NCBI GenBank assembly: GCA_963082975.1 | Contig: OY720345.1 | Coordinates: forward strand, 32,434,611-32,498,610 | Length of the DNA: 64,000 nucleotides | Direction of reading: 5' to 3' | Origin: Labia minor | Taxonomy: Eukaryota > Arthropoda > Insecta > Dermaptera > Spongiphoridae | Shown: piece after piece, positions 1-64,000 of the stretch | Layout: the number at the start of each line of letters is the position of its first letter | Numbering within the stretch: the stretch's first letter is position 1 | Position numbers and translations under genes: made by a program | Notes under the pieces: model-generated | What the model saw: only the letters and a program-made list of their open reading frames with translations | Databases searched by the model: none | Told to the model about the DNA's origin: nothing

Positions 1-1724
1 AGAGATCTATATATGGGAATTAAAAATATCAAAAAGGGTTATCAGGCACGGTTAGACTTAATTAGAAATGCTAATAATAATTTAAAAACAGACGCGGGCG
101 ATATTAAAAATATATGGAGGAACTATTTTGTAAAAATTATTAAATTCGAATCTAGCTAATAGATCAGAAACCTTAACTGTAGACTCAGCGGAAATTAATC
201 TCGAAGAACCTATGTTACAGGAGGTAGAAATGATAATAGGAAAATCTAAAAATAATAAAGCGACAGGAATAGATGGGATCCCGGCAGAATTATTCAAATA
301 TGGAGGAAAACCTTTAGTAGAGGGTTTACACAAATTAGTTCTTTCGATCTGGCATATGGAATAGATGCCATTAGAATGGCAGGAGGCCGTTACTATCCCA
401 GTTATTAAGAAGGGAAATAAAACAAACTGCAATAATTACAGGGGAATTTCTCTTTTGACGACATCGTATAAGATTCTCTCGAATATTGTTTTATTAAAAT
501 TAGGACCATATGCGGAGGAGATACTAGGAGAATATCAATGCGGGTTTAGGCCAAATCGATCGACTTTAGATCAAATATTTTCATTAAGGCAGATATTAGA
601 AAAGAAATGAGAATTCAATGTTTCTGTTCACCAGCTTTTTGTAGACTTTACAAAATCATATGACTCAGTAGATCGGGAAAAACTTTTTCAAATCTTGATC
701 TTAATGGGAATTCCAAAAAAACTAGTAGGTATGATTCAAATTTGTCTTGTGGATAGTAAAGGAAGAGTAAGATGCGGGAATCAATTGTCAGAAACTTTCG
801 AAATTCGAAATGGGTTAAAACAAGGAGACGCATTATCAACAATTTTATTTAATTTAGTCCTGGAATATGTAATTAGACAAATTGGGGAGAGGTCAAACGG
901 AATCGAATTAAACAAAAATATTCAAGTAATAGGTTACGCAGACGACTTAAATATAATAGGAGATTCGGCAATTGCAATTATAGATAGTGTAGAAAAATGA
1001 ATTGAAGAAGAAAAGAGGTGGGACTAGAAATTAATAATGCTAAGACAAAGTATTTAGTAACAGAGAGGAATAGTATTAACACACAAAATCTTAATATACA
1101 AGATATAGAATTTGAAAATGTAGAAAAATTTAAATACATAGGTTCTGTGATAACGAAAGATAATCATATTCGAGATGAGTTTAAAGCGAGGTTACAATCG
1201 GGAAACGCCTGTTATCGTACAATAAAGGGGCTTATCGCATCAAAATTATTATCAAAGGGGATAAAATTTAAAATATATAAAACAATTATTTTACCTGTTG
1301 TATTATATGGATGTGAGGCATGGTCTATGACCTTAGGTGACGAGAGTAGATTTAGAGTATTTGAGAATAGGATTCCTCGAAGCATTTATGGGCCAAAGAA
1401 AGATGAGATCACCGGGAAATGGCGAAGATTGCATAACGAGGAATTGCATGACCTCTATGCATCTCCAGATATAGTTAGAATTATAAAAGGCTACGGTGGG
1501 CAAGACACGTGGCTAGAATGGGAGAAGATAGAATGGCAAAAATTATATTGGTAGGGAGACCGAGTGGGAAACGTCCTCTTGGAAGACCAAGGACACGGTG
1601 GGTAGATAATGTGGGAAAGGATGTAAGAGAGATGGGAGAGGATAGGGACTGGAAGGTTGTGGCTCAGAATAGGAATACTTGGAGGGGAGTGGTTGATGCG
1701 GCCAAGAACTTTCGAGTTCCGTAG
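1..1724 (+). mobile_element. Non-LTR retrotransposon (LINE), RTE-like, 3' part, broken
   Basis: A reverse-transcriptase gene that enters from the left edge, so any endonuclease domain lies outside the window. Seen in order: the N-terminal RT block with NNKATGIDGIPAEL (about 262-300), the palm start EWQEAVTIPVIKKG (about 374), NYRGISLL, GFRPNRSTLDQIF, VDFTKSYDSVDRE (about 640-680), NGLKQGDALS, the catalytic YADD box (about 934-945), a thumb/connection region, and a tail with GKRPLGRPRTRW (about 1565-1605). That tail and the short AGAT run just after the stop (about 1733-1744) are common in RTE-type LINEs; the clade call is inference. The copy is dead: in-frame stops at 362, 608 and 998, and frame changes near 1017 and 1540. 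No intact protein could be made. Confidence 0.85.
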
Positions 1725-1838
1725 AGTCCCAGAGATAGATAGATATTTATAAAAGTAACAAAAAATATACGTAAATAATTAGAATTATCTTATAATTATT
1801 TAATTCCCTAGGTGTTCCTAGGGTAAATGACGCCTATG

Positions 1839-2079
1839 GCTAACATCAGTGGTGTATTGGGAGGGGAACGCGTTCCAGTACTTTTTCATGTCCCGGCAAC
1901 TCCCACTTAAATCTACTGTTAGAATTTCTTTTTTTGTGTTTGTTAATATTTTTTATAGTAACAATAAGAAAAAATAAAAACTTATATGGAAAAAAATAGT
2001 TTGCTGAAAATAGGACTTTTATTGCTCCCACTATGCGTTCCCTTACTTCTTATTTTATCAATACATCACTGGCTAACAC
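1839..2079. mobile_element. hAT-type MITE with 8-bp target duplication
   Basis: Element 1847-2071 (225 bp). Its left end begins CAGTGGTGTATTG and its right end, read inward on the other strand, begins CAGTGATGTATTG; both arms continue to GGGAACGC. It is flanked by near-identical 8-bp copies, GCTAACAT (1839-1846) and GCTAACAC (2072-2079). This is the hallmark of hAT transposition. No transposase is encoded. It lies about 120 bp past the LINE end. Confidence 0.72.
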
Positions 2080-2974
2080 CAATCTTGCACCCATCTCAGA
2101 TTAGGAATATTTTTACTTTAGGTGCTTCCCCCCCTTCAGTTAGCGTCCAGACACATCCTACGCCTACTAAACCTTACTTACTCCAATGGCAATTTTAAAC
2201 AGAAAATAAATAATGGTATTTTACTACAATTGTTGTTCAAACTCACCTGTAATATTATACTCATGTGTATTTGTTTGGAGTAATGGTGACAAGGTGGATG
2301 TTTGTATTGCTTCAAGTGTTTGAGAATAAACTATTAGCACAAGCCAACTTGAAATACTGAAATAAAACAAATAGAAAGAGTTAGTATGACGGAGATATTT
2401 TTTCATTTTTAAATAGATATATTATTAAATCAGCTAAATTAAATTATTTTTAAAGCCATTATATTGATATTAGTTTAAATTAAATTTAATTAATTATTAA
2501 ATTAAAATACTTAGATAGGACTATTTGTTTAAATAAATTCTTTTTCTAAGTCAAGTTTCTTGAATAAATAATGGATTGGGAGTCAGCGGGCACTGGAAGG
2601 ATTAGGTCGTTTTCAACCAATGTTTCGGTCCCGGATCAGGATATTCTTCAGGACTTGGTTTTTGTTATTTTTCTTATATGAATAGCGATAATAAATGATA
2701 AATGTTATTATAGAAATTATATTATATAATTTAAGTGAACTGTCGATTATCTCATTTATAATAGAAAATACACACACACACAGATAATCCTAATCCATTA
2801 AATCTACTTTTACTAATCAGTCAATTTCATTATAAAACAACAATCTTAAATATATATTTTTATAAATTATCATAATAAAAATAGTCGTTCATAAAAACTA
2901 GTGTTCTAAAAAGTTCTAAAATTAGATTTTCCAATTTATGAAATGTAAAAAAGTAAGTTTATATAAATTTTTTT
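2080..2974. other. Intergenic, mostly AT-rich, one GC-richer patch
   Basis: No credible coding exon seen. A C-run and a moderately GC-rich relic at 2120-2200 were not identified. The patch at about 2577-2660 is described separately as a hammerhead-like motif. A short CA run lies near 2770-2782. Confidence 0.5.
2594..2658 (-). ncRNA. Hammerhead-ribozyme-like motif (possible fossil)
   Basis: On the minus strand CTGAAGA (2651-2645) fits the hammerhead core CUGANGA. A short arm with only UCC/GGG-type pairing follows, then GAAAC (2626-2622), then a stem GGTTG-AAAA-CGACC that extends by AUU/AAU with one bulged base, and then AAUC, a permitted NUH cleavage triplet. This order matches the minimal hammerhead. 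Stem I pairing across the expected cleavage point is poor and stem II is short, so it is either decayed or coincidental. Hammerheads of this class are known from Penelope-like and other retroelements; no such element was recognised around it. Confidence 0.22.
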
Positions 2975-3566
2975 ACCGACCGACGATAGTAAGGGAGGTA
3001 TTGTTTTCACACCAAATTTCACATGTGGAGATTTTTACATATCTCCACGAATCATGCATTTTCTTAACAGAAAAAAGTATTTTTAGCATGATGTCTGTCC
3101 GTCCGTCCGTCCGTCCGTATAGATGTGTACAGCCTGAACGGCTGAACGGATTTTGATGAAATTTGGTATATTTACTTAATGCATCAGTGGGATGAATTGA
3201 TCAACTTTTGGTGCAAATCCGGAAACCGGAAGTGGTAGTATTAGCGATCGACGATAGGAAGGGAAGGGTTATTTTCACACCAAATTTCACATGAGGAGAT
3301 TTTTTTATATATCACTACGAATCATGACCTTTGTATTGGTTTTATCTTCGGGAAAATCATATTTATTAGTTTTTTCTTGATTTAAAATTATATGACGTCT
3401 CACAGCCTGGTCTTGCATATATATTATAAATAAAATAAAATTAAAAATGTTTTTATTTATTATTTATGTATCCATATCTGTTTTTTATTACATTAATAGA
3501 TATATTAAAATTATTTGAAATTGTTTCTGTAGCTGCTAATTAATTTACTTCAAACCGTCGGTCGGT
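2975..3566. repeat. Inverted-repeat element A, copy 1 (most complete)
   Basis: The ends are perfect 11-bp inverted repeats: ACCGACCGACG at 2975 and CGTCGGTCGGT ending at 3566. Inside is a CCGT tandem run (about 3097-3118), then segments containing AAATTTGGTATA and CCGGAAGTGG. The first 100 bp are repeated in diverged form within the element (from about 3245), so it looks internally duplicated. An AT-rich 3' module precedes the right end. Two other copies lie at 7300 and 19320. Short open frames across the CCGT run are repeat artefacts. The superfamily is unknown and no target duplication was seen. Confidence 0.75.
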
Positions 3567-3740
3567 TCGGACCTGGCCACAGGTCAACTTATTTATACGC
3601 TTTTTATTAACTTGACTTTTCTGTCTGTCTGTAATGTTAATAATTTGTAATTGGACATATAATAATATTAAATTCTTTATGTTCATATGCACCCACGCTT
3701 TTTTGTTGGGCATATGTAAAGGATAATATTCATGGTTTAA

Positions 3741-3992
3741 TTAACACAATATAAGCGGGGCGGGTATTTGTACCCGTTGCGGGGACAGCCACTTATAAGC
3801 GGGGCGGGTATTTATACCCGTTGCCACTTATATAATATATATTTTCCCTTGTGTCACTTAAAATTACTTATTTTAAACGATAACTAATATATATCCCTCA
3901 TATAAGTGGCAACGGGTATAAATACCCGCCCCGCTTATAAGTGGCAGTCCCCGCAACGGGTACAAATACCCGCCCCGCTCATAGTGTGTGAA
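3741..3992. mobile_element. Palindromic MITE with TTAA-type flank
   Basis: Two long arms (about 3745-3832 and 3898-3988) are reverse complements around an AT-rich spacer of about 65 bp. Each arm has two units of GCGGGTATTT/TACCCG, each itself a small hairpin. The ends are CACAATATAAGCGGGG on the left and CACACTATGAGCGGGG on the right (inward). The left flank is TTAA (3741-3744), the right TGAA (3989-3992), consistent with a TTAA target with one change. TTAA targeting suggests piggyBac-type mobilisation; this is inference, as these ends are not a textbook piggyBac terminus. A related single arm lies at 27.55 kb. Confidence 0.65.
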
Positions 3993-6900
3993 TATTTTAT
4001 TTTCTATTTTTCATGGCATTTTTTTATTAAAAAGCGTTTATATTAAAAAGGTTTTTATTAATTTTTAATTCTACCAAAGCTTTTTTACATATTTTTATTT
4101 GCTAGAAGACTATACGCTAAATTTCATCATTTTAGTTAAATTTTAATAATATTCATTATATATATATATATATATATTGTCTATATCGAAAATTTAATAT
4201 ATTATTTTATGATATAAACTTTTCTATAATTTTGTGTTTGATTATTGTTATTTTTAATCTAATGATATTATTATTGTCTTATCACAATTGAATATTTTCG
4301 ATAGGCAATAATTTATTTATATTTCAATTTCAATAACATATTTGTAAATCTAACCTTTCCATAAAAGTATTATGTTATTTACCAATCGAGAATATGAAGC
4401 AATAGGGATGCATATATTTTAAACTACACTATTGCAAAGAAAGAGAAAAAAAGGGGAGAAGAAGAGGGAGAACTATTATTAGAAGGTAGGTAAATTGGTC
4501 AGTTAGCAAATAACATTTTACTAATGAACTATTCTCCCACTTGTTATTTAATATAACGATGAAATTTTTGAGAACATCCCCAAGGTTTTGTGAAATTCAA
4601 TTTCTATTCTATTATTTATTTTCTTTCCACATAAAATTTAAATCATTTAACATTAACAATAACTATAGAACTAACAGAATAATTGAATAATTTTATTCTT
4701 TTTATATTAATATATATAATAATAAATTATAATATTAATAATATATATATATATATATGTCAATATTGATGTACGATTGGATTGAATAAAAATAATAATA
4801 TTTAAATGTATAGAAGTAATCAAAACGTAGATTTCAAACAAATAATATTTTGAAACATTTTGATTACTTATTCTCTTGTAATATTTGTAATTCCCCAATT
4901 TATATATCTATAAATAGGTATTTTGTTGATTTAAGAGGATATTAAAAATGTGAAATTTGTTTAAAAGAGAAGTTAAATAAATATATATAAATCTCTTTAT
5001 GAATATAAATAAAATCAAAAGAATTCATGTCTTGCGTATGGCCTTGTGTATGCGCGCGCAAATAGCGGTAATCGCGAAGTTGAATCAACAGTGTACAGTC
5101 AATTGATTGGTTAAAAGAAAACAATGGTAAAAATTACATATTATACATAATACTTAATTAACTCAATTAAAAAGTAATTTAGAAAATTTCTAATTTTCAA
5201 TTTTTATCTAATAACTTAGAGTATGAAAATTTTATTTAAATTTAATTTCATTTTTTAATTCCTTCATAAAAAAATTAAAGATACTATAATATAAATGATA
5301 ACAACCAATCAACATTATATAATTGGTATATAGGTATATATTTAATAGTACTTTCTTTTTATTATTTTATTTCAAATAAATTTTAAATAAAGTTATTAAT
5401 GAAATTTTTTATTATTTTTTTGTTGCCTATATACTTTCCAATAAAAAATTTCCAAATATTTTCAGTAGCTAAATACCCAATTATGTTAATTCATTTAATA
5501 AGGTAATTGAAAGAAAATAAATAAATCTAATAAAGAAATACTAAATGTATATACATGTTAATAGATAATTCTATTTATTGTAATAGAATCATGAAAAATT
5601 CAATAAGAAATGTTTATATATAACAATCAGAAATAAAATAACTTTCTAACTATATAATCCAATTTTTATTGAATTCAAAATCAAAAAAATAAAGTTTCAA
5701 GAACATTTTCAATTTTTTTTTTTTGTAAAGGCATTAGAATTTATAAAATTTCTCCTTACATCGAGAAAATTGTTCAACTTTTATGAGGATTATATTCAAT
5801 GAAAAACCAAAATTAGAAAATCAAAATATATATATATATATATGTATATAAAAGGTAAATAAATATATTTTGGCAATTATCCAACAGGTGAAATTAATAG
5901 GTCGAATATTCATTATTTTCGACATATTTATAACCTTTTATGAAAAGAAAGTATAATTTACCACCTTAATTTTATGAACCATATATTATACTTAATTTAA
6001 ACGAATAATGTAATTTGATTCAAATAAATATGTTTAAATTTAACAACATAAAAATAGTTAATTTAAAGATAAAGTGATCATTGAGAGTTAATTTAAAGTG
6101 CTATTCTTTTAGTTGACGAAATTTTTACTAATTTAGTAATTTTCCCACTCTAGCATTTATAATTTCATTCAAGTTAATTGCCGTCTGTTAAATATGAAAT
6201 CTATTTTTTACCTTCAAGCCACTCTAGATATTACTTAAATCTAAAAAAATTTAATTAAACAAAATGATTATAAATTTTAATATTATTGCAAATATTGTTT
6301 TGTATATAAAATATACGCTATATATAAAAATACTACTTAGGAACTATAACACTTTTCATTTTTCAATTATATTTTTGTGTAGATTATATTTCAACAACAA
6401 TTAGTAACTTATTAGTACTACTATGGTTAGTAATTAATATATTATTAAACTATAAATATGATAATAATAGGAATAACGTATATTTAAATATTATAAATAA
6501 TCATAGAATGAAAAACATGTATAAATATTCTCATTAATATTCTCTTTGTTTATAGTTTTTAGGTTAGTTCTTCTAAAGAATATTATTCGGCTATCTTCAT
6601 TGCGAAGCAAAATAAAAGACCTGATTCTCTTATAGTTATGACTAGAATAAAATATTTGTGTACTCCTAAATAAAAAAAATGCCTTTAGCAATATTGTGGG
6701 AATAGATGAAATTCCGCATTTGAAATAAAAAAAAATTAGCATTCAATTTTCTTAAAAGAAATTAATTAAAAATTAAATAAACAATTGTATAATGTAAATG
6801 GTAAATGGTATTTTCCTGTAGTACCAATAAATAATTTATGAGATTCATTGATTTCTACTTTTATTCACATAGTTTCTAATGAATTAATCTTTTTAACAAA

Positions 6901-7299
6901 TTTAGAATTGATGACTAAATTTAAAACCAAACAAATATTTAATTTTAGATATGTACAGAACTAACACAGACAGAATCAAAAACTACTGAATAAATATAAT
7001 TAAAAAAAAATATATCAAATTTGTTTATATTTAAAATGAATTATTATCAATTAATAAAATATTTTTATTTCGATTTCCTGTTACAAAAATTTAGTATGTA
7101 TAATAAATAATTTTAGTAAAGATATTAGTAAAAAAAATTATTTATTTATTTATAACTTGATTTACTTATAGATTTTGATAACTTAATATCCAAAATTAAA
7201 TCATAAATATTAATGTAATTATGAAATTTTATATTCGACTTGAATGATTATATTTATTTTTAATAAGATTCTAAATTTTATAATAAAATTTATCTTTTT
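3993..7299. other. AT-rich intergenic DNA, no gene seen
   Basis: Long A/T runs and TA microsatellites (about 4157-4178, 4737-4758, 5826-5844). All open frames are short, low-complexity and show no recognisable motif. A purine-rich patch occurs near 4440-4490. No RNA gene or transposon was identified. Confidence 0.5.
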
Positions 7300-7716
7300 A
7301 CCGACCGACGATAGTAAGGGAGGTATTGTTTTCACACCAAATTTCACATGTGGAGATTTTTACATATCTCCACACATCATGCATTTTCTTAACAGAAAAA
7401 AGTATTTTTAGCATGATGTCTGTCCGTCCGTCCGTCCGTCTGTCCGTATAGATGTGTACAGCCTGAACGGCTCAACCGATTTTGATGAAATTTGGTATAT
7501 TTACTTAATGCATCAGTGGGATGAATTGATCAACTTTTGGTGTAAATCCGGAACAGCCTGGTCTTGCATATATATTATAAATAAAATAAAATTAAAAATG
7601 TTTATATTTATTATTTATGTATCCATATCTGTTTTTATTACATTAATAGATATATTAAAATTATTTGAAATTATTTCTGTAGCTGGAAATTAATTTACTT
7701 CAAACCGTCGGTCGGT
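7300..7716. repeat. Inverted-repeat element A, copy 2 (internally deleted)
   Basis: Same 11-bp inverted ends as copy 1 (7300-7310 and 7706-7716), same CCGT run (about 7422-7446) and the same 3' module. The second internal half is missing: the sequence jumps from the AAATCCGGA segment straight to the CAGCCTGG module near 7550. The flanking sequence on both sides differs from copy 1, so this is a dispersed mobile or mobilised repeat rather than a segmental duplication. Confidence 0.75.
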
Positions 7717-8640
7717 TCGGACAACTTATTTTAGTTGGAAACATACGAATAAAAGGGAAATTAGAATTTTTAAGCATCAGTTATTTTACACTTGCATAAC
7801 CTAAAAAAATGATATAAATAGAAATTCTTCTCTCTAAAATAGTATTTGAATGGATTCATAATAAACGTTTACATTACTTATGATTATAATATTTTTTTGA
7901 ATAATCAAATTTTTAATAACAAAGGATAATAGAAGAAAATAAATAATGTTCATAACACCTTAAAAATCTTAGAAGATAATAAAAAAGAAACAAGTATTAA
8001 TTAATTTGCGTGTATTTTGTGCATGTTTTGCGTGTTATTTGATAATGTTTTAGTTTTCTACGTAATTGTAAATGAAGATTATTATTAATAATAATTGGTG
8101 AGGTTAGAAAAAATAATAAAATAATTCTGTCGAAATTTAAAAAACAATTTAATTATTTTTTATGTAATATTTAAATTTTAAACATTTTAGTAAAAAAAAT
8201 ATGTTTTTAGTGAATTTATTAATTTATTTGAAAATTATAATATTTCGTTTCAAATTGATAAATGATTTAAAAATAAATTATGCCATGAAGAAGACAGTAA
8301 GTATTGTGTCGAAAAGTTGATTTAATCAACTTCATAAAATAAAAGTCAATCCTCTTCTAATTAATTATTTTTTTTAATCTAAAGAAATATATTAATAGTA
8401 TTTATTAAGATATAACTAGATAGACTTTAATTTCAATTCCTTTCGAATATTAACTTTCATGATTATAGAATCCATGTACATGAATTTATTAGGAGACTTC
8501 AATGCACGAAGTGTTTTTAATTTTTTGTTAGATTTATAGGAATACTATTAAATATTATTAATATGATATAAATATATATAAATAAATGTAGATCATAGAT
8601 GCTATATCATTTTTTTTATTTGATTGAGGAACGCTAAACA
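7717..8640. other. AT-rich intergenic DNA, nothing recognised
   Basis: Only low-complexity AT sequence with short, unconvincing open frames. No repeat family, RNA gene or splice-supported exon was found. Confidence 0.5.
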
Positions 8641-8900
8641 AAGAGCCGATTAAGAAATTTAAAGAAAGCAAGTTGTTTTGGAATAGAGTAGGTTGTCTGT
8701 TAGATGGAGGGGCTGGGGACAAAGCACACACCTTCACTTTCACATCTCCGAAAGCTATTAAGTTAGGCAGGTTATTGCGAGGCCTTGGAGACCTTGGAGG
8801 TCAAGGGTACAATATACGTTCAAGTCACTTATTTCCACTTGACACTCTCTCTCTCTCCCTCGCCATATCACTAATCATGTCTATCAAATTTATTTTTAAC
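8641..8900. other. GC-richer block of unknown nature
   Basis: A 260-bp stretch clearly richer in G+C than its surroundings, with a CT run (about 8848-8859). A 94-codon plus-strand open frame (8673-8957) covers it, but the translation shows no domain and ends in low-complexity residues. It could be a promoter, a non-coding exon or an old repeat. Nothing in the sequence decides between these. Confidence 0.3.
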
Positions 8901-9069
8901 CAGCTCCTTTTCAAGCTTCTAATTAGTAAAAAGCCACTTTATTCTTATTATATATGAATTATTGAGAAAGTCTTAAGAGTCGTTAAATTAAAAAATAATT
9001 AAATTAACTATTAAAAATAATATTTTTTTTAAATTGTTTTCTATTCAATGTAAACGAAGTATATGATTA

Positions 9070-10140
9070 AATACCGGGACCCCGAGCCTCGGCTCGGTAC
9101 TTAAGTTAAAAAAAATGATTCATTATTATTGGATTTGGCTGGTAATATTAATACCTGGGACACCGAGCTCTCGCTCTACCCTTTAAAAAATATTGATACA
9201 CAATTCTTTAATTATTTATTACAATTATTAAATGTTACACATTTGCATCAATCTGATTAAAATTAATGAACTTGTGCTCCTCAATAATACATAAATATAT
9301 AATATATAGGTACATATATTTTTTTTCTATAGTGTTTTTTTGAAAAACTGTTTAGCGCCCCAAGTGGTTATAAAACAAACTAAAGACAAAAAAACGTGCT
9401 TTGCAGCTTTTCGGAATTAAAAAAGCAAAATTGGCAGTCGTGGGACTGGCCGACAGAAGTGAAAACTTCTGCGTAAGAAATTTTAAAACAGACGAAATTC
9501 GCGCTATTTCACGAGAAAGATGAATTTCATATGCATGTATATATATATAACTTATATATTATTTTAAACATATATTTTAAACAAATTTGTAACTTATATT
9601 TATATATATATAAATACACAACTTTGTTTAAAATATTGCAATACGAACTGTTTTATAATTCTTATCTCTAACATAAAATATATATTTATTATGTGAAGTT
9701 CATTTCGTATAATTTTGATTATATATGTATATATGAAATGAACTTTACATAATAAATATATATTTATATGTTAGAGATAATTTATAAAACAGTTCTAATG
9801 ACAATTCAAATTTCGCGCTCTGTTATAAGAAATTTGAAAGCAGATGGTTTCATGGTGTTGGTCACGATCACGCGAGTTCTATACTTTTTCCCCATCCCGC
9901 AAAAGTGCTCAACGCCGCTAAAGAAGTTTTCACTTCAAAAATTATTTAATATTTGGAAATATATCTGACTTATAGAAAAAATGAATATTAATTAAAGAAA
10001 GAAATAGTTTTTAAAATATCCTGAATAATATGTAACAATTTTCAAGATAGAAATTTATTACAATATTACAATTATTAACTGTTGCATCATTGCATCAATC
10101 TGATTAAAATGAATGGAACTTCGGGTACTCAATAATAATA
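9070..10140. repeat. Repeat complex with direct repeats
   Basis: Two related GC-rich segments, each a TAATACC-type start followed by GGGAC and CCGAG, begin about 9072 and 9150. A roughly 70-bp segment sharing GCATCAATCTGATTAAAA occurs at about 9216-9289 and again at about 10060-10135. Between these direct copies is the fold-back segment listed separately. The arrangement suggests one repeat family interrupted by another insertion; family not identified. Confidence 0.5.
9455..9936. mobile_element. Fold-back element with long inverted arms
   Basis: The outer ends share AGAAGT/ACTTCT-type inverted repeats: GAAGTGAAAACTTCT at 9456-9470 and AGAAGTTTTCACTTC at 9922-9936. The inner arms (about 9650-9713 and 9733-9796) are almost perfect reverse complements with a loop of about 20 bp, running from GAACTGTTTTATAA to its mirror. 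Subterminal TTCGCGCT segments also mirror each other. No transposase. Such structure fits a fold-back or TIR-type DNA element; superfamily unassigned. Confidence 0.55.
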
Positions 10141-10332
10141 AATAAAATAATATTAATAAATATATTGAATAATATTTTATTGAAAAAATATTAAAACTTA
10201 TAAAACTATCTAAAACTTTATTAATAAAAGAACAATGAATAAATAAATATAGAATAGTAATTTATTAAAAAGTAAACAATAGATAAAAAGAAAAAAAAAT
10301 AACAAAATCATTATTTTCATTTTTAAATAACG

Positions 10333-10402
10333 ATTCACCCGGCGAGTTTCGAACCGACGAAATCCACTCGTTAAAACATCAGTCCAACCGCTGGACTATA
10401 TG
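10333..10402 (-). repeat. tRNA-like relic (SINE head or tRNA pseudogene)
   Basis: On the minus strand TAGTCCAGCGGTTGG fits a pol III A box, and GGTTCGAAACTC about 40 bases later fits a B box. The T-arm pairs weakly and no matching acceptor stem exists on the 5' side, so it is not a working tRNA gene. It is more likely the head of a tRNA-derived SINE or an old pseudogene. Confidence 0.4.
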
Positions 10403-10739
10403 TATTTAGATAAAAAATTGTCATTTTTTTACTGTCTTAGCAGGCAGTATTAAAAATTTTGACGTTTTCCATATATAATTTTCAATTAAGAAATTAATAA
10501 TGAAGCTGTATGTTTCAAGAGATATCATCAATAAAACTTAATTTTTCTTTATAAATACTATATCTAGTGTGAATTTGAAAAAAATCGTTAGAGCGGTTTT
10601 TGAGAACCAATATATATAGATAAATACATATATACAATTTTAGCTAGCATAATAAGATAAGATAAGATAAGATTAAGCTTAAATAAATACCACATTTAAT
10701 TAATATCAATTGAATATTTATAAGAAAAAAATAAACTTT

Positions 10740-11110
10740 GGAATTTTTTACAAACAAATTGGACAGCACACATAAAAGTGGTCATAAATAAAACAAATGC
10801 CACAAAAAAGACCTGGTCACTGATAAAACCAAAGAGTGTGCTCCATCTTAATGAGAAACTTCACTTATAAAGCAATAATAAGACCTGGAATAGCATACAC
10901 CTGCCCAGTCTGGATGGATTAAAGAACTAACATCAAAAAGTTGGAAAGTCTACAATCAAAGATTCTAAGAAATTCTCCAGGAATCAACAATGATATTATC
11001 AGAGTTGGTCTTGATATTCCAACCTTGATAGAACACCTGAAAGAAATCAAAAACAAGTTTACAGGAAAAGCCCAGTAGCACATTAATCCACTCATATCGG
11101 AAAGCTATAA
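10740..11110 (+). mobile_element. Jockey-like LINE, 3' fragment
   Basis: In one plus-strand frame the piece reads YKAIIRPGIAYTCPVW, then RTNIKKLESLQSKILRN, a lone stretch with DIPTLIEHLKEI, and FTGKAQ near 11060. This is the usual tail after the reverse-transcriptase domain in Jockey-clade LINEs. Stops and at least one frame change interrupt it and the catalytic RT core is absent. It is a 5'-truncated, dead copy. Confidence 0.65.
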
Positions 11111-13678
11111 ATGAAGAAGAAACCATACATTTTAAATTATTTGGATTTTATTTTTTAGTTTTGTTATTACTTTTATTGTTTATTTGGTCATATTATGTTA
11201 AAAGGGTTTTATTTCAAATTTTTTCCCTTTGAAATTAGGATAAAGACTTCAATTAGTTAATAAATATAAATTTTGTACAATTCGATAAAGCTTTGTGAAA
11301 ATTGTGCGTATAATGTATAAATTTATATGAATAAAGAATATTTTTAACTAAAAAATTTGGAATTTATCACTTAGTTGAATTTAAGTTTGTTTGGAAGAAT
11401 TACTACACTTATATTTGGAATCTTTTTTATAAAATAAAAAAAAATTAAATTCAAATAGTTTTATTAAATCTTTAAAAATTGTGAAATGAGTTTAATTAAC
11501 TATTCAATGATTATTATTATTTTTTTTTTTTGGATTTTAAAAATAAGAAATTTTTAAATTATAACTATACTATATATAATTTTCAGTATAATATCATCTT
11601 TCCAGTGAATTTTAAAGATTTCTCTCTCTATATATATATACCACAAATTATGAATGAATGTTGTAGATCTTATATCCCTGAATCTAATAATAACATTATC
11701 TAATAATATTTTTTTAGATGAAGATATAATTTTATAATTTATTACTTAATATAGATATGTATATATAAGAGTGGGAATTAAGATAAAACTTTTAATGTAT
11801 ATAGGTATAGGTATTCTCAAATTGATTAGATTTAAATTAAGATGAATTAGAATTGGCATTACCTTTTTGTTTTTAATAAAGAAAAATAAACAATTAAATC
11901 CTTCAATTTTTACATAACAACTATGACAGATTTTAATGAATGTCGCTCATTCATATTATAATAAATGCCAAATATTTTTATTTTTTGAAAAAACCCAACA
12001 ATATCGATAAGAATTAGAGATTTATCATCTTGTTAAGTTGGCCACAATAATTATACATAAATCAGAAGTTTTTTTATTATCAACAAATAAAATTATAAGA
12101 ACAAAATAAAAATAACTGATTTTTCAAATATTTGATTTAATATTCTTAAATAAATAAATATTTCAAAATTACAATAGATAATCAAAATCAAACATCTTAT
12201 TTATAAGAAAAATATTTATTATATAACTTAAATATAACTAACGGGGGGGGGGGGGGAGGGAGAGAGAGAATAAAACAACATTTCATATATTTTTCATTGA
12301 CATTTAATTATATTTTAGAATATATTATGTGAAAGCATGATTTCTGAATAGTAATTATTTATTTTTCGATTGAAATTAATAGAGTTAACTTATTTAAACT
12401 TTCCAATAAAATGATTAAAAATTATTTATATGAAAAGATACAAGGTGATTTTTTCCTTTTAGTTTTTACATTCGAACGGATGACAAACACCGGGAAAACT
12501 TTCTCTTCCCTTTTGAAAAAATAAACGTTATATGTAGTAATTGATAATATATTATTTAAATATATTATTATATTTTTAAAGTATCATTTTTATATATTAG
12601 CAGAATATTATTTTAAAGAAAAAAAAACAATTAATTTATCTTATTTATTTTATTATTATAGTAAAAATTATAATGCTATATTAATGAAATTTGTAATTTA
12701 TATATATATAAATAATTTATAAATTTAATATATACCTAAATTGTGCTCTTTTACTTAATATTAAAAATCTCCATTAATTTAGTGTGAGGTTTGTTTCATA
12801 CACAGAATTTGCTTAATTTATTATATCTTGTAAAATGAATATATAAATATATATACAAGATATATATATATACTTAAATATAATAAAATACCTTATTCAG
12901 TGAATTAATACGAAAGTTGTAATTTATATTTTTCATCAAACAAATAGTTATGGCCATAATAAATATTATTTTTTTCAAGATATTCCCTATCAAGTTCAAA
13001 AAACTTTTCAAGCATTTGAACTAAATTGTAAAGCACCTCTTACCATTCCGATCGAGTTACCTCCAAAACATGCTTTTTGAATGCATCAACTGTCGGCGTA
13101 TAGCATCTTAAAGCGATGTAAAAATCTAGTATCACGAATTAGATCGTTTTATGATTCATTGTGTAAAGGTCATTCAAAATCGGTTGTTTAGCCAAAAATC
13201 ATGGATCTTGAGTATAAACTGATAAATAGAGAACTGATCAAAAGATCAAACATACCGTGAGATTGAAGCATTTTTGGATAACATACATGATTAAGATCAG
13301 TTTTGATATTTTGCTAATTTAAAAGAGTTTTTAAAAAATATGATGAAGAAAATCAATGACAATACAAGTAATATCAAATTTTAAAAAATACTCAATGTGT
13401 ATAAATTAATGGGAATTTATATATTATTTACCCCCTTAGGAGGTACAGATTAAATCAATTAGTCCTAATAAAATAATAATTGAAAATATATATTTCCACC
13501 TGCAAACCAGATAATTTAAAACCGATCAATTGGAAAGTATTTTACAATGCCAATGATTTTTACTTTTTCGACAATTTATTTAAATGACAAGATTTTTATT
13601 AAATACGTATATACGTATTAATATTTATTAATTATAAACAATGAATTTTGAAGTTAGATAGATATATTGTTAGGCTAG
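11111..13678. other. AT-rich intergenic DNA with a poly-G tract
   Basis: No gene recognised. A run of 14 G (12243-12256) followed by a GA-rich tract to about 12270 stands out. A GC-richer piece at 12950-13330 may be an old transposon relic but has no readable domain. Multiple TA microsatellites (about 11627-11640, 12841-12872). Confidence 0.5.
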
Positions 13679-14446
13679 GGTTATTCCAGTGGCGTACCTA
13701 GAACTTTTGCCGCCCGGGGCGATCTCCAGTTTGCCGCCCTTTTTATTATAAGTCAATCAAATAGTGGTATTTATAAATTAATGCACATAAATAAATTATT
13801 AAGTTATTTAATCAATATTAATTAATACACAGAGTAAATTTTTTTACACATATTTGTATGCACTCGTAAACATATTTATATAATATTTACTCTTCTAGCT
13901 TTCATACTAGAAAAATCGTGTATGATGCTCTCAAAATTTATATTTATATTTTTTCCGCCGACCCTGCTTTTCAAAAGAAAAATCGATGATTTAAAAAAAT
14001 ATTGGTATATCACTTCAAAGTAATCATATAAATTTTTCAAAAGAAATGACATTTATAAACTGATATCAAAAAATTTTAGTTAGGAAAAATTGCTGAACAA
14101 AATCTTAAAGATGCATTTACGAATACAACGAATTTTAATGAATACAATAAAATAAAATTATTATCCTGTTCTTGAAATTAGAATTCAAAATTTACACTAA
14201 AATGCATTTATATACACCGAGGAATAATATTCGAAATCATATAGTTGATAATAATTTATATAAATCTCAAATAGTAAACTTATAATAATCATAATAATCA
14301 TTTATTATTCAAGAAAGAAAAAAAATAAATATGAAATGAATAAGTTGCTTTTTACAACTAAATATAAAAAATGCCGCCCCAAGATAAGTGCCGCCCGGTG
14401 CGGACCGCACCCACCGCACCCCCCTAGGTACGCCACTGGGTTATTC
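13679..14446. mobile_element. hAT-type MITE with perfect 8-bp target duplication
   Basis: Element 13687-14438 (752 bp). The inverted ends both begin CAGTGGCGTACCTAG and continue into GCCGCCC-rich subterminal sequence. Flanks are identical GGTTATTC copies (13679-13686 and 14439-14446). The interior is AT-rich with no open frame of note. The identical duplication shows the insertion boundaries exactly. Confidence 0.88.
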
Positions 14447-15413
14447 TATTTTCTAGAAAATCAGTTTCATTTACATTAACATTATTATATCTATATATTT
14501 TATATGTTATTTTATTATTAATCTTTATAGGCCATTAAAATTAAATTCAAAATGATTCATGTCCTTAAATGATTTAGAAAAATACTCGCACATAGATGGG
14601 ATACTACAATAACTACTACAATAACTACCACAATAATCAAATAAACACAAATTTTTAAATAGCGGAAGAATGACAAATGAATATAAATTTATTATTCTTA
14701 AAGAATTCTATAATATAGATGTATATATATATATATATATATATTTATATGTACTATAAATATACATCAAAAGAAAAAAATTTTGAGAGAGAATTTTTTT
14801 ATTAGTAAACCATTGTTATTTCCTTATTGTTTTGATTGTAGATAACTATATTTCGTAATCAAAAGGATTTCTCTATTAATTTTTAAGTAATCATTAAAGA
14901 AAATGATGCAACCAAATAGATACTTAAATATTCCTAATTAATCCCAATTTATACTAGATCGATAAAATGTATTTCATTCGATTAGATATATAATTAACCA
15001 GATATATGCAAATTTCTTTTATTAACAGTTTAATAAAGTTTAATATTGTATTTAAAAAAAAATATAAATAATTTAAATTATTCAGGATAAATTTATTTTT
15101 TATGTTATAATTTTTTGAGGATAATCTTTTCAAATATAATAGTATAATTAATAATTTATTCACCAGAACGCTAATTTAAAATTAATATTTTTTTTCAATC
15201 CTGAAATTTAAATTACACTATTCGCTCACACTATTATGGAAAATTATTTATTCAGTGATATTGTTCTATTCAATATCATTTTTTTAATTTATTAAATAAT
15301 TTTTATTTATATTAATATCAGATTATATGTAATTATCTATTCAATTTTTTTATTTAATTTAAATTGCATACTTTTGTGTCTTAAATGAATCATATTTTAT
15401 TAAATTATTTGAA

Positions 15414-15444
<31 letters not shown>

Positions 15445-16334
15445 TAATGTTTGCTTTAATGTATTTTATATCAGGTTATAAAAACTATTAATACTAGAGT
15501 TATTTAATAATATTTATAAAAAAAATTAGTAAAATATTTTATGTTATTACTTGTTAGTTTAAAAAATCGTTTTTTTTTTTATTTTTAAATTCCATAATTA
15601 ACAAAAAAATTTAGATTCATATAATAATAATAATAATAATACTTTCTTTTATTTTTTATATTATATAATGGTGAAAATTCACCTTGAATTAATTTTTCTC
15701 TTTATTGCTTTAATTAATACAACAGCAAATCATTTGACTATGTTCCCAAAGCAAAAGTGAATGAATGATTGAGAAAATGATAAGACGATTGCGTGTAGAT
15801 TACATTTTAGTAGGAACGCTCTCAGTTCACAGACTGTCAAAAGGTAAATGAAGAAATAACTAAAGTAGGCTCCCTGTGTAAGAATATTAAACTTGTATGT
15901 TCATAGGAACTATATTACAATTGTATATATATATATGATTATATTTGATATCTGTAAAGAATATATGTTAACTTCAATTAAATGGATGATTATTTTATTG
16001 AAATTTAATTTATTTAAAATGACAAAAAGATAACGATAATTTTCCTATTTTAAAAAAATAATAAAATTAATTTAGATACAATGCCTTAATAATATCGTAT
16101 ATTTAAATACTTACTGAAAATTTATTAAACTTTTTGAAAGTAAATATATAATTTTTTATTTAATAATAGATTTTATATAATATAAGTACTAGTTGTACGA
16201 ACCAGTTTAACGGTTTAATATTATTATGAAAAATTAGTAAAAGTTAAGTTTAACGTTGATAATTATTTAAAGATAATTCTTAAAAGAATTTCAAAAAGTT
16301 AATTTTACTATTTTCAAAAGTTGATTTTTTCGTG
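14447..16334. other. AT-rich intergenic DNA, small exon-like hints only
   Basis: Mostly low complexity, with a TTA run (about 15418-15445) and TA runs. A 30-codon open frame (15668-15760, plus) starts with a hydrophobic, signal-peptide-like stretch. A GC-richer patch (15775-15845) ends in AAAAG followed by GTAAAT, which could be a splice donor. Neither is supported enough to call a gene. Confidence 0.35.
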
Positions 16335-16410
16335 CGCTTCCGTTATAACCAACCACTGTCAATCTCCTGTGATCCGCCAGTCTTAGACCACGGCGCCGAA
16401 CTAAAATTTG
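16335..16410 (-). repeat. Degenerate tRNA-like SINE relic
   Basis: Minus-strand GCCGTGGTCTAAGACTGG resembles a pol III A box context and GGTTGGTTATAAC sits where a B box would be, but is degenerate. GC content is higher than the surroundings. A tRNA-derived SINE head is the best reading; confidence is low. Confidence 0.28.
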
Positions 16411-16550
16411 CCGAATTTTGTACACGACATGGCCGCAATATAGACCTAATCCTTAGTTAGTTACTCAGAGCACCCAATTATATATTCCAAATTTCATTGT
16501 AATCTGTTTTGTGATTTTTGAGTTTTTTTGATGAGCTTTATAGATATATT

Positions 16551-17067
16551 CGATGGCAGGTCAATAAGCCCGTGACTTTTTAAATGAAACACAAGTTTTG
16601 GATAAAAAATTATTTTATTTTTCATTGTAGTCTCCTTTAAGCTTTATACACTTCGTCCAACATTTCTTCAATTTTTTTATCCCTTAAAAAAAATAATATT
16701 TGTCGAGGACATCAAAATAGATTTGTTTGTGAGATGATTTCTTCGTTGGAATCAAGTTTCTTTCCTACCAGCCATTTCTTCAGCTTTGGAAACAAGATAT
16801 AGTCACTCGGGTCTAGATCCGAAGAATAGGGCGGATGAGGAAACAATTGGTAGCCCAATTCATGGAAATTGTTGTTGTTTTGTTCCATTTTCTTCTCAAA
16901 TCACGAGATAGTCTGCTATTAATGGATGTCAAACAAAAACTAAAAGACCCAGCTGGTTCAAATTTCGACAGGGTTCAGCTGATAGTTACCCTCTAACAGG
17001 AGCAATGTTGTCATTTCATTTAAGAGACGGGAAATTCAAAAGTCACGGACTTATTAACCTGCTCTCG
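16551..17067 (-). mobile_element. Mariner-family DNA transposon, internally deleted
   Basis: The ends are inverted: left CAGGTCAATAAGCCCGTGAC (from 16557), right, read inward, CAGGTTAATAAGTCCGTGAC. The minus strand retains the 3' third of a mariner transposase: LGYQLFPHPPYSSDLDPSDY (about 16850-16790), the block holding the last catalytic aspartate of the DDD triad, then LFPKLKKWLVGKKLDSNEE and a tail like KKIEEMLDEVYKA. The N-terminal DNA-binding part and first two catalytic residues are gone. TA follows the right end. Dead copy. Confidence 0.78.
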
Positions 17068-18691
17068 TAGATAAATATATTGCTTTAACCTAATTTGAGA
17101 TTTAATTACTTATTTAATATTAATTACTTAAATTATTATAAAAAAATATGTTATTTTTTAAAATTTCCTTTGTGCTTTTAAAAATATTTTTATTTATTTA
17201 TTATTATGTATTATTTCTTTTAATTATTATAAATTTTAGTAATTTTAAATGGAAGAGCAATTGTAGGCTTTGAAAACAACGATTAATTTTATCGAAACTA
17301 TCAAGTCATGATTTTTATTTTTATCTCTCTTGTAATCATAACAAACAGAAATTGTTAATATTTTTACATGCGATTTACAAGATAAAATTCTTAAAAAACA
17401 CTTTAATATGTCATTTAATTTCGAAACTAAGATTTAAATTTTAATTAAGAAATCAAATAAATTAGAAAAGGTTATTTATAGAAAAACTTTCAATAAGAAA
17501 CGAACATCTATAATGTGTTAGTAGAGAATAGGAGGAACTGGATGAAATAGTTCAGATAGATTGATGGAGGAATGTGGTTGTTGCACCCAAACAGTATCGA
17601 ATTCAGAAGCAAAATAAATAAAATTATTTTAAAATTTATTTAATTATTTTATGAAGAAATACACCAGTTCAAATTGAATGAAATAGTGTATAATTGGAGA
17701 TCAATAAAATAGAAAAGAATGAATTACTTTAAAATTTGGAATACTAATTAAATTTTGGTTTAATGTGTTTCTAATAATTTAAGTAAATGATTAATTTTGG
17801 TTATTTAATATTAAAAAGTATCATCTGTTCTTTAATTTAATTAATTTATGATTAATTTCAAAATTTCAAAAAGAAAATAGTGTTTTCGAAAGATATATTT
17901 GGGTAAAAAAATGTATTACGTCAAATATGAATAAATAATCTTAGATCAAATGGTAATGTGATAAGCTTTAGATCCCAAATCCCAACTCTTAATGGCCTTA
18001 AAAATAGGGTCATAAGATGCTAAAGAAGAAAAATATATAAGTATTAAAATATATTTTAACTCTTGATTATATTGAATAACAGATAAAAAGCGATTGATTT
18101 TATAAATAATTAATAGAAAAAAAAATTGATAAAAAACATAATTAATGAATTTAGGTTTTGTCTAAATATGGCTTGCAATCAATTTTCTTGATCAATGAAA
18201 ATCTCCACCTCTTTTGAAATAATTCCTTCCTTGACCATGAAGAATAACTGGTTGAGCAAGAAGATGAACAATTTGATAGGAGATGGCATCATCGGTACTT
18301 CTAAGAAATTAATGTCTTTGTAAATGAAAAAGAAAAAAATTTATCAAAATGATGCTATCGAGGAAAAACCAAAAAGATGATGCACGTTTTTTCCTCCCGT
18401 TATAGAGAGAGGAGAAGTTATATATATATATATAAATAAGAAGAGAATATTAGAATAATATTATGAGTGATGGGAATCCAATGAATCTATTTTTATTAAA
18501 GTTACAAACCAATATTTTAACGATGACTTAATCCGGATATTATAGAAATATTCATATTTGAAATTATCACGAATATTAAAATTTATTATAAAATTAAAAG
18601 TAAAAAATAAGATTATATTACAATGATATTAATTTAATATTCATTTTTTTAAAATAATAATTATATTTCTTGTTTTTTTTTATAATAATTT

Positions 18692-18729
<38 letters not shown>

Positions 18730-18853
18730 AAAGAAAGGAATTTCGGGGTTAACTTCTTTATTATTTATTCAACCTCTTTTAAACAATGACAATGAATACA
18801 AAATAATATTTATTTGATCAATTCTCAAAATTATTAAAATGCATATAATTTTT
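17068..18853. other. AT-rich intergenic DNA, nothing recognised
   Basis: Only AT-rich sequence with short frames and TA microsatellites (about 18420-18434 and 18696-18726). Small mixed-composition patches at 17930-18010 and 18170-18420 show no conserved motif. Confidence 0.5.
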
Positions 18854-18992
18854 ACTTTCCCGCATACTTCGTATAAGGGAAGTATTGGAATCGTCAAAAA
18901 TTTCGACTTCGAGATTTCGATAGATCTTGACGTTTTAGACCTCCCTGAGTCGGAAAATACCATTTTTCGAATTATGTCTGTGTGTGTGTATG

Positions 18993-19023
<31 letters not shown>

Positions 19024-20010
19024 TGTCTGTAAGCAAATTTACTCAAAAACTAATCCAGCTAGGACTTCGAAATTTGGTACACCGATATTATTCACAGTTT
19101 GTAGATTTCTATCAAAATTTCGTCAAAATCGGTTAACCGGAAGTGGTACTTTACCTACACTGGTTGCGTTTACCTTTCAAGTAAAATACCAGTTTGCTTC
19201 GAGATATTTGCTTCATATTTTGTATATAGATTTAAAAATATGAAAAAAATTGAGATACCAAATTTCATCATGATCTGACTACCGGAAGTGACATTTTACC
19301 CAAGTAGCGTTTCTTTTTTACCGACCGACGATAGTAAGGGAGGTATTGTTTTCACACCAAATTTCACCTATGGATATTTTTAGGTACATATCTCCACGAA
19401 TCATGCATTTTCTTAACAGAAAAAAGTATTTTTAGCATGATGTCTGTCAGTCCGTCCGTATAGATGTGTACAGCCTGAACGGCTCAACGGATTTTGATGA
19501 AATTTGGTATATTTACTTAATACATCAGTGGGAGGAATTGATCAACTTTTGGTGCAAATCCGGAAACCGGAAGTGCTATTATTGCCGATCGAAGAGAGGA
19601 AGTGAAGGGTTATTTTCATATCAAATTTCACGTGAGGACATATCTCCACGTGTTATGCACTTTGTATTGGTTTTATCCTCGAGAAAAATCATCTTCATTA
19701 GTTTTTTCTTAATTTAAAATTATATGACGTCACCCAGCACTTCATGACGCCACAGCCAGCCCTTATATATTATAAATAAAATAAAATTAAAAATATTTAT
19801 ATTATATCCATATCTGTTTTTTTTACATTTAAAATATCAGTTAACCGGAAGTAGCACTTTATTCTATATATATATATATATATATAAATGTTACCAAATA
19901 TCAAATTTGACACCAATAAACTAATACGAACTGGCTCTTTATAAATACCAAGTTTACACATTCTAAATATTCATTCACAACTCTTTATACCTATTTATAT
20001 GCGGGAAAGT
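18854..20010. mobile_element. Inverted-repeat element B, carrying element A inside
   Basis: Left end ACTTTCCCGCATA (18854) is mirrored by TATGCGGGAAAGT ending at 20010. The left part has mixed base composition, including CCTCCCTGAGTCGG (about 18940) and a GTAT tandem run (about 18990-19020), then CTCAAAAACTAATCC and AAATTTGGTACACC. The long open frame here (18839-19243) is repeat-derived, not a gene. Element A copy 3 begins at 19320 within it, so A apparently inserted into B. B and A share a layout (tandem run, AAATTTGGTA, CCGGAAGTG), hinting at a related origin. Confidence 0.55.
19320..19829. repeat. Inverted-repeat element A, copy 3 (right end missing)
   Basis: Starts with the same ACCGACCGACG end and follows copy 1 through the shortened CCGT run, the AAATTTGGTATA segment and the diverged internal second half (from about 19583). 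It fades out after the start of the 3' module near 19829; the terminal CGTCGGTCGGT is not present. It lies inside element B. Confidence 0.7.
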
Positions 20011-21124
20011 CTAGGGGAGGACACTCCCGCTTATTATTTTAATATTTTAAAATTTTATGATTTAAATTAAATTAATTTCTTTTAAATATAAATTTAATAA
20101 CCAGAGTCCTTTTAAAAGTTTATATAATTAATAATTATTACTATAATAATTTAATAATATTTATACATATAGGTACAATTTACATCATTTAAATAGTAAA
20201 TGAATGACATCCCTAATTAATTTTCTTCATTAAAAATCATTTTTGTATCTTAAAATGTTTTATTACTGAAGGGGAGGAGGAACTAAAGCTCAAAAAATCA
20301 AAACTAGAAGAATTCCTTTTTAATCTCTGCTATATATATTATAGTATATTCACGAACACACTCCATCCTAAAACAATATTTTCCAGTGTTGAAATATTTT
20401 ATGCATTTGAAATAAGTATATGATATTGTTTTCATTAATCCTTTCGTAATTTTATGATTTTGACTCATTCTTATGCATATAATGTATATATAAACTTAAT
20501 GACATTCTTTTATATAAATCTTTCATCGTATTTTCTTTTTATTAGGCTTTTAATTGAAATTTCTCCAATAAATTTCTTATCAATCCTATAAAAAAATCTA
20601 TTTGCAGATAAACTTGGAATTTTCATTTAATGTCACAATTATTAACTGTTCTGCTCGTCACTTTCTCTGGGTCTTTTCATTCATACACCATCAGGAAGAT
20701 CGTCAGAAGGAACTCTAGCGGGTTTTTCTAGAACTTGACCTGTTAGATAACCCAAATATCTATGTATGGAATAATTTTTCTTTTATATAGAAATTTATTT
20801 GGCATACTACACAAATAATATATTATATAGCACGAACTTTAATTATTTAAGGAAATTTAGTAATAATAATATTAATAAAATACTCATTAATTAATCCATA
20901 TATCTAAGATTTTTTTTTATTTTAAAATTCATCTCTAATGCTGAATATTAATAAACATATAAATTATTATTGAATTAAAATCTGATGGTTAAAATATTTA
21001 AACCAGTTGAATTCTTAAAAATACAAATATTTATTAAAATTAAAAAAAAACAATCAAATTAGATCCTACTAAGAGTTATTTCAGATTAAAGTTTAAAGTT
21101 TATTGATATTTCCCTTTTTTTTTG
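20011..21124. other. AT-rich intergenic DNA, nothing recognised
   Basis: No coding exon, RNA gene or named repeat recognised. A mixed-composition piece near 20640-20760 has no readable domain. Confidence 0.45.
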
Positions 21125-21125
21125 T

Positions 21126-21272
21126 AAGGGGAAATCCTCATGGCCACCTGGCATATATTGAGAGGTAGTGCCGGACTTGTACCAGCTAAAACCCCTTTCT
21201 TTACCAGTCTCCAAGTCCCCCCCCCCCCGGAACCGCCATAGACATTACTTCGGGGAGGGGGATATTTCCCCT
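21126..21272. repeat. Short inverted-repeat, MITE-like segment
   Basis: AAGGGGAAATCC (21126-21137) is mirrored by GGATATTTCCCCT (21260-21272) with one extra base. The 120-bp interior is GC-rich for this window and holds a run of 12 C (21217-21228). It may be a small TIR element; no target duplication was confirmed. Confidence 0.35.
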
Positions 21273-23569
21273 AAAAATTTTATTTGTTATTTCCATTTTT
21301 TTTATATAATAATAAATTATTGTTATTTTTATTCCACAAAAAAACAATTCTAAATTCAATGTAATTGAGGTGTATTGGTGAAGAAAATACATTATTTATT
21401 ATGACAAACAATTCAAGAATGGTTAAGAATTAAGGGAAGAAATGACTTAAAATTTAATGGAGGAATGGATAATACTAATATAAAATCTTTGGATGAAAAA
21501 ATTGTTAATATAATTATATTATATTAAAAATAAATAATATTTGAATTAATTTTATATAGCTCTATCATGAGTATCTTATTAAATGATGTGTATTGAAGAA
21601 ATACGAAGGGAAAGTGAACATTTGTTAATAGTTCCGTAATAATTGATTTAGTTAACACCGGTGATTTGAATAAATGGATAAATGCTCGATTGTAAGTATT
21701 TTAGCAATAACACTTTCTCCGATAATTTTTGTTTTTGTTTTTTTCTTTTTTTTCCAATTATCAATTTATCAATATAATTAATTTAAAAAGGGGTGGAGAG
21801 AAGAGAAGGGGGGGAGTCAATAAAAAAAGAATCTTGATAATTTGGTGATGTTGTAATTCAAAATATTTCACGATATTTTGTCATTTGATCCGGAAAAAAA
21901 AATTCCCAAAAGTGAAACTTGGAAAAGATTTCACTCCTAGAAGCTACACTAACTGAATGTTATTTAATTTAATCCTTTAACGTGATCTCCAAATGCTAAT
22001 CAACTCCGATCAATTAACCCAGCAGCAATAACATTGAACTTATCTTAATTATACCCAGAGATATTAAAACAATCTCATTAACCAAAAAAAAAATAGTCGT
22101 TTTCTTTTTAATAGGAAAAGTATAAAATTTTCAAATTGTATTTTAAACATCCACTTTCATTAGTTTTAAAATAAATTTAAATAGAAATTATTTCCTTTTT
22201 ACAGATTATCTATAAATAAGATTAATAATAATTAATTAATTGTTCATGTTTATCGATAGTTTGTTTATTAATAAAATTTTATTAATTTGGAATTTGAAAG
22301 TAAAATCAACAAAAAAATTACGTCAGTATTTACGAGAACTTATTACTAATTCAGCATGTTTTCAATATGGGTAATGTGGAATGATAAAAAAAATATAAAA
22401 ACTTCGCAATAAGAATAAAAATGTATAATTAAGTTTATGAAAATTAATTTTACAGTTAATTTGATATTATAAAATTAGATTATAATTAAATTTTCCTATA
22501 CTTAAAAGTAAAAAAAATGTATTTTATTTTAAATTATACTCGTGTTGAGTTGTTTTCATATTGAAGTTTCATTGATGAACGAAATGTTAAGTCACGGTTT
22601 TTCTCAATTCGGAAATCCGTTGATTTGTTTGATTTTCTCGTAAATTAAAAATAAAAATCAAAAATATTCCTTTTTTTATATAGACCCGATAATTTTATAA
22701 AACTATTTTAATAATATAATAATTATTTACAACTTTTACATTTATATATTTATTAATACATGTAAGATTTCCTGTAAATTACCCAAAGAAATTAATCATA
22801 TATATGAATAGTAGATTTATGTATATATGTTATATATTTAGATAATTATTTTTATTGACTACATGCCGTTTTCTTAACAAATCCAAATCCTAAAGATTAG
22901 ATACAATAGAATATATTTAATTTAAATATAAATATTTTAAACTTAATCTATGAGTATCTTAAATCTCATTTTTTGATTTTATAAATTTATTTATAATTAT
23001 TTAATTATTTATTTATAATTATTTAATTATTTATTTATAATTAAAAATGTTGTTATTATTATGTTACTATTATAATTTCTTTAAATTAAACAAATATATA
23101 AAATTAAAAAGATATTGTTAATTATATGAATGTAAAATTAAAAAATTTAAAAAAAAATTAAGAGAAATTGTCATTAAAAAAAATATCTACCTTGAAAAAT
23201 TTTGTTTATTATTCCAAAAAAAAATATTGAATAAAAATTAAAACAACAAATAGATAAAAATTGACTGATTTTTTTTTATTTAATTTGAAAAAAATTTTAA
23301 GAATATACCTAAATGACTATTAATATTTAATAATTAAATCACAACAATGGGAACAATTAAATTTAAAAATATTCAAATAATTAGGAATAAATGAAAAGAG
23401 ATAATAATTAGTGATAAATATAGGAAATATTCATATATATATATATATATATATATACCTATGATTAATTGAATGGTTGTTCATCTTCATCTTATATTTG
23501 ACAAAATTAAATTTAATTAAAATTATTTCACTGAATAAATAATGTAATTTAAAAAATATAACTTACTGT
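21273..23569. other. AT-rich intergenic DNA, nothing recognised
   Basis: Low-complexity AT sequence throughout, with a TTTATTTATAATTAAT-type short tandem near 22984-23042 and a TA run near 23434-23457. No gene or transposon recognised. Confidence 0.5.
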
Positions 23570-24050
23570 AAAAAGCACTTCTGTCGTACTTTATTCATAC
23601 TGAAGTTGAAAGGACGGCAAAATACGTCCAATACTTCTGATTAATCAAGTTCCCGCTCAAGAAAATCTCTTAAGTATGAATGCAATATCGGAAATATAAA
23701 TACATAAATGGTTTTAATTCGAGCGACCCGGCTCGTTAGCGAACAAACGATGAACTGATTGAGTCCTAAGACAACATAACAAAACATAGACACTTACACT
23801 TCTCCTCCCTACTATTTATTTAAAACTTTCACTGAACGAAGCAAAGGCTGAAGGACCGACCAATCCTACAATCACTCTCACCTGAAGAGCACGAGACCTG
23901 AAGCACGAGGAACTTCACCCGGAATGGATCGATGGACATCCGAACGAGATCATATGACCTTGCTCAAGAGGCACCCACTTCCTCCGGGACTTCCTAAACT
24001 TTTACTTGCCGGATGATCATTCCAAAGGGAAAAAAACTACGATAATAGTA
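23570..24050. other. GC-richer block, possible non-coding exon or solo LTR fossil
   Basis: About 480 bp with clearly higher G+C than its neighbours. Read on the minus strand it ends in TTTTTACA followed by GTAAGT, a strong splice-donor match, which would fit a non-coding first exon of a minus-strand transcript. The length, composition and an AATAAA near the minus-strand 3' end would equally fit a solo long terminal repeat, but no matching partner, clear TG...CA ends or target duplication was established. No protein-coding frame is convincing. Confidence 0.3.
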
Positions 24051-25890
24051 TCCCTTAATTTGATGTGATTTGTTTTCAAGATTAACAAAATACAGAGAAA
24101 GTGTATTAAAGATTTAATTAATTAAATTTTAAATATAAAAAATAATAAATAGTTATTTAATAATATTGGTTACATTAATGATACAAGCGACAAGCGCATA
24201 TAACAGTTAAAATATTCTTTTATCGTATCTTTCCCGTTAGAAATGGGATATTTTTACAAATTTTAATAGGAATATCCTAAATATAAGAATTAGTAAAAGT
24301 TTTGTAAATAGAAAATATTCAAAAAAAGACCAAAATATTTAAAAAAAAATTTGTTTAAACATAAGCTAGAAAAACATTTACGCCCACCCCGGTTGTTGAA
24401 TAAATATGAATTACTATTTATTTATTACTATTTTACTATAAAATTTATTTCTAATTAATTATATAAATTAATATATTATTTTTCATTGAAAATAGGTTAT
24501 TTAAAATATCGATAATATATCTTATATATTAAGTATTAATTCTTAATGAATTTCAATTTAATTTAAATTTAAAATACGTTTGACTTAAATGTTTCAAATT
24601 TAAATTTAAAACTTAATAACAAATTTGAATTTGGAATAAAAAGAAATCTTGTAAATTTAAAAAAAAGCGAATGGATATTGATTGGTGCATGACTAATTGT
24701 CTACCTCCTAGGGGTAAAAAATTTTCAAATTTATCAATGGAAATTAGATAGATATAAAATAAACTTAGTACATTTATGAGAAAAAACTTTTATTAAATTT
24801 TTAAAATATATATTCAATATTTTAAACCTCCATTCCTATTCATAAAAAATATTATTGAATTGCTAGGTTGATAAGCATTTTATTATCAAAAAGTTTTCAT
24901 TTTAACTTCATAATAAAATTTACCCGACTCATCACTTACTCTAAAAGAGCAATTCAACATATGGTATATATTATATTTTAAATTATACATATCTATGTAG
25001 AAGAATTAATGATAACATGTATTTTCTTTCTATGTTAATTGTTATAAAAAAATGTTGAACTGAAAAGTTATATTTTATATCTATATAAATGCTTCTTAAA
25101 TTTCTTATTATATTCTTCATATTCTTAATATATTTTTTGTTTTTAATTCAATAAAATAAATTAAATAACATTCTATAGTAGATATAACAAAGGATAATGT
25201 CACATTATAAAAATTTGTAAACTCTCTCTCTCTCTGAATCAATTGTATTACCTTTTAATCTTCCCTTGTAACTTATTCTTGGCGTTTTTTCTATTATTAA
25301 TCGAAAATCTAAACTTTATATATGAGTAAAAGTAAATAAAAATTCTAAATTATGCTTAAAATTCCTCATCTTTATACAAATAGTTTTTATTTAAGTTAAT
25401 ATTTATTTAAAATTTATATAAAAAATTAAAGTTAATTTAGGTGAAAGTACAAATGAAAAATAAATAAATAATGTTGTTTTAAAAAAGTTTTTTAATGGAA
25501 AACATTATGAAATTGATTTTGTGATTGACTAAGAATTAAATGTTTTTATATAATTGTATTGGTATATATATATATGGATTACTATATATATTTTAACAAT
25601 GTTCCAACCCATACTGAATTAAATTTAATTTACCTTTAATATTTAAAAATTAAAATCCAATTGAATTGTATCAAGTAAAAACTAGTTTTAATTTATTTTT
25701 TAAGAATTTAAGATACAAGTTTAGCACATGAAAATATTCCCTTGGACATTTGAATTAAAAAGAAGAAAAAAAATAAAACGATCTTTAAAATAAATATATT
25801 TTTTTCATATCAAGATTCTTTTATTAAATTAATTTCGCGAAAAGAGTTATTAATATTCTGTTTATTTTTATGCTTGATTAATGATCATAT
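24051..25890. other. AT-rich DNA downstream of PSMD12
   Basis: Intergenic DNA after the 3' end of the minus-strand proteasome gene. AT-rich with TA and CT microsatellites (about 25222-25235, 25563-25574). The PSMD12 3' UTR must lie in its right part, but no polyadenylation site was assigned. No other gene seen. Confidence 0.5.
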
Positions 25891-28800
25891 TCATTCTCTA
25901 ACTGCAAGCATATGTTTATGGACCATTTCTTCTTTATTAATTAAATGAGTCGTTTTGTTAACCAATTGCATCAATGAAGATAGATGACCGCTCCAATCAT
26001 TCAAAACATCATTGGGATCTTTACTTTGAGCAAATGAAACAACTCCAGCTGGTCTATCAGTTTTTGCTGTCACAGTTTTATTAACAACGAGATTTGATAA
26101 AAACTCTTCAGTTTCCTAAAATAATTAATTTATAATTAATGTGAAAGAAAAAAAATAAAAATTTGATATAATAAATTGAAATACTTACTTCAAGTGGAAG
26201 ATCTAATAATTCTGCCATTCTTTTAATGCTGATTCTAGTATAATATTTCGCCATAACACGAATATTCTAAAAAAAATATTTTGAATTAATAAGATTAATA
26301 AGAAAAATAATAAGATTTAAAAATAAATTACAAAGAAAATATAAATCATTTAATTTGAGCTGTATTTTTATTAAAAAAACAATTATATTACACCAAAGCC
26401 TCGTTTTGCATCGTTAATTAGGACACAAAAGGGGACACAATTCGAAACGAATGTTTTTCAATACAATAAAATCTTCATTTTTCAACTCCATATCGTGTGA
26501 TATCAAATGTTCATCAATATCATCACGATCCATATCCTCAAAATTAGCTTTTCTAGCTAGAATTGATAAAAGATGTCTTTGAAAAACGTCGTAAATTAAA
26601 TTTTCAGAGAAGCAACATCGAAAATTTAAAATATTTGGAAGACAAGGCTTGGGTGTATATTATATTATATATAATGTGCAAAAATTGTAAAAATAAATTT
26701 AATTTATTTAAACACTCAATTCAAAAAAACGTTTTGTTAATTAGATCAAAAATTAGTTAATTAACATTTTTATTTTTTATTATTAATTAAATTTTATTAT
26801 TGATAAAGGACAAATTCTAGAGATATTTATTATATATTTAAATATTATCAAATTTGTTAAATATAATTGTATTACATGTTCAACAACTCTGCTGCGAAGA
26901 TCAGTCCATCGTTTTACTCCATCCTCGTTGGCAGGATCAAATACTTCAGTAGCTTTTCTATCTTCATTACCATATTTAAGCTCTTTTTCATAAATTTCAC
27001 ACAAACCGGACCATTTAATTAATTCTGGATTAATAAATAATCGTAGTAATTCTCTGAAGAATAAGAAGAAGTTTTTATATAAATGAATTTAAATGGGAAA
27101 TTAGTAACAAATGCAGATTATAACTAGAATCATAAGAGATAGTTCATTTAGGGGAAGCGGGGGTGGAGGCGGCCTCTCCAGGTGACATCAAAATAATAAA
27201 ATTTAAAAAGAGTTCAAAAATGGAAAGGTAAATGGAAAGCTCAAATATGTTAAATTTTAATATAATTTTGCTCAAACTTTCCTATTCCTATTAATTTTTA
27301 CAACTGCCCTATTAACTCATTTTAAGCGAGCGCTCTCAGGAGCATAACTTGACTGTGTAGCGGGCTCGAATTTACAGGAATCGGCCAAGCGGAGTGGAGA
27401 CACCTTAGATTTTTTATTTCTGACGCTAAATCAAATATGTGAAGTAAGATCTAATACACATGTTTAGCTAAATATCGTATAAAAAACATTCATTCAATTA
27501 TTCATTGCAGCGAAGAGGTACTAGTACTTTATCCCGCATTTAACGTAGGTGTTTCGGAACGGGTATTTATACCCGCCCCGCTGATAGTGAGCAGTCCGTA
27601 AAACGGGTACTAATACCCACCCCGCCTAAAGTGTGTTAAGAACATCTATATATTGTTTATATATATATATAGTTTATAAAATTAACATTAAATAGACAAA
27701 TTAACATTTAGAGTTTCTATTGTGTGAAGTGATGATGTAGGAATAATATAGGGAGTTATCAGTTATTTATCCGAGACAGAGTAGGATGGAAAGTTGGGTG
27801 GGGATAACAAGGCATCTTTCTTCTTTGGTTCAAGTTGAGAAAGGACGATAGGTAAGTAAAAATCTAGGCACAACTATTTTATTGAATACCTTTTAGGAGA
27901 GAAGTTTTTGAGTGTGAAACGAGAGATAGATGGAAGTAAAAGCAGCATGGTGAACTCGGTCGTATATTATAAGAGGAGGACAATTATTCGTCATTATTTT
28001 TTATAATTTTTATGTAAAATTGACGTAAGAGTAAGGGGGCGAGGAGGGGGGGGGGTGATATTAACTCTAGTGGCGCCACTGTATAAATTTAGCGAAGCAT
28101 AAGTGTTTAAATATCAAAAGTATTAATTCCGAAGTCATTTTAAATAGTTGAATATATTTATTACTTGGAATAACACTTACTTGTAGAGGGGGATTTCATC
28201 AAGTAGTTTTTCTTCAAGAACTCGGTGTGTCAAATCAGCTTGTTCATTATCATAAGGAGCAAGAACTAAATAAAGAACAACATTTCGAAGTACTCTATGT
28301 CTTTCTACTTCATCTTCTTGTACACTTGGTGTATTAAGATAAGCTCGGTGATGTTTACAGGTAGCAAGATATGAACCTTCGTGCTGATCTAATTCAATCA
28401 TTAACCTAAAATTTTATTTTAAATGAAAAGTATATATAAAAAACGTATATTTAAATTAATTACAATAAAAATAATGTTTAATACCTGTAAAATTTAAGTT
28501 TCAAATATTGTGTATCAGGATCTTCAAAGAATTTGGTATTGATTTTTTTAGAAATAATTTGTGTTCTAATATAATCTTTTTTAGCAAGACAGAGTCGCAT
28601 TTGTTCTAATATTAGCTCAACTTTCTCACGCTTTTCCATTGAACCATAAGTTTCTACTTGTAATTCTTGAATAATATTAGCTGCTTCAATTATATCTCCT
28701 TCATCTTCCTTCATTTTAGCTAATTTATGAGTGAGTCTTGCTCGTTCAACTTCAACATATATCTAAAAAGATAGTTATTCATAGAATTAGTTATAGAATA

Positions 28801-29500
28801 ATTATCAATTATAAAATAAAATTACCTTTCCTTCCGTGACTGAACGAAGAGTATCGATCAGTTTAATTTTAGTTTCTTTGTTTGGTGTTAAATCAACGTA
28901 AGTGCAGCATTCTTGTACCATTTTAGCTACAGCCTGTTTTAATTGGCTTCTCCTTTTAGCTAATAGAGCGATATGTTCATTGAGGGCGGTCCAATTTTTA
29001 GCTTCAAAACAAATTTGAACAATTGCAACCAATACACGTCCGGTAGATACCATATCAGCGCCCTAAAATAATAAATTTTTGTTAATATATCTTGTAGATC
29101 CCTAACCTCCCAAATCCTGATCATCTTCAGTTCGTACTTGTTACTGTTATTTGATTTTTCTATAAAGAGATTTTTTAAAAAGTTTTTAATTAATTTATTT
29201 CACTTTCTGAATAATATCCATACTTCTTTATGAAAAGAACAATAAATAAATTAACAAAATAATAATTTTATTTTAAATTAAAAAAAAAATATAATTAAAT
29301 TTGCAAATTGTCAATACTTACAGTTCTTGTTTGTTTTTCAAGTGCTAATAGGGCATCTAGAGCATCATGGATTTTTCCTTCCCTGGCCATTTTTTGACAT
29401 TCTGGAATTTTTTCATCACAAGTGGAACTATAATCCACTTCCATTTTTATAATACGGCCTCCTTCGGCCGTAAGATTATCAGCCATGGTTAAATATAAGC
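25891..29500 (-). CDS. PSMD12: 26S proteasome regulatory subunit Rpn5/PSMD12, complete
   Basis: A scaffold subunit of the 19S lid, which holds the deubiquitinase and unfolding base together in cytosol and nucleus. Coding exons, 5' to 3': 29486-29322, 29062-28826, 28762-28485, 28405-28181, 27053-26876, 26266-26189, 26115-25891. All introns are GT-AG and keep frame; the protein is 461 residues, close to the human 456. Recognised blocks include [18 protein letters not shown] (near residue 66), the helical repeat region, [17 protein letters not shown] (about 265), and the PCI winged helix starting [13 protein letters not shown] (362 on) with a terminal helix to LAVRE. ATG 29486 is preceded by an acceptor at 29501-29502, so the 5' UTR is spliced. 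The fourth coding intron (27054-28180) and the fifth (26267-26875) hold transposon relics. No defect seen. Confidence 0.97.
26400..26560 (-). mobile_element. pogo/Tigger-like transposase fragment in PSMD12 intron
   Basis: One minus-strand frame reads [20 protein letters not shown] then [10 protein letters not shown]. It resembles the acidic linker of jerky/pogo-type transposases, where an ELLxxHSEELTNEDLxELE-like segment follows the DDE domain. Only this short piece is recognisable and no inverted ends were found. Family assignment is tentative. Confidence 0.35.
27540..27639. mobile_element. Single-arm relative of the TTAA palindromic MITE
   Basis: Two ACGGGTA/TACCC hairpin units (about 27558-27582 and 27602-27626) with CCGCCCCGC match, in order and orientation, the right arm of the 3.7-kb palindrome. 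The right end reads CCTAAAGTGTG followed by an intact TTAA (27636-27639). The left arm is missing; another TTAA sits at 27540-27543. It lies in the fourth coding intron of PSMD12. Confidence 0.55.
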
Positions 29501-29661
29501 CTGAAATAGGAAAATTTGTATTATGACTTCAATGTATAATGATTAGTATTAACAGAAAAAAATGATAAAAAAATGAATGAAGAATATTATTCAATAAATA
29601 TAAAGAATGATATATTTTTTAAGGTGAATATTTTAAATTATATATTGAAAGATTAACATAC

Positions 29662-29760
29662 TTAAAAACAATTACGAAAACAATATAGGGTGAATGATAT
29701 TCAGAATTGCTTGTCAGGTTGAAAACAATATCGCCAACGTGACAAAATTAAATATCAAGA
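29662..29760 (-). promoter_or_regulatory. Likely PSMD12 5' UTR exon and promoter region
   Basis: On the minus strand a short non-AT-rich stretch containing CACGTTGGCGATATTG (about 29743-29728) ends in TTTTTAA followed by GTATGT at 29661-29656, a fair donor. The matching acceptor sits just before the coding start at 29501-29502. A spliced leader exon with the transcription start near 29750 is therefore likely; the exact start is not visible. Confidence 0.45.
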
Positions 29761-31472
29761 AAATAATAATAGTAATTAGATTTGTTAATTTTGATTATAA
29801 TTATAAAAATAAAACTATTATTAAATAAATAAAATTATAATTTAGAATTAAATTAATTTAAAACAAAACCAGATATATCAGAAATTCATTAATTAATAAA
29901 TTTTGAGGGTGGGAGGAATTAAATTTTTTAACATTAAAAAAGAAACATTTTGTTTGTTTGTTTTTAATTTTAAAAATAATTCCTTAATGTTTTTATAATA
30001 ATTATTAAATAAAAAATTAAATTTTTAAATTCACTTGAAATGAAGGACGAATATACCTCCTTCCTCCCCGAAATGAGAAAAATTTAAGAAAAATTACCTA
30101 ATATCTTAGTAAAATAAAATAAAGTAAATTAAGAAAGATAAAGAGAAGTATTATAAATAATTATTATTGTATATAAATTATATTATAAATCAATTTCAAT
30201 TAAAAAATAAAAATTTAAAAGCTGAATTAGGTTTGGTAACTATTGTTAACTCTTTCAATTCCTCTCAAAAAATTCTATATTTTTCACCATATTAAGCAAT
30301 GACCATACTTATATCCTATATTATCATCAATAAAAATAGTAAAAACTATTTTTCACTGTTGGTTAATAAATGTCTTTTCAATCAACAATTTGTAGTAATT
30401 TTTTTATGAAAACTTTTCAATCCCTTTTCATTTTTCTTGTTTTCCAAATTTTATAAAAACGATTTTTAAAATTACTCATATTAAAAATACAGAATTATAT
30501 TATACCAATTATATTATGAAAACCTTAAAATAAAATTTAATTAAATATTCCGGAACTCTAAATTAATTCCCTGGTCAAATACTATACCATCTATTGAGAT
30601 ATCACTAAAATTATTACCTATTCTATATTATACGAATATTTTATAATATGTATTTGCTTTCAATCAACTCCAAACTTTCCAGCCTTAGGCCCATACTGAT
30701 TTACTCGAATAAGATCGAAGGTCCAAAACCGTTTTAATTTTGTGGACATATAGTGGTAGTAGACAAAAGGGGAAATAGATATTAAAAATACCCTCTATAC
30801 TCTATTGTAAGGGTGTATACTCTAACAGCTAACAAAAGAGTATACATTTTATACAATAAAATTACTTTCTCAATTCATTTACAAAGGACGCGTAAATGAG
30901 TTTGAAATTGCTTAAAAAAAGAAATAATTGCAAAATGAATTAAAAGAAACACTTTAATTTTTAAAAATGACAAAACTTTTGATTATTATTTTCTTCGAGA
31001 AAAATAAAAAAAAAATAATTTCGTTAATAATAAATTACAAAAAAAGAAGACATCTATCATTCTTAGCAAGTAAAAAAAACGAGTTATTATTATTGTCACC
31101 ACGGGCCATATTGATTATACTGACTGGCTGAATTGGAGTTCTAATAAATCCTAAAATCCTTGATAACCACTCTATTTCTACATTTGTATTTATTTCTATA
31201 ATTATACAATATTTTTTATTTAGTTCTGTTCAAAACTTGAACAAATTTCTAGGATTCTAAAAATATTAAATAATTGCTAAAAAAAAATAATGTGAACATC
31301 TTATAAAGAAATAGGTATTAATGAGATAAAGTTTATATACACAATTTTTAATCTCTCCAATTACAAAACATCAAAAAGGACTTATTGAGTAAATTTTGGC
31401 TTTCAAAACAATTAATTCATATAAGCATTGAATTAAATGTTCTAACTGTTCTAATGGTTTGATCAAATATCG

Positions 31473-31506
<34 letters not shown>

Positions 31507-31771
31507 TACATACAATATATATATGTTATAAAAAGTTAAATGTTAGAAGGTTTATTTATAATGGGATATATTTTACAAAATATTTAAATCTAAATATATG
31601 AATATATATATATAGGTATTTTTAATTATAATATTAAATGTAGTTTCGTATAATGTATATATACATTGAATTATAATTTGAATTTTTGTTCAAGATACAT
31701 ATAAAAATTTCTAACATTTAAAAAAGATTTTTAAATATGAATATATTTAAAGTATTATTTATATTAACCAA

Positions 31772-31807
<36 letters not shown>

Positions 31808-33317
31808 TAGAAATGTTTTTTCCATTTCCAATCTTAGCAGGTCTGAATGTAGTATGGTAATTTTCGATGATTACAGTTTATCGATGTAAATTTGTCTGCA
31901 AATATAAATATAAATTTATATTTTTTCTCTTTAGTTTTAAAATTTATTTAATAAGAAATATAAAAATCTTTTCTAATAATTTGATTTTTTATTATTGGTA
32001 ATTTAATCTATTTACATTTTCTTTAAGATCCTCTTTAATAGCTACAAACACATTTATCAAAAATTAATATAATCGAATTATTTATTTTAATATTTCTCCT
32101 CTACAAATAAATAACTGTAAGTGGAGAAATTAATGCACAAAAAGTAAATCCAAAACAAAAATGATAATATGAATATGGAAGGGAGAAATTGAAACAAGAT
32201 TGGAAATGAGGAAAACATTTAAACTAATCTAAAAAAATATTAAATTGAAACATATATATGTAAAAAATCAGTCTTATTTGACTAGCACAACGGCTAAGCT
32301 CAGTATTATAAATTGTTTTTTTTTTATATTAATAAACATAATATTAACAATATAAAATGTATTTGTACTTTATAAACAGAAAAAATACTGCATCTTTATA
32401 AACATTCTTTAATTTTTAAAGAATTTCTTCAATAACTTTTAAAATGTAATTTCACAACTAAACAACCAGAATGAAGTTTATCTTTAAAATTTAAAATTGT
32501 TATATAATATTTGATATTCAAAAAAATTAAAGAATTTAACATATGTTTAGTAATTTTTTAATACTGGCAAATTGGAATTCATTAAGTTGAATCCAATCAC
32601 AATAGTCTTATTATACAAAAATAAAAATCTTAATTAAAACAAAATATTTTTTTTAAATAAAAACATTTTAAATATATTTTTAATTTTTTTTTTGTTTAAA
32701 TTTTTAACCTGTTTGATTATTTGATTTTCATTTATTTAATTTGTTAATTGTTCAAAAATATTTTCCTAAATATAATTTATTTTTTAAAATAAGAAATTAT
32801 ATTAAAAAATTATTAGAAATATAAAAAGATAATTATAAACTATAAATTCTCAGTCTTATATTAACAATCGAATTAACGATTATATAAAATATTTAAATTA
32901 TATAGAAAAAATTCTATACAATAATAATTGTATATAATTCATTAAAATAAACATAAAAATAATTATATATATATATATTTAAAAAAAAATATATATTTCT
33001 GAAGGAAATATTTTATCTTTTCATTTGTAGAAAAGTTAATGGAAAGTATAATTTTTTTGTAAAAACATTTTATTATTTTTTTAAATAATTATTGGAAGTT
33101 CTACACTTTAAATAAATTATCTAATATTTATCTAATTATTTAGATAATTTAAATTAATAAATATATAACTAAATGAGATTCTTTTAAATTCGTATTTTAG
33201 TTATTTATATAAATGATATAGACATATCTATTATTTATAAAAGATATAAAATTGTTAACATTTTGATATAGATTTGAAAATGTATTTTAATAATTATATA
33301 AGTAAAATATTTTTTAT
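29761..33317. other. AT-rich intergenic DNA between PSMD12 and the LRR gene
   Basis: No coding exon seen. Several TA microsatellites (about 31468-31504, 31776-31804, 32965-32980). A mixed-composition patch near 30670-30800 is unidentified. The right end should contain the 3' UTR of the LRR gene. Confidence 0.5.
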
Positions 33318-36300
33318 TTAGAAAATAGGTATTTGCCCATCATTAAATATACACTGAACATTTAAATTATTATCTCTTATATAAGATAAAAATCTTTGTT
33401 CATCGTTTCGGCTCCAGTAAATCATATAGCCCAGAATAGTTAGATTAGGGCAATTCCTTATCATTGAAAGTGCTATTTCCTTTGGAAGAGTTGTTTTACC
33501 CTAAAATAAAAACAATATTATATAACATAGTATGTTTGAATTTGGACAGTATAATTTTTATAAATTTAAATTAATTTGAAATAAAAATAAATTTAAGTTT
33601 ATATAATGAATATAATTAGGATTAAAAATAAATAGCTACCTATTAATAAAAATGAAAAATAATTTAATTGAATTATACGTGATTTTTTTATTAACTATTA
33701 ATTATTTTATATATTTTATTACATTATTTTATTCTTTAATTCATTTGAAAGATTAATTCTAATTCTAATAATAAAAAAAATTATGATAGAAGAGTAAAAT
33801 GACAATTATTTTCAAAGCAAAGAATTAATTTAAAACAAACTTACCAGCATCCGAATAGCAAAAACATTCCACCGATCTAATGCTGGATGAAGGTCAATAA
33901 TTCTTGTTAAAATAAGACTTAATCTTTGGGATCTTGCATTATCATCTAAATCAAATGTATCATCTTCTGAATCTTCCGAATCCAATTCGCTTTCACTTAA
34001 CTTTTATAAAATAAAATAAAAATAATTTTCAATTATTGATATTATAAATAAAATTATTAAGATATTAATTAAAATTTTACTTTAATGAGAGTGAAAAAAC
34101 CTCGAATCGAATTTTTTAGCATTTATCTCACAGATTCTTTATCAAGAGAAGAAATTTATATCCTTATTTGTTAATGTTGAGAGAGAGTTAAGTGAGCAAA
34201 TACATGATTTTTTAATGTTAGTTTAATTTTTAATGAGTTAAAATTTGGAAACCATTTGGGCAGCACTTAATATAAGATTAAATTTAACGTTCAAAAATAT
34301 ATACCATACTACAATTAGTTAAAATGTCCCCACTTATAAAATAATAATAAAAGTTTCTTCTTTTGTTACGAGTACAAACTAAAAAAAGTCTCAACAACCG
34401 ATTATTTTTTATCGGTTTTTTTTTGGGATTGTTCTTATTTAAAAAGTGATAAATCTAATTATCATAAAATAAAATATTAATATCAAAAAAAATTAAATTT
34501 TCAAAAAATTAAAATGATAAATAATTAGTTTAAATAATTAAAATATAAATTACCATTATATATTCCAAATTAGGAGATGCTAACAAAAGAGATTGCACGG
34601 TAGAAAAACTCGAAAATTTTACAACGCATTGTTTTAAATGATTTAATTTATGATGAGTGCTTCCATTTAAAGAAATAGATATATTCTTTAATCTAGGACA
34701 AGATTCTGCTAATATATTTATATGCATAGGATGCTCCTAAAACATTTCGTAAAAAAAAATTTAAAAAAGGATGAAGACAATTTACTAAATTATCTATGTG
34801 TAGTATTCATTAATTAAAAGTAAGATTATTGTATTATATAAACAATATAATTATTTTATTACTTGACAATTTATATGAAGCCATTCCAAAATATGACCTC
34901 TCATTTTAATAAAATTTGTGAGATGATGAGTAAAATCTCTTGAATCGAAATCGATTGTAATTGATGTTATAGTTCGAAGAGGTTCTAACGATTCGAGGCA
35001 AGTGGCTCTTGTATAAAGATGTTGAAGTTTGGGAACGGCAAGTGCTAATACCTTTAAAATAAAAACCATAGAAATAAGTTATTTAGAAAATAAATCTGAT
35101 CGAATAAAAAGTTGAATTACCTCATTTTTTTTTAGATCCAATGAACTATCACAAAGATAGGTAAGACTAAAAGTTAGTTGCCCACTTTTATGATGATATA
35201 ATTTAACAATTTCATCACCAACATTTCTAAAAATATTTATGAGATTTATTAAATGTTAATATTCCTTTATAAAAAACCTATACAATTTTTACCTATAGTA
35301 TATATATCCTCCCAATGACTTTAAATTAGGAATAAATAATAAAAGTAAAGCAACTGCTAATTCAGAAGTATTTGTATCTTGAATCCGTATTTCTTCTAAA
35401 GAAAAACAGACAGGATTTAAGTCAGAAAAACTAATAGATGATAGTTGTTCTAGTGCCTGTTTATCAAGTCCAACAGTTTCATCGCATTGATAGGTTAATA
35501 ATGAAGTATCACGAAGACACAATCCCTAAAAAATATTATTTTATTAATATATATATATATCTATATTAAAAATATTATATTAATAAAAGGTTACTTTTAA
35601 TCCTTCATCATCCACATGCCAACTGTACATAACATCCAGATGACGAAGTGATTTGGCATGTTGTCCTAATAATTTTAATAATCTATTATCACAAATGGAT
35701 GGTAAAACAAGACGACGTAAAGACATAGCTAGGCCATTTTCAAGCAGTCGATAAAGGGGTTGATTTATTCTGGTGACTATGTCATTACCCATTCCTTCAT
35801 TAAACCAGAGCCGTACCTATGTATTTTAAAAACAAAAGTACTAATAATAGTAATAATAATAGTATTAATTAATATAAAATAATAAATATAAAAATAATAG
35901 TTGTTGTCAACACAGTTTATTTGATATTTTTAATAAAATAGTTATATATTATTAATACGATGGTAACATATTTATTATAGATAATAACGTATTTATTTAT
36001 ACATGTTAGAAATTAAAATATATAAAATTAATAAATTAATTAATAAAATCTAGTTGAATGGTTTTGTTTATTTTTAATCAGTTACATACTATCAATAACA
36101 TTCTATATCTAGTCTATAGACCTAATGTTCTATTCCATTCTATTTTAGCACAAGATTAAATATTCTAAAAATGAGTTTCAAAGAAATATTTAGAAAATTA
36201 AGATTATTTTGAAATCTATCTTTAAGATATATTAAAAATTATGTTGATTAAAAATGATTAGATTTGTATTACCGAAATGATAAAGTCATGCAATCCTGTT

Positions 36301-36713
36301 GCTTGACATTCTTCGAGGAGTTTAAAAAGATTGCCTGTTTCTTCACACATTTTAGAAGAAAAGTCATGTTTAATAGTAAAATTTAATCTTTGAATATGTC
36401 TATCCACAAAAATTTTAATTATATCAAAAACTAAATAAATATTATTACTGAAATCATAAAAAAATTAAACAAATTAATTAATATAAATAAACGTTTTAAT
36501 AAATAAATGTATTAATATTAACTAATAATATCTGGAACAAATATCTAAAATGGAATTTCGAATGTCAGAATGAAGATGTGATTGATAAAGATCTCGTAGA
36601 GTTTCAACGTTATTGTTTGATCTTGGATTGAGGGTAATTTGTCTTACAATCACAGGAATAAGCGATTCAAGACTAAGCCGATAAAGGGTTTGCACTGGAA
36701 CGAGTGGCGACAT
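33318..36713 (-). CDS. Leucine-rich-repeat protein of unknown function, complete
   Basis: Nine coding exons, 5' to 3': 36713-36523, 36447-36273, 35816-35595, 35525-35293, 35226-35121, 35051-34863, 34736-34554, 34000-33845, 33500-33318. All joins use GT-AG and keep frame, giving 545 residues. The N-terminal ~60 residues (VPVQTLYRLSLESLIPVIV on) are helical-looking. From about residue 150 irregular LRRs appear: LRRLVLPSICDNRLLKLLGQ, SLRHLDVMYSW, SLEEIRIQDT, LKSLGGYIYY, LQHLYTRATCLESLEPL, CPRLKNISISL and CPNLTILGYMIY. An acidic stretch (SESELDSEDSEDD) interrupts them near residue 430. The layout resembles F-box/LRR or ZYG11-type ubiquitin-ligase adaptors, but no clear F-box was seen. It is divergently paired with UXS1. 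Confidence 0.82.
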
Positions 36714-37388
36714 GCTGGTTCTCCCCTGATGGCTAAATCCGACAAGGCACCTGAACCCTTCACTTTCTCTTTGGTTTGATCTAATGGTTTTCCACTTTTC
36801 TATTATTCTTTTAAAACTAATGCCTTGGATACATTTATAAGGGAATATATGTATATTTATACTTATACATATAGATAAATGAGAGAATATCGTACTTTAT
36901 ATTTTCATTCATTTACTTCAGTTCAATGAGCTTATCATAGACGTGATATTATCTTTAAACAATATTACTTTACTTATAAAAAAAAAAAAAATTATAAAAT
37001 ATATAACTTATATATATATATATTAGCAATTATATCAAATAATTTAACTTTTTATTATTAGTATTACATTTAACTATTTATAATTCATAATAGAAAAATT
37101 TAAATTTAAATTTTTTATATTTAATAAACAAAAAAACAATTATAAATGATTACTTTAAATAACTATATATAAATAAGTATTAGATGAAGAAAATTAAATA
37201 AATAAAGATAAATTGGATCAATTTTTTTTAAGACGCCAATTGTGCCCTCTTACGAAATTTGCGTTCTTTTTCAAGTTGTCAAAATCTCAAAACAAATGTC
37301 AAAATTTTTTACATTCTTTATGAAACTGAATTATATAAAATACTAATCTTTGAAAATATGACTTGAAATACTTAAAAGATAAACAATT
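36714..37388. promoter_or_regulatory. Shared upstream region between LRR gene and UXS1
   Basis: 675 bp separate the two divergent start codons (36713 minus, 37389 plus). The 100 bp next to the LRR gene are less AT-rich; the rest is AT-rich. This is probably a bidirectional promoter region, by position only. No core promoter motif was assigned with confidence. Confidence 0.45.
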
Positions 37389-40331
37389 ATGAATTTTTTA
37401 CGTCGTCATTTAAAACAATTAGTTTCATTAGTTTTAATTTCAATAATTCGTAAGTTAAAATAATTGTTATCTATCCATTATATAATAAAATTCATATTAA
37501 TAAATTAATATTTATTTATTTTTATCCACTAAATCGTTGATGATAAATTAATTATTTGCCTTCTTGAGTATCACTTAATAGAATTATAAAATTTTACCTT
37601 ATTATATAATTATATATATATATAAATTGTTCTTAAAATACATGTTAAAAATATTTGTTTGTTTTGTTTTGTTTTTGTTGTATTTAATTTAATTGAAATT
37701 ATTTTTTGTCAAAGCTTGATTTTTTTTATATATACAATTTTTAATTTTAAAAACCTCTGATTAACGTAATAAAAGGATTCACAAAAGTCAAATTGTTAAT
37801 TTTTTTTTTAATTCGAATGTAATTTTTTTATATTATTAAAGAAAATCATAATACAATATAAAGAAATGCTTATAAAGATTATTATTTTATTATTTATTCA
37901 CCTTTTATTTTAATTATTTGAATGTTACATCAAAAAATTATCATGCCGATACTTATAATTTCAATATAAATAATAAAAAAATTTTATTTTAATATACATT
38001 TTTATGGACATTTAAGAATCCTTTTGAAATTTGGAAAAGTCAACGTCTTATCTCATAATTATATAAATTTATTATTTTTATTTGATTTTGTTACTCTTTA
38101 TTATTTTAAGGTTTATATAAATTATATATACTAAAAAGCGCACCCTTAATTACTATTAACTATTTATTATTAATTGTTAATTAAATTAAATTAATGTAGT
38201 TTTATCTACCTTTACTACAATATATATTTCATGATTGTATATTAATATGTTTATTTTTTTAGTATTTTGCATTTATAAAAATTGGAATTATGCTTATCGT
38301 GGTTCGGAAAATACATTTTATTCGAATATGGTTATTGAATTGACATCAGCTAAAAGTGATAATGAATTTCGCGAAAATCAATTGCCACTTATACAAATTG
38401 AAAAGAAAGACTTTAAAAATGCTTTAAAAGATGCACATAAACGAATAAAAGAATTAGAAATAAGAATTCAAGAATTAGAACATAGAATACCCCAAAGATA
38501 TCCAGATGTGAAATTTTTAAATTATAAAGCGAGAAAAAGAATATTGGTAATTTTTCTTTAATCGGAATATTTGAATATAAGATACATTATTATATAAAAT
38601 TTATTTTTAGATTACAGGTGGAGCCGGATTTGTTGGTTCTCATCTTGTCGATCGCTTAATGATGGCAGGTCATGAAGTGATTGTGACTGACAATTTTTTT
38701 ACTGGAAGAAAAAGAAATGTGGAACATTGGATGGGTCATGAAAATTTTGAGCTCATACATCATGATATTGTAAACCCATTATTTATTGAAGTGGATGAGA
38801 TATATCATCTAGCAAGTCCAGCTTCGCCCCCTCATTATATGCATAACCCTGTGAAAACAATTAAAACAAATACTGTAGGAACTATCAATATGTTAGGTAT
38901 TTGTTTTCGTTTTTTATAATGAAATAAATTAAATATAATTATTTTAGTATTGTTGAATATGATTATGGTAGGCTCCTGTAGAACGTCCCCAAAATAGAAA
39001 ATAGCTTTATATGGGAAATGATGATACCTATTTATTTAACTTAAACACCTTCTAGTTTGGAACTATTTATTTACCTATACATGCTTATAGCTACGATGCA
39101 TACATGCTCTTGGCTTTAGGTAGCGAGTTATATGAGAGTCTTATATTATAATATATCAATTATAATAAAATTACATTTATTAATTCAATTTATTCTGCTA
39201 TTATATATATGTATATATATTTATATTTTTAGGGTTGGCTAAACGTGTAGGTGCTAGAGTATTAATTGCCAGCACAAGTGAAGTTTATGGTGATCCTGAA
39301 GTTCATCCGCAACCTGAAACTTATTGGGGACACGTCAATCCAATAGGTATAAAAATATATTAAATTTCTTATCAATTAACTTTTAAATCTCTCTGTGATA
39401 ATTGCATAAAAAAATAAAGATAACATTTATTAGGACCAAGAGCGTGCTATGATGAAGGAAAGCGAGTTGCAGAAACTCTCAGTTATGCCTATGCAAAACA
39501 AGAAAAAGTTGACGTTCGAGTAGCTAGAATATTTAATACCTACGGTCCTAGAATGCACATGAATGATGGAAGAGTTGTCTCGAATTTTATATTACAAGCG
39601 TTAAGAAATGAAACTATCACTGTAATATATAGAATAAAATTTATATTTTTTCTTATTAATATCTTTGAAATTAAGAAAGTTTATTTCTGTCCTTGACAAA
39701 TTCTAGATCTATGGTCATGGAAAACAAACCCGTTCATTTCAATATGTGACTGATCTCGTAGATGGACTAATAAGACTAATGGAATCTAACTACACTTTAC
39801 CAGTAAATTTAGGAAATCCTATTGAACATACTATCGAAGGTTGTTTACACTTATATTCATGTATATAATTTTAATAGATAATTTCACAATTGCATAACAA
39901 ATTTTTTTCTTTTTACAGAATTTGCTGTAATTATTAAAAGATTGGTAGGAGGTCCAAGTCGGATAAGACAAGTAGCTGCTGTAGAGGATGATCCTCAAAA
40001 AAGGAAACCTCTTATTATTGTAGCAAGACAGCAATTAGGTTGGGAACCAAAGGTATATATCTCAATTAATAACATTTTATAATTCATATACCTATAAAAA
40101 ACTAAATCCCTTACAATCTGACTGATATAAATATTTAACTAGTTAGAGATTTGTGAGTTTCCGAAAAATTGGGGACTGAAAAAAATAACAAAAAAAATTA
40201 TCTATAATAATTATGTATAATGACTTTTTTAGGTCCCTTTAGATGAAGGGCTTCGTACTACAATTGAATACTTTAGTAATGAATTACGTCGAACCAGTCA
40301 TTCACAGAGAAATGTTTATCGACCGGATTAA
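37389..40331 (+). CDS. UXS1: UDP-glucuronate decarboxylase (UDP-xylose synthase), complete
   Basis: Converts UDP-glucuronate to UDP-xylose with bound NAD in the Golgi, feeding xylose onto proteoglycan linkers. Exons: 37389-37449, 38263-38546, 38611-38896, 39233-39346, 39434-39621, 39707-39839, 39919-40052, 40233-40331; all GT-AG and in frame; 432 residues (human about 420). A short basic N-terminus and a hydrophobic stretch (about 9-25) predict a type II membrane anchor, followed by a coiled-coil stem (about 70-95). The SDR fold starts with the NAD loop GGAGFVG (118-124); TSEVYGDP lies near 225, and the catalytic YxxxK is Y254/K258 in [30 protein letters not shown] and the C-terminal GWEPKVPLDEGL are conserved. 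Near residue 385, KPLIIVARQ replaces the usual KPDI-type segment, a local divergence away from the active site. Confidence 0.96.
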
Positions 40332-40912
40332 ATATATGTTTTCACTTGTTATCTAAGTCAATTCAAGTCTTGCCAATCTTGATTTTTTAAAATACATTTT
40401 AATTATCATCCCCTGATTAAACACATTATCATCCATTTATGAATATAAAAATATTCAGATTTTAGTTTGAAAAAAAGGAAACAAAATGTGAAAATATTTA
40501 AAATATTATTTTATTCATTTAAACTTTAAAATCTAAACTTAACAGAACTGAAATTTCTATTTTGTAACAATCTTAATTTATTTTTATTAATTTATTATTT
40601 GAAAATCTATATCATAAATCTTTATTAATGTTATAAATATTTCATTATTTTTTTTCTTTATTTTATTAAAAGATCTCTTTTTAAAAAAAGTCAAGTTAAT
40701 TTGTAAATATAAACTGTAAATATATAAATTTATAATATATTCGAAATATTTTTATTTAACAGTAATAATTATTTAAAAAAAAAAATTGTTAATTATTTTT
40801 ATAAATATTTTGGAAGTAAAATACAAATTCAAAAAAATAAAATTATTTTTAAATAACCCTAAATAATTAAGATATAATTTATATATATATATATATATTT
40901 ACTAAACAGAAT
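40332..40912. other. UXS1 downstream region
   Basis: AT-rich sequence holding the UXS1 3' UTR. No gene, RNA or repeat recognised before the hAT MITE. Polyadenylation site not assigned. Confidence 0.5.
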
Positions 40913-41360
40913 ATATATTCCAGGGGTGGCCAGACTTGGTGATACTTAGAGCCATATTGAAAAATCGAAAATGTTTAAGAGCCAAACCGGAAAAAATGTT
41001 AATTTTTTTGTGGGGGGGTCCGTAGTCACAGGAACAAAAATTACGAATACATGCGCAATTAAAATACGTAATTATATTAATAATAAGTCGTACGCCCGGC
41101 ATGCAATAGTTCTGCTATTGCTATTGTAATAAAGTAGACAGAGTTGGGATAGATCGGATACATTTTCAACAAAGTTTTTAAAACTTGCATAAATAAATTT
41201 TTTATATCCTTTAAATAAGTATATGTAAATAAATATGTGTCATGCCGTAGCCTTTTTCCAGTTTAATATATGTAAATTCTAAATTGTGATAACTTTAAAG
41301 TTTTTAATTGAGCCATAATAAACTCAAAAAGAGCCACATGAGGCCACCGTTGATATATTC
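40913..41360. mobile_element. hAT-type MITE with perfect 8-bp target duplication
   Basis: Element 40921-41352 (432 bp). Left end CAGGGGTGGCCAGAC; right end read inward CAACGGTGGCCTCATG. Subterminal AGAGCCA-type words occur in both ends, as is common for hAT binding sites. Flanks are identical ATATATTC copies (40913-40920, 41353-41360). The interior encodes no transposase. Confidence 0.85.
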
Positions 41361-41459
41361 TATATATATTTTGTTTAGTAAAAATTAAATGAATATTAGA
41401 AGTGAATTTTTAGAAATGAAATTCTCTGCAAAGTTTTTTAGATGCAAAATTTTTCCTAA

Positions 41460-41900
41460 CTTTTGAATAAATGCGCCCAGGATAAACTCTAAGTTAAATT
41501 GTAATTAAAATCAACGGCCAATGTATGCCAAAGAAAATTGTCTGGAAAACAATGAAAAGGCTAAGTTGAAAAAGTTCAAAATGACATTCTCAGTATATTC
41601 CTTGGTTAGCCATTTTCCCTCCTTTTGGATTTTACCCGTCGCTCGTAAAAGTCTGGGAACAGTATCAACTCTTAACCTGTCTGAAAGTACTTGAAGAGAT
41701 TGAGGTGGGTTTTATTAGGTATTGTGAAGTTCATTTTGTTTTTAAAATTGTTTGGACCTCCACCCCGTTGTTTGTCATTGACATCATTTGTATATTGTGT
41801 AAACCAAAACAAGCAATTGGAATATGAAGGAGCAGCATCACCATAAGTATATAAATTTCTTCAAAACAAACCACAAACCACAAACGTAATGAATGTCGAA
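41460..41900 (-). mobile_element. Mariner-like transposase relic, N-terminal part
   Basis: The minus strand reads GDAAPSYSNCLFWFTQYTND then KQRGGGP (about 41845-41750), matching the paired-like helix-turn-helix of SETMAR-type mariner transposases (GDAAPSYSTV...WF...F, then a GRP/GGP hook). The downstream frame is broken and the catalytic DDD region is not readable. The ends are not defined. Confidence 0.5.
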
Positions 41901-41941
41901 ATTTCAATTTTGAGCGTTTCATCATTTGTGTCTGTATGCGC

Positions 41942-42321
41942 CAGTGGTTTCCAATCGGGGAGACGCCCTTCTTTAGGGAGGCACTTATATTGCTTTGGGA
42001 GAAGTGCCAAAAATTTTTAATAAAAAATTCATTTTTCACTATTCTACATACAAATATCGTAATACACCATTTTTTAAATTATATCGAAAATCTTGATTTC
42101 TCCAAGTTTTTATGAGTACAGAATCCATTTATTGACTATTAATATGACGTATTTGGATTGATAACGATTAAAAAGAAAAAATTGATAAAACTATCATGAG
42201 ATAGTTCAATAAAAGGGAAGTTTCAAAATGAAACTTATTTAAAATGTGTTTATATGATTATATCTTTTAAAAAGAAATCAAAGATGAATAGACATACTAG
42301 CATATAGATTGGAAACCACTA
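41942..42321. mobile_element. Probable hAT MITE, target duplication not visible
   Basis: Left end CAGTGGTTTCCAATC at 41942; right end read inward TAGTGGTTTCCAATC at 42321. The 14 of 15 match is strong for hAT inverted ends. Flanking 8-mers do not match, so the insertion is old or the boundary is slightly off. It abuts the mariner relic. Confidence 0.6.
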
Positions 42322-45245
42322 TACATACACTAAATAATTAAGACTTAATTAAAAACAGTCAAAATAATAAGAAAATAATACTAATGGGAGAGATATCAAA
42401 ATCAATTGTTTTTGAAATTAAGTGAAAGAAAAAATGTATCCTGAGAACGAAATATAATTATTTCTTTTGAAATTTTGCAAAAGGAAAATTTTGTTCACAA
42501 AATCAATATAAACTAGATAATTATATTTTCTTTAAAGATATATTTATTTTATTTTAAAATTTTGGAAAGGTTTTCCTTTGAAAAAAGTAAAATAAACATA
42601 TTTAGGGATTTAAAATTGAGAATTATGATCTGTTGATGATATAAAACATATAATTAAATATTCATTTATTATTATAATTACTAAATTTCATTTGAAAATG
42701 GTGAGGAAAGTTCAGACATGCTTGATAGAATAATTAATGTTTATTCATTCAAATCATTCAACTCTAAATAAATTAAAATTTAACATTAATTAAATAAGTT
42801 TTAAAATATAGAAAAATTATTTTAAAAACAAAATTAATAAATAAGGGTTTTATTTTTCAAATAAAATCAAAATTAATATATAAAACTTTTATTTACCAAC
42901 ATTTTACAACTCATTAAGAAAATAAAAATTAAATCATGTGCTTTCTATTTTCGCTAGATTGGGAGTAATTGCGAAAAATATATTTTTTTCATTTATATAT
43001 TAATTATAATTAAAATTATTTTTAAGAAATCCTTTAGTATAAATTTTTATAAAGGCTCATTTGGTTTGTATTTCAATCGCACTTGGGCTAAGCTATAATT
43101 TCCTATTTTAATAACAAGTCATCAAAAATTAAATTATTAGGTATATATATTCATTTGTATTTCTTATATAGCTATTTTAAAATAGTTGGGTAAGGCAATG
43201 ATAAGTTTGGATATTTATTTTTTTAATAATATTTCTTACATCATTTTTAGTTGTTTACTATTGAAAATATTTATATATATATATATATATACAACAAAAA
43301 ATGTTTTTAAATTTTTTCCGACTTGTTAATTGAAAATAAGGAAATTAAAATATTTGCTAAGTATCAAAAGGTTTCAAATACAATTAGAGAATACTGATAA
43401 TATTTGGGAGGGGCAGTAATCTAAGGATATTGCTCAAAAGGATGTTTTGTTATATTTAACAAAGATTTAGTTATAATCTTAATCATATCTCATGAATAAG
43501 CTAGCTTATAATTGAAATTTGTTTTGTAAATCATATTAATATTAAATATTAAAGGAAAATAAATGAGAGTTAAAAATATAAATGCATTTGATTAATTAAA
43601 GCACAGTGGATTAGAAAGGAAAATTCATCTAAATTTCAACATCTTAAGCAAATTAGGCTTAATATTAATGTGAATTAAGTAATAATACTAAAAATTATAC
43701 AAGATATGAAATAAGATTTTTTTAAAAAATCTTGTGTTACAAAATATTAAATAAAATAAAAATAATATAAAATGCACAATTTATAAATATATGTATAATT
43801 AAAAAAAATATAGAATTATTAAACAAGAATGATTGAAATGAAAATTTCAATAAGACGATTAAATAAATAAGAATGAAAGAATAGAATTGTTTCCTCAATT
43901 AATTTCAAGAGTATTGAAATATATACGTTATGACATGATTCAAGAGAGTTAAGTTATAATTTTGAGTGAATGATTTATTATAGCAAACCAGAAAAAATTT
44001 AATTACACATAAAAAAGCAAGATGAATGCTTAAATAGATACTAATGCATTGACTTAGATTGGTCTAGAAAGATAACAATAAAAAAAAGATCAAATCTGAA
44101 TAAATGATAATAAATAATTAAAAACAAAGTAAGTTAAAAATAGGGTATTAATTTTGAAAAAAGGCATACCAGTTGAAATAATGTTTAATATTAGGCACTA
44201 TCATGGTCAATTTTACAAGAAAATGAAGTAATATTTTAATGAATGCATAGTTTAATATTTTATAACTAGCAATGAATCATTAACAAATAAATTTGAATTT
44301 TTTACGACTGAAGATTATTATTATATAAATCTCTAAAGTAATTGAAACTGATATATCAATTATTAAAAGTTTAGAAATTAACATAGATGAATCTTTCTTT
44401 TTAATTTTATGCATAAATAAAGTATATATTAATAATTTTAAATGTTCCCGAAAAATTATAATTTATTGATGAAAATTTATTTATAAAATTAATATAAGAA
44501 AATTAAGAAGTCTGACCATTGGATTTTTAATTATTTATTTTCAATCTTAAATCCGATTTCATTCATATTTAAGCTAAATGTTGAGCAATTGGATTAGGGA
44601 GTTTTAAAAATTATTATAAAATGAAGAATAATAATTTATGAAAATTTGTATATGATATATATAAATAGAGTTTAATATTAATATCGCCTAGATCAGATTA
44701 ACTTTTGATTTAACATTTAAATATAATAAAAAACATGATTTATTGAGATTGGATTCAAAATAATTAAGAATATAAAATAATTACATAATCATAAATTACA
44801 CAAAAAATATTGTTATTGAAAATTCAATTAATTAATTATATTAATACCTTATGAAACTTATGAAACCTTAAGAAAAAAGTGTTAAATCAAAAGTAATCAT
44901 TCTTATTTATTTGGTTATGTATTTAGATAATATATATACTATGAAATATAAAATATTTATATAGACTTCATTACTTCATTAACCTTTAAAGCCATGTCAC
45001 TCAAATTGTGTTCCAAAAAGCTAATTTTTTCTAAGATAAAATGATGTATTTTCCAGCTCGTTAGTTGATTTTTTGAAAATCATAAATACTGCATGGAATT
45101 AAAATTGCACCAATGATCAGTGTCTGAAATATATATATATATATATATATATGAACATGAAAAACTATGTTCAAATTTCAATTCGGTTTGTCCATATATT
45201 TAGAATAATATATAGTGAAGAATTAAATTTGGAATTAGTAATACA
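42322..45245. other. AT-rich intergenic DNA before RhoGDI 3' end
   Basis: No coding exon, RNA gene or named repeat recognised. TA runs near 43272-43291 and 45127-45152. The right part should include the RhoGDI 3' UTR. Confidence 0.5.
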
Positions 45246-48200
45246 TTAATCTTTCCAATCCTTTTTAATTTCAAAAGCCCATTCCCATTTTAGGTGTTCA
45301 TGTTTATCGTCATCAGTGAACAGAGAAGAGACTGTATAACTCCCTCGAGCAACCATTCCAGAAGGAGCTGTGTCCAAAGGTGTTAGGTAGGAGTGTGTTT
45401 CCTTTTTCGGAGGATAACTTCCTACCATATGAGTCATTTTGTCCACTAAAATAATTGAAAACAAATTATTTATATTATTTTCCTTAACATCTTAATATAT
45501 TAATTCATTCATTCTAAATAAATTGAATGAAATCAAAATAAAATTGAATTAAGAAAGAAAAATCAAAAAATTCAAGAGATAGTAATTATAATTATACATA
45601 CGAACAGCGCCTATCAGGAGGTAAGCAAAATAGGATAATAAAATTTGATAATTTTTTTATTATTACAAATATTTGATATATTTATTATCATCTTGGATAT
45701 AAAATAAAAATAATAATAATAAAACAAATTACCTGGCATGCCCAGTCGAGATGTTTTTTGAACATATTTTAATCCATGAACAATTTCTCTTTGGACAACA
45801 AAGTCAATTCGAATTCGATATGGTACACCTTCTTTAATTGTAAAAACCTTATAAGAAAAATTGCAGAATAAACAATTAATCGACATTAATATAATTCTAT
45901 ATTAGTTTATTTGGTATTGAGAAAATAGATATTTATTTATTACCTGTTTTTTTAGTTGATTTAAATCGCCAGTTAAATCAAGTTCTACATCAGTACGACC
46001 TTCTACACAGAGAGCTAATTTTTGTACAATCACTTTTCGGGGATCTTCTGGGTCTATATTATTAAAACACATATAGATCAGAAATATTTTAAATTTTATA
46101 ATTATCATTTATATAATATATATATATTGATTATTTGAGTCTTTAATGAAAATAATAATTTGTTATATTATTTAGTGCAGTGGTTCTTAAACTGTGGTCC
46201 GCGGACCCCTGGGGGTCCGCGAAGCCTTTACTGGGGGTCCGCGGTCCTCGGAAAAAAATCATCGTAAAAATATATACATATATAAATATTTAAAGTTCAT
46301 TGTTTAACTATATCCTCCTAGAGAATTACGGCTATAATTTAATACTATTAATAATACTATTTTATTTTATTAAATTGATAATTATGTCAATTAATTTTTT
46401 GTGAATAAATAAACATATATAAAAAACTATATATAAAATTTGAATTTTCATCCATTCATTCATTTAAAATCATTTTTCGATTGTTCCTTTAAAATAACCC
46501 CTCTTAGGGGCTCGGAAGGGGAGGCATATAAGGGAATTTTCTTTCACTTTGTTATTGGGGAAAACCAGGGGAGGGGACAGTCTTACCCGGAAAAACCCAA
46601 ATTGTCAGCGTCCACTCTGGGGTTTTAAACAGTTTTAAAGCAAATGTTAATTATAAGTTCATTTCTCAACGAGTTGTATCTTTAAATTATTTTTATTAAT
46701 GTTAATTATAAGTTCATTTCTCAACGAGTTGTATCTTTAAATTATTTTTATTAATTTAATTAATTATAATTAAATTATAGCTAATAATAGTTTATTATAG
46801 CTAATAATTTTTTTTAATTTTTAGTGTAATTTGCATGATCATTATTTTATAAAAACACTAAACACATTTTGCAATTTCCCAGAAAGCCTGTTTTTGAGAG
46901 TAAGTATAAGTTTGTTTTATGAATAAAAAATATTTATTTTAATAATATTTTAGAATCAAATTACGAAATTAATAATATTTTAGAATCAAATTACGAAATT
47001 AATAATATTTTAGAATCAAATTACGAAATATATTTATTATATAAATTAATATTCATTTAAAATGATATTAAATCATTTATTTAAAATGATTTAAAACATT
47101 TATTAAAATGATTTAAAACATTCATTTAAAATGATATTAAAACATTCATTTAAAATCATATTAAAACATAGCTAGTAAATAATAATTCGTTATATTTATA
47201 TTATATTTATATCATATTTATATTATTGTAGTTCAATGTTAATAAATTACTCCATAAAATGGATCGTTGGCTACAAACTGGTTCAACACAGAAACGGAAA
47301 GAATCAGATGATGAGGCATCAACAGCAAACTCTACCAAGAAACGAAAATATTCGGATGATTATTTATCATTTGGATTTACTTATATTTGCAACAATGATG
47401 TGGAAAGACCAGTCTGCGTTCTATGTCAGGAAAGTTTATCCAATGAAAGTATGAAACCTGCTAATCTCAGACGTCATTTACAAACAAAGCACAGCGAGCA
47501 TGTTAGTAAGTCTATCGAATTTTTTAAAATGAAAAAAGAAGAACTTAATTCAAGTCAGAAATTGATGGTAAAGACGGGATCTGGTGGTATGAGTAAGAAA
47601 GCAGTAATGGCATCATATGAAGTAGCTCTACTTATTGCTAAAGCAGGAAAGCCGCATAATATAGCAGAGCAATTAATTCTTCCTGCTACAAAAGTAATTA
47701 CAAATATAATGTTAGGAACTAAAGCAGCAAACGATATAAATTTGATTTCATTATCAAATGATACGGTTAAGAATAGGATTGAAGACATGTCATGTAATAT
47801 AAAAGAAGAATTAATATCGAGAGTGCGCAAAAGTCACTATTACTCATTACAATTGGATGAAAGTACTGATGTCACTAATAATGCCAATTTGTTAGCTTTC
47901 ATTAGATATGAGTTTGAAAATCAAATACAAGAAGATGTATTGTTTTGTGATTCACTACCTTCACGAACGACAGCTAATGACATATTTAACAGTTTGAATA
48001 ATTTTATAACCGAAAATGAAATAGAGTGGCCAAAATGTGTTGGAATTTGCACTGATGGTGCTCGTGCAATGTCAGGTACAAGAACTGGATTGATTGCTCT
48101 TATTAAAAATGTTGCGCCTCAGGTTGTTTGGAATCATTGCTGCATTCACAGAGAATCATTAGCAGCCAAAAATATGTCACCAGATTTGAAAAGAACATTA

Positions 48201-50044
48201 GACGAAGTAGTTAAAATTGTCAATTTCATTAAGGCTCGTCCACTTAATTCCAGAGTTTTTAAAATTTTGTGTGAGGAAATGGGTAGTCAACATACACATT
48301 TATTATTACATACAGATGTACGTTGGTTGTCCCGCGGGAAAGTACTCATTCGCCTTTTTGAGCTTCGAGATGAAATACGATTGTTTTTAATAGATGCGCA
48401 TTTTGAACTGACCGAATGTTTCAATGATTTTATCTGGTTAGCTAAGGTGGCTTACTTGACTGATATTTTTACAAAATTGAACGAACTTAATTTGAGCCTG
48501 CAAGGTACTGTTGTAAATATATTTAAAGTTGAAGATAAAATAGAAGCAATGATTAAAAAAATCGACTTGTGGTCGAAACGCATCCAGAACGGTGTATATG
48601 AGTCTTTTCCAACTCTCAATGATTTCATAGAAAGCTCCAGTGAAAAATTGCTTAATCAAACGCGTCAATTATTTGTTGAACATTTAATTACTTTGAAAAG
48701 CAACTTCAGGAAGTATTTTTCTACTCCTGATCCTTGCAATAACTGGATCAGAGATCCATTTAATATGGAAATTACAAATGCTAAACATTTATCTGCACCT
48801 GAACAAGATATTCTCGTGGAATTATCATGTGATACAACTTATAAACTAAAATTTAACAAAACTGAATTGAGCAACTTTTGGTTACTTCTCAGGTCAGATT
48901 ATCCTGCGCTTGCAAATAAAGCACTTCAACACTTGATTCCATTCTGCACAACATATTTATGCCAAAAAGCTTTTTCGGTACTATTTTATATTAAGTCTAA
49001 ATATAGAAACAAATTAAATGTAGAGCCGGATCTTAGATTAAAAGTTTCCAATATTAAGCCAGATATTGAGATTCTTGTTTCAAGAAAACAACTGCATACA
49101 TCTCATTAAATATGTAAGTTATATTTAATGAGATAGATGCAGTTATTTTTTAAAATATTTCTTATTTAATATTTTCTGAAAAAAATTATAAAATATTTAT
49201 ATGAATTTAATGTAAGTACCCATTATAATTTGTGAGATTTGTTGCTATGACAATGTTTGTATTTTCTTTCTTCAATATTATAATTTCTAATAAAATGTGT
49301 TCTACAAAATGCAAAAAAATCGTTATTCACCAATCACTGTTAGAAATATTCATCATATATCCTTGTCCTTATGAGATCGTAAGCCAGAAATTAATTAATA
49401 AAATGACGTAAAGTACCTAAAGTTGTGATGGGGGTCCGTCAAAAAAAATTTTTTCAAGTGGGGGTCCGTGGAGTACATAAGTTTAAGAACCTATGATTTA
49501 GTGTATATAAAATCCAAAACACTAAAATAGATTTATTTTATTTAAATCTTTTCCCAGGTTTTAATACTTTTATATTCTTGTGTGTTTCAAGCAAAATTAT
49601 CCAACATACTAGCATTGCTTAAATATTTTGGAATGAAAAAATAACTTTTAAAAGCTTTTTATAAATAAATTGAATTTCATTCTAATGTTTCTAATCTTTT
49701 ATTATGTTTGTGATATTTAACCCGCAAATTTAAAATTAATTAATTATTATAATTTATAAAAATATGTAAATTTGATGATGATTATGTAACTAAAAAGTTA
49801 ATTCTAATTTATATATATATAACATACATAGTATAATTTTTCCGGACTGTGCATCTCCTAATAAAGTCTCTTTATATTTACGAAGACTCTCATCGCCTTG
49901 ATCAGCAGCTAAAATTTCTTCAATTGATTTCTGAGCTGGTGGTTTATATGCAGCTGCTGCTGCATTGGCTTCTTCATCTTCATCCTCGTGCAAATGAAGG
50001 TTGTCCACTCCTTCGGCAACCTTATCTGTTTCAGCAGAAGCCAT
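45246..50044 (-). CDS. RhoGDI: Rho GDP-dissociation inhibitor, complete
   Basis: Cytosolic chaperone that extracts Rho-family GTPases from membranes and keeps them GDP-bound. Coding exons: 50044-49828, 46053-45944, 45847-45733, 45445-45246; all GT-AG and in frame; 213 residues (human about 204). The N-terminal arm (1-about 70) is acidic, with YKPPAQKSIEEILAAD and ESLRKYKETLLGD, the helices that contact the GTPase switch. The immunoglobulin-like prenyl-binding domain follows: VELDLTGDLNQLKKQ, FTIKEGVPYRIRIDF, VQREIVHGLKYVQKT, MVGSYPPK, GSYTVSSLFTDDDKHEHLKW and the invariant end IKKDWKD. An acceptor directly precedes the ATG, so the leader is spliced (see 51881). The 3.8-kb first coding intron contains a complete hAT transposon in the opposite orientation. 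Confidence 0.96.
46645..47030. repeat. Tandem repeats in the hAT 5' leader
   Basis: A 55-bp unit occurs twice in tandem (46645-46699 and 46700-46754), nearly identical. A 30-bp unit beginning AATAATATTTTAGAATC occurs three times (46941-46970, 46971-47000, 47001-47030). A looser array around CATTTAAAATGAT follows to about 47165. All lie between the left end and the transposase start. Confidence 0.85.
47259..49109 (+). CDS. hAT transposase, ZBED5-like, open but with altered catalytic residue
   Basis: 616 codons without a stop. Domains: BED zinc finger with C53, C56, H73 and H78 (VCVLC...LRRHLQTKH); hAT catalytic fold with first acidic residue D200 in LDESTDV and second D266 in CTDGARAM; a CCIH motif (294-297) and RW at 355-356 in TDVRWLSRG; and a C-terminal dimerisation-type block ending KYRNKLNVEPDLRL. 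In related hAT proteins the third catalytic acid is the E of a CE..FS motif; here the segment is YLCQKAFSVL, with Q569 (codon CAA). By analogy with Hermes D180/D248/E572 this should remove or strongly reduce cleavage. The start at 47259 gives MDRWL, typical of this family. Function as a DNA-binding protein could remain. Confidence 0.9.
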   Translation: MDRWLQTGSTQKRKESDDEASTANSTKKRKYSDDYLSFGFTYICNNDVERPVCVLCQESLSNESMKPANLRRHLQTKHSEHVSKSIEFFKMKKEELNSSQKLMVKTGSGGMSKKAVMASYEVALLIAKAGKPHNIAEQLILPATKVITNIMLGTKAANDINLISLSNDTVKNRIEDMSCNIKEELISRVRKSHYYSLQLDESTDVTNNANLLAFIRYEFENQIQEDVLFCDSLPSRTTANDIFNSLNNFITENEIEWPKCVGICTDGARAMSGTRTGLIALIKNVAPQVVWNHCCIHRESLAAKNMSPDLKRTLDEVVKIVNFIKARPLNSRVFKILCEEMGSQHTHLLLHTDVRWLSRGKVLIRLFELRDEIRLFLIDAHFELTECFNDFIWLAKVAYLTDIFTKLNELNLSLQGTVVNIFKVEDKIEAMIKKIDLWSKRIQNGVYESFPTLNDFIESSSEKLLNQTRQLFVEHLITLKSNFRKYFSTPDPCNNWIRDPFNMEITNAKHLSAPEQDILVELSCDTTYKLKFNKTELSNFWLLLRSDYPALANKALQHLIPFCTTYLCQKAFSVLFYIKSKYRNKLNVEPDLRLKVSNIKPDIEILVSRKQLHTSH

Positions 50045-51880
50045 TCTAAAGAAAAAATAATTTATGAAAAATTTCTATAATATACTCTTTCATATTTGTT
50101 TAAATAATTCTAAAAATAGAAATAAATAGTGATTTTTAAATCACATTCGTGAGTGAAAATCTAAAATTAGACAAACTTCTCAGTGGGAGATATTTGTTAC
50201 ATTTCATCGAATAAAAGAAAGAGCTTAAAACATTTATTTTTTAATGACATAAGAGTAAAAGTATAAGAGATTTAAAAAAAAACTTAGCATATTTAATTAC
50301 TTTTATAACCATGACGAAAAGCAATATATCAATTTATTTTTAGATAGTAAGTACAAGTTTAAGCCATATTTTGAATTCATTTCCTTTTATATTTGAGCTT
50401 AAAATAAATTGAATCTGAACTCATCTATAGAATATTTTTTTTCATAGATTGTATTTTAATAAATAATAAAATAAATTTAATATAATGAATATGCATTTAA
50501 TTTTTTTTTAATTTGTTCTAGGTTTGTTTAAATATAAATTCAAAATATAGCTTAAATAATCTTATTTAAATAGGTATTTCGAAAATTAATATATAATTTT
50601 TTATACAAATAACTTTTTTATTAACTACCAACCATTTTTTTTAATAAAAATATTTTCTATTATTAATAATGTCAGTAAAAATGTTTTATATTTATGTATA
50701 AAAAAAGATCTAATATTTGTTTTTATGATTCCAAAAACTAAGCCAAGAGAAATGAGTAATTATATTTAAAAATAAATATATATATTCTTTTTCGAATAAT
50801 ATTGAATATTTGAAGAACATTTTAATAAGTTCACAATTTTAGGGTGAATACAATTGTATTAGATATTATTGTTATGATTCATGAGTCATTAGTTTAAAAA
50901 AACAAGTCAGAAGAAATTGTTTCTTGTCAAAATGAGAATTTATAAGTTCGAAAAATAAATTTCTGAAATGTTTTTCTAGGAAGAGGTAGATTTATTAAGA
51001 TAATTATTAAAAATAGTAGTAGTAAAAAAGTGAACAAAAATTAGATAACATGTTTCAAATTATATCGCTCACATTTCTTAGTTCAGTTTAATAATTTCAA
51101 TAAAATTAAATTTATATTTTAATATAATTGTGAAAGTCAAAATTTAAAATAAGTGAAAATAGATTTTTGGAAATAATAAAATTTTTGTAATCACATACAA
51201 AGCAGACTACTTTAATTAAATTTTAGTTTAAGTAGAAAAAATATTTATTGTGGATCTAATAAAACTGTTTAAAAGTGATTAGTATATAGTAAAAAAATAA
51301 ATAAAGATAAAATTGATAAAAAGAGATGCATTTAAATTATATTTTTTTAATATGATAAACAATATGTTGTAATAGAAAGAAATACCACTAATAAATTAAG
51401 TAAAAAATAATTTAGTTTAAGAATGATCAAGGTCATTTAAGATAAGAAAAAATATTTTTTTTTTTTTGCTTTCTGAGATTGAATCTAAATAATTCAATTA
51501 AGGAAAAGGTATCTATTATAATAATTTAAATGAGTTAATAATAAATATGATTATAAATATTTATAAAAAATATTTTTATTATAATTTTAACATTTAAATG
51601 TTTTTAAGAAATTTAATAAGAATATATGATACCGGTGTTTGAAAATTTAATAAAATGAAAATAACTTATAAATAAAAATATATATTATTTATTAAATAAA
51701 TAAATTTGTGACATTTATATATATAAATTTTTAACTAATTAGTTATTCTTTTTATATTGGATAAGTACTTCGTAAAAGTCAGAGAGGGAAAGTAGTATTA
51801 GTCATTTTTTATATAAATTTAGGGTTGTTTTTTTTAAATTAACTAAATCAATTAAATATATGTATATCCATGTTACTTAC
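50045..51880. other. RhoGDI 5' UTR intron (inferred), AT-rich
   Basis: The minus-strand acceptor TTTCTTTAG ends at 50046, just before the ATG, and a strong donor lies at 51880. The sequence between is AT-rich with no readable gene. Interpreted as a 1.8-kb leader intron. Confidence 0.5.
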
Positions 51881-52035
51881 AGTATATGTGAAATATAACA
51901 CAAATATTAGCTTCAAAATAAAATAGGAACTAAAAGGAGCCAACACCTTAAATTATACGGCACGTCAAATCAGAGAGGAAGACGCCATATTAGTTTGGCG
52001 GCGAACCCACTCGAGACCTCAGGCAGCCAACATAG
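51881..52035 (-). promoter_or_regulatory. Likely RhoGDI leader exon and promoter, with a small upstream ORF
   Basis: A GC-richer island (51950-52035) on the minus strand contains AATATGGCGTCTTCC, close to the AAnATGGCG element (YY1/Pho type) found at many transcription starts. The exon would end in ATATACT before GTAAGTAA (donor 51880). It carries an 8-codon upstream frame including stop, 51988-51965 (MASSSLI). Assignment to RhoGDI rests on position, donor strength and the acceptor at 50045-50046. Confidence 0.5.
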
Positions 52036-53718
52036 ATAATCGAATATTTTTCAGGGGATGGGCATTCGTATAGAAATTTATTAGAGCATAAAAAGTATAT
52101 TTATAATGTTTAATACTATTCTATATGGTGATACCATTTAAAAATGAATCCATTTTAAAAAATATTTCATTTCAATATCTGATCCAAAAATAATAATTCT
52201 TTCTTCGTGTTGGATTGAAAAGAAATCTATTGGATCAGAAATAAAATGTCTTGTGGAAGATCCTGTTTTTAAAAATTAATTTAAGAAATTATATTAATTA
52301 ATTAATCTATGCCTTAAAATTATTATAATTGCTTTATATAATTAAATATTTTAAGGCTTAGACTGTAATAAGTTTATGGGATAAATATATAAAGGATGAA
52401 AATATTTGTTAGATGTATCTTCCTTATCTAAGAATATATAATATATATATATAATACTTTTTTCATATTTAATTATATAAGTTTATTTAATTCTCCCAAT
52501 CTCTTCTGACAAAAGATAAAATATTAAATATATATATATATGTTTATCTAAAACGCTGATTTTTATATTCATTTATTTTATTAATATATGTTTAACATTA
52601 TATTATAAGATTGATCATTCAAGGCCATTGTTTTTATTGTTGTTAAAATTGATCAAATAAATTTTGATTAAAAGTACAATTTGTTTTATTTATATAAAAT
52701 CTTAACTAATATATGTATAATAGGTTTAAAGATTAAATATAGGTATTTATAAATTAAAATGATTTATTTAAGCTTAAATTGATATATTATCACCCACTTT
52801 TGAACATATATTCTAATTGTATAGCTATTTATTCAGTTTCCAATTATATTACTATATATAAATATATTAAAAATCAGTACAATTTTCTAGATATTGATTT
52901 GTATGAGACTCCTTATGGTTATTTTGCAATTTTTTTAATTAAATATTATCTAAAATTTCTTAATATAATTATATATATATATATATTTAAACCCAAAATA
53001 ATCGATTTTATTTAAACAAAAAATGCATTTTATACGTAATTTAATAATTGTTTGCATTTGAATTTTACAGGTAATTTAATTATTGTTTCCTATCATGATC
53101 GATTTATACCTTGCAAAAAGCCCTAAGGATGCAGTTGAATTTACGATGATGACCTTTCAAAGATTAATTATAAATAATAGATAATTATATATCAAACAAT
53201 TCAAAATATGAATAGATCAAACTTCTAAATTTATTTCTTATAAAAATTTAAAGGATTAAATATATTATAAAATAATTATATATATATTAACGAATCTTAT
53301 TATAATCACCTTTATATAAATAAAAATATAGTTATTTCTTAAAATTTTATTTAAAATTTAGAAATTAAGTTGATATATATATTAAAGAACTATATTATTA
53401 AATAGTATTAAGAAATTGGATTTAAGTTAATTAAAAATATATTTTTTTATTTTGTTTTTAATAATTTAGTAATTAAACTAATTTAGAAAATTATTTAAAA
53501 ATAAAATAAAAATATTTGTGCCTTCCAAACAATTAAAACAGATAAAATAAATAAAATGGAATATAGTCAAGGTGAAATAATATATACAATTTTGATAAAG
53601 ATATTTCAAGGAGAAAATATCTCAAAAGATTACATTTTAAATAAATGGAGAAAGAAAAGTTCGTTGATTTTGTTTTCATAAAAACGGGCTACTTAGATTG
53701 CTCAAAAATCGAAAATTA
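52036..53718. other. AT-rich intergenic DNA with two weak exon-like patches
   Basis: No gene can be supported. A 40-codon stop-free stretch (about 52170-52275, plus) and a mixed-composition patch at 53075-53160 look locally protein-like but lack clear splice partners. The rest is AT-rich with TA runs. Confidence 0.35.
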
Positions 53719-53953
53719 ATTTAAAGTAGGGGTGTCAAACTCGCGGCCCGCGACAACTATTTTTGCGGCCTGCGACGACTTTAGACTTTTGTTAAAAAAT
53801 TTTCACTTTGTCTCTAAAAAAAAAAAAAAAAAAAAAGTAAAATGTTTTTAGCGATCAGATTTTCGACTTTCAATTTGTCTGCGGCCCGCCTAAAGTTAAA
53901 CCTTGTTTGTTTGGCCCAAGTGTACCTATGAGTTTGACACCCCTGATTTAAAG
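53719..53953. mobile_element. hAT-type MITE with perfect 8-bp target duplication
   Basis: Element 53727-53945 (219 bp). Left end TAGGGGTGTCAAACTC; right end read inward CAGGGGTGTCAAACTC. GCGGCC-rich subterminal words occur on both sides and an A run of about 20 lies in the middle. Flanks are identical ATTTAAAG copies (53719-53726, 53946-53953). Confidence 0.88.
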
Positions 53954-55454
53954 GATATTCATTCATTTTTAAAGTTAAAGCCTCTCGTATTTATTCATTT
54001 AACTTTTAATTCTTATATGAGTTTACTTACTATTTTATTACCATCGGACTTCTTATATATTCTTTTAATTATATTTATATTTGAATTGACTCAAATAAAA
54101 AAATATAATAATTTAGTCTATTATAAAAAGATTTAATTATAAATTATAATTTTTCAAAAATTTTAAATCGCAAAATTAAAATGATAGTATTTTTGGTTAT
54201 TCAATTTTTTAGATACCTCATTAAATACATATTTTATAAATAAAAAGTAAATAAATTTTAATTAAGAGAAGTAATTAGAGAATAAAATTAAATATAATTT
54301 CAAAAATTTCTTTTTATATTACTTATAGAAAAATGATTTTTTTATAGCAAGACGTTATTTCTTATAGAATCGAAAGCTGATTTGTTCATTTTACTACGTA
54401 TCTTAATTTTAAATTTAAACATAAAATTATTTATTTATAATGAAAATTATTCATCTTATACAAATATTTTTTTAATAATCTATATTATTCTACTTGAATG
54501 GTAAAATTTGGATAAAAATATTAGAATTTCTAATCATAAGAACCATTTTCAAAAAAAGAGAATTAAGACACATGTGATTCAATATTAATGAAGATGTTCT
54601 TTATTGTTTTTAAGAGAAATCAAACTTATGTAGGATTTATATATACTTTTTGTTCATGATTCTCCATGCACAAATATTTACAAAAAATTAAAAAAATTGT
54701 TCTTATTCATAAACCTTTAAAAGATTTGTTTTGCTCGATTACATAACTTTAATTTCTATCTATATATTAATAGCTATATGTATAAGTAAATCAAATTAAA
54801 AATATATTAGAAAGCATGTTTACATCTTTTCCCAAAGAATACAAATATTCATTATAGTGTATTAAATACACATTGATTTTATTACAAGTTTATTTTTATC
54901 ATAAATAATTTATTAGATCTTTTTCTATCTATATATTCGAATATTGATATACAGCTATTCATAGCTATGTTTGTATATATACGTAAATCAAATTAATAAC
55001 ATATTAGAAAGCATGTTTATATGTTTGTACAAAGAATAGCAATATCCTTTATAATCTATTAAATTAAATATTCATTTATTATTTTACTTTACTACAAATT
55101 TAGTTTTATCATAAATAATTTTTAGAGCTTTTAGATATTAAATGCTCTAGAGAATTAAAAAAACAATATTAAATAGTAATTATATAATTTGAAACTCTAT
55201 TATTATAGACTATAATTTATTTTCATATTTACATTAATAATAATAAATTGACCTACTTTATATATAATACAATTAAATATATATATATATTTATCTTATA
55301 GTATATATATCAATATTTCTAATATTATAGGAATAAATATTTTTCCTACAAATATATATATATTTGTTATTAAATTCAAAATTGATCAAATTATTTAAAA
55401 ATTAACGGTGGGCAAAAATAAACCATGAAAGTAGAATTAAAAGAAATATTAAAA
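53954..55454. other. AT-rich intergenic DNA, one diverged direct repeat
   Basis: A segment around ATTAGAAAGCATGTTTA occurs near 54805 and again near 55003, within about 200-bp blocks sharing other words (AGCTAT...TATGT, CTATCTATATATT); this is an old tandem duplication. No gene seen. Confidence 0.45.
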
Positions 55455-55610
55455 GGCGACATTTCCTTATTGGATTGTTTGGCAACACTGGCTGTATTGG
55501 CTGACTCTTGAACAGCAGCTCCGAATCCCAATTCAAGGTTTCAAGTGATTGGAGCTTACCAGCCGTTCTATCGGATCTTCACCTGCACCCATGCAAATAG
55601 TAAATAGACA
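55455..55610. promoter_or_regulatory. GC-richer island upstream of the PALB2-like gene
   Basis: About 155 bp of mixed composition, 320 bp before the PALB2-like ATG, with ATTGG (CCAAT-box) words. It may be that gene's promoter. On the minus strand it also holds an ATG followed by ten codons (MGAGEDPIERL) and a good donor GTAAGC, so a divergent minus-strand first exon is possible. No downstream exon could be confirmed. Confidence 0.35.
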
Positions 55611-55925
55611 ATTGACCTTTTCTAAAATAATGTTAACACACCAATATGTTATTTCAATATATTCATTTTAATAATTCATCTCGATAAATAAGAATTATAA
55701 TTATTTATTTCTTGTCTATTACTTTCACATTAATATGTTTGTAAGTATTAATATTCATTTGTTATTATCCATTTTCAAACACTGTTTAATATTTATTTTC
55801 TTTTGCATTTCCTTAAACAGATTTTTTCATATAAATATTTATATAGATATACCTCCAAATGCAAAAGCAATATCATAGTCAATTAACTGAGAATTTTAAA
55901 AATAAAATTTTTTGGTTAAATTTCT

Positions 55926-58900
55926 ATGAAAATGTCACAAGAATCAGAACAGGTAAGAGAGATTGATTTAAATTTTTTTTTTCTGTTAAATGATGAAAAT
56001 AATATTAAGTATTAATTTATATCATTTTAATTTTCTAGTACAAAAAGAGACTGAAATTTTTTAAAGAAGATTTATTTAAGAAAGAAAATATTATTATGAA
56101 TGGCTGCCCGCCTAAAATGGACCAAACTTCATTAACAACAACAGTGAATTCAAGTTTAAGTGAATCTAGAATTTTAACAAATATACAATTGACAAAAGTG
56201 ATGCCAACAAAAGTTAAAAAACCTAATTTAAAAACCCAAACCAAAACAAACAAGCACACATCATTATTTCCCTCCTTACCTATGCACCTTGTCTCAGTGA
56301 TATGTGATTTTGATAAAAGTATTAAAAAAATCCTTAAAGAAAGTTCAGAAAATTATAAGAAGACATCGAAAGTGAAATTTTCTTTTCCACGATTACCTCC
56401 TGAATTTAATATTTCTACAAGCGAGTTTTCTTTACCTGAAGAATTCTCAACACTTATACAACGCAGAGAAAATGAATCTAATTATAATGTATAAAAAATT
56501 CTATAATAATTTATTTATCTTTATTATAAAATATTTATTCATTGAGTATTTTAATTAACTCTCTTAATATTTTATTTTAGAATTGTATAGAAAGCACAGA
56601 GAATAATATGGCATTAATTCTTCATAAAGGTCTATCTCCAAAGTCAAATCGTGCAACAATAAATGGAGATTTATTTATGTCAGGACAATGTGAAGAACAA
56701 TATCCTCTCACAAAAAAAATGAAAGCTTTAAGAAATTTATCATCAAATCATCATATTTCTCCTCCACCAGCACAATCCCCCACTGGTAAATTAATTTTTT
56801 TTTGCTTATTTATGCGGAAATAAGCTCATATGGTCCGCATATGTCATTTAAATAATTAATATAATATTTTATATAAATTGTTATAGCCATTTAATAAGAA
56901 TTTAATAAGAAACTAATGCGAATTTTTCTTTCTAAGAAATTAATTAATTTAATCACTTCTCAATTTGTTTTTATAAATAATAAAGTATTTTTATCTTTTA
57001 AAAAAATAGAAACATTTGTTCGATGATTTTTTCTGATTATAGCATCCTTAAACAGTTATTTATATATGTTATTTCCAACTTTTATTCTTATAGATGAAGA
57101 TATTTTAAATGGGATGATAAAATTTCTTGAATAATTTTGATGGTTATAGAGGAATTATTTGAAAATTAAATAAACAATTTCGTTAAATAAATTGTGAGTA
57201 AAAATTATACAAATTGTTTAATGAGCATTCTTGAAAATTTTATTATAAATATATTCAATTTTTTTTGTGATTTTATAAACACGTAGTATTTTTATAGTCA
57301 ACTAGTTGAATTGTTATTTATTAAATATACTTATGAAAAAATTAATAATATTTTTTGTTAAATTTTACAGCTAGAGCTCTAGTTCCTCTCTCCCAATCTC
57401 ATGATGGTGGAATAGTTCTCGCAGCTTATTGTGCGCACCGAGTAGTAGCTAAAGTTCAAGAATATATGGTTAGTTTTCATACTCTTCAAGGATTACGTCT
57501 AGCAAATCTTCCACGAAGAACACCTTCTAAAGGAATTCGATTAGCTTCTGACCTCCAAGGCATCCGAACCGATCGAACTATCTTTGTAATATATTTTGAA
57601 TTTTGGCGAGTTTACGATACTCCGACTGATCTTCTTTCTATTTTGTATATATATAACGCTAATTTATGTACATCACATACAATAGAACTTGACTTGGATT
57701 TTAAATATCGGTAATTATCAATAATATATAGAAATAGAATTATTTTTTGCATAATAATTCTGTGATATGTTAATCAACTGAAAAAGATTTTTTAGTAATA
57801 CATTATTCCGCTTTTTATACAATATTTATATTAGAGTTTTTTATCTTCATATAAAAAGCACTTACCCTTTTATACTGAATCCTTCATTTATAGATTGATA
57901 CTTCCCTTACATTATTTCCTTCTATTTTCTTAATCTTTAAAAACTAAATAAGTAGATTATAGTCTCATGATCTTATTTTTAACGTTAGATGGTTATCATA
58001 TGCATTAAGGAGATTTCTTTTTTAAAATCTTCATAATAAGCATTAAACTAAGATATTAAATTATTAAATCATTAGTTTTATTATTGTTATACAGTAGAAC
58101 CTCGATAACTCAAACCTCGGTAACTTAAAAACCTCTATAACTTCAAGAAATAATGTTCCCTTCCCATCAGAGCCCAAAACCTCAATAACTTAAAATACGC
58201 AACCTCTATTACTTAAATAAGTAATCTCTGTATTGGCCCGCAGAAGCTGAAATCTTGAAGAAACAAGAATTAGGAGAAAGTTTTCTATGTAAAAGGCGAA
58301 AAATTGCCTAATTCTGTAATTTAGAACAATGTTTGTTTTCGTGGTTCAAACAGTGTCGAAACAAAAACATCAGTGTTAGTGGACCCATACTGAAAAAAAA
58401 ATCTTGAGAGTTCGCTAATTCGCTGAAAATCAAAAATTTTAAAACCAGCAATGGCTGGTTAGAGAATTTTAAGAAACGACATGATTTAGCCTTTAAAAGC
58501 CTTCTTAAACTATCTCTAACATAGACCCTTCATAACTTAAAACCTCTATAACTTAAAATATTTTGTGTTTCCCTTGGACTTTAACTTATCGAAGTTCTAC
58601 TCTATTTTATATCTATCATAGAAAATAATTGTCAAAGTTTTTACTATTAGTAGAAATAGAAATGCTAGTTCTGAGATGTTTGAAAATACGTGTTAACAAT
58701 TTCAACATTTTTCAAAAAGTAACAAATAATAAATCTACTCATATATACAATATCTAATTCATTATATTTTTCTGTATTTTTAGGAAAGATTTAAAGTTTT
58801 GTTTGATCGAAACAGCTCTTATTTTAAGTTATTATAATGACACTACACATGAGACAATTTTTGAAAAATATTTATTAGAAAATGATTTTAAACGATGGAA

Positions 58901-61900
58901 TAAATGCATTACCATAAGTGCTGTTGAGTCATGGATTGATTCTCTTCATTGTATTCAAGGTAAATAAATTTCTCAATTTTTTTGATAATTATTAATTTTT
59001 TTTTTTATTTTTTTTTTCCTAAATAAATTTTTTTGAAAATTAATATGCATTAAAATTATAAAAAAACAAGTCAAATACGGTCCAGCTTGCATTTGTTACA
59101 TTTATAGTACAATGGTACATTGGTTTGCGATCTCTATTCTGGAAGAGTATTTGTATATCAAAACCATTTTTGATATTACTCTTCCACCAAGGAATTTTGA
59201 TGTAGTAACTGAAAACAAAGATGAAGATGTATTTAAAAATACAAATCCTAGTCTGGAGGTATGAAAATTCATTTCGGTGCATTACCAGTTATTTTTACAT
59301 TAAAGCAATTTAATATAAGCAATTGATTGATAAGGAACCCAAATGAGAGATTTTAAAAATATATAATTTTGTGCAAAAAGATTATCTGAATAAGGAACTA
59401 CTAAGTGACAAGAGTATGAAGTATCTACCAAAAACTCATAGAAGTGATCAGTGAAAGAATTCCCCTGACTGTAATTATCTAAATAACTGGTAAAAGCTTA
59501 AAACGAACATATAATAGCAGGTTACCAAGCTTTGAAAAGAAGAGGGGTTAAACATCACCACTTTCTACCAGAGAAACTAGTGTCGGATATGACATATAAG
59601 AGTATAAGGAATCAAGTAAACATGAAAATAAATCAAATAAAGCAAGACAACTAAGAGGGATTATCTAAGAAGAAGAAACGAGAGATTTCTATGGTTAACA
59701 AAAGAGAGTTTAGAACATGATCCAAAACCTAAACAATTAAAAACAAGTATATATCACTTTTAATAATAATATCATAGGCAAGAAAAAATGGATCTAGTAC
59801 TTTATACAATTTTACCCTGGGGAATCAGAGGGACCGTATAATATAAAAGGAGATGACAGAAATTACATATAAAGATATTACAGAATCGATTATAAAAAAA
59901 AACGCAAATCACTTTGTGAAAATATTATAACCAACGAAATGATTAAGAGATCTTAAACTATGGAAAGAGATCATCATACGATTAAAACAGATATCCACCA
60001 GTTGTAAAATACCAGAAGAATGGAAAATTTACATTGTAATTCCAATCTTTAAAAGAGGGGATAAAGTTGATCCCGAAAACTAGAATAATTAACTTGCTTA
60101 ATACATCTAAAATTACCCAGAGCCATTATAGCGAATAATCTTTCCAGTTTAATAAAGATATATTAATATCTTGAAGATGAGCAACAGGGCTTTAGACGTG
60201 GTCGCTCCTACACTGACCTTTATTTGCTGCGAGACAACTATCCAAGAAACCCTTAGAATACAACAAATCCATCTTCTTCTGTTTTATATATTTAGAAAAA
60301 GGTTTTTACAGAATTCAGTTAAAATATATTTTGAAAATTTTAGAATCTCAAGAAACACAAAGAGATCTCGTCCAACTAATTCAGAATATATACTATAATA
60401 ACTCTGCAAAAATCGAGGGAAATATAGGAGGAACGAGGAATAACACAAGGTGATTCTCTAAGCTCATTTCTTTAACCTCGTTATCAACGAGATTATTAAA
60501 GACTTGAAAAATCTCAAAGGATACTCTTTAAGAGAGGAGATTATTGATATTATAAATTTAGTTTAATTGCAGAAAGTGATGATGACCTCCAAAGACTTCT
60601 CCATAAATTCATATTGCTGTGTGAAAAATTTGAACTTAAAATATCTACAAAAAATTATACTCACTATCTAAAACACCGCTCCAATGTCACTTATAATTAT
60701 ATAGCACCTTATAAGATCAAATACCATCCTTTAATTACTTGGGCGTCGAAATAACCTTTGCACAAAATCTGACCGAGGAAGTCCACCATTAAGCCGTAAA
60801 GGCATCAAAAATTCCTGTAACTTTAATGATGCAATATGGTAAGTTCTTAAGGACGGAACCGAAAGTGCAGATTTATAAGACCTTTGTACAACCAATTCTC
60901 ACCTATGCTGCCGAAACGAGAACTGCAAAGACAACACAAGTATTCATTGAGTCATCGAAATGAAAACGCTAAAAAAAATAGAAAAAATAAAAAACTAAGA
61001 TATACGATCCCGTTTAGAAAAAGTGAGCATGAGTTCAGAGTAGAAGAATAGAGAGGAATATGCAAATTAATAGAATAAGTGAGAGGCTGGTTAAAAAAGT
61101 TCTGGACAACATTCCTATTGGGATAAGAAGTCGTTGTCGGCCAAGAAAAAGTTGTAAAAGACACTCTGAACTGAACAAAACATTAGTTTATAATTACAAA
61201 GAAGAATACAATTGTAATTCAGATAATTATTTGAGGAACAGTTAAAACATATAACTAAACAAAAATGTTTATAAAAATCTAGCAGGTAATGGTTTAATGT
61301 TTTCGTAATTCAAAACATTCATTTATTTATCAAGTTAAAAATTAGTGAAACATTTTCTTATATAATTACAATCCAATGTACCAATGAATTTATATTTAAA
61401 TTTTTAAACGAATAATCTAATATAACAAATTATGTAGATCCAAAGGGCACTTTAGTACCTTTAAAATGAATGCATAACATTAAAGCTGCCTTTCTAATAT
61501 TTTAGATGGGTAAGAGTGGAATCTGATGAAAAGATAGGAATGTGGGTTTTTATAAAGAAAACAAGTTGAAATTAAAAAGAAACTTTATTTAATAACTTGT
61601 ATTACCTTCTTGAGCTTTGATGACTGCTTCCTTCAGTTTTGTTATCGACCTAAACTAATTTGATATAACATCTTCATCACACTTCATCTTATGGTCATAT
61701 AGCAGGAATTCTCATCCGTATCCTTCTCTTCGAATTGTCCCCGAGAGATGTTCAATGGGATGTAGGTCAGAATGCTGCTAAATAGCCACTGCATGACTGA
61801 AATATTGACTTATAAATAGTACTGACTAATATTATCCAACGTTCTCAGCTTGTATTAATATTATTAAAGATTGTGTTGGCTTGAACTGACCTCTTGTTAA

Positions 61901-63971
61901 ATTTAAAGCTCCCTTCATGTAAATAATACAATTTTGCATATAATTATTATATTTCAATATTTATATTTTATATTTTTGTGATATTCCAAGTTTATTTTTA
62001 TATAATTAGACCTAAATTTTATTTTATAAAATTATTTATACTTATTTTAATCTACTTCTTTTAATTAAATATTTATTTTTGTAAATAAAAATAAACTATT
62101 TAATTTCACTAAATTAAAGACAAAGGACATCTGCAAAAAAATCAATAACTTTTATAACATTATTAATAATATTTACTTTTATTAATATTTGATATATTGT
62201 TTCAGATTGCAATTATATTTTATTGGGATTTGCGGGAAGTGAAGCTTTTGTTTGGAATTTGATTACCGGTAGATTACTAAACCGCTTCAATTTATGTGGA
62301 GCTGATTTTAGAGCATTACTTTGGGCTCGTCAAGATCATGTAAGTATATATATATATATTTCTTATTGAACGTTCTAGACGGTATTGAAATTTCGTCAAA
62401 TCTCTATATATAAAATTTTTTTTTTTAAATTAATTATGTAATACTCACATTTTGTTTAAATTGATTTATTTTCAGGGAAAACTCTTTTTAATAATGGATT
62501 TGAAAGAGTGTCTTCAGTTGATTGCTGTAAATCTTTCATCAGGAAAATGGAAAAAGATTAACTCTTATAATAAGCCAGACAGTTCCTCACAGTAAGTTAT
62601 TTAAAAATATTTTTTTTCTTTAATTAGGCAATAAATAGGAAAAAAACATGTAAAATCATAAATTCCTACGTGAACAATCTATATTGAATGCAGGTTTTTT
62701 ATAATAATTCAGGTATAATTTGTATAAAATTAAAGAAAAATCTTGCTTTATTTATCTAAACTAGTGATTTTTAGATTGTTTTTGTTTTCATTTATAACAT
62801 TCCGGTTTTTCTTATTTTTTTATTCTTAACATATAGTCAAAAGTATAAAGGTTATATTTAACTTTTAATAAAGAAGCTGAGTAGAACATTTTGTGTATTA
62901 TAATAGTTTCCTCTGATATAATTTAATAATAAATAAATACAAATTTTTAAATTAATAATAAAATCCTTAACATTACTTTATGCACTTACCCATATAGTTT
63001 TATTTTTATCTCATTTTAAATCCTATATATCAGCGGTCGCCAAACTTTTTGACACCACGGACCAGTTAATTCATAATTTAAATCCCGCGGACCACTAATA
63101 GTATTTTTAAGTGTTAAATATATTTATAAATAAAAATTGTAATCAAAGAACACATAAAATGTACCTAGTTAATAAAATGAAACTATTATCACGTATTGTT
63201 ATGAATTGAATCATGTTTTAATGCATCTTAAAACATAACTTAACATGATGAGTAAGTATATTCCACATTTTTCTGCGGACCAGCGAAATTTTCTCGCGGA
63301 CCACTAGTGGTCCACGGACCACCACTTTGGCAACCTCTGCTATATATAAAATTCTCGTGTCACAAAACTTTGAAATCATACTCCTCCGAAACGGCTGGAC
63401 CGATTCTTATCAAATTTTTTTATGCATATTCAGTAGGTCTCAAAGAAGGTTTTTATTTTAGTATCAAACCGCTAATTGGTAAGGTGTGTCCAGGGGTGGT
63501 ATTTACCTAAAAATAGTTTAGTTACAATGCTAGATCATAGATTGTTTTATGTAATATACTGATTGAAACAAAATGGATGAAAACCTTTTACTACTTTCAA
63601 CCAAATCATATGTACCACTCGAGGGTACAGGGGGCGGAGTCCCCGTCTAGATGTTAAGAGCGCCGAAGGCGCTCTGAGCAGCTAGTAATAATAATAATAA
63701 TCATCATCATAAATAGTATTTATATTTAATGATATTACTTTTTTTTAGAATAAGTAAAGTGTTTGTTGAAGAAACATTCTTGTTAGCGGAAGATAAGAGT
63801 CAACAAGGATTTGTATCATGGGAATTGAGTTCTGGATTGCTTTTACTGAGTGCAACAAGAGATCATGCTTCAGAAATATATCTCAGTTCACGATATGTGC
63901 TCATAATTAAGCCTGATTGGTCCATTCAAACTCTTGATGCTCTTGAGTTAATTCGAACCAAAGTGCAATAA
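55926..63971 (+). CDS. Coiled-coil plus WD-like protein, possibly PALB2 homologue
   Basis: Eight exons: 55926-55952, 56039-56488, 56581-56785, 57371-57710, 58784-58959, 62206-62339, 62476-62591, 63749-63971; all GT-AG and in frame; 556 residues, stop TAA. The N-terminus (EQYKKRLKFFKEDLFKKE, about 8-26) should form a coiled coil. Residues 30-230 are basic, Lys/Ser-rich and low in order. From about 230 the sequence is hydrophobic and strand-like; EAFVWNLITGRLLNRF (about 410-426) and GFVSWELSSGLLLLS (about 500) are WD-repeat-like, ending in IIKPDWSIQTLDAL. N-terminal coiled coil plus C-terminal propeller is the PALB2 layout (BRCA1 contact, BRCA2 contact), and local resemblance is fair, but human PALB2 is twice as long. 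Identity is therefore tentative; the gene structure is solid. A second ATG at 55932 is also possible. Confidence 0.8.
58092..58602 (+). mobile_element. Tigger/pogo-type DNA transposon relic
   Basis: Starts CAGTAGAACCTCGATAA and ends, read inward, GAGTAGAACTTCGATAA; TA on both sides (58090-58091, 58603-58604). Subterminal AACCTCTATAACTT words repeat. The inside reads CLFSWFKQCRNKNISVSGP, then SNGWLENFKKRHDLAFK, the CENP-B-type helix-turn-helix of pogo transposases. The DDE domain is absent, so it is an internally deleted copy. It lies in intron 4 of the PALB2-like gene. Confidence 0.82.
59310..61250 (+). mobile_element. Degenerate LINE relic in PALB2-like intron 5
   Basis: Scattered reverse-transcriptase blocks in shifting frames: IPEEWKIYIVIPIFKRGDKV (about 60015), QQGFRRGRSYTDL (about 60180), NNTQGDSLSS (about 60440), FNYLGVEITFAQNLTEEV (about 60735) and a tail with RSRCRPRKS (about 61125). 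The YADD box is not readable. The order fits a non-LTR element; the clade is uncertain (RTE-like tail). Many stops and shifts make it long dead. Confidence 0.68.
61560..61860 (-). mobile_element. Tc1-like transposase relic, 3' part
   Basis: The minus strand reads HSDLHPIEHLSGTIRRE (about 61770-61720), a decayed form of the SPDLNPIEHLW block with the second catalytic aspartate of DDE, and later SITKLKEAVIKAQEGNTSY (about 61655-61600), the usual Tc1 C-terminus. The ends were not defined. It lies in intron 5 of the PALB2-like gene, after the LINE relic. Confidence 0.65.
63021..63685 (+). mobile_element. Non-autonomous Helitron, split by a hAT MITE
   Basis: Starts TCCTATATAT (63021) and resumes after the hAT insertion with ATAAAATTCTCGTGTCAC, a common Helitron 5' end in arthropods. 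The 3' end has an 8-bp-stem hairpin AGAGCGCC-GAA-GGCGCTCT followed by a short spacer and CTAG (63682-63685). The bases outside are A and T, as expected for Helitron insertion between A and T. Without the insertion it is about 348 bp and encodes no helicase. Confidence 0.8.
63023..63347. mobile_element. hAT-type MITE inserted in the Helitron 5' end
   Basis: Element 63031-63339 (309 bp). Left end CAGCGGTCGCCAAACTTT; right end read inward CAGAGGTTGCCAAAGTGG. GCGGACCA words repeat near both ends. Flanks are identical CTATATAT copies (63023-63030, 63340-63347), which are Helitron sequence. Confidence 0.88.
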
Positions 63972-64000
63972 TTAATGTAATTAGTTATAAAAGAAAAAGG

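Follow-up and report, generated by a model that had tools for sequence, protein, structure and literature searches.

How does a DNA transposon whose own transposase has probably lost the ability to cut come to be present, complete and unaltered, at several places in one genome? This question is raised by a hAT element in a stretch of 64,000 nucleotides of Labia minor DNA, hereafter the window. The element is 3,318 bp long and complete, and lies between two exons of a RhoGDI gene, in antisense orientation to it. The original prediction had described a complete hAT transposon in a RhoGDI intron, with both ends, an 8-bp duplication and an open frame of 616 codons, and all of this stands with its coordinates exact (Table 1). 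All four RhoGDI exon pieces that were scanned match Pfam Rho_GDI, the second, scanned alone, scoring below the family cut-off. The target-site duplication ATTTAGTG is exact on both sides, the short terminal inverted repeats are imperfect (CAGTGGTTCTTAAAC... and ...GTTTAAGAACCTATG), and the ends carry subterminal repeats of the GGGGTCCGCG type.

Table 1. Features of the hAT element and its surroundings (window positions)
Feature	Position	Strand	Remark
RhoGDI exon 3′ of the element-bearing intron	45944-46060	-	Pfam Rho_GDI E 0.0023, under the cut-off when scanned by itself; continues with the next segment of the profile
Target-site duplication, left copy	46170-46177		ATTTAGTG
Complete hAT transposon, Buster-type by target rule	46178-49495	+	Q569 sublineage, 3,318 bp
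Left end	46178-46243	+	Terminal inverted repeat and subterminal GGGGTCCGCG repeats
Two tandem 55-bp units	46643-46752	+	One unit missing from some copies
C unique to the six identical Q copies	46887	+	Element position 710; G in the remaining 47 of 53 elements compared
T unique to the six identical Q copies	46913	+	Element position 736; A in the remaining 47 of 53 elements compared
Three tandem 30-bp units	46939-47029	+	Unit count varies among copies
Transposase open reading frame	47259-49109	+	616 codons and stop, without internal stop
BED-type zinc finger, residues 49-81	47403-47501	+	C53, C56, H73, H78; Pfam zf-BED E 0.0072, below cut-off
Codon D200 (LDESTD)	47856-47858	+	Intact; presumed first catalytic acid (role given by motif)
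Codon D266 (CTDGA)	48054-48056	+	Intact; presumed second catalytic acid (role given by motif)
CxxH motif, residues 294-297	48138-48149	+	Intact
Codon W356 (VRWL)	48324-48326	+	Intact; presumed counterpart of the Hermes active-site Trp
hAT C-terminal dimerisation region, residues 533-587	48855-49019	+	Pfam Dimer_Tnp_hAT E 0.007, below cut-off
Codons Q569-K570, CAAAAA	48963-48968	+	GAACAA (E-Q) in most family copies read
Hairpin, 29-bp arms, 90% complementary	49085-49149	+	Spans the end of the transposase frame and its stop
Right end	49428-49495	+	Subterminal GGGGGTCCGT repeats and terminal inverted repeat
Target-site duplication, right copy	49496-49503		ATTTAGTG
RhoGDI exon 5′ (gene orientation) of the element-bearing intron	49832-50044	-	Pfam Rho_GDI E 4.3e-11

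The encoded transposase reaches 16.8 bits against a cut-off of 20.6 for Pfam zf-BED, with the C-x2-C...H-x4-H pattern present, and 16.6 bits against a cut-off of 21.4 for Dimer_Tnp_hAT. Its residue 569, within TTYLCQKAFSVL, is Q. In an ungapped alignment of 51 columns, equalled by none of 2,000 shuffles, this residue falls opposite E572 of Hermes, so that the earlier placing of Q at the expected third catalytic acid is borne out. Hermes (PDB 8edg, 2bw3, 4d1q, 6dww), which we take to be an Ac-family hAT, resembles the window protein in length (612 residues against 616) and in its gaplessly alignable C-terminal region, but a PDB phmmer search with the whole window protein gave no match at E up to 1. 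No hAT was found in the PDB with the whole protein, the C-terminus or a two-row profile, the profile's single row being a ferredoxin at E 3.7. The target rule of Hermes also differs from that of the window family, nnnTAnnn. A second point of comparison is Kat1 of Kluyveromyces lactis, reported as a hAT transposase with BED, DDE and CXXH, the last of these described as important in both Kat1 and Hermes (PMC4763223). Kat1 differs from the window protein in being domesticated for mating-type switching, with its catalytic acids present and required; E895A is reported to abolish both cleavage and target joining, the mutant tested being E to A rather than E to Q (PMC4763223). On these comparisons the Q569 transposase is probably inactive.

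The element's own genome (604 Mb) was searched for the rest of the family. The sequence context of codon 569 has 1,580 exact matches, the window's among them, against none for its reversed control. The first base of the codon is G in 1,572 of these contexts, and every one of them that was read encodes E. The remaining eight, among them the window copy, all read CAAAAA, which is E569Q together with Q570K; these eight copies have Q in place of the third catalytic E of the C-terminal motif. No single-step intermediate between the two states was found in this context by exact search, and allowing one mismatch returned the same eight. At the protein level, 71 places, including the window copy, match at 99-100% identity over residues 1-614 or 1-616, these being the best 71 of 3,614 candidates by similarity to the window protein, and codon 569 encodes E at 64 of these best 71. 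The same places supplied all 53 frames compared; the order of most fully read copies followed their resemblance to the Q protein, a bias towards Q copies and intact frames. Measured against the majority of the 53 frames there are eight synonymous and seven non-synonymous changes (among the latter one stop and the two QK changes), or 0.23 of expectation, a ratio from which we make no claim of selection because the frames come from the best 71 of 3,614. A catalytic E displaced to another site, which the original prediction had named as grounds against inactivity, was not found in other family members.

Perfect 8-bp duplications flank 48 of the 50 elements for which both ends were found, as well as L075, L077 and L078. 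Among the 48, T occupies the fourth position in all and A the fifth in 47, which fits nnnTAnnn, the rule given for the Buster family, whose named members include TcBuster, AeBuster and Mar (PMC3499496, PMC3517528). We class the window element as a hAT of Buster type by its target rule. The 8-bp duplications with central TA are shared with Busters, as are, at Pfam scores below the cut-offs, a putative BED finger and hAT C-terminal region; the difference is the Q-K that replaces E-Q at the third acid in eight copies. This part of the transposase gene is present in at least 1,580 copies. Those read are nearly identical, which makes the family young, and a recent Buster-type burst is the best reading of it. 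Relatives outside this genome were sought in viral contigs, GTDB genome contigs, phages and plasmids, and none were found; one viral contig that matched the RW motif, written as a DNA pattern, was dismissed as chance, its best tblastn match having E 0.39.

Over their whole 3,318 bp, six of the eight Q copies, that of the window among them, do not differ by a single base. They occupy six loci with six different perfect 8-bp duplications and unrelated immediate flanks, and their proteins differ from the majority of the 53 frames at no residue other than 569 and 570. Since an identical element is found at five other loci, the double change is older than the insertion in the window, and since the six identical copies have separate target duplications, the Q sublineage has transposed several times since the change came about. 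Thus the original prediction was right about a young, complete hAT and about E as the norm at position 569, but not about the single base change (GAA to CAA) it proposed, nor in saying that this copy became inactive: two changes, common to eight copies, were inherited. Its alternative of a family-wide shift to a binding-only protein is not supported either, since the first base of the codon differs from G in just eight of the 1,580 exact contexts.

In the reading we consider likely, E-bearing relatives mobilised this full-length, probably cutting-dead Q copy in trans. The window copy is one of an eight-copy sublineage in which Q replaces the third catalytic acid E569 and K the next residue. 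The Q569 protein would have kept its folding and its binding to the ends while losing the ability to cut, and the Q copies would have been excised and reinserted by the transposase of E569 copies. When compared with the window copy, 43 of 45 E elements have no listed difference within 46 bp of the start or 38 bp of the end (the outermost 10-11 bases are invariant in this comparison, having served to find the ends), and the E transposase should therefore recognise the ends of Q copies. Because 1,572 of the 1,580 contexts keep G, the genome holds many potential donors, and self-movement is unneeded. Elements that move by borrowed transposase are mostly deletion derivatives. In the family studied here, the sole nonsense allele counted genome-wide, L394*, was matched once, and thus no second dead-frame allele is seen spreading.

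Multiplication of the Q copies is equally expected from an active Q enzyme. In our judgement, a Q569/K570 transposase that keeps its activity and mobilised its own copies, the loss of E perhaps being compensated by K570 or a residue nearby, is unlikely. Such activity would agree with the six identical copies and their separate target duplications, with a change that is always paired and never single in the searched context, and with proteins that match the majority of the frames at all other amino acids. It is opposed by the ready supply of E-encoding donors and by the reported need for the third acid in Kat1 (PMC4763223).

Selection of the Q copies for what their protein does is a further reading, and one we hold to be quite improbable. 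Here the Q protein would act as a non-cutting subunit of the multimer that damps transposition, making the sublineage a self-spreading dominant-negative regulator. Dominant-negative autoregulation is reportedly a feature of mariner and counts in favour, as does a frame that is intact, with its BED, CxxH and C-terminal motifs, except at residues 569-570. Hermes is reported to be an octamer (PMC10368747). However, at eight of 1,580 the Q copies give no sign of a selected rise in frequency, and intact frames are expected at such youth, the median being 13 substitutions to the first stop, or 0.7% per site, under an assumed AT-biased spectrum. That the spread is due to the variant's own protein in either way, through activity of a kind undescribed for hAT or through a self-spreading dominant-negative subunit, seems doubtful.

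A domesticated, binding-only gene like the vertebrate ZBED genes, also raised by the original prediction, is very improbable. The BED finger is indeed kept beside the changed catalytic residue, and domesticated ZBED genes, ZBED5/Buster1 among them, reportedly share a BED finger and a hAT origin (PMC3606216). The analogy is nevertheless weak: ZBED genes, which are host genes, reportedly retain the DDE triad (PMC3606216), and the TIRs of domesticated Busters are described as lost (PMC3517528), whereas the window element is mobile and multicopy. Domestication would further predict lost ends and a single host gene, but here both ends and the target duplication are preserved, and six loci carry the identical element. 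Segmental duplication or an assembly artefact as the source of the additional Q copies, which their identity to the letter might suggest, is hardly credible given six different 8-bp duplications and flanks in which six distinct matches were found, none at an insertion edge, the only strong one being a 364-bp match between L005 and L006 that is inverted and starts 587 and 747 bp into the 3′ flanks.

Movement in trans by E-bearing relatives thus remains our preferred reading. The family offers a natural full-length allele pair within one genome: the third catalytic residue is E or Q, the ends are shared, and the recent spread of the mutant is visible. With this pair one can ask directly whether hAT transposases unable to cut act as passengers in a burst or as brakes on it, and how far gene conversion reaches in carrying a mutation between copies.

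The double change is also found on two further sequence backgrounds, in copies that carry an insert of 9 bp (three codons). Paired with any of six other polymorphisms, the 9-bp insert included, QK fails the four-gamete test, which suggests gene conversion or recombination between copies, on the basis of few sites, one of which is a tandem-repeat unit able to change repeatedly. By such exchange the two-base change may have been carried to the two insert-bearing backgrounds. That the double change was templated by a hairpin, the Q allele completing AAAAAGCTTTTT, was considered and set aside, the template fitting, by eye, one base of the two. About 332 kb separate the window copy from L074 on C2; so close a pair is held by 3% of draws of eight random places, and this closeness is only suggestive of local conversion.

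The hAT copy in the RhoGDI intron is antisense to its host gene, with RhoGDI exons on the opposite strand on both sides of it; four exon pieces were scanned, and they hit consecutive parts of the Pfam Rho_GDI profile, although the second on its own falls below the cut-off. The element is bordered on each side by ATTTAGTG and terminates in imperfect inverted repeats, inside which GGGGTCCGCG-like motifs recur. With its single open frame, it is the complete transposon of the original prediction, in which both ends, the 8-bp duplication and a 616-codon frame were said to be preserved. Pfam matches of the encoded protein to the BED finger and the hAT dimerisation region are weak, both below the cut-off.

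Features of the window
Feature	Position	Strand	Remarks
LINE-like reverse transcriptase	611-1554		two adjoining frames; Pfam RVT_1 on 611-997
NAD-dependent epimerase-like gene, exons	38611-40079	+	Pfam Epimerase and GDP_Man_Dehyd on first piece; presumably resembles UDP-glucuronate decarboxylase
hAT element	46178-49495
Leader tandem units, 55-bp	46643-46752		number differs among family copies
Leader tandem units, 30-bp	46939-47029		number differs among family copies, 2 to 4 units
Transposase frame	start 47259		one frame, 616 codons
Hairpin, 29-bp arms	49085-49149		spans frame end and stop codon; possibly a 3'-end or regulatory feature

To locate residue 569 relative to a known active site, the C-terminus of Hermes (PDB) was aligned with the window protein. 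Over 51 ungapped columns the score is 48, a value equalled by none of 2,000 shuffles (top shuffle 46), and Q569 lies opposite the E of SERTFS, Hermes residue 572, which we take to be catalytic. Thus, as anticipated, Q stands in place of the expected third acid. D200 and D266, by motif presumably the other two catalytic acids, are unaltered, and so are the CxxH motif and the VRWL tryptophan. Kat1 requires its DDE-motif glutamate, E895A abolishing both cleavage and joining (PMC4763223). The Q protein probably cannot cut.

A protein search of the 604 Mb genome gave 3,614 first-look candidates, of which 71 places, the window copy included, were scored. All 71 are 99-100% identical over residues 1-614 or 1-616, with an in-frame stop in two, and codon 569 encodes E in 64 (GAA, then CAA) and Q in seven (CAA, then AAA). 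Fifty were fetched with flanks and the other 21 first as frame or C-terminal piece only, three of these (L074, L077 and L078) being read whole afterwards. We also counted a 32-base pattern with six bases free at codons 569-570 and 26 fixed. It has 1,580 exact matches genome-wide (reversed control, 0), a lower bound since copies changed anywhere in the fixed bases fall outside the count. Codons 569-570 are GAACAA in all 100 matches listed, all on contig C1. Limiting the first base of codon 569 to A, C or T leaves eight matches, every one CAAAAA (E569Q with Q570K); the first base is G in the other 1,572, about 1,400 of which are known at that base only, with codon 569 unread. Neither CAACAA nor GAAAAA intermediates occur in the exact context genome-wide, and allowing one mismatch adds nothing.

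Six of the eight Q copies (the window copy and L003-L007) are identical across 3,318 bp, have six different perfect target duplications and share, beside the codon change, private bases at element positions 710 and 736. The codon change thus predates the window insertion: it arose in a source element, whose sublineage then transposed repeatedly and recently. Comparison of their flanks (419 bp left, 1,111 bp right) revealed no matches at the insertion edges; one pair has a 364-bp stretch in common, inverted and several hundred bases from the elements, while five further matches are short and weak. In the full-length comparison of 53 elements, identical groups of up to four members also occur among E copies, and the copies read are therefore young as a whole.

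Movement in trans, with E copies supplying the cutting, would explain this spread without new chemistry, because the Q copies have family-type ends and the E codon's first base is retained in 1,572 of 1,580 contexts. Alternatively, the Q enzyme may be active: no dead allele was shown spreading in parallel, the sole nonsense allele counted, L394*, matching once genome-wide. A repressor role is possible, as hAT transposases act as multimers, such as the Hermes octamer (PMC10368747); however, this analysis gave no sign of selection. In simulations assuming an AT-biased spectrum, the frame breaks after a median of 13 substitutions (0.7% per site), and in 95% by 50, so under this model an open frame at such age needs no purifying selection. 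The suggested shift of the family to a binding-only protein is contradicted by the number of E copies, and its ZBED parallel by passages reporting that ZBED genes retain the DDE triad (PMC3606216) and describing TIRs as lost in domesticated Buster genes (PMC3517528).

The other two Q copies, L074 and L075, have the 9-bp insert and further differences that mark a second family form. In this form (L074, L075, L077, L078 and L052) the insert is in frame and lengthens the basic stretch ahead of the BED finger by three residues; L052, L077 and L078, the remaining members read with their insert, encode E. A four-gamete test was run on 53 elements, omitting L028, whose left end was searched for and not found. 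The double change fails with six polymorphisms, and 31 of 276 polymorphism pairs fail overall. Because the same two bases change every time, with no intermediate found, the presence of the double change on three backgrounds more likely goes back to a single origin, with gene conversion or recombination afterwards, than to three. The frames of L028 and L027 (G000:C6:54457991 and 54455443) share a strand, and their starts are separated by only about 2.5 kb.

As far as tested, the element is an ordinary Buster-type hAT whose Q sublineage is unusual; among the matches listed by literature searches, which were not aimed at Labia minor, none described a hAT sublineage with this E-to-Q change. Both ends were located in 50 elements, and perfect 8-bp duplications flank 48 of them; position 4 is T in 48/48 and position 5 is A in 47/48, fitting the Buster rule nnnTAnnn as given in the part of the source used (PMC3517528). 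Unlike these 48, L033 and L043 have a common left 8-mer, GTCTAGGG, and differing right 8-mers, perhaps because copies recombined or because the insertion was into a repeat.
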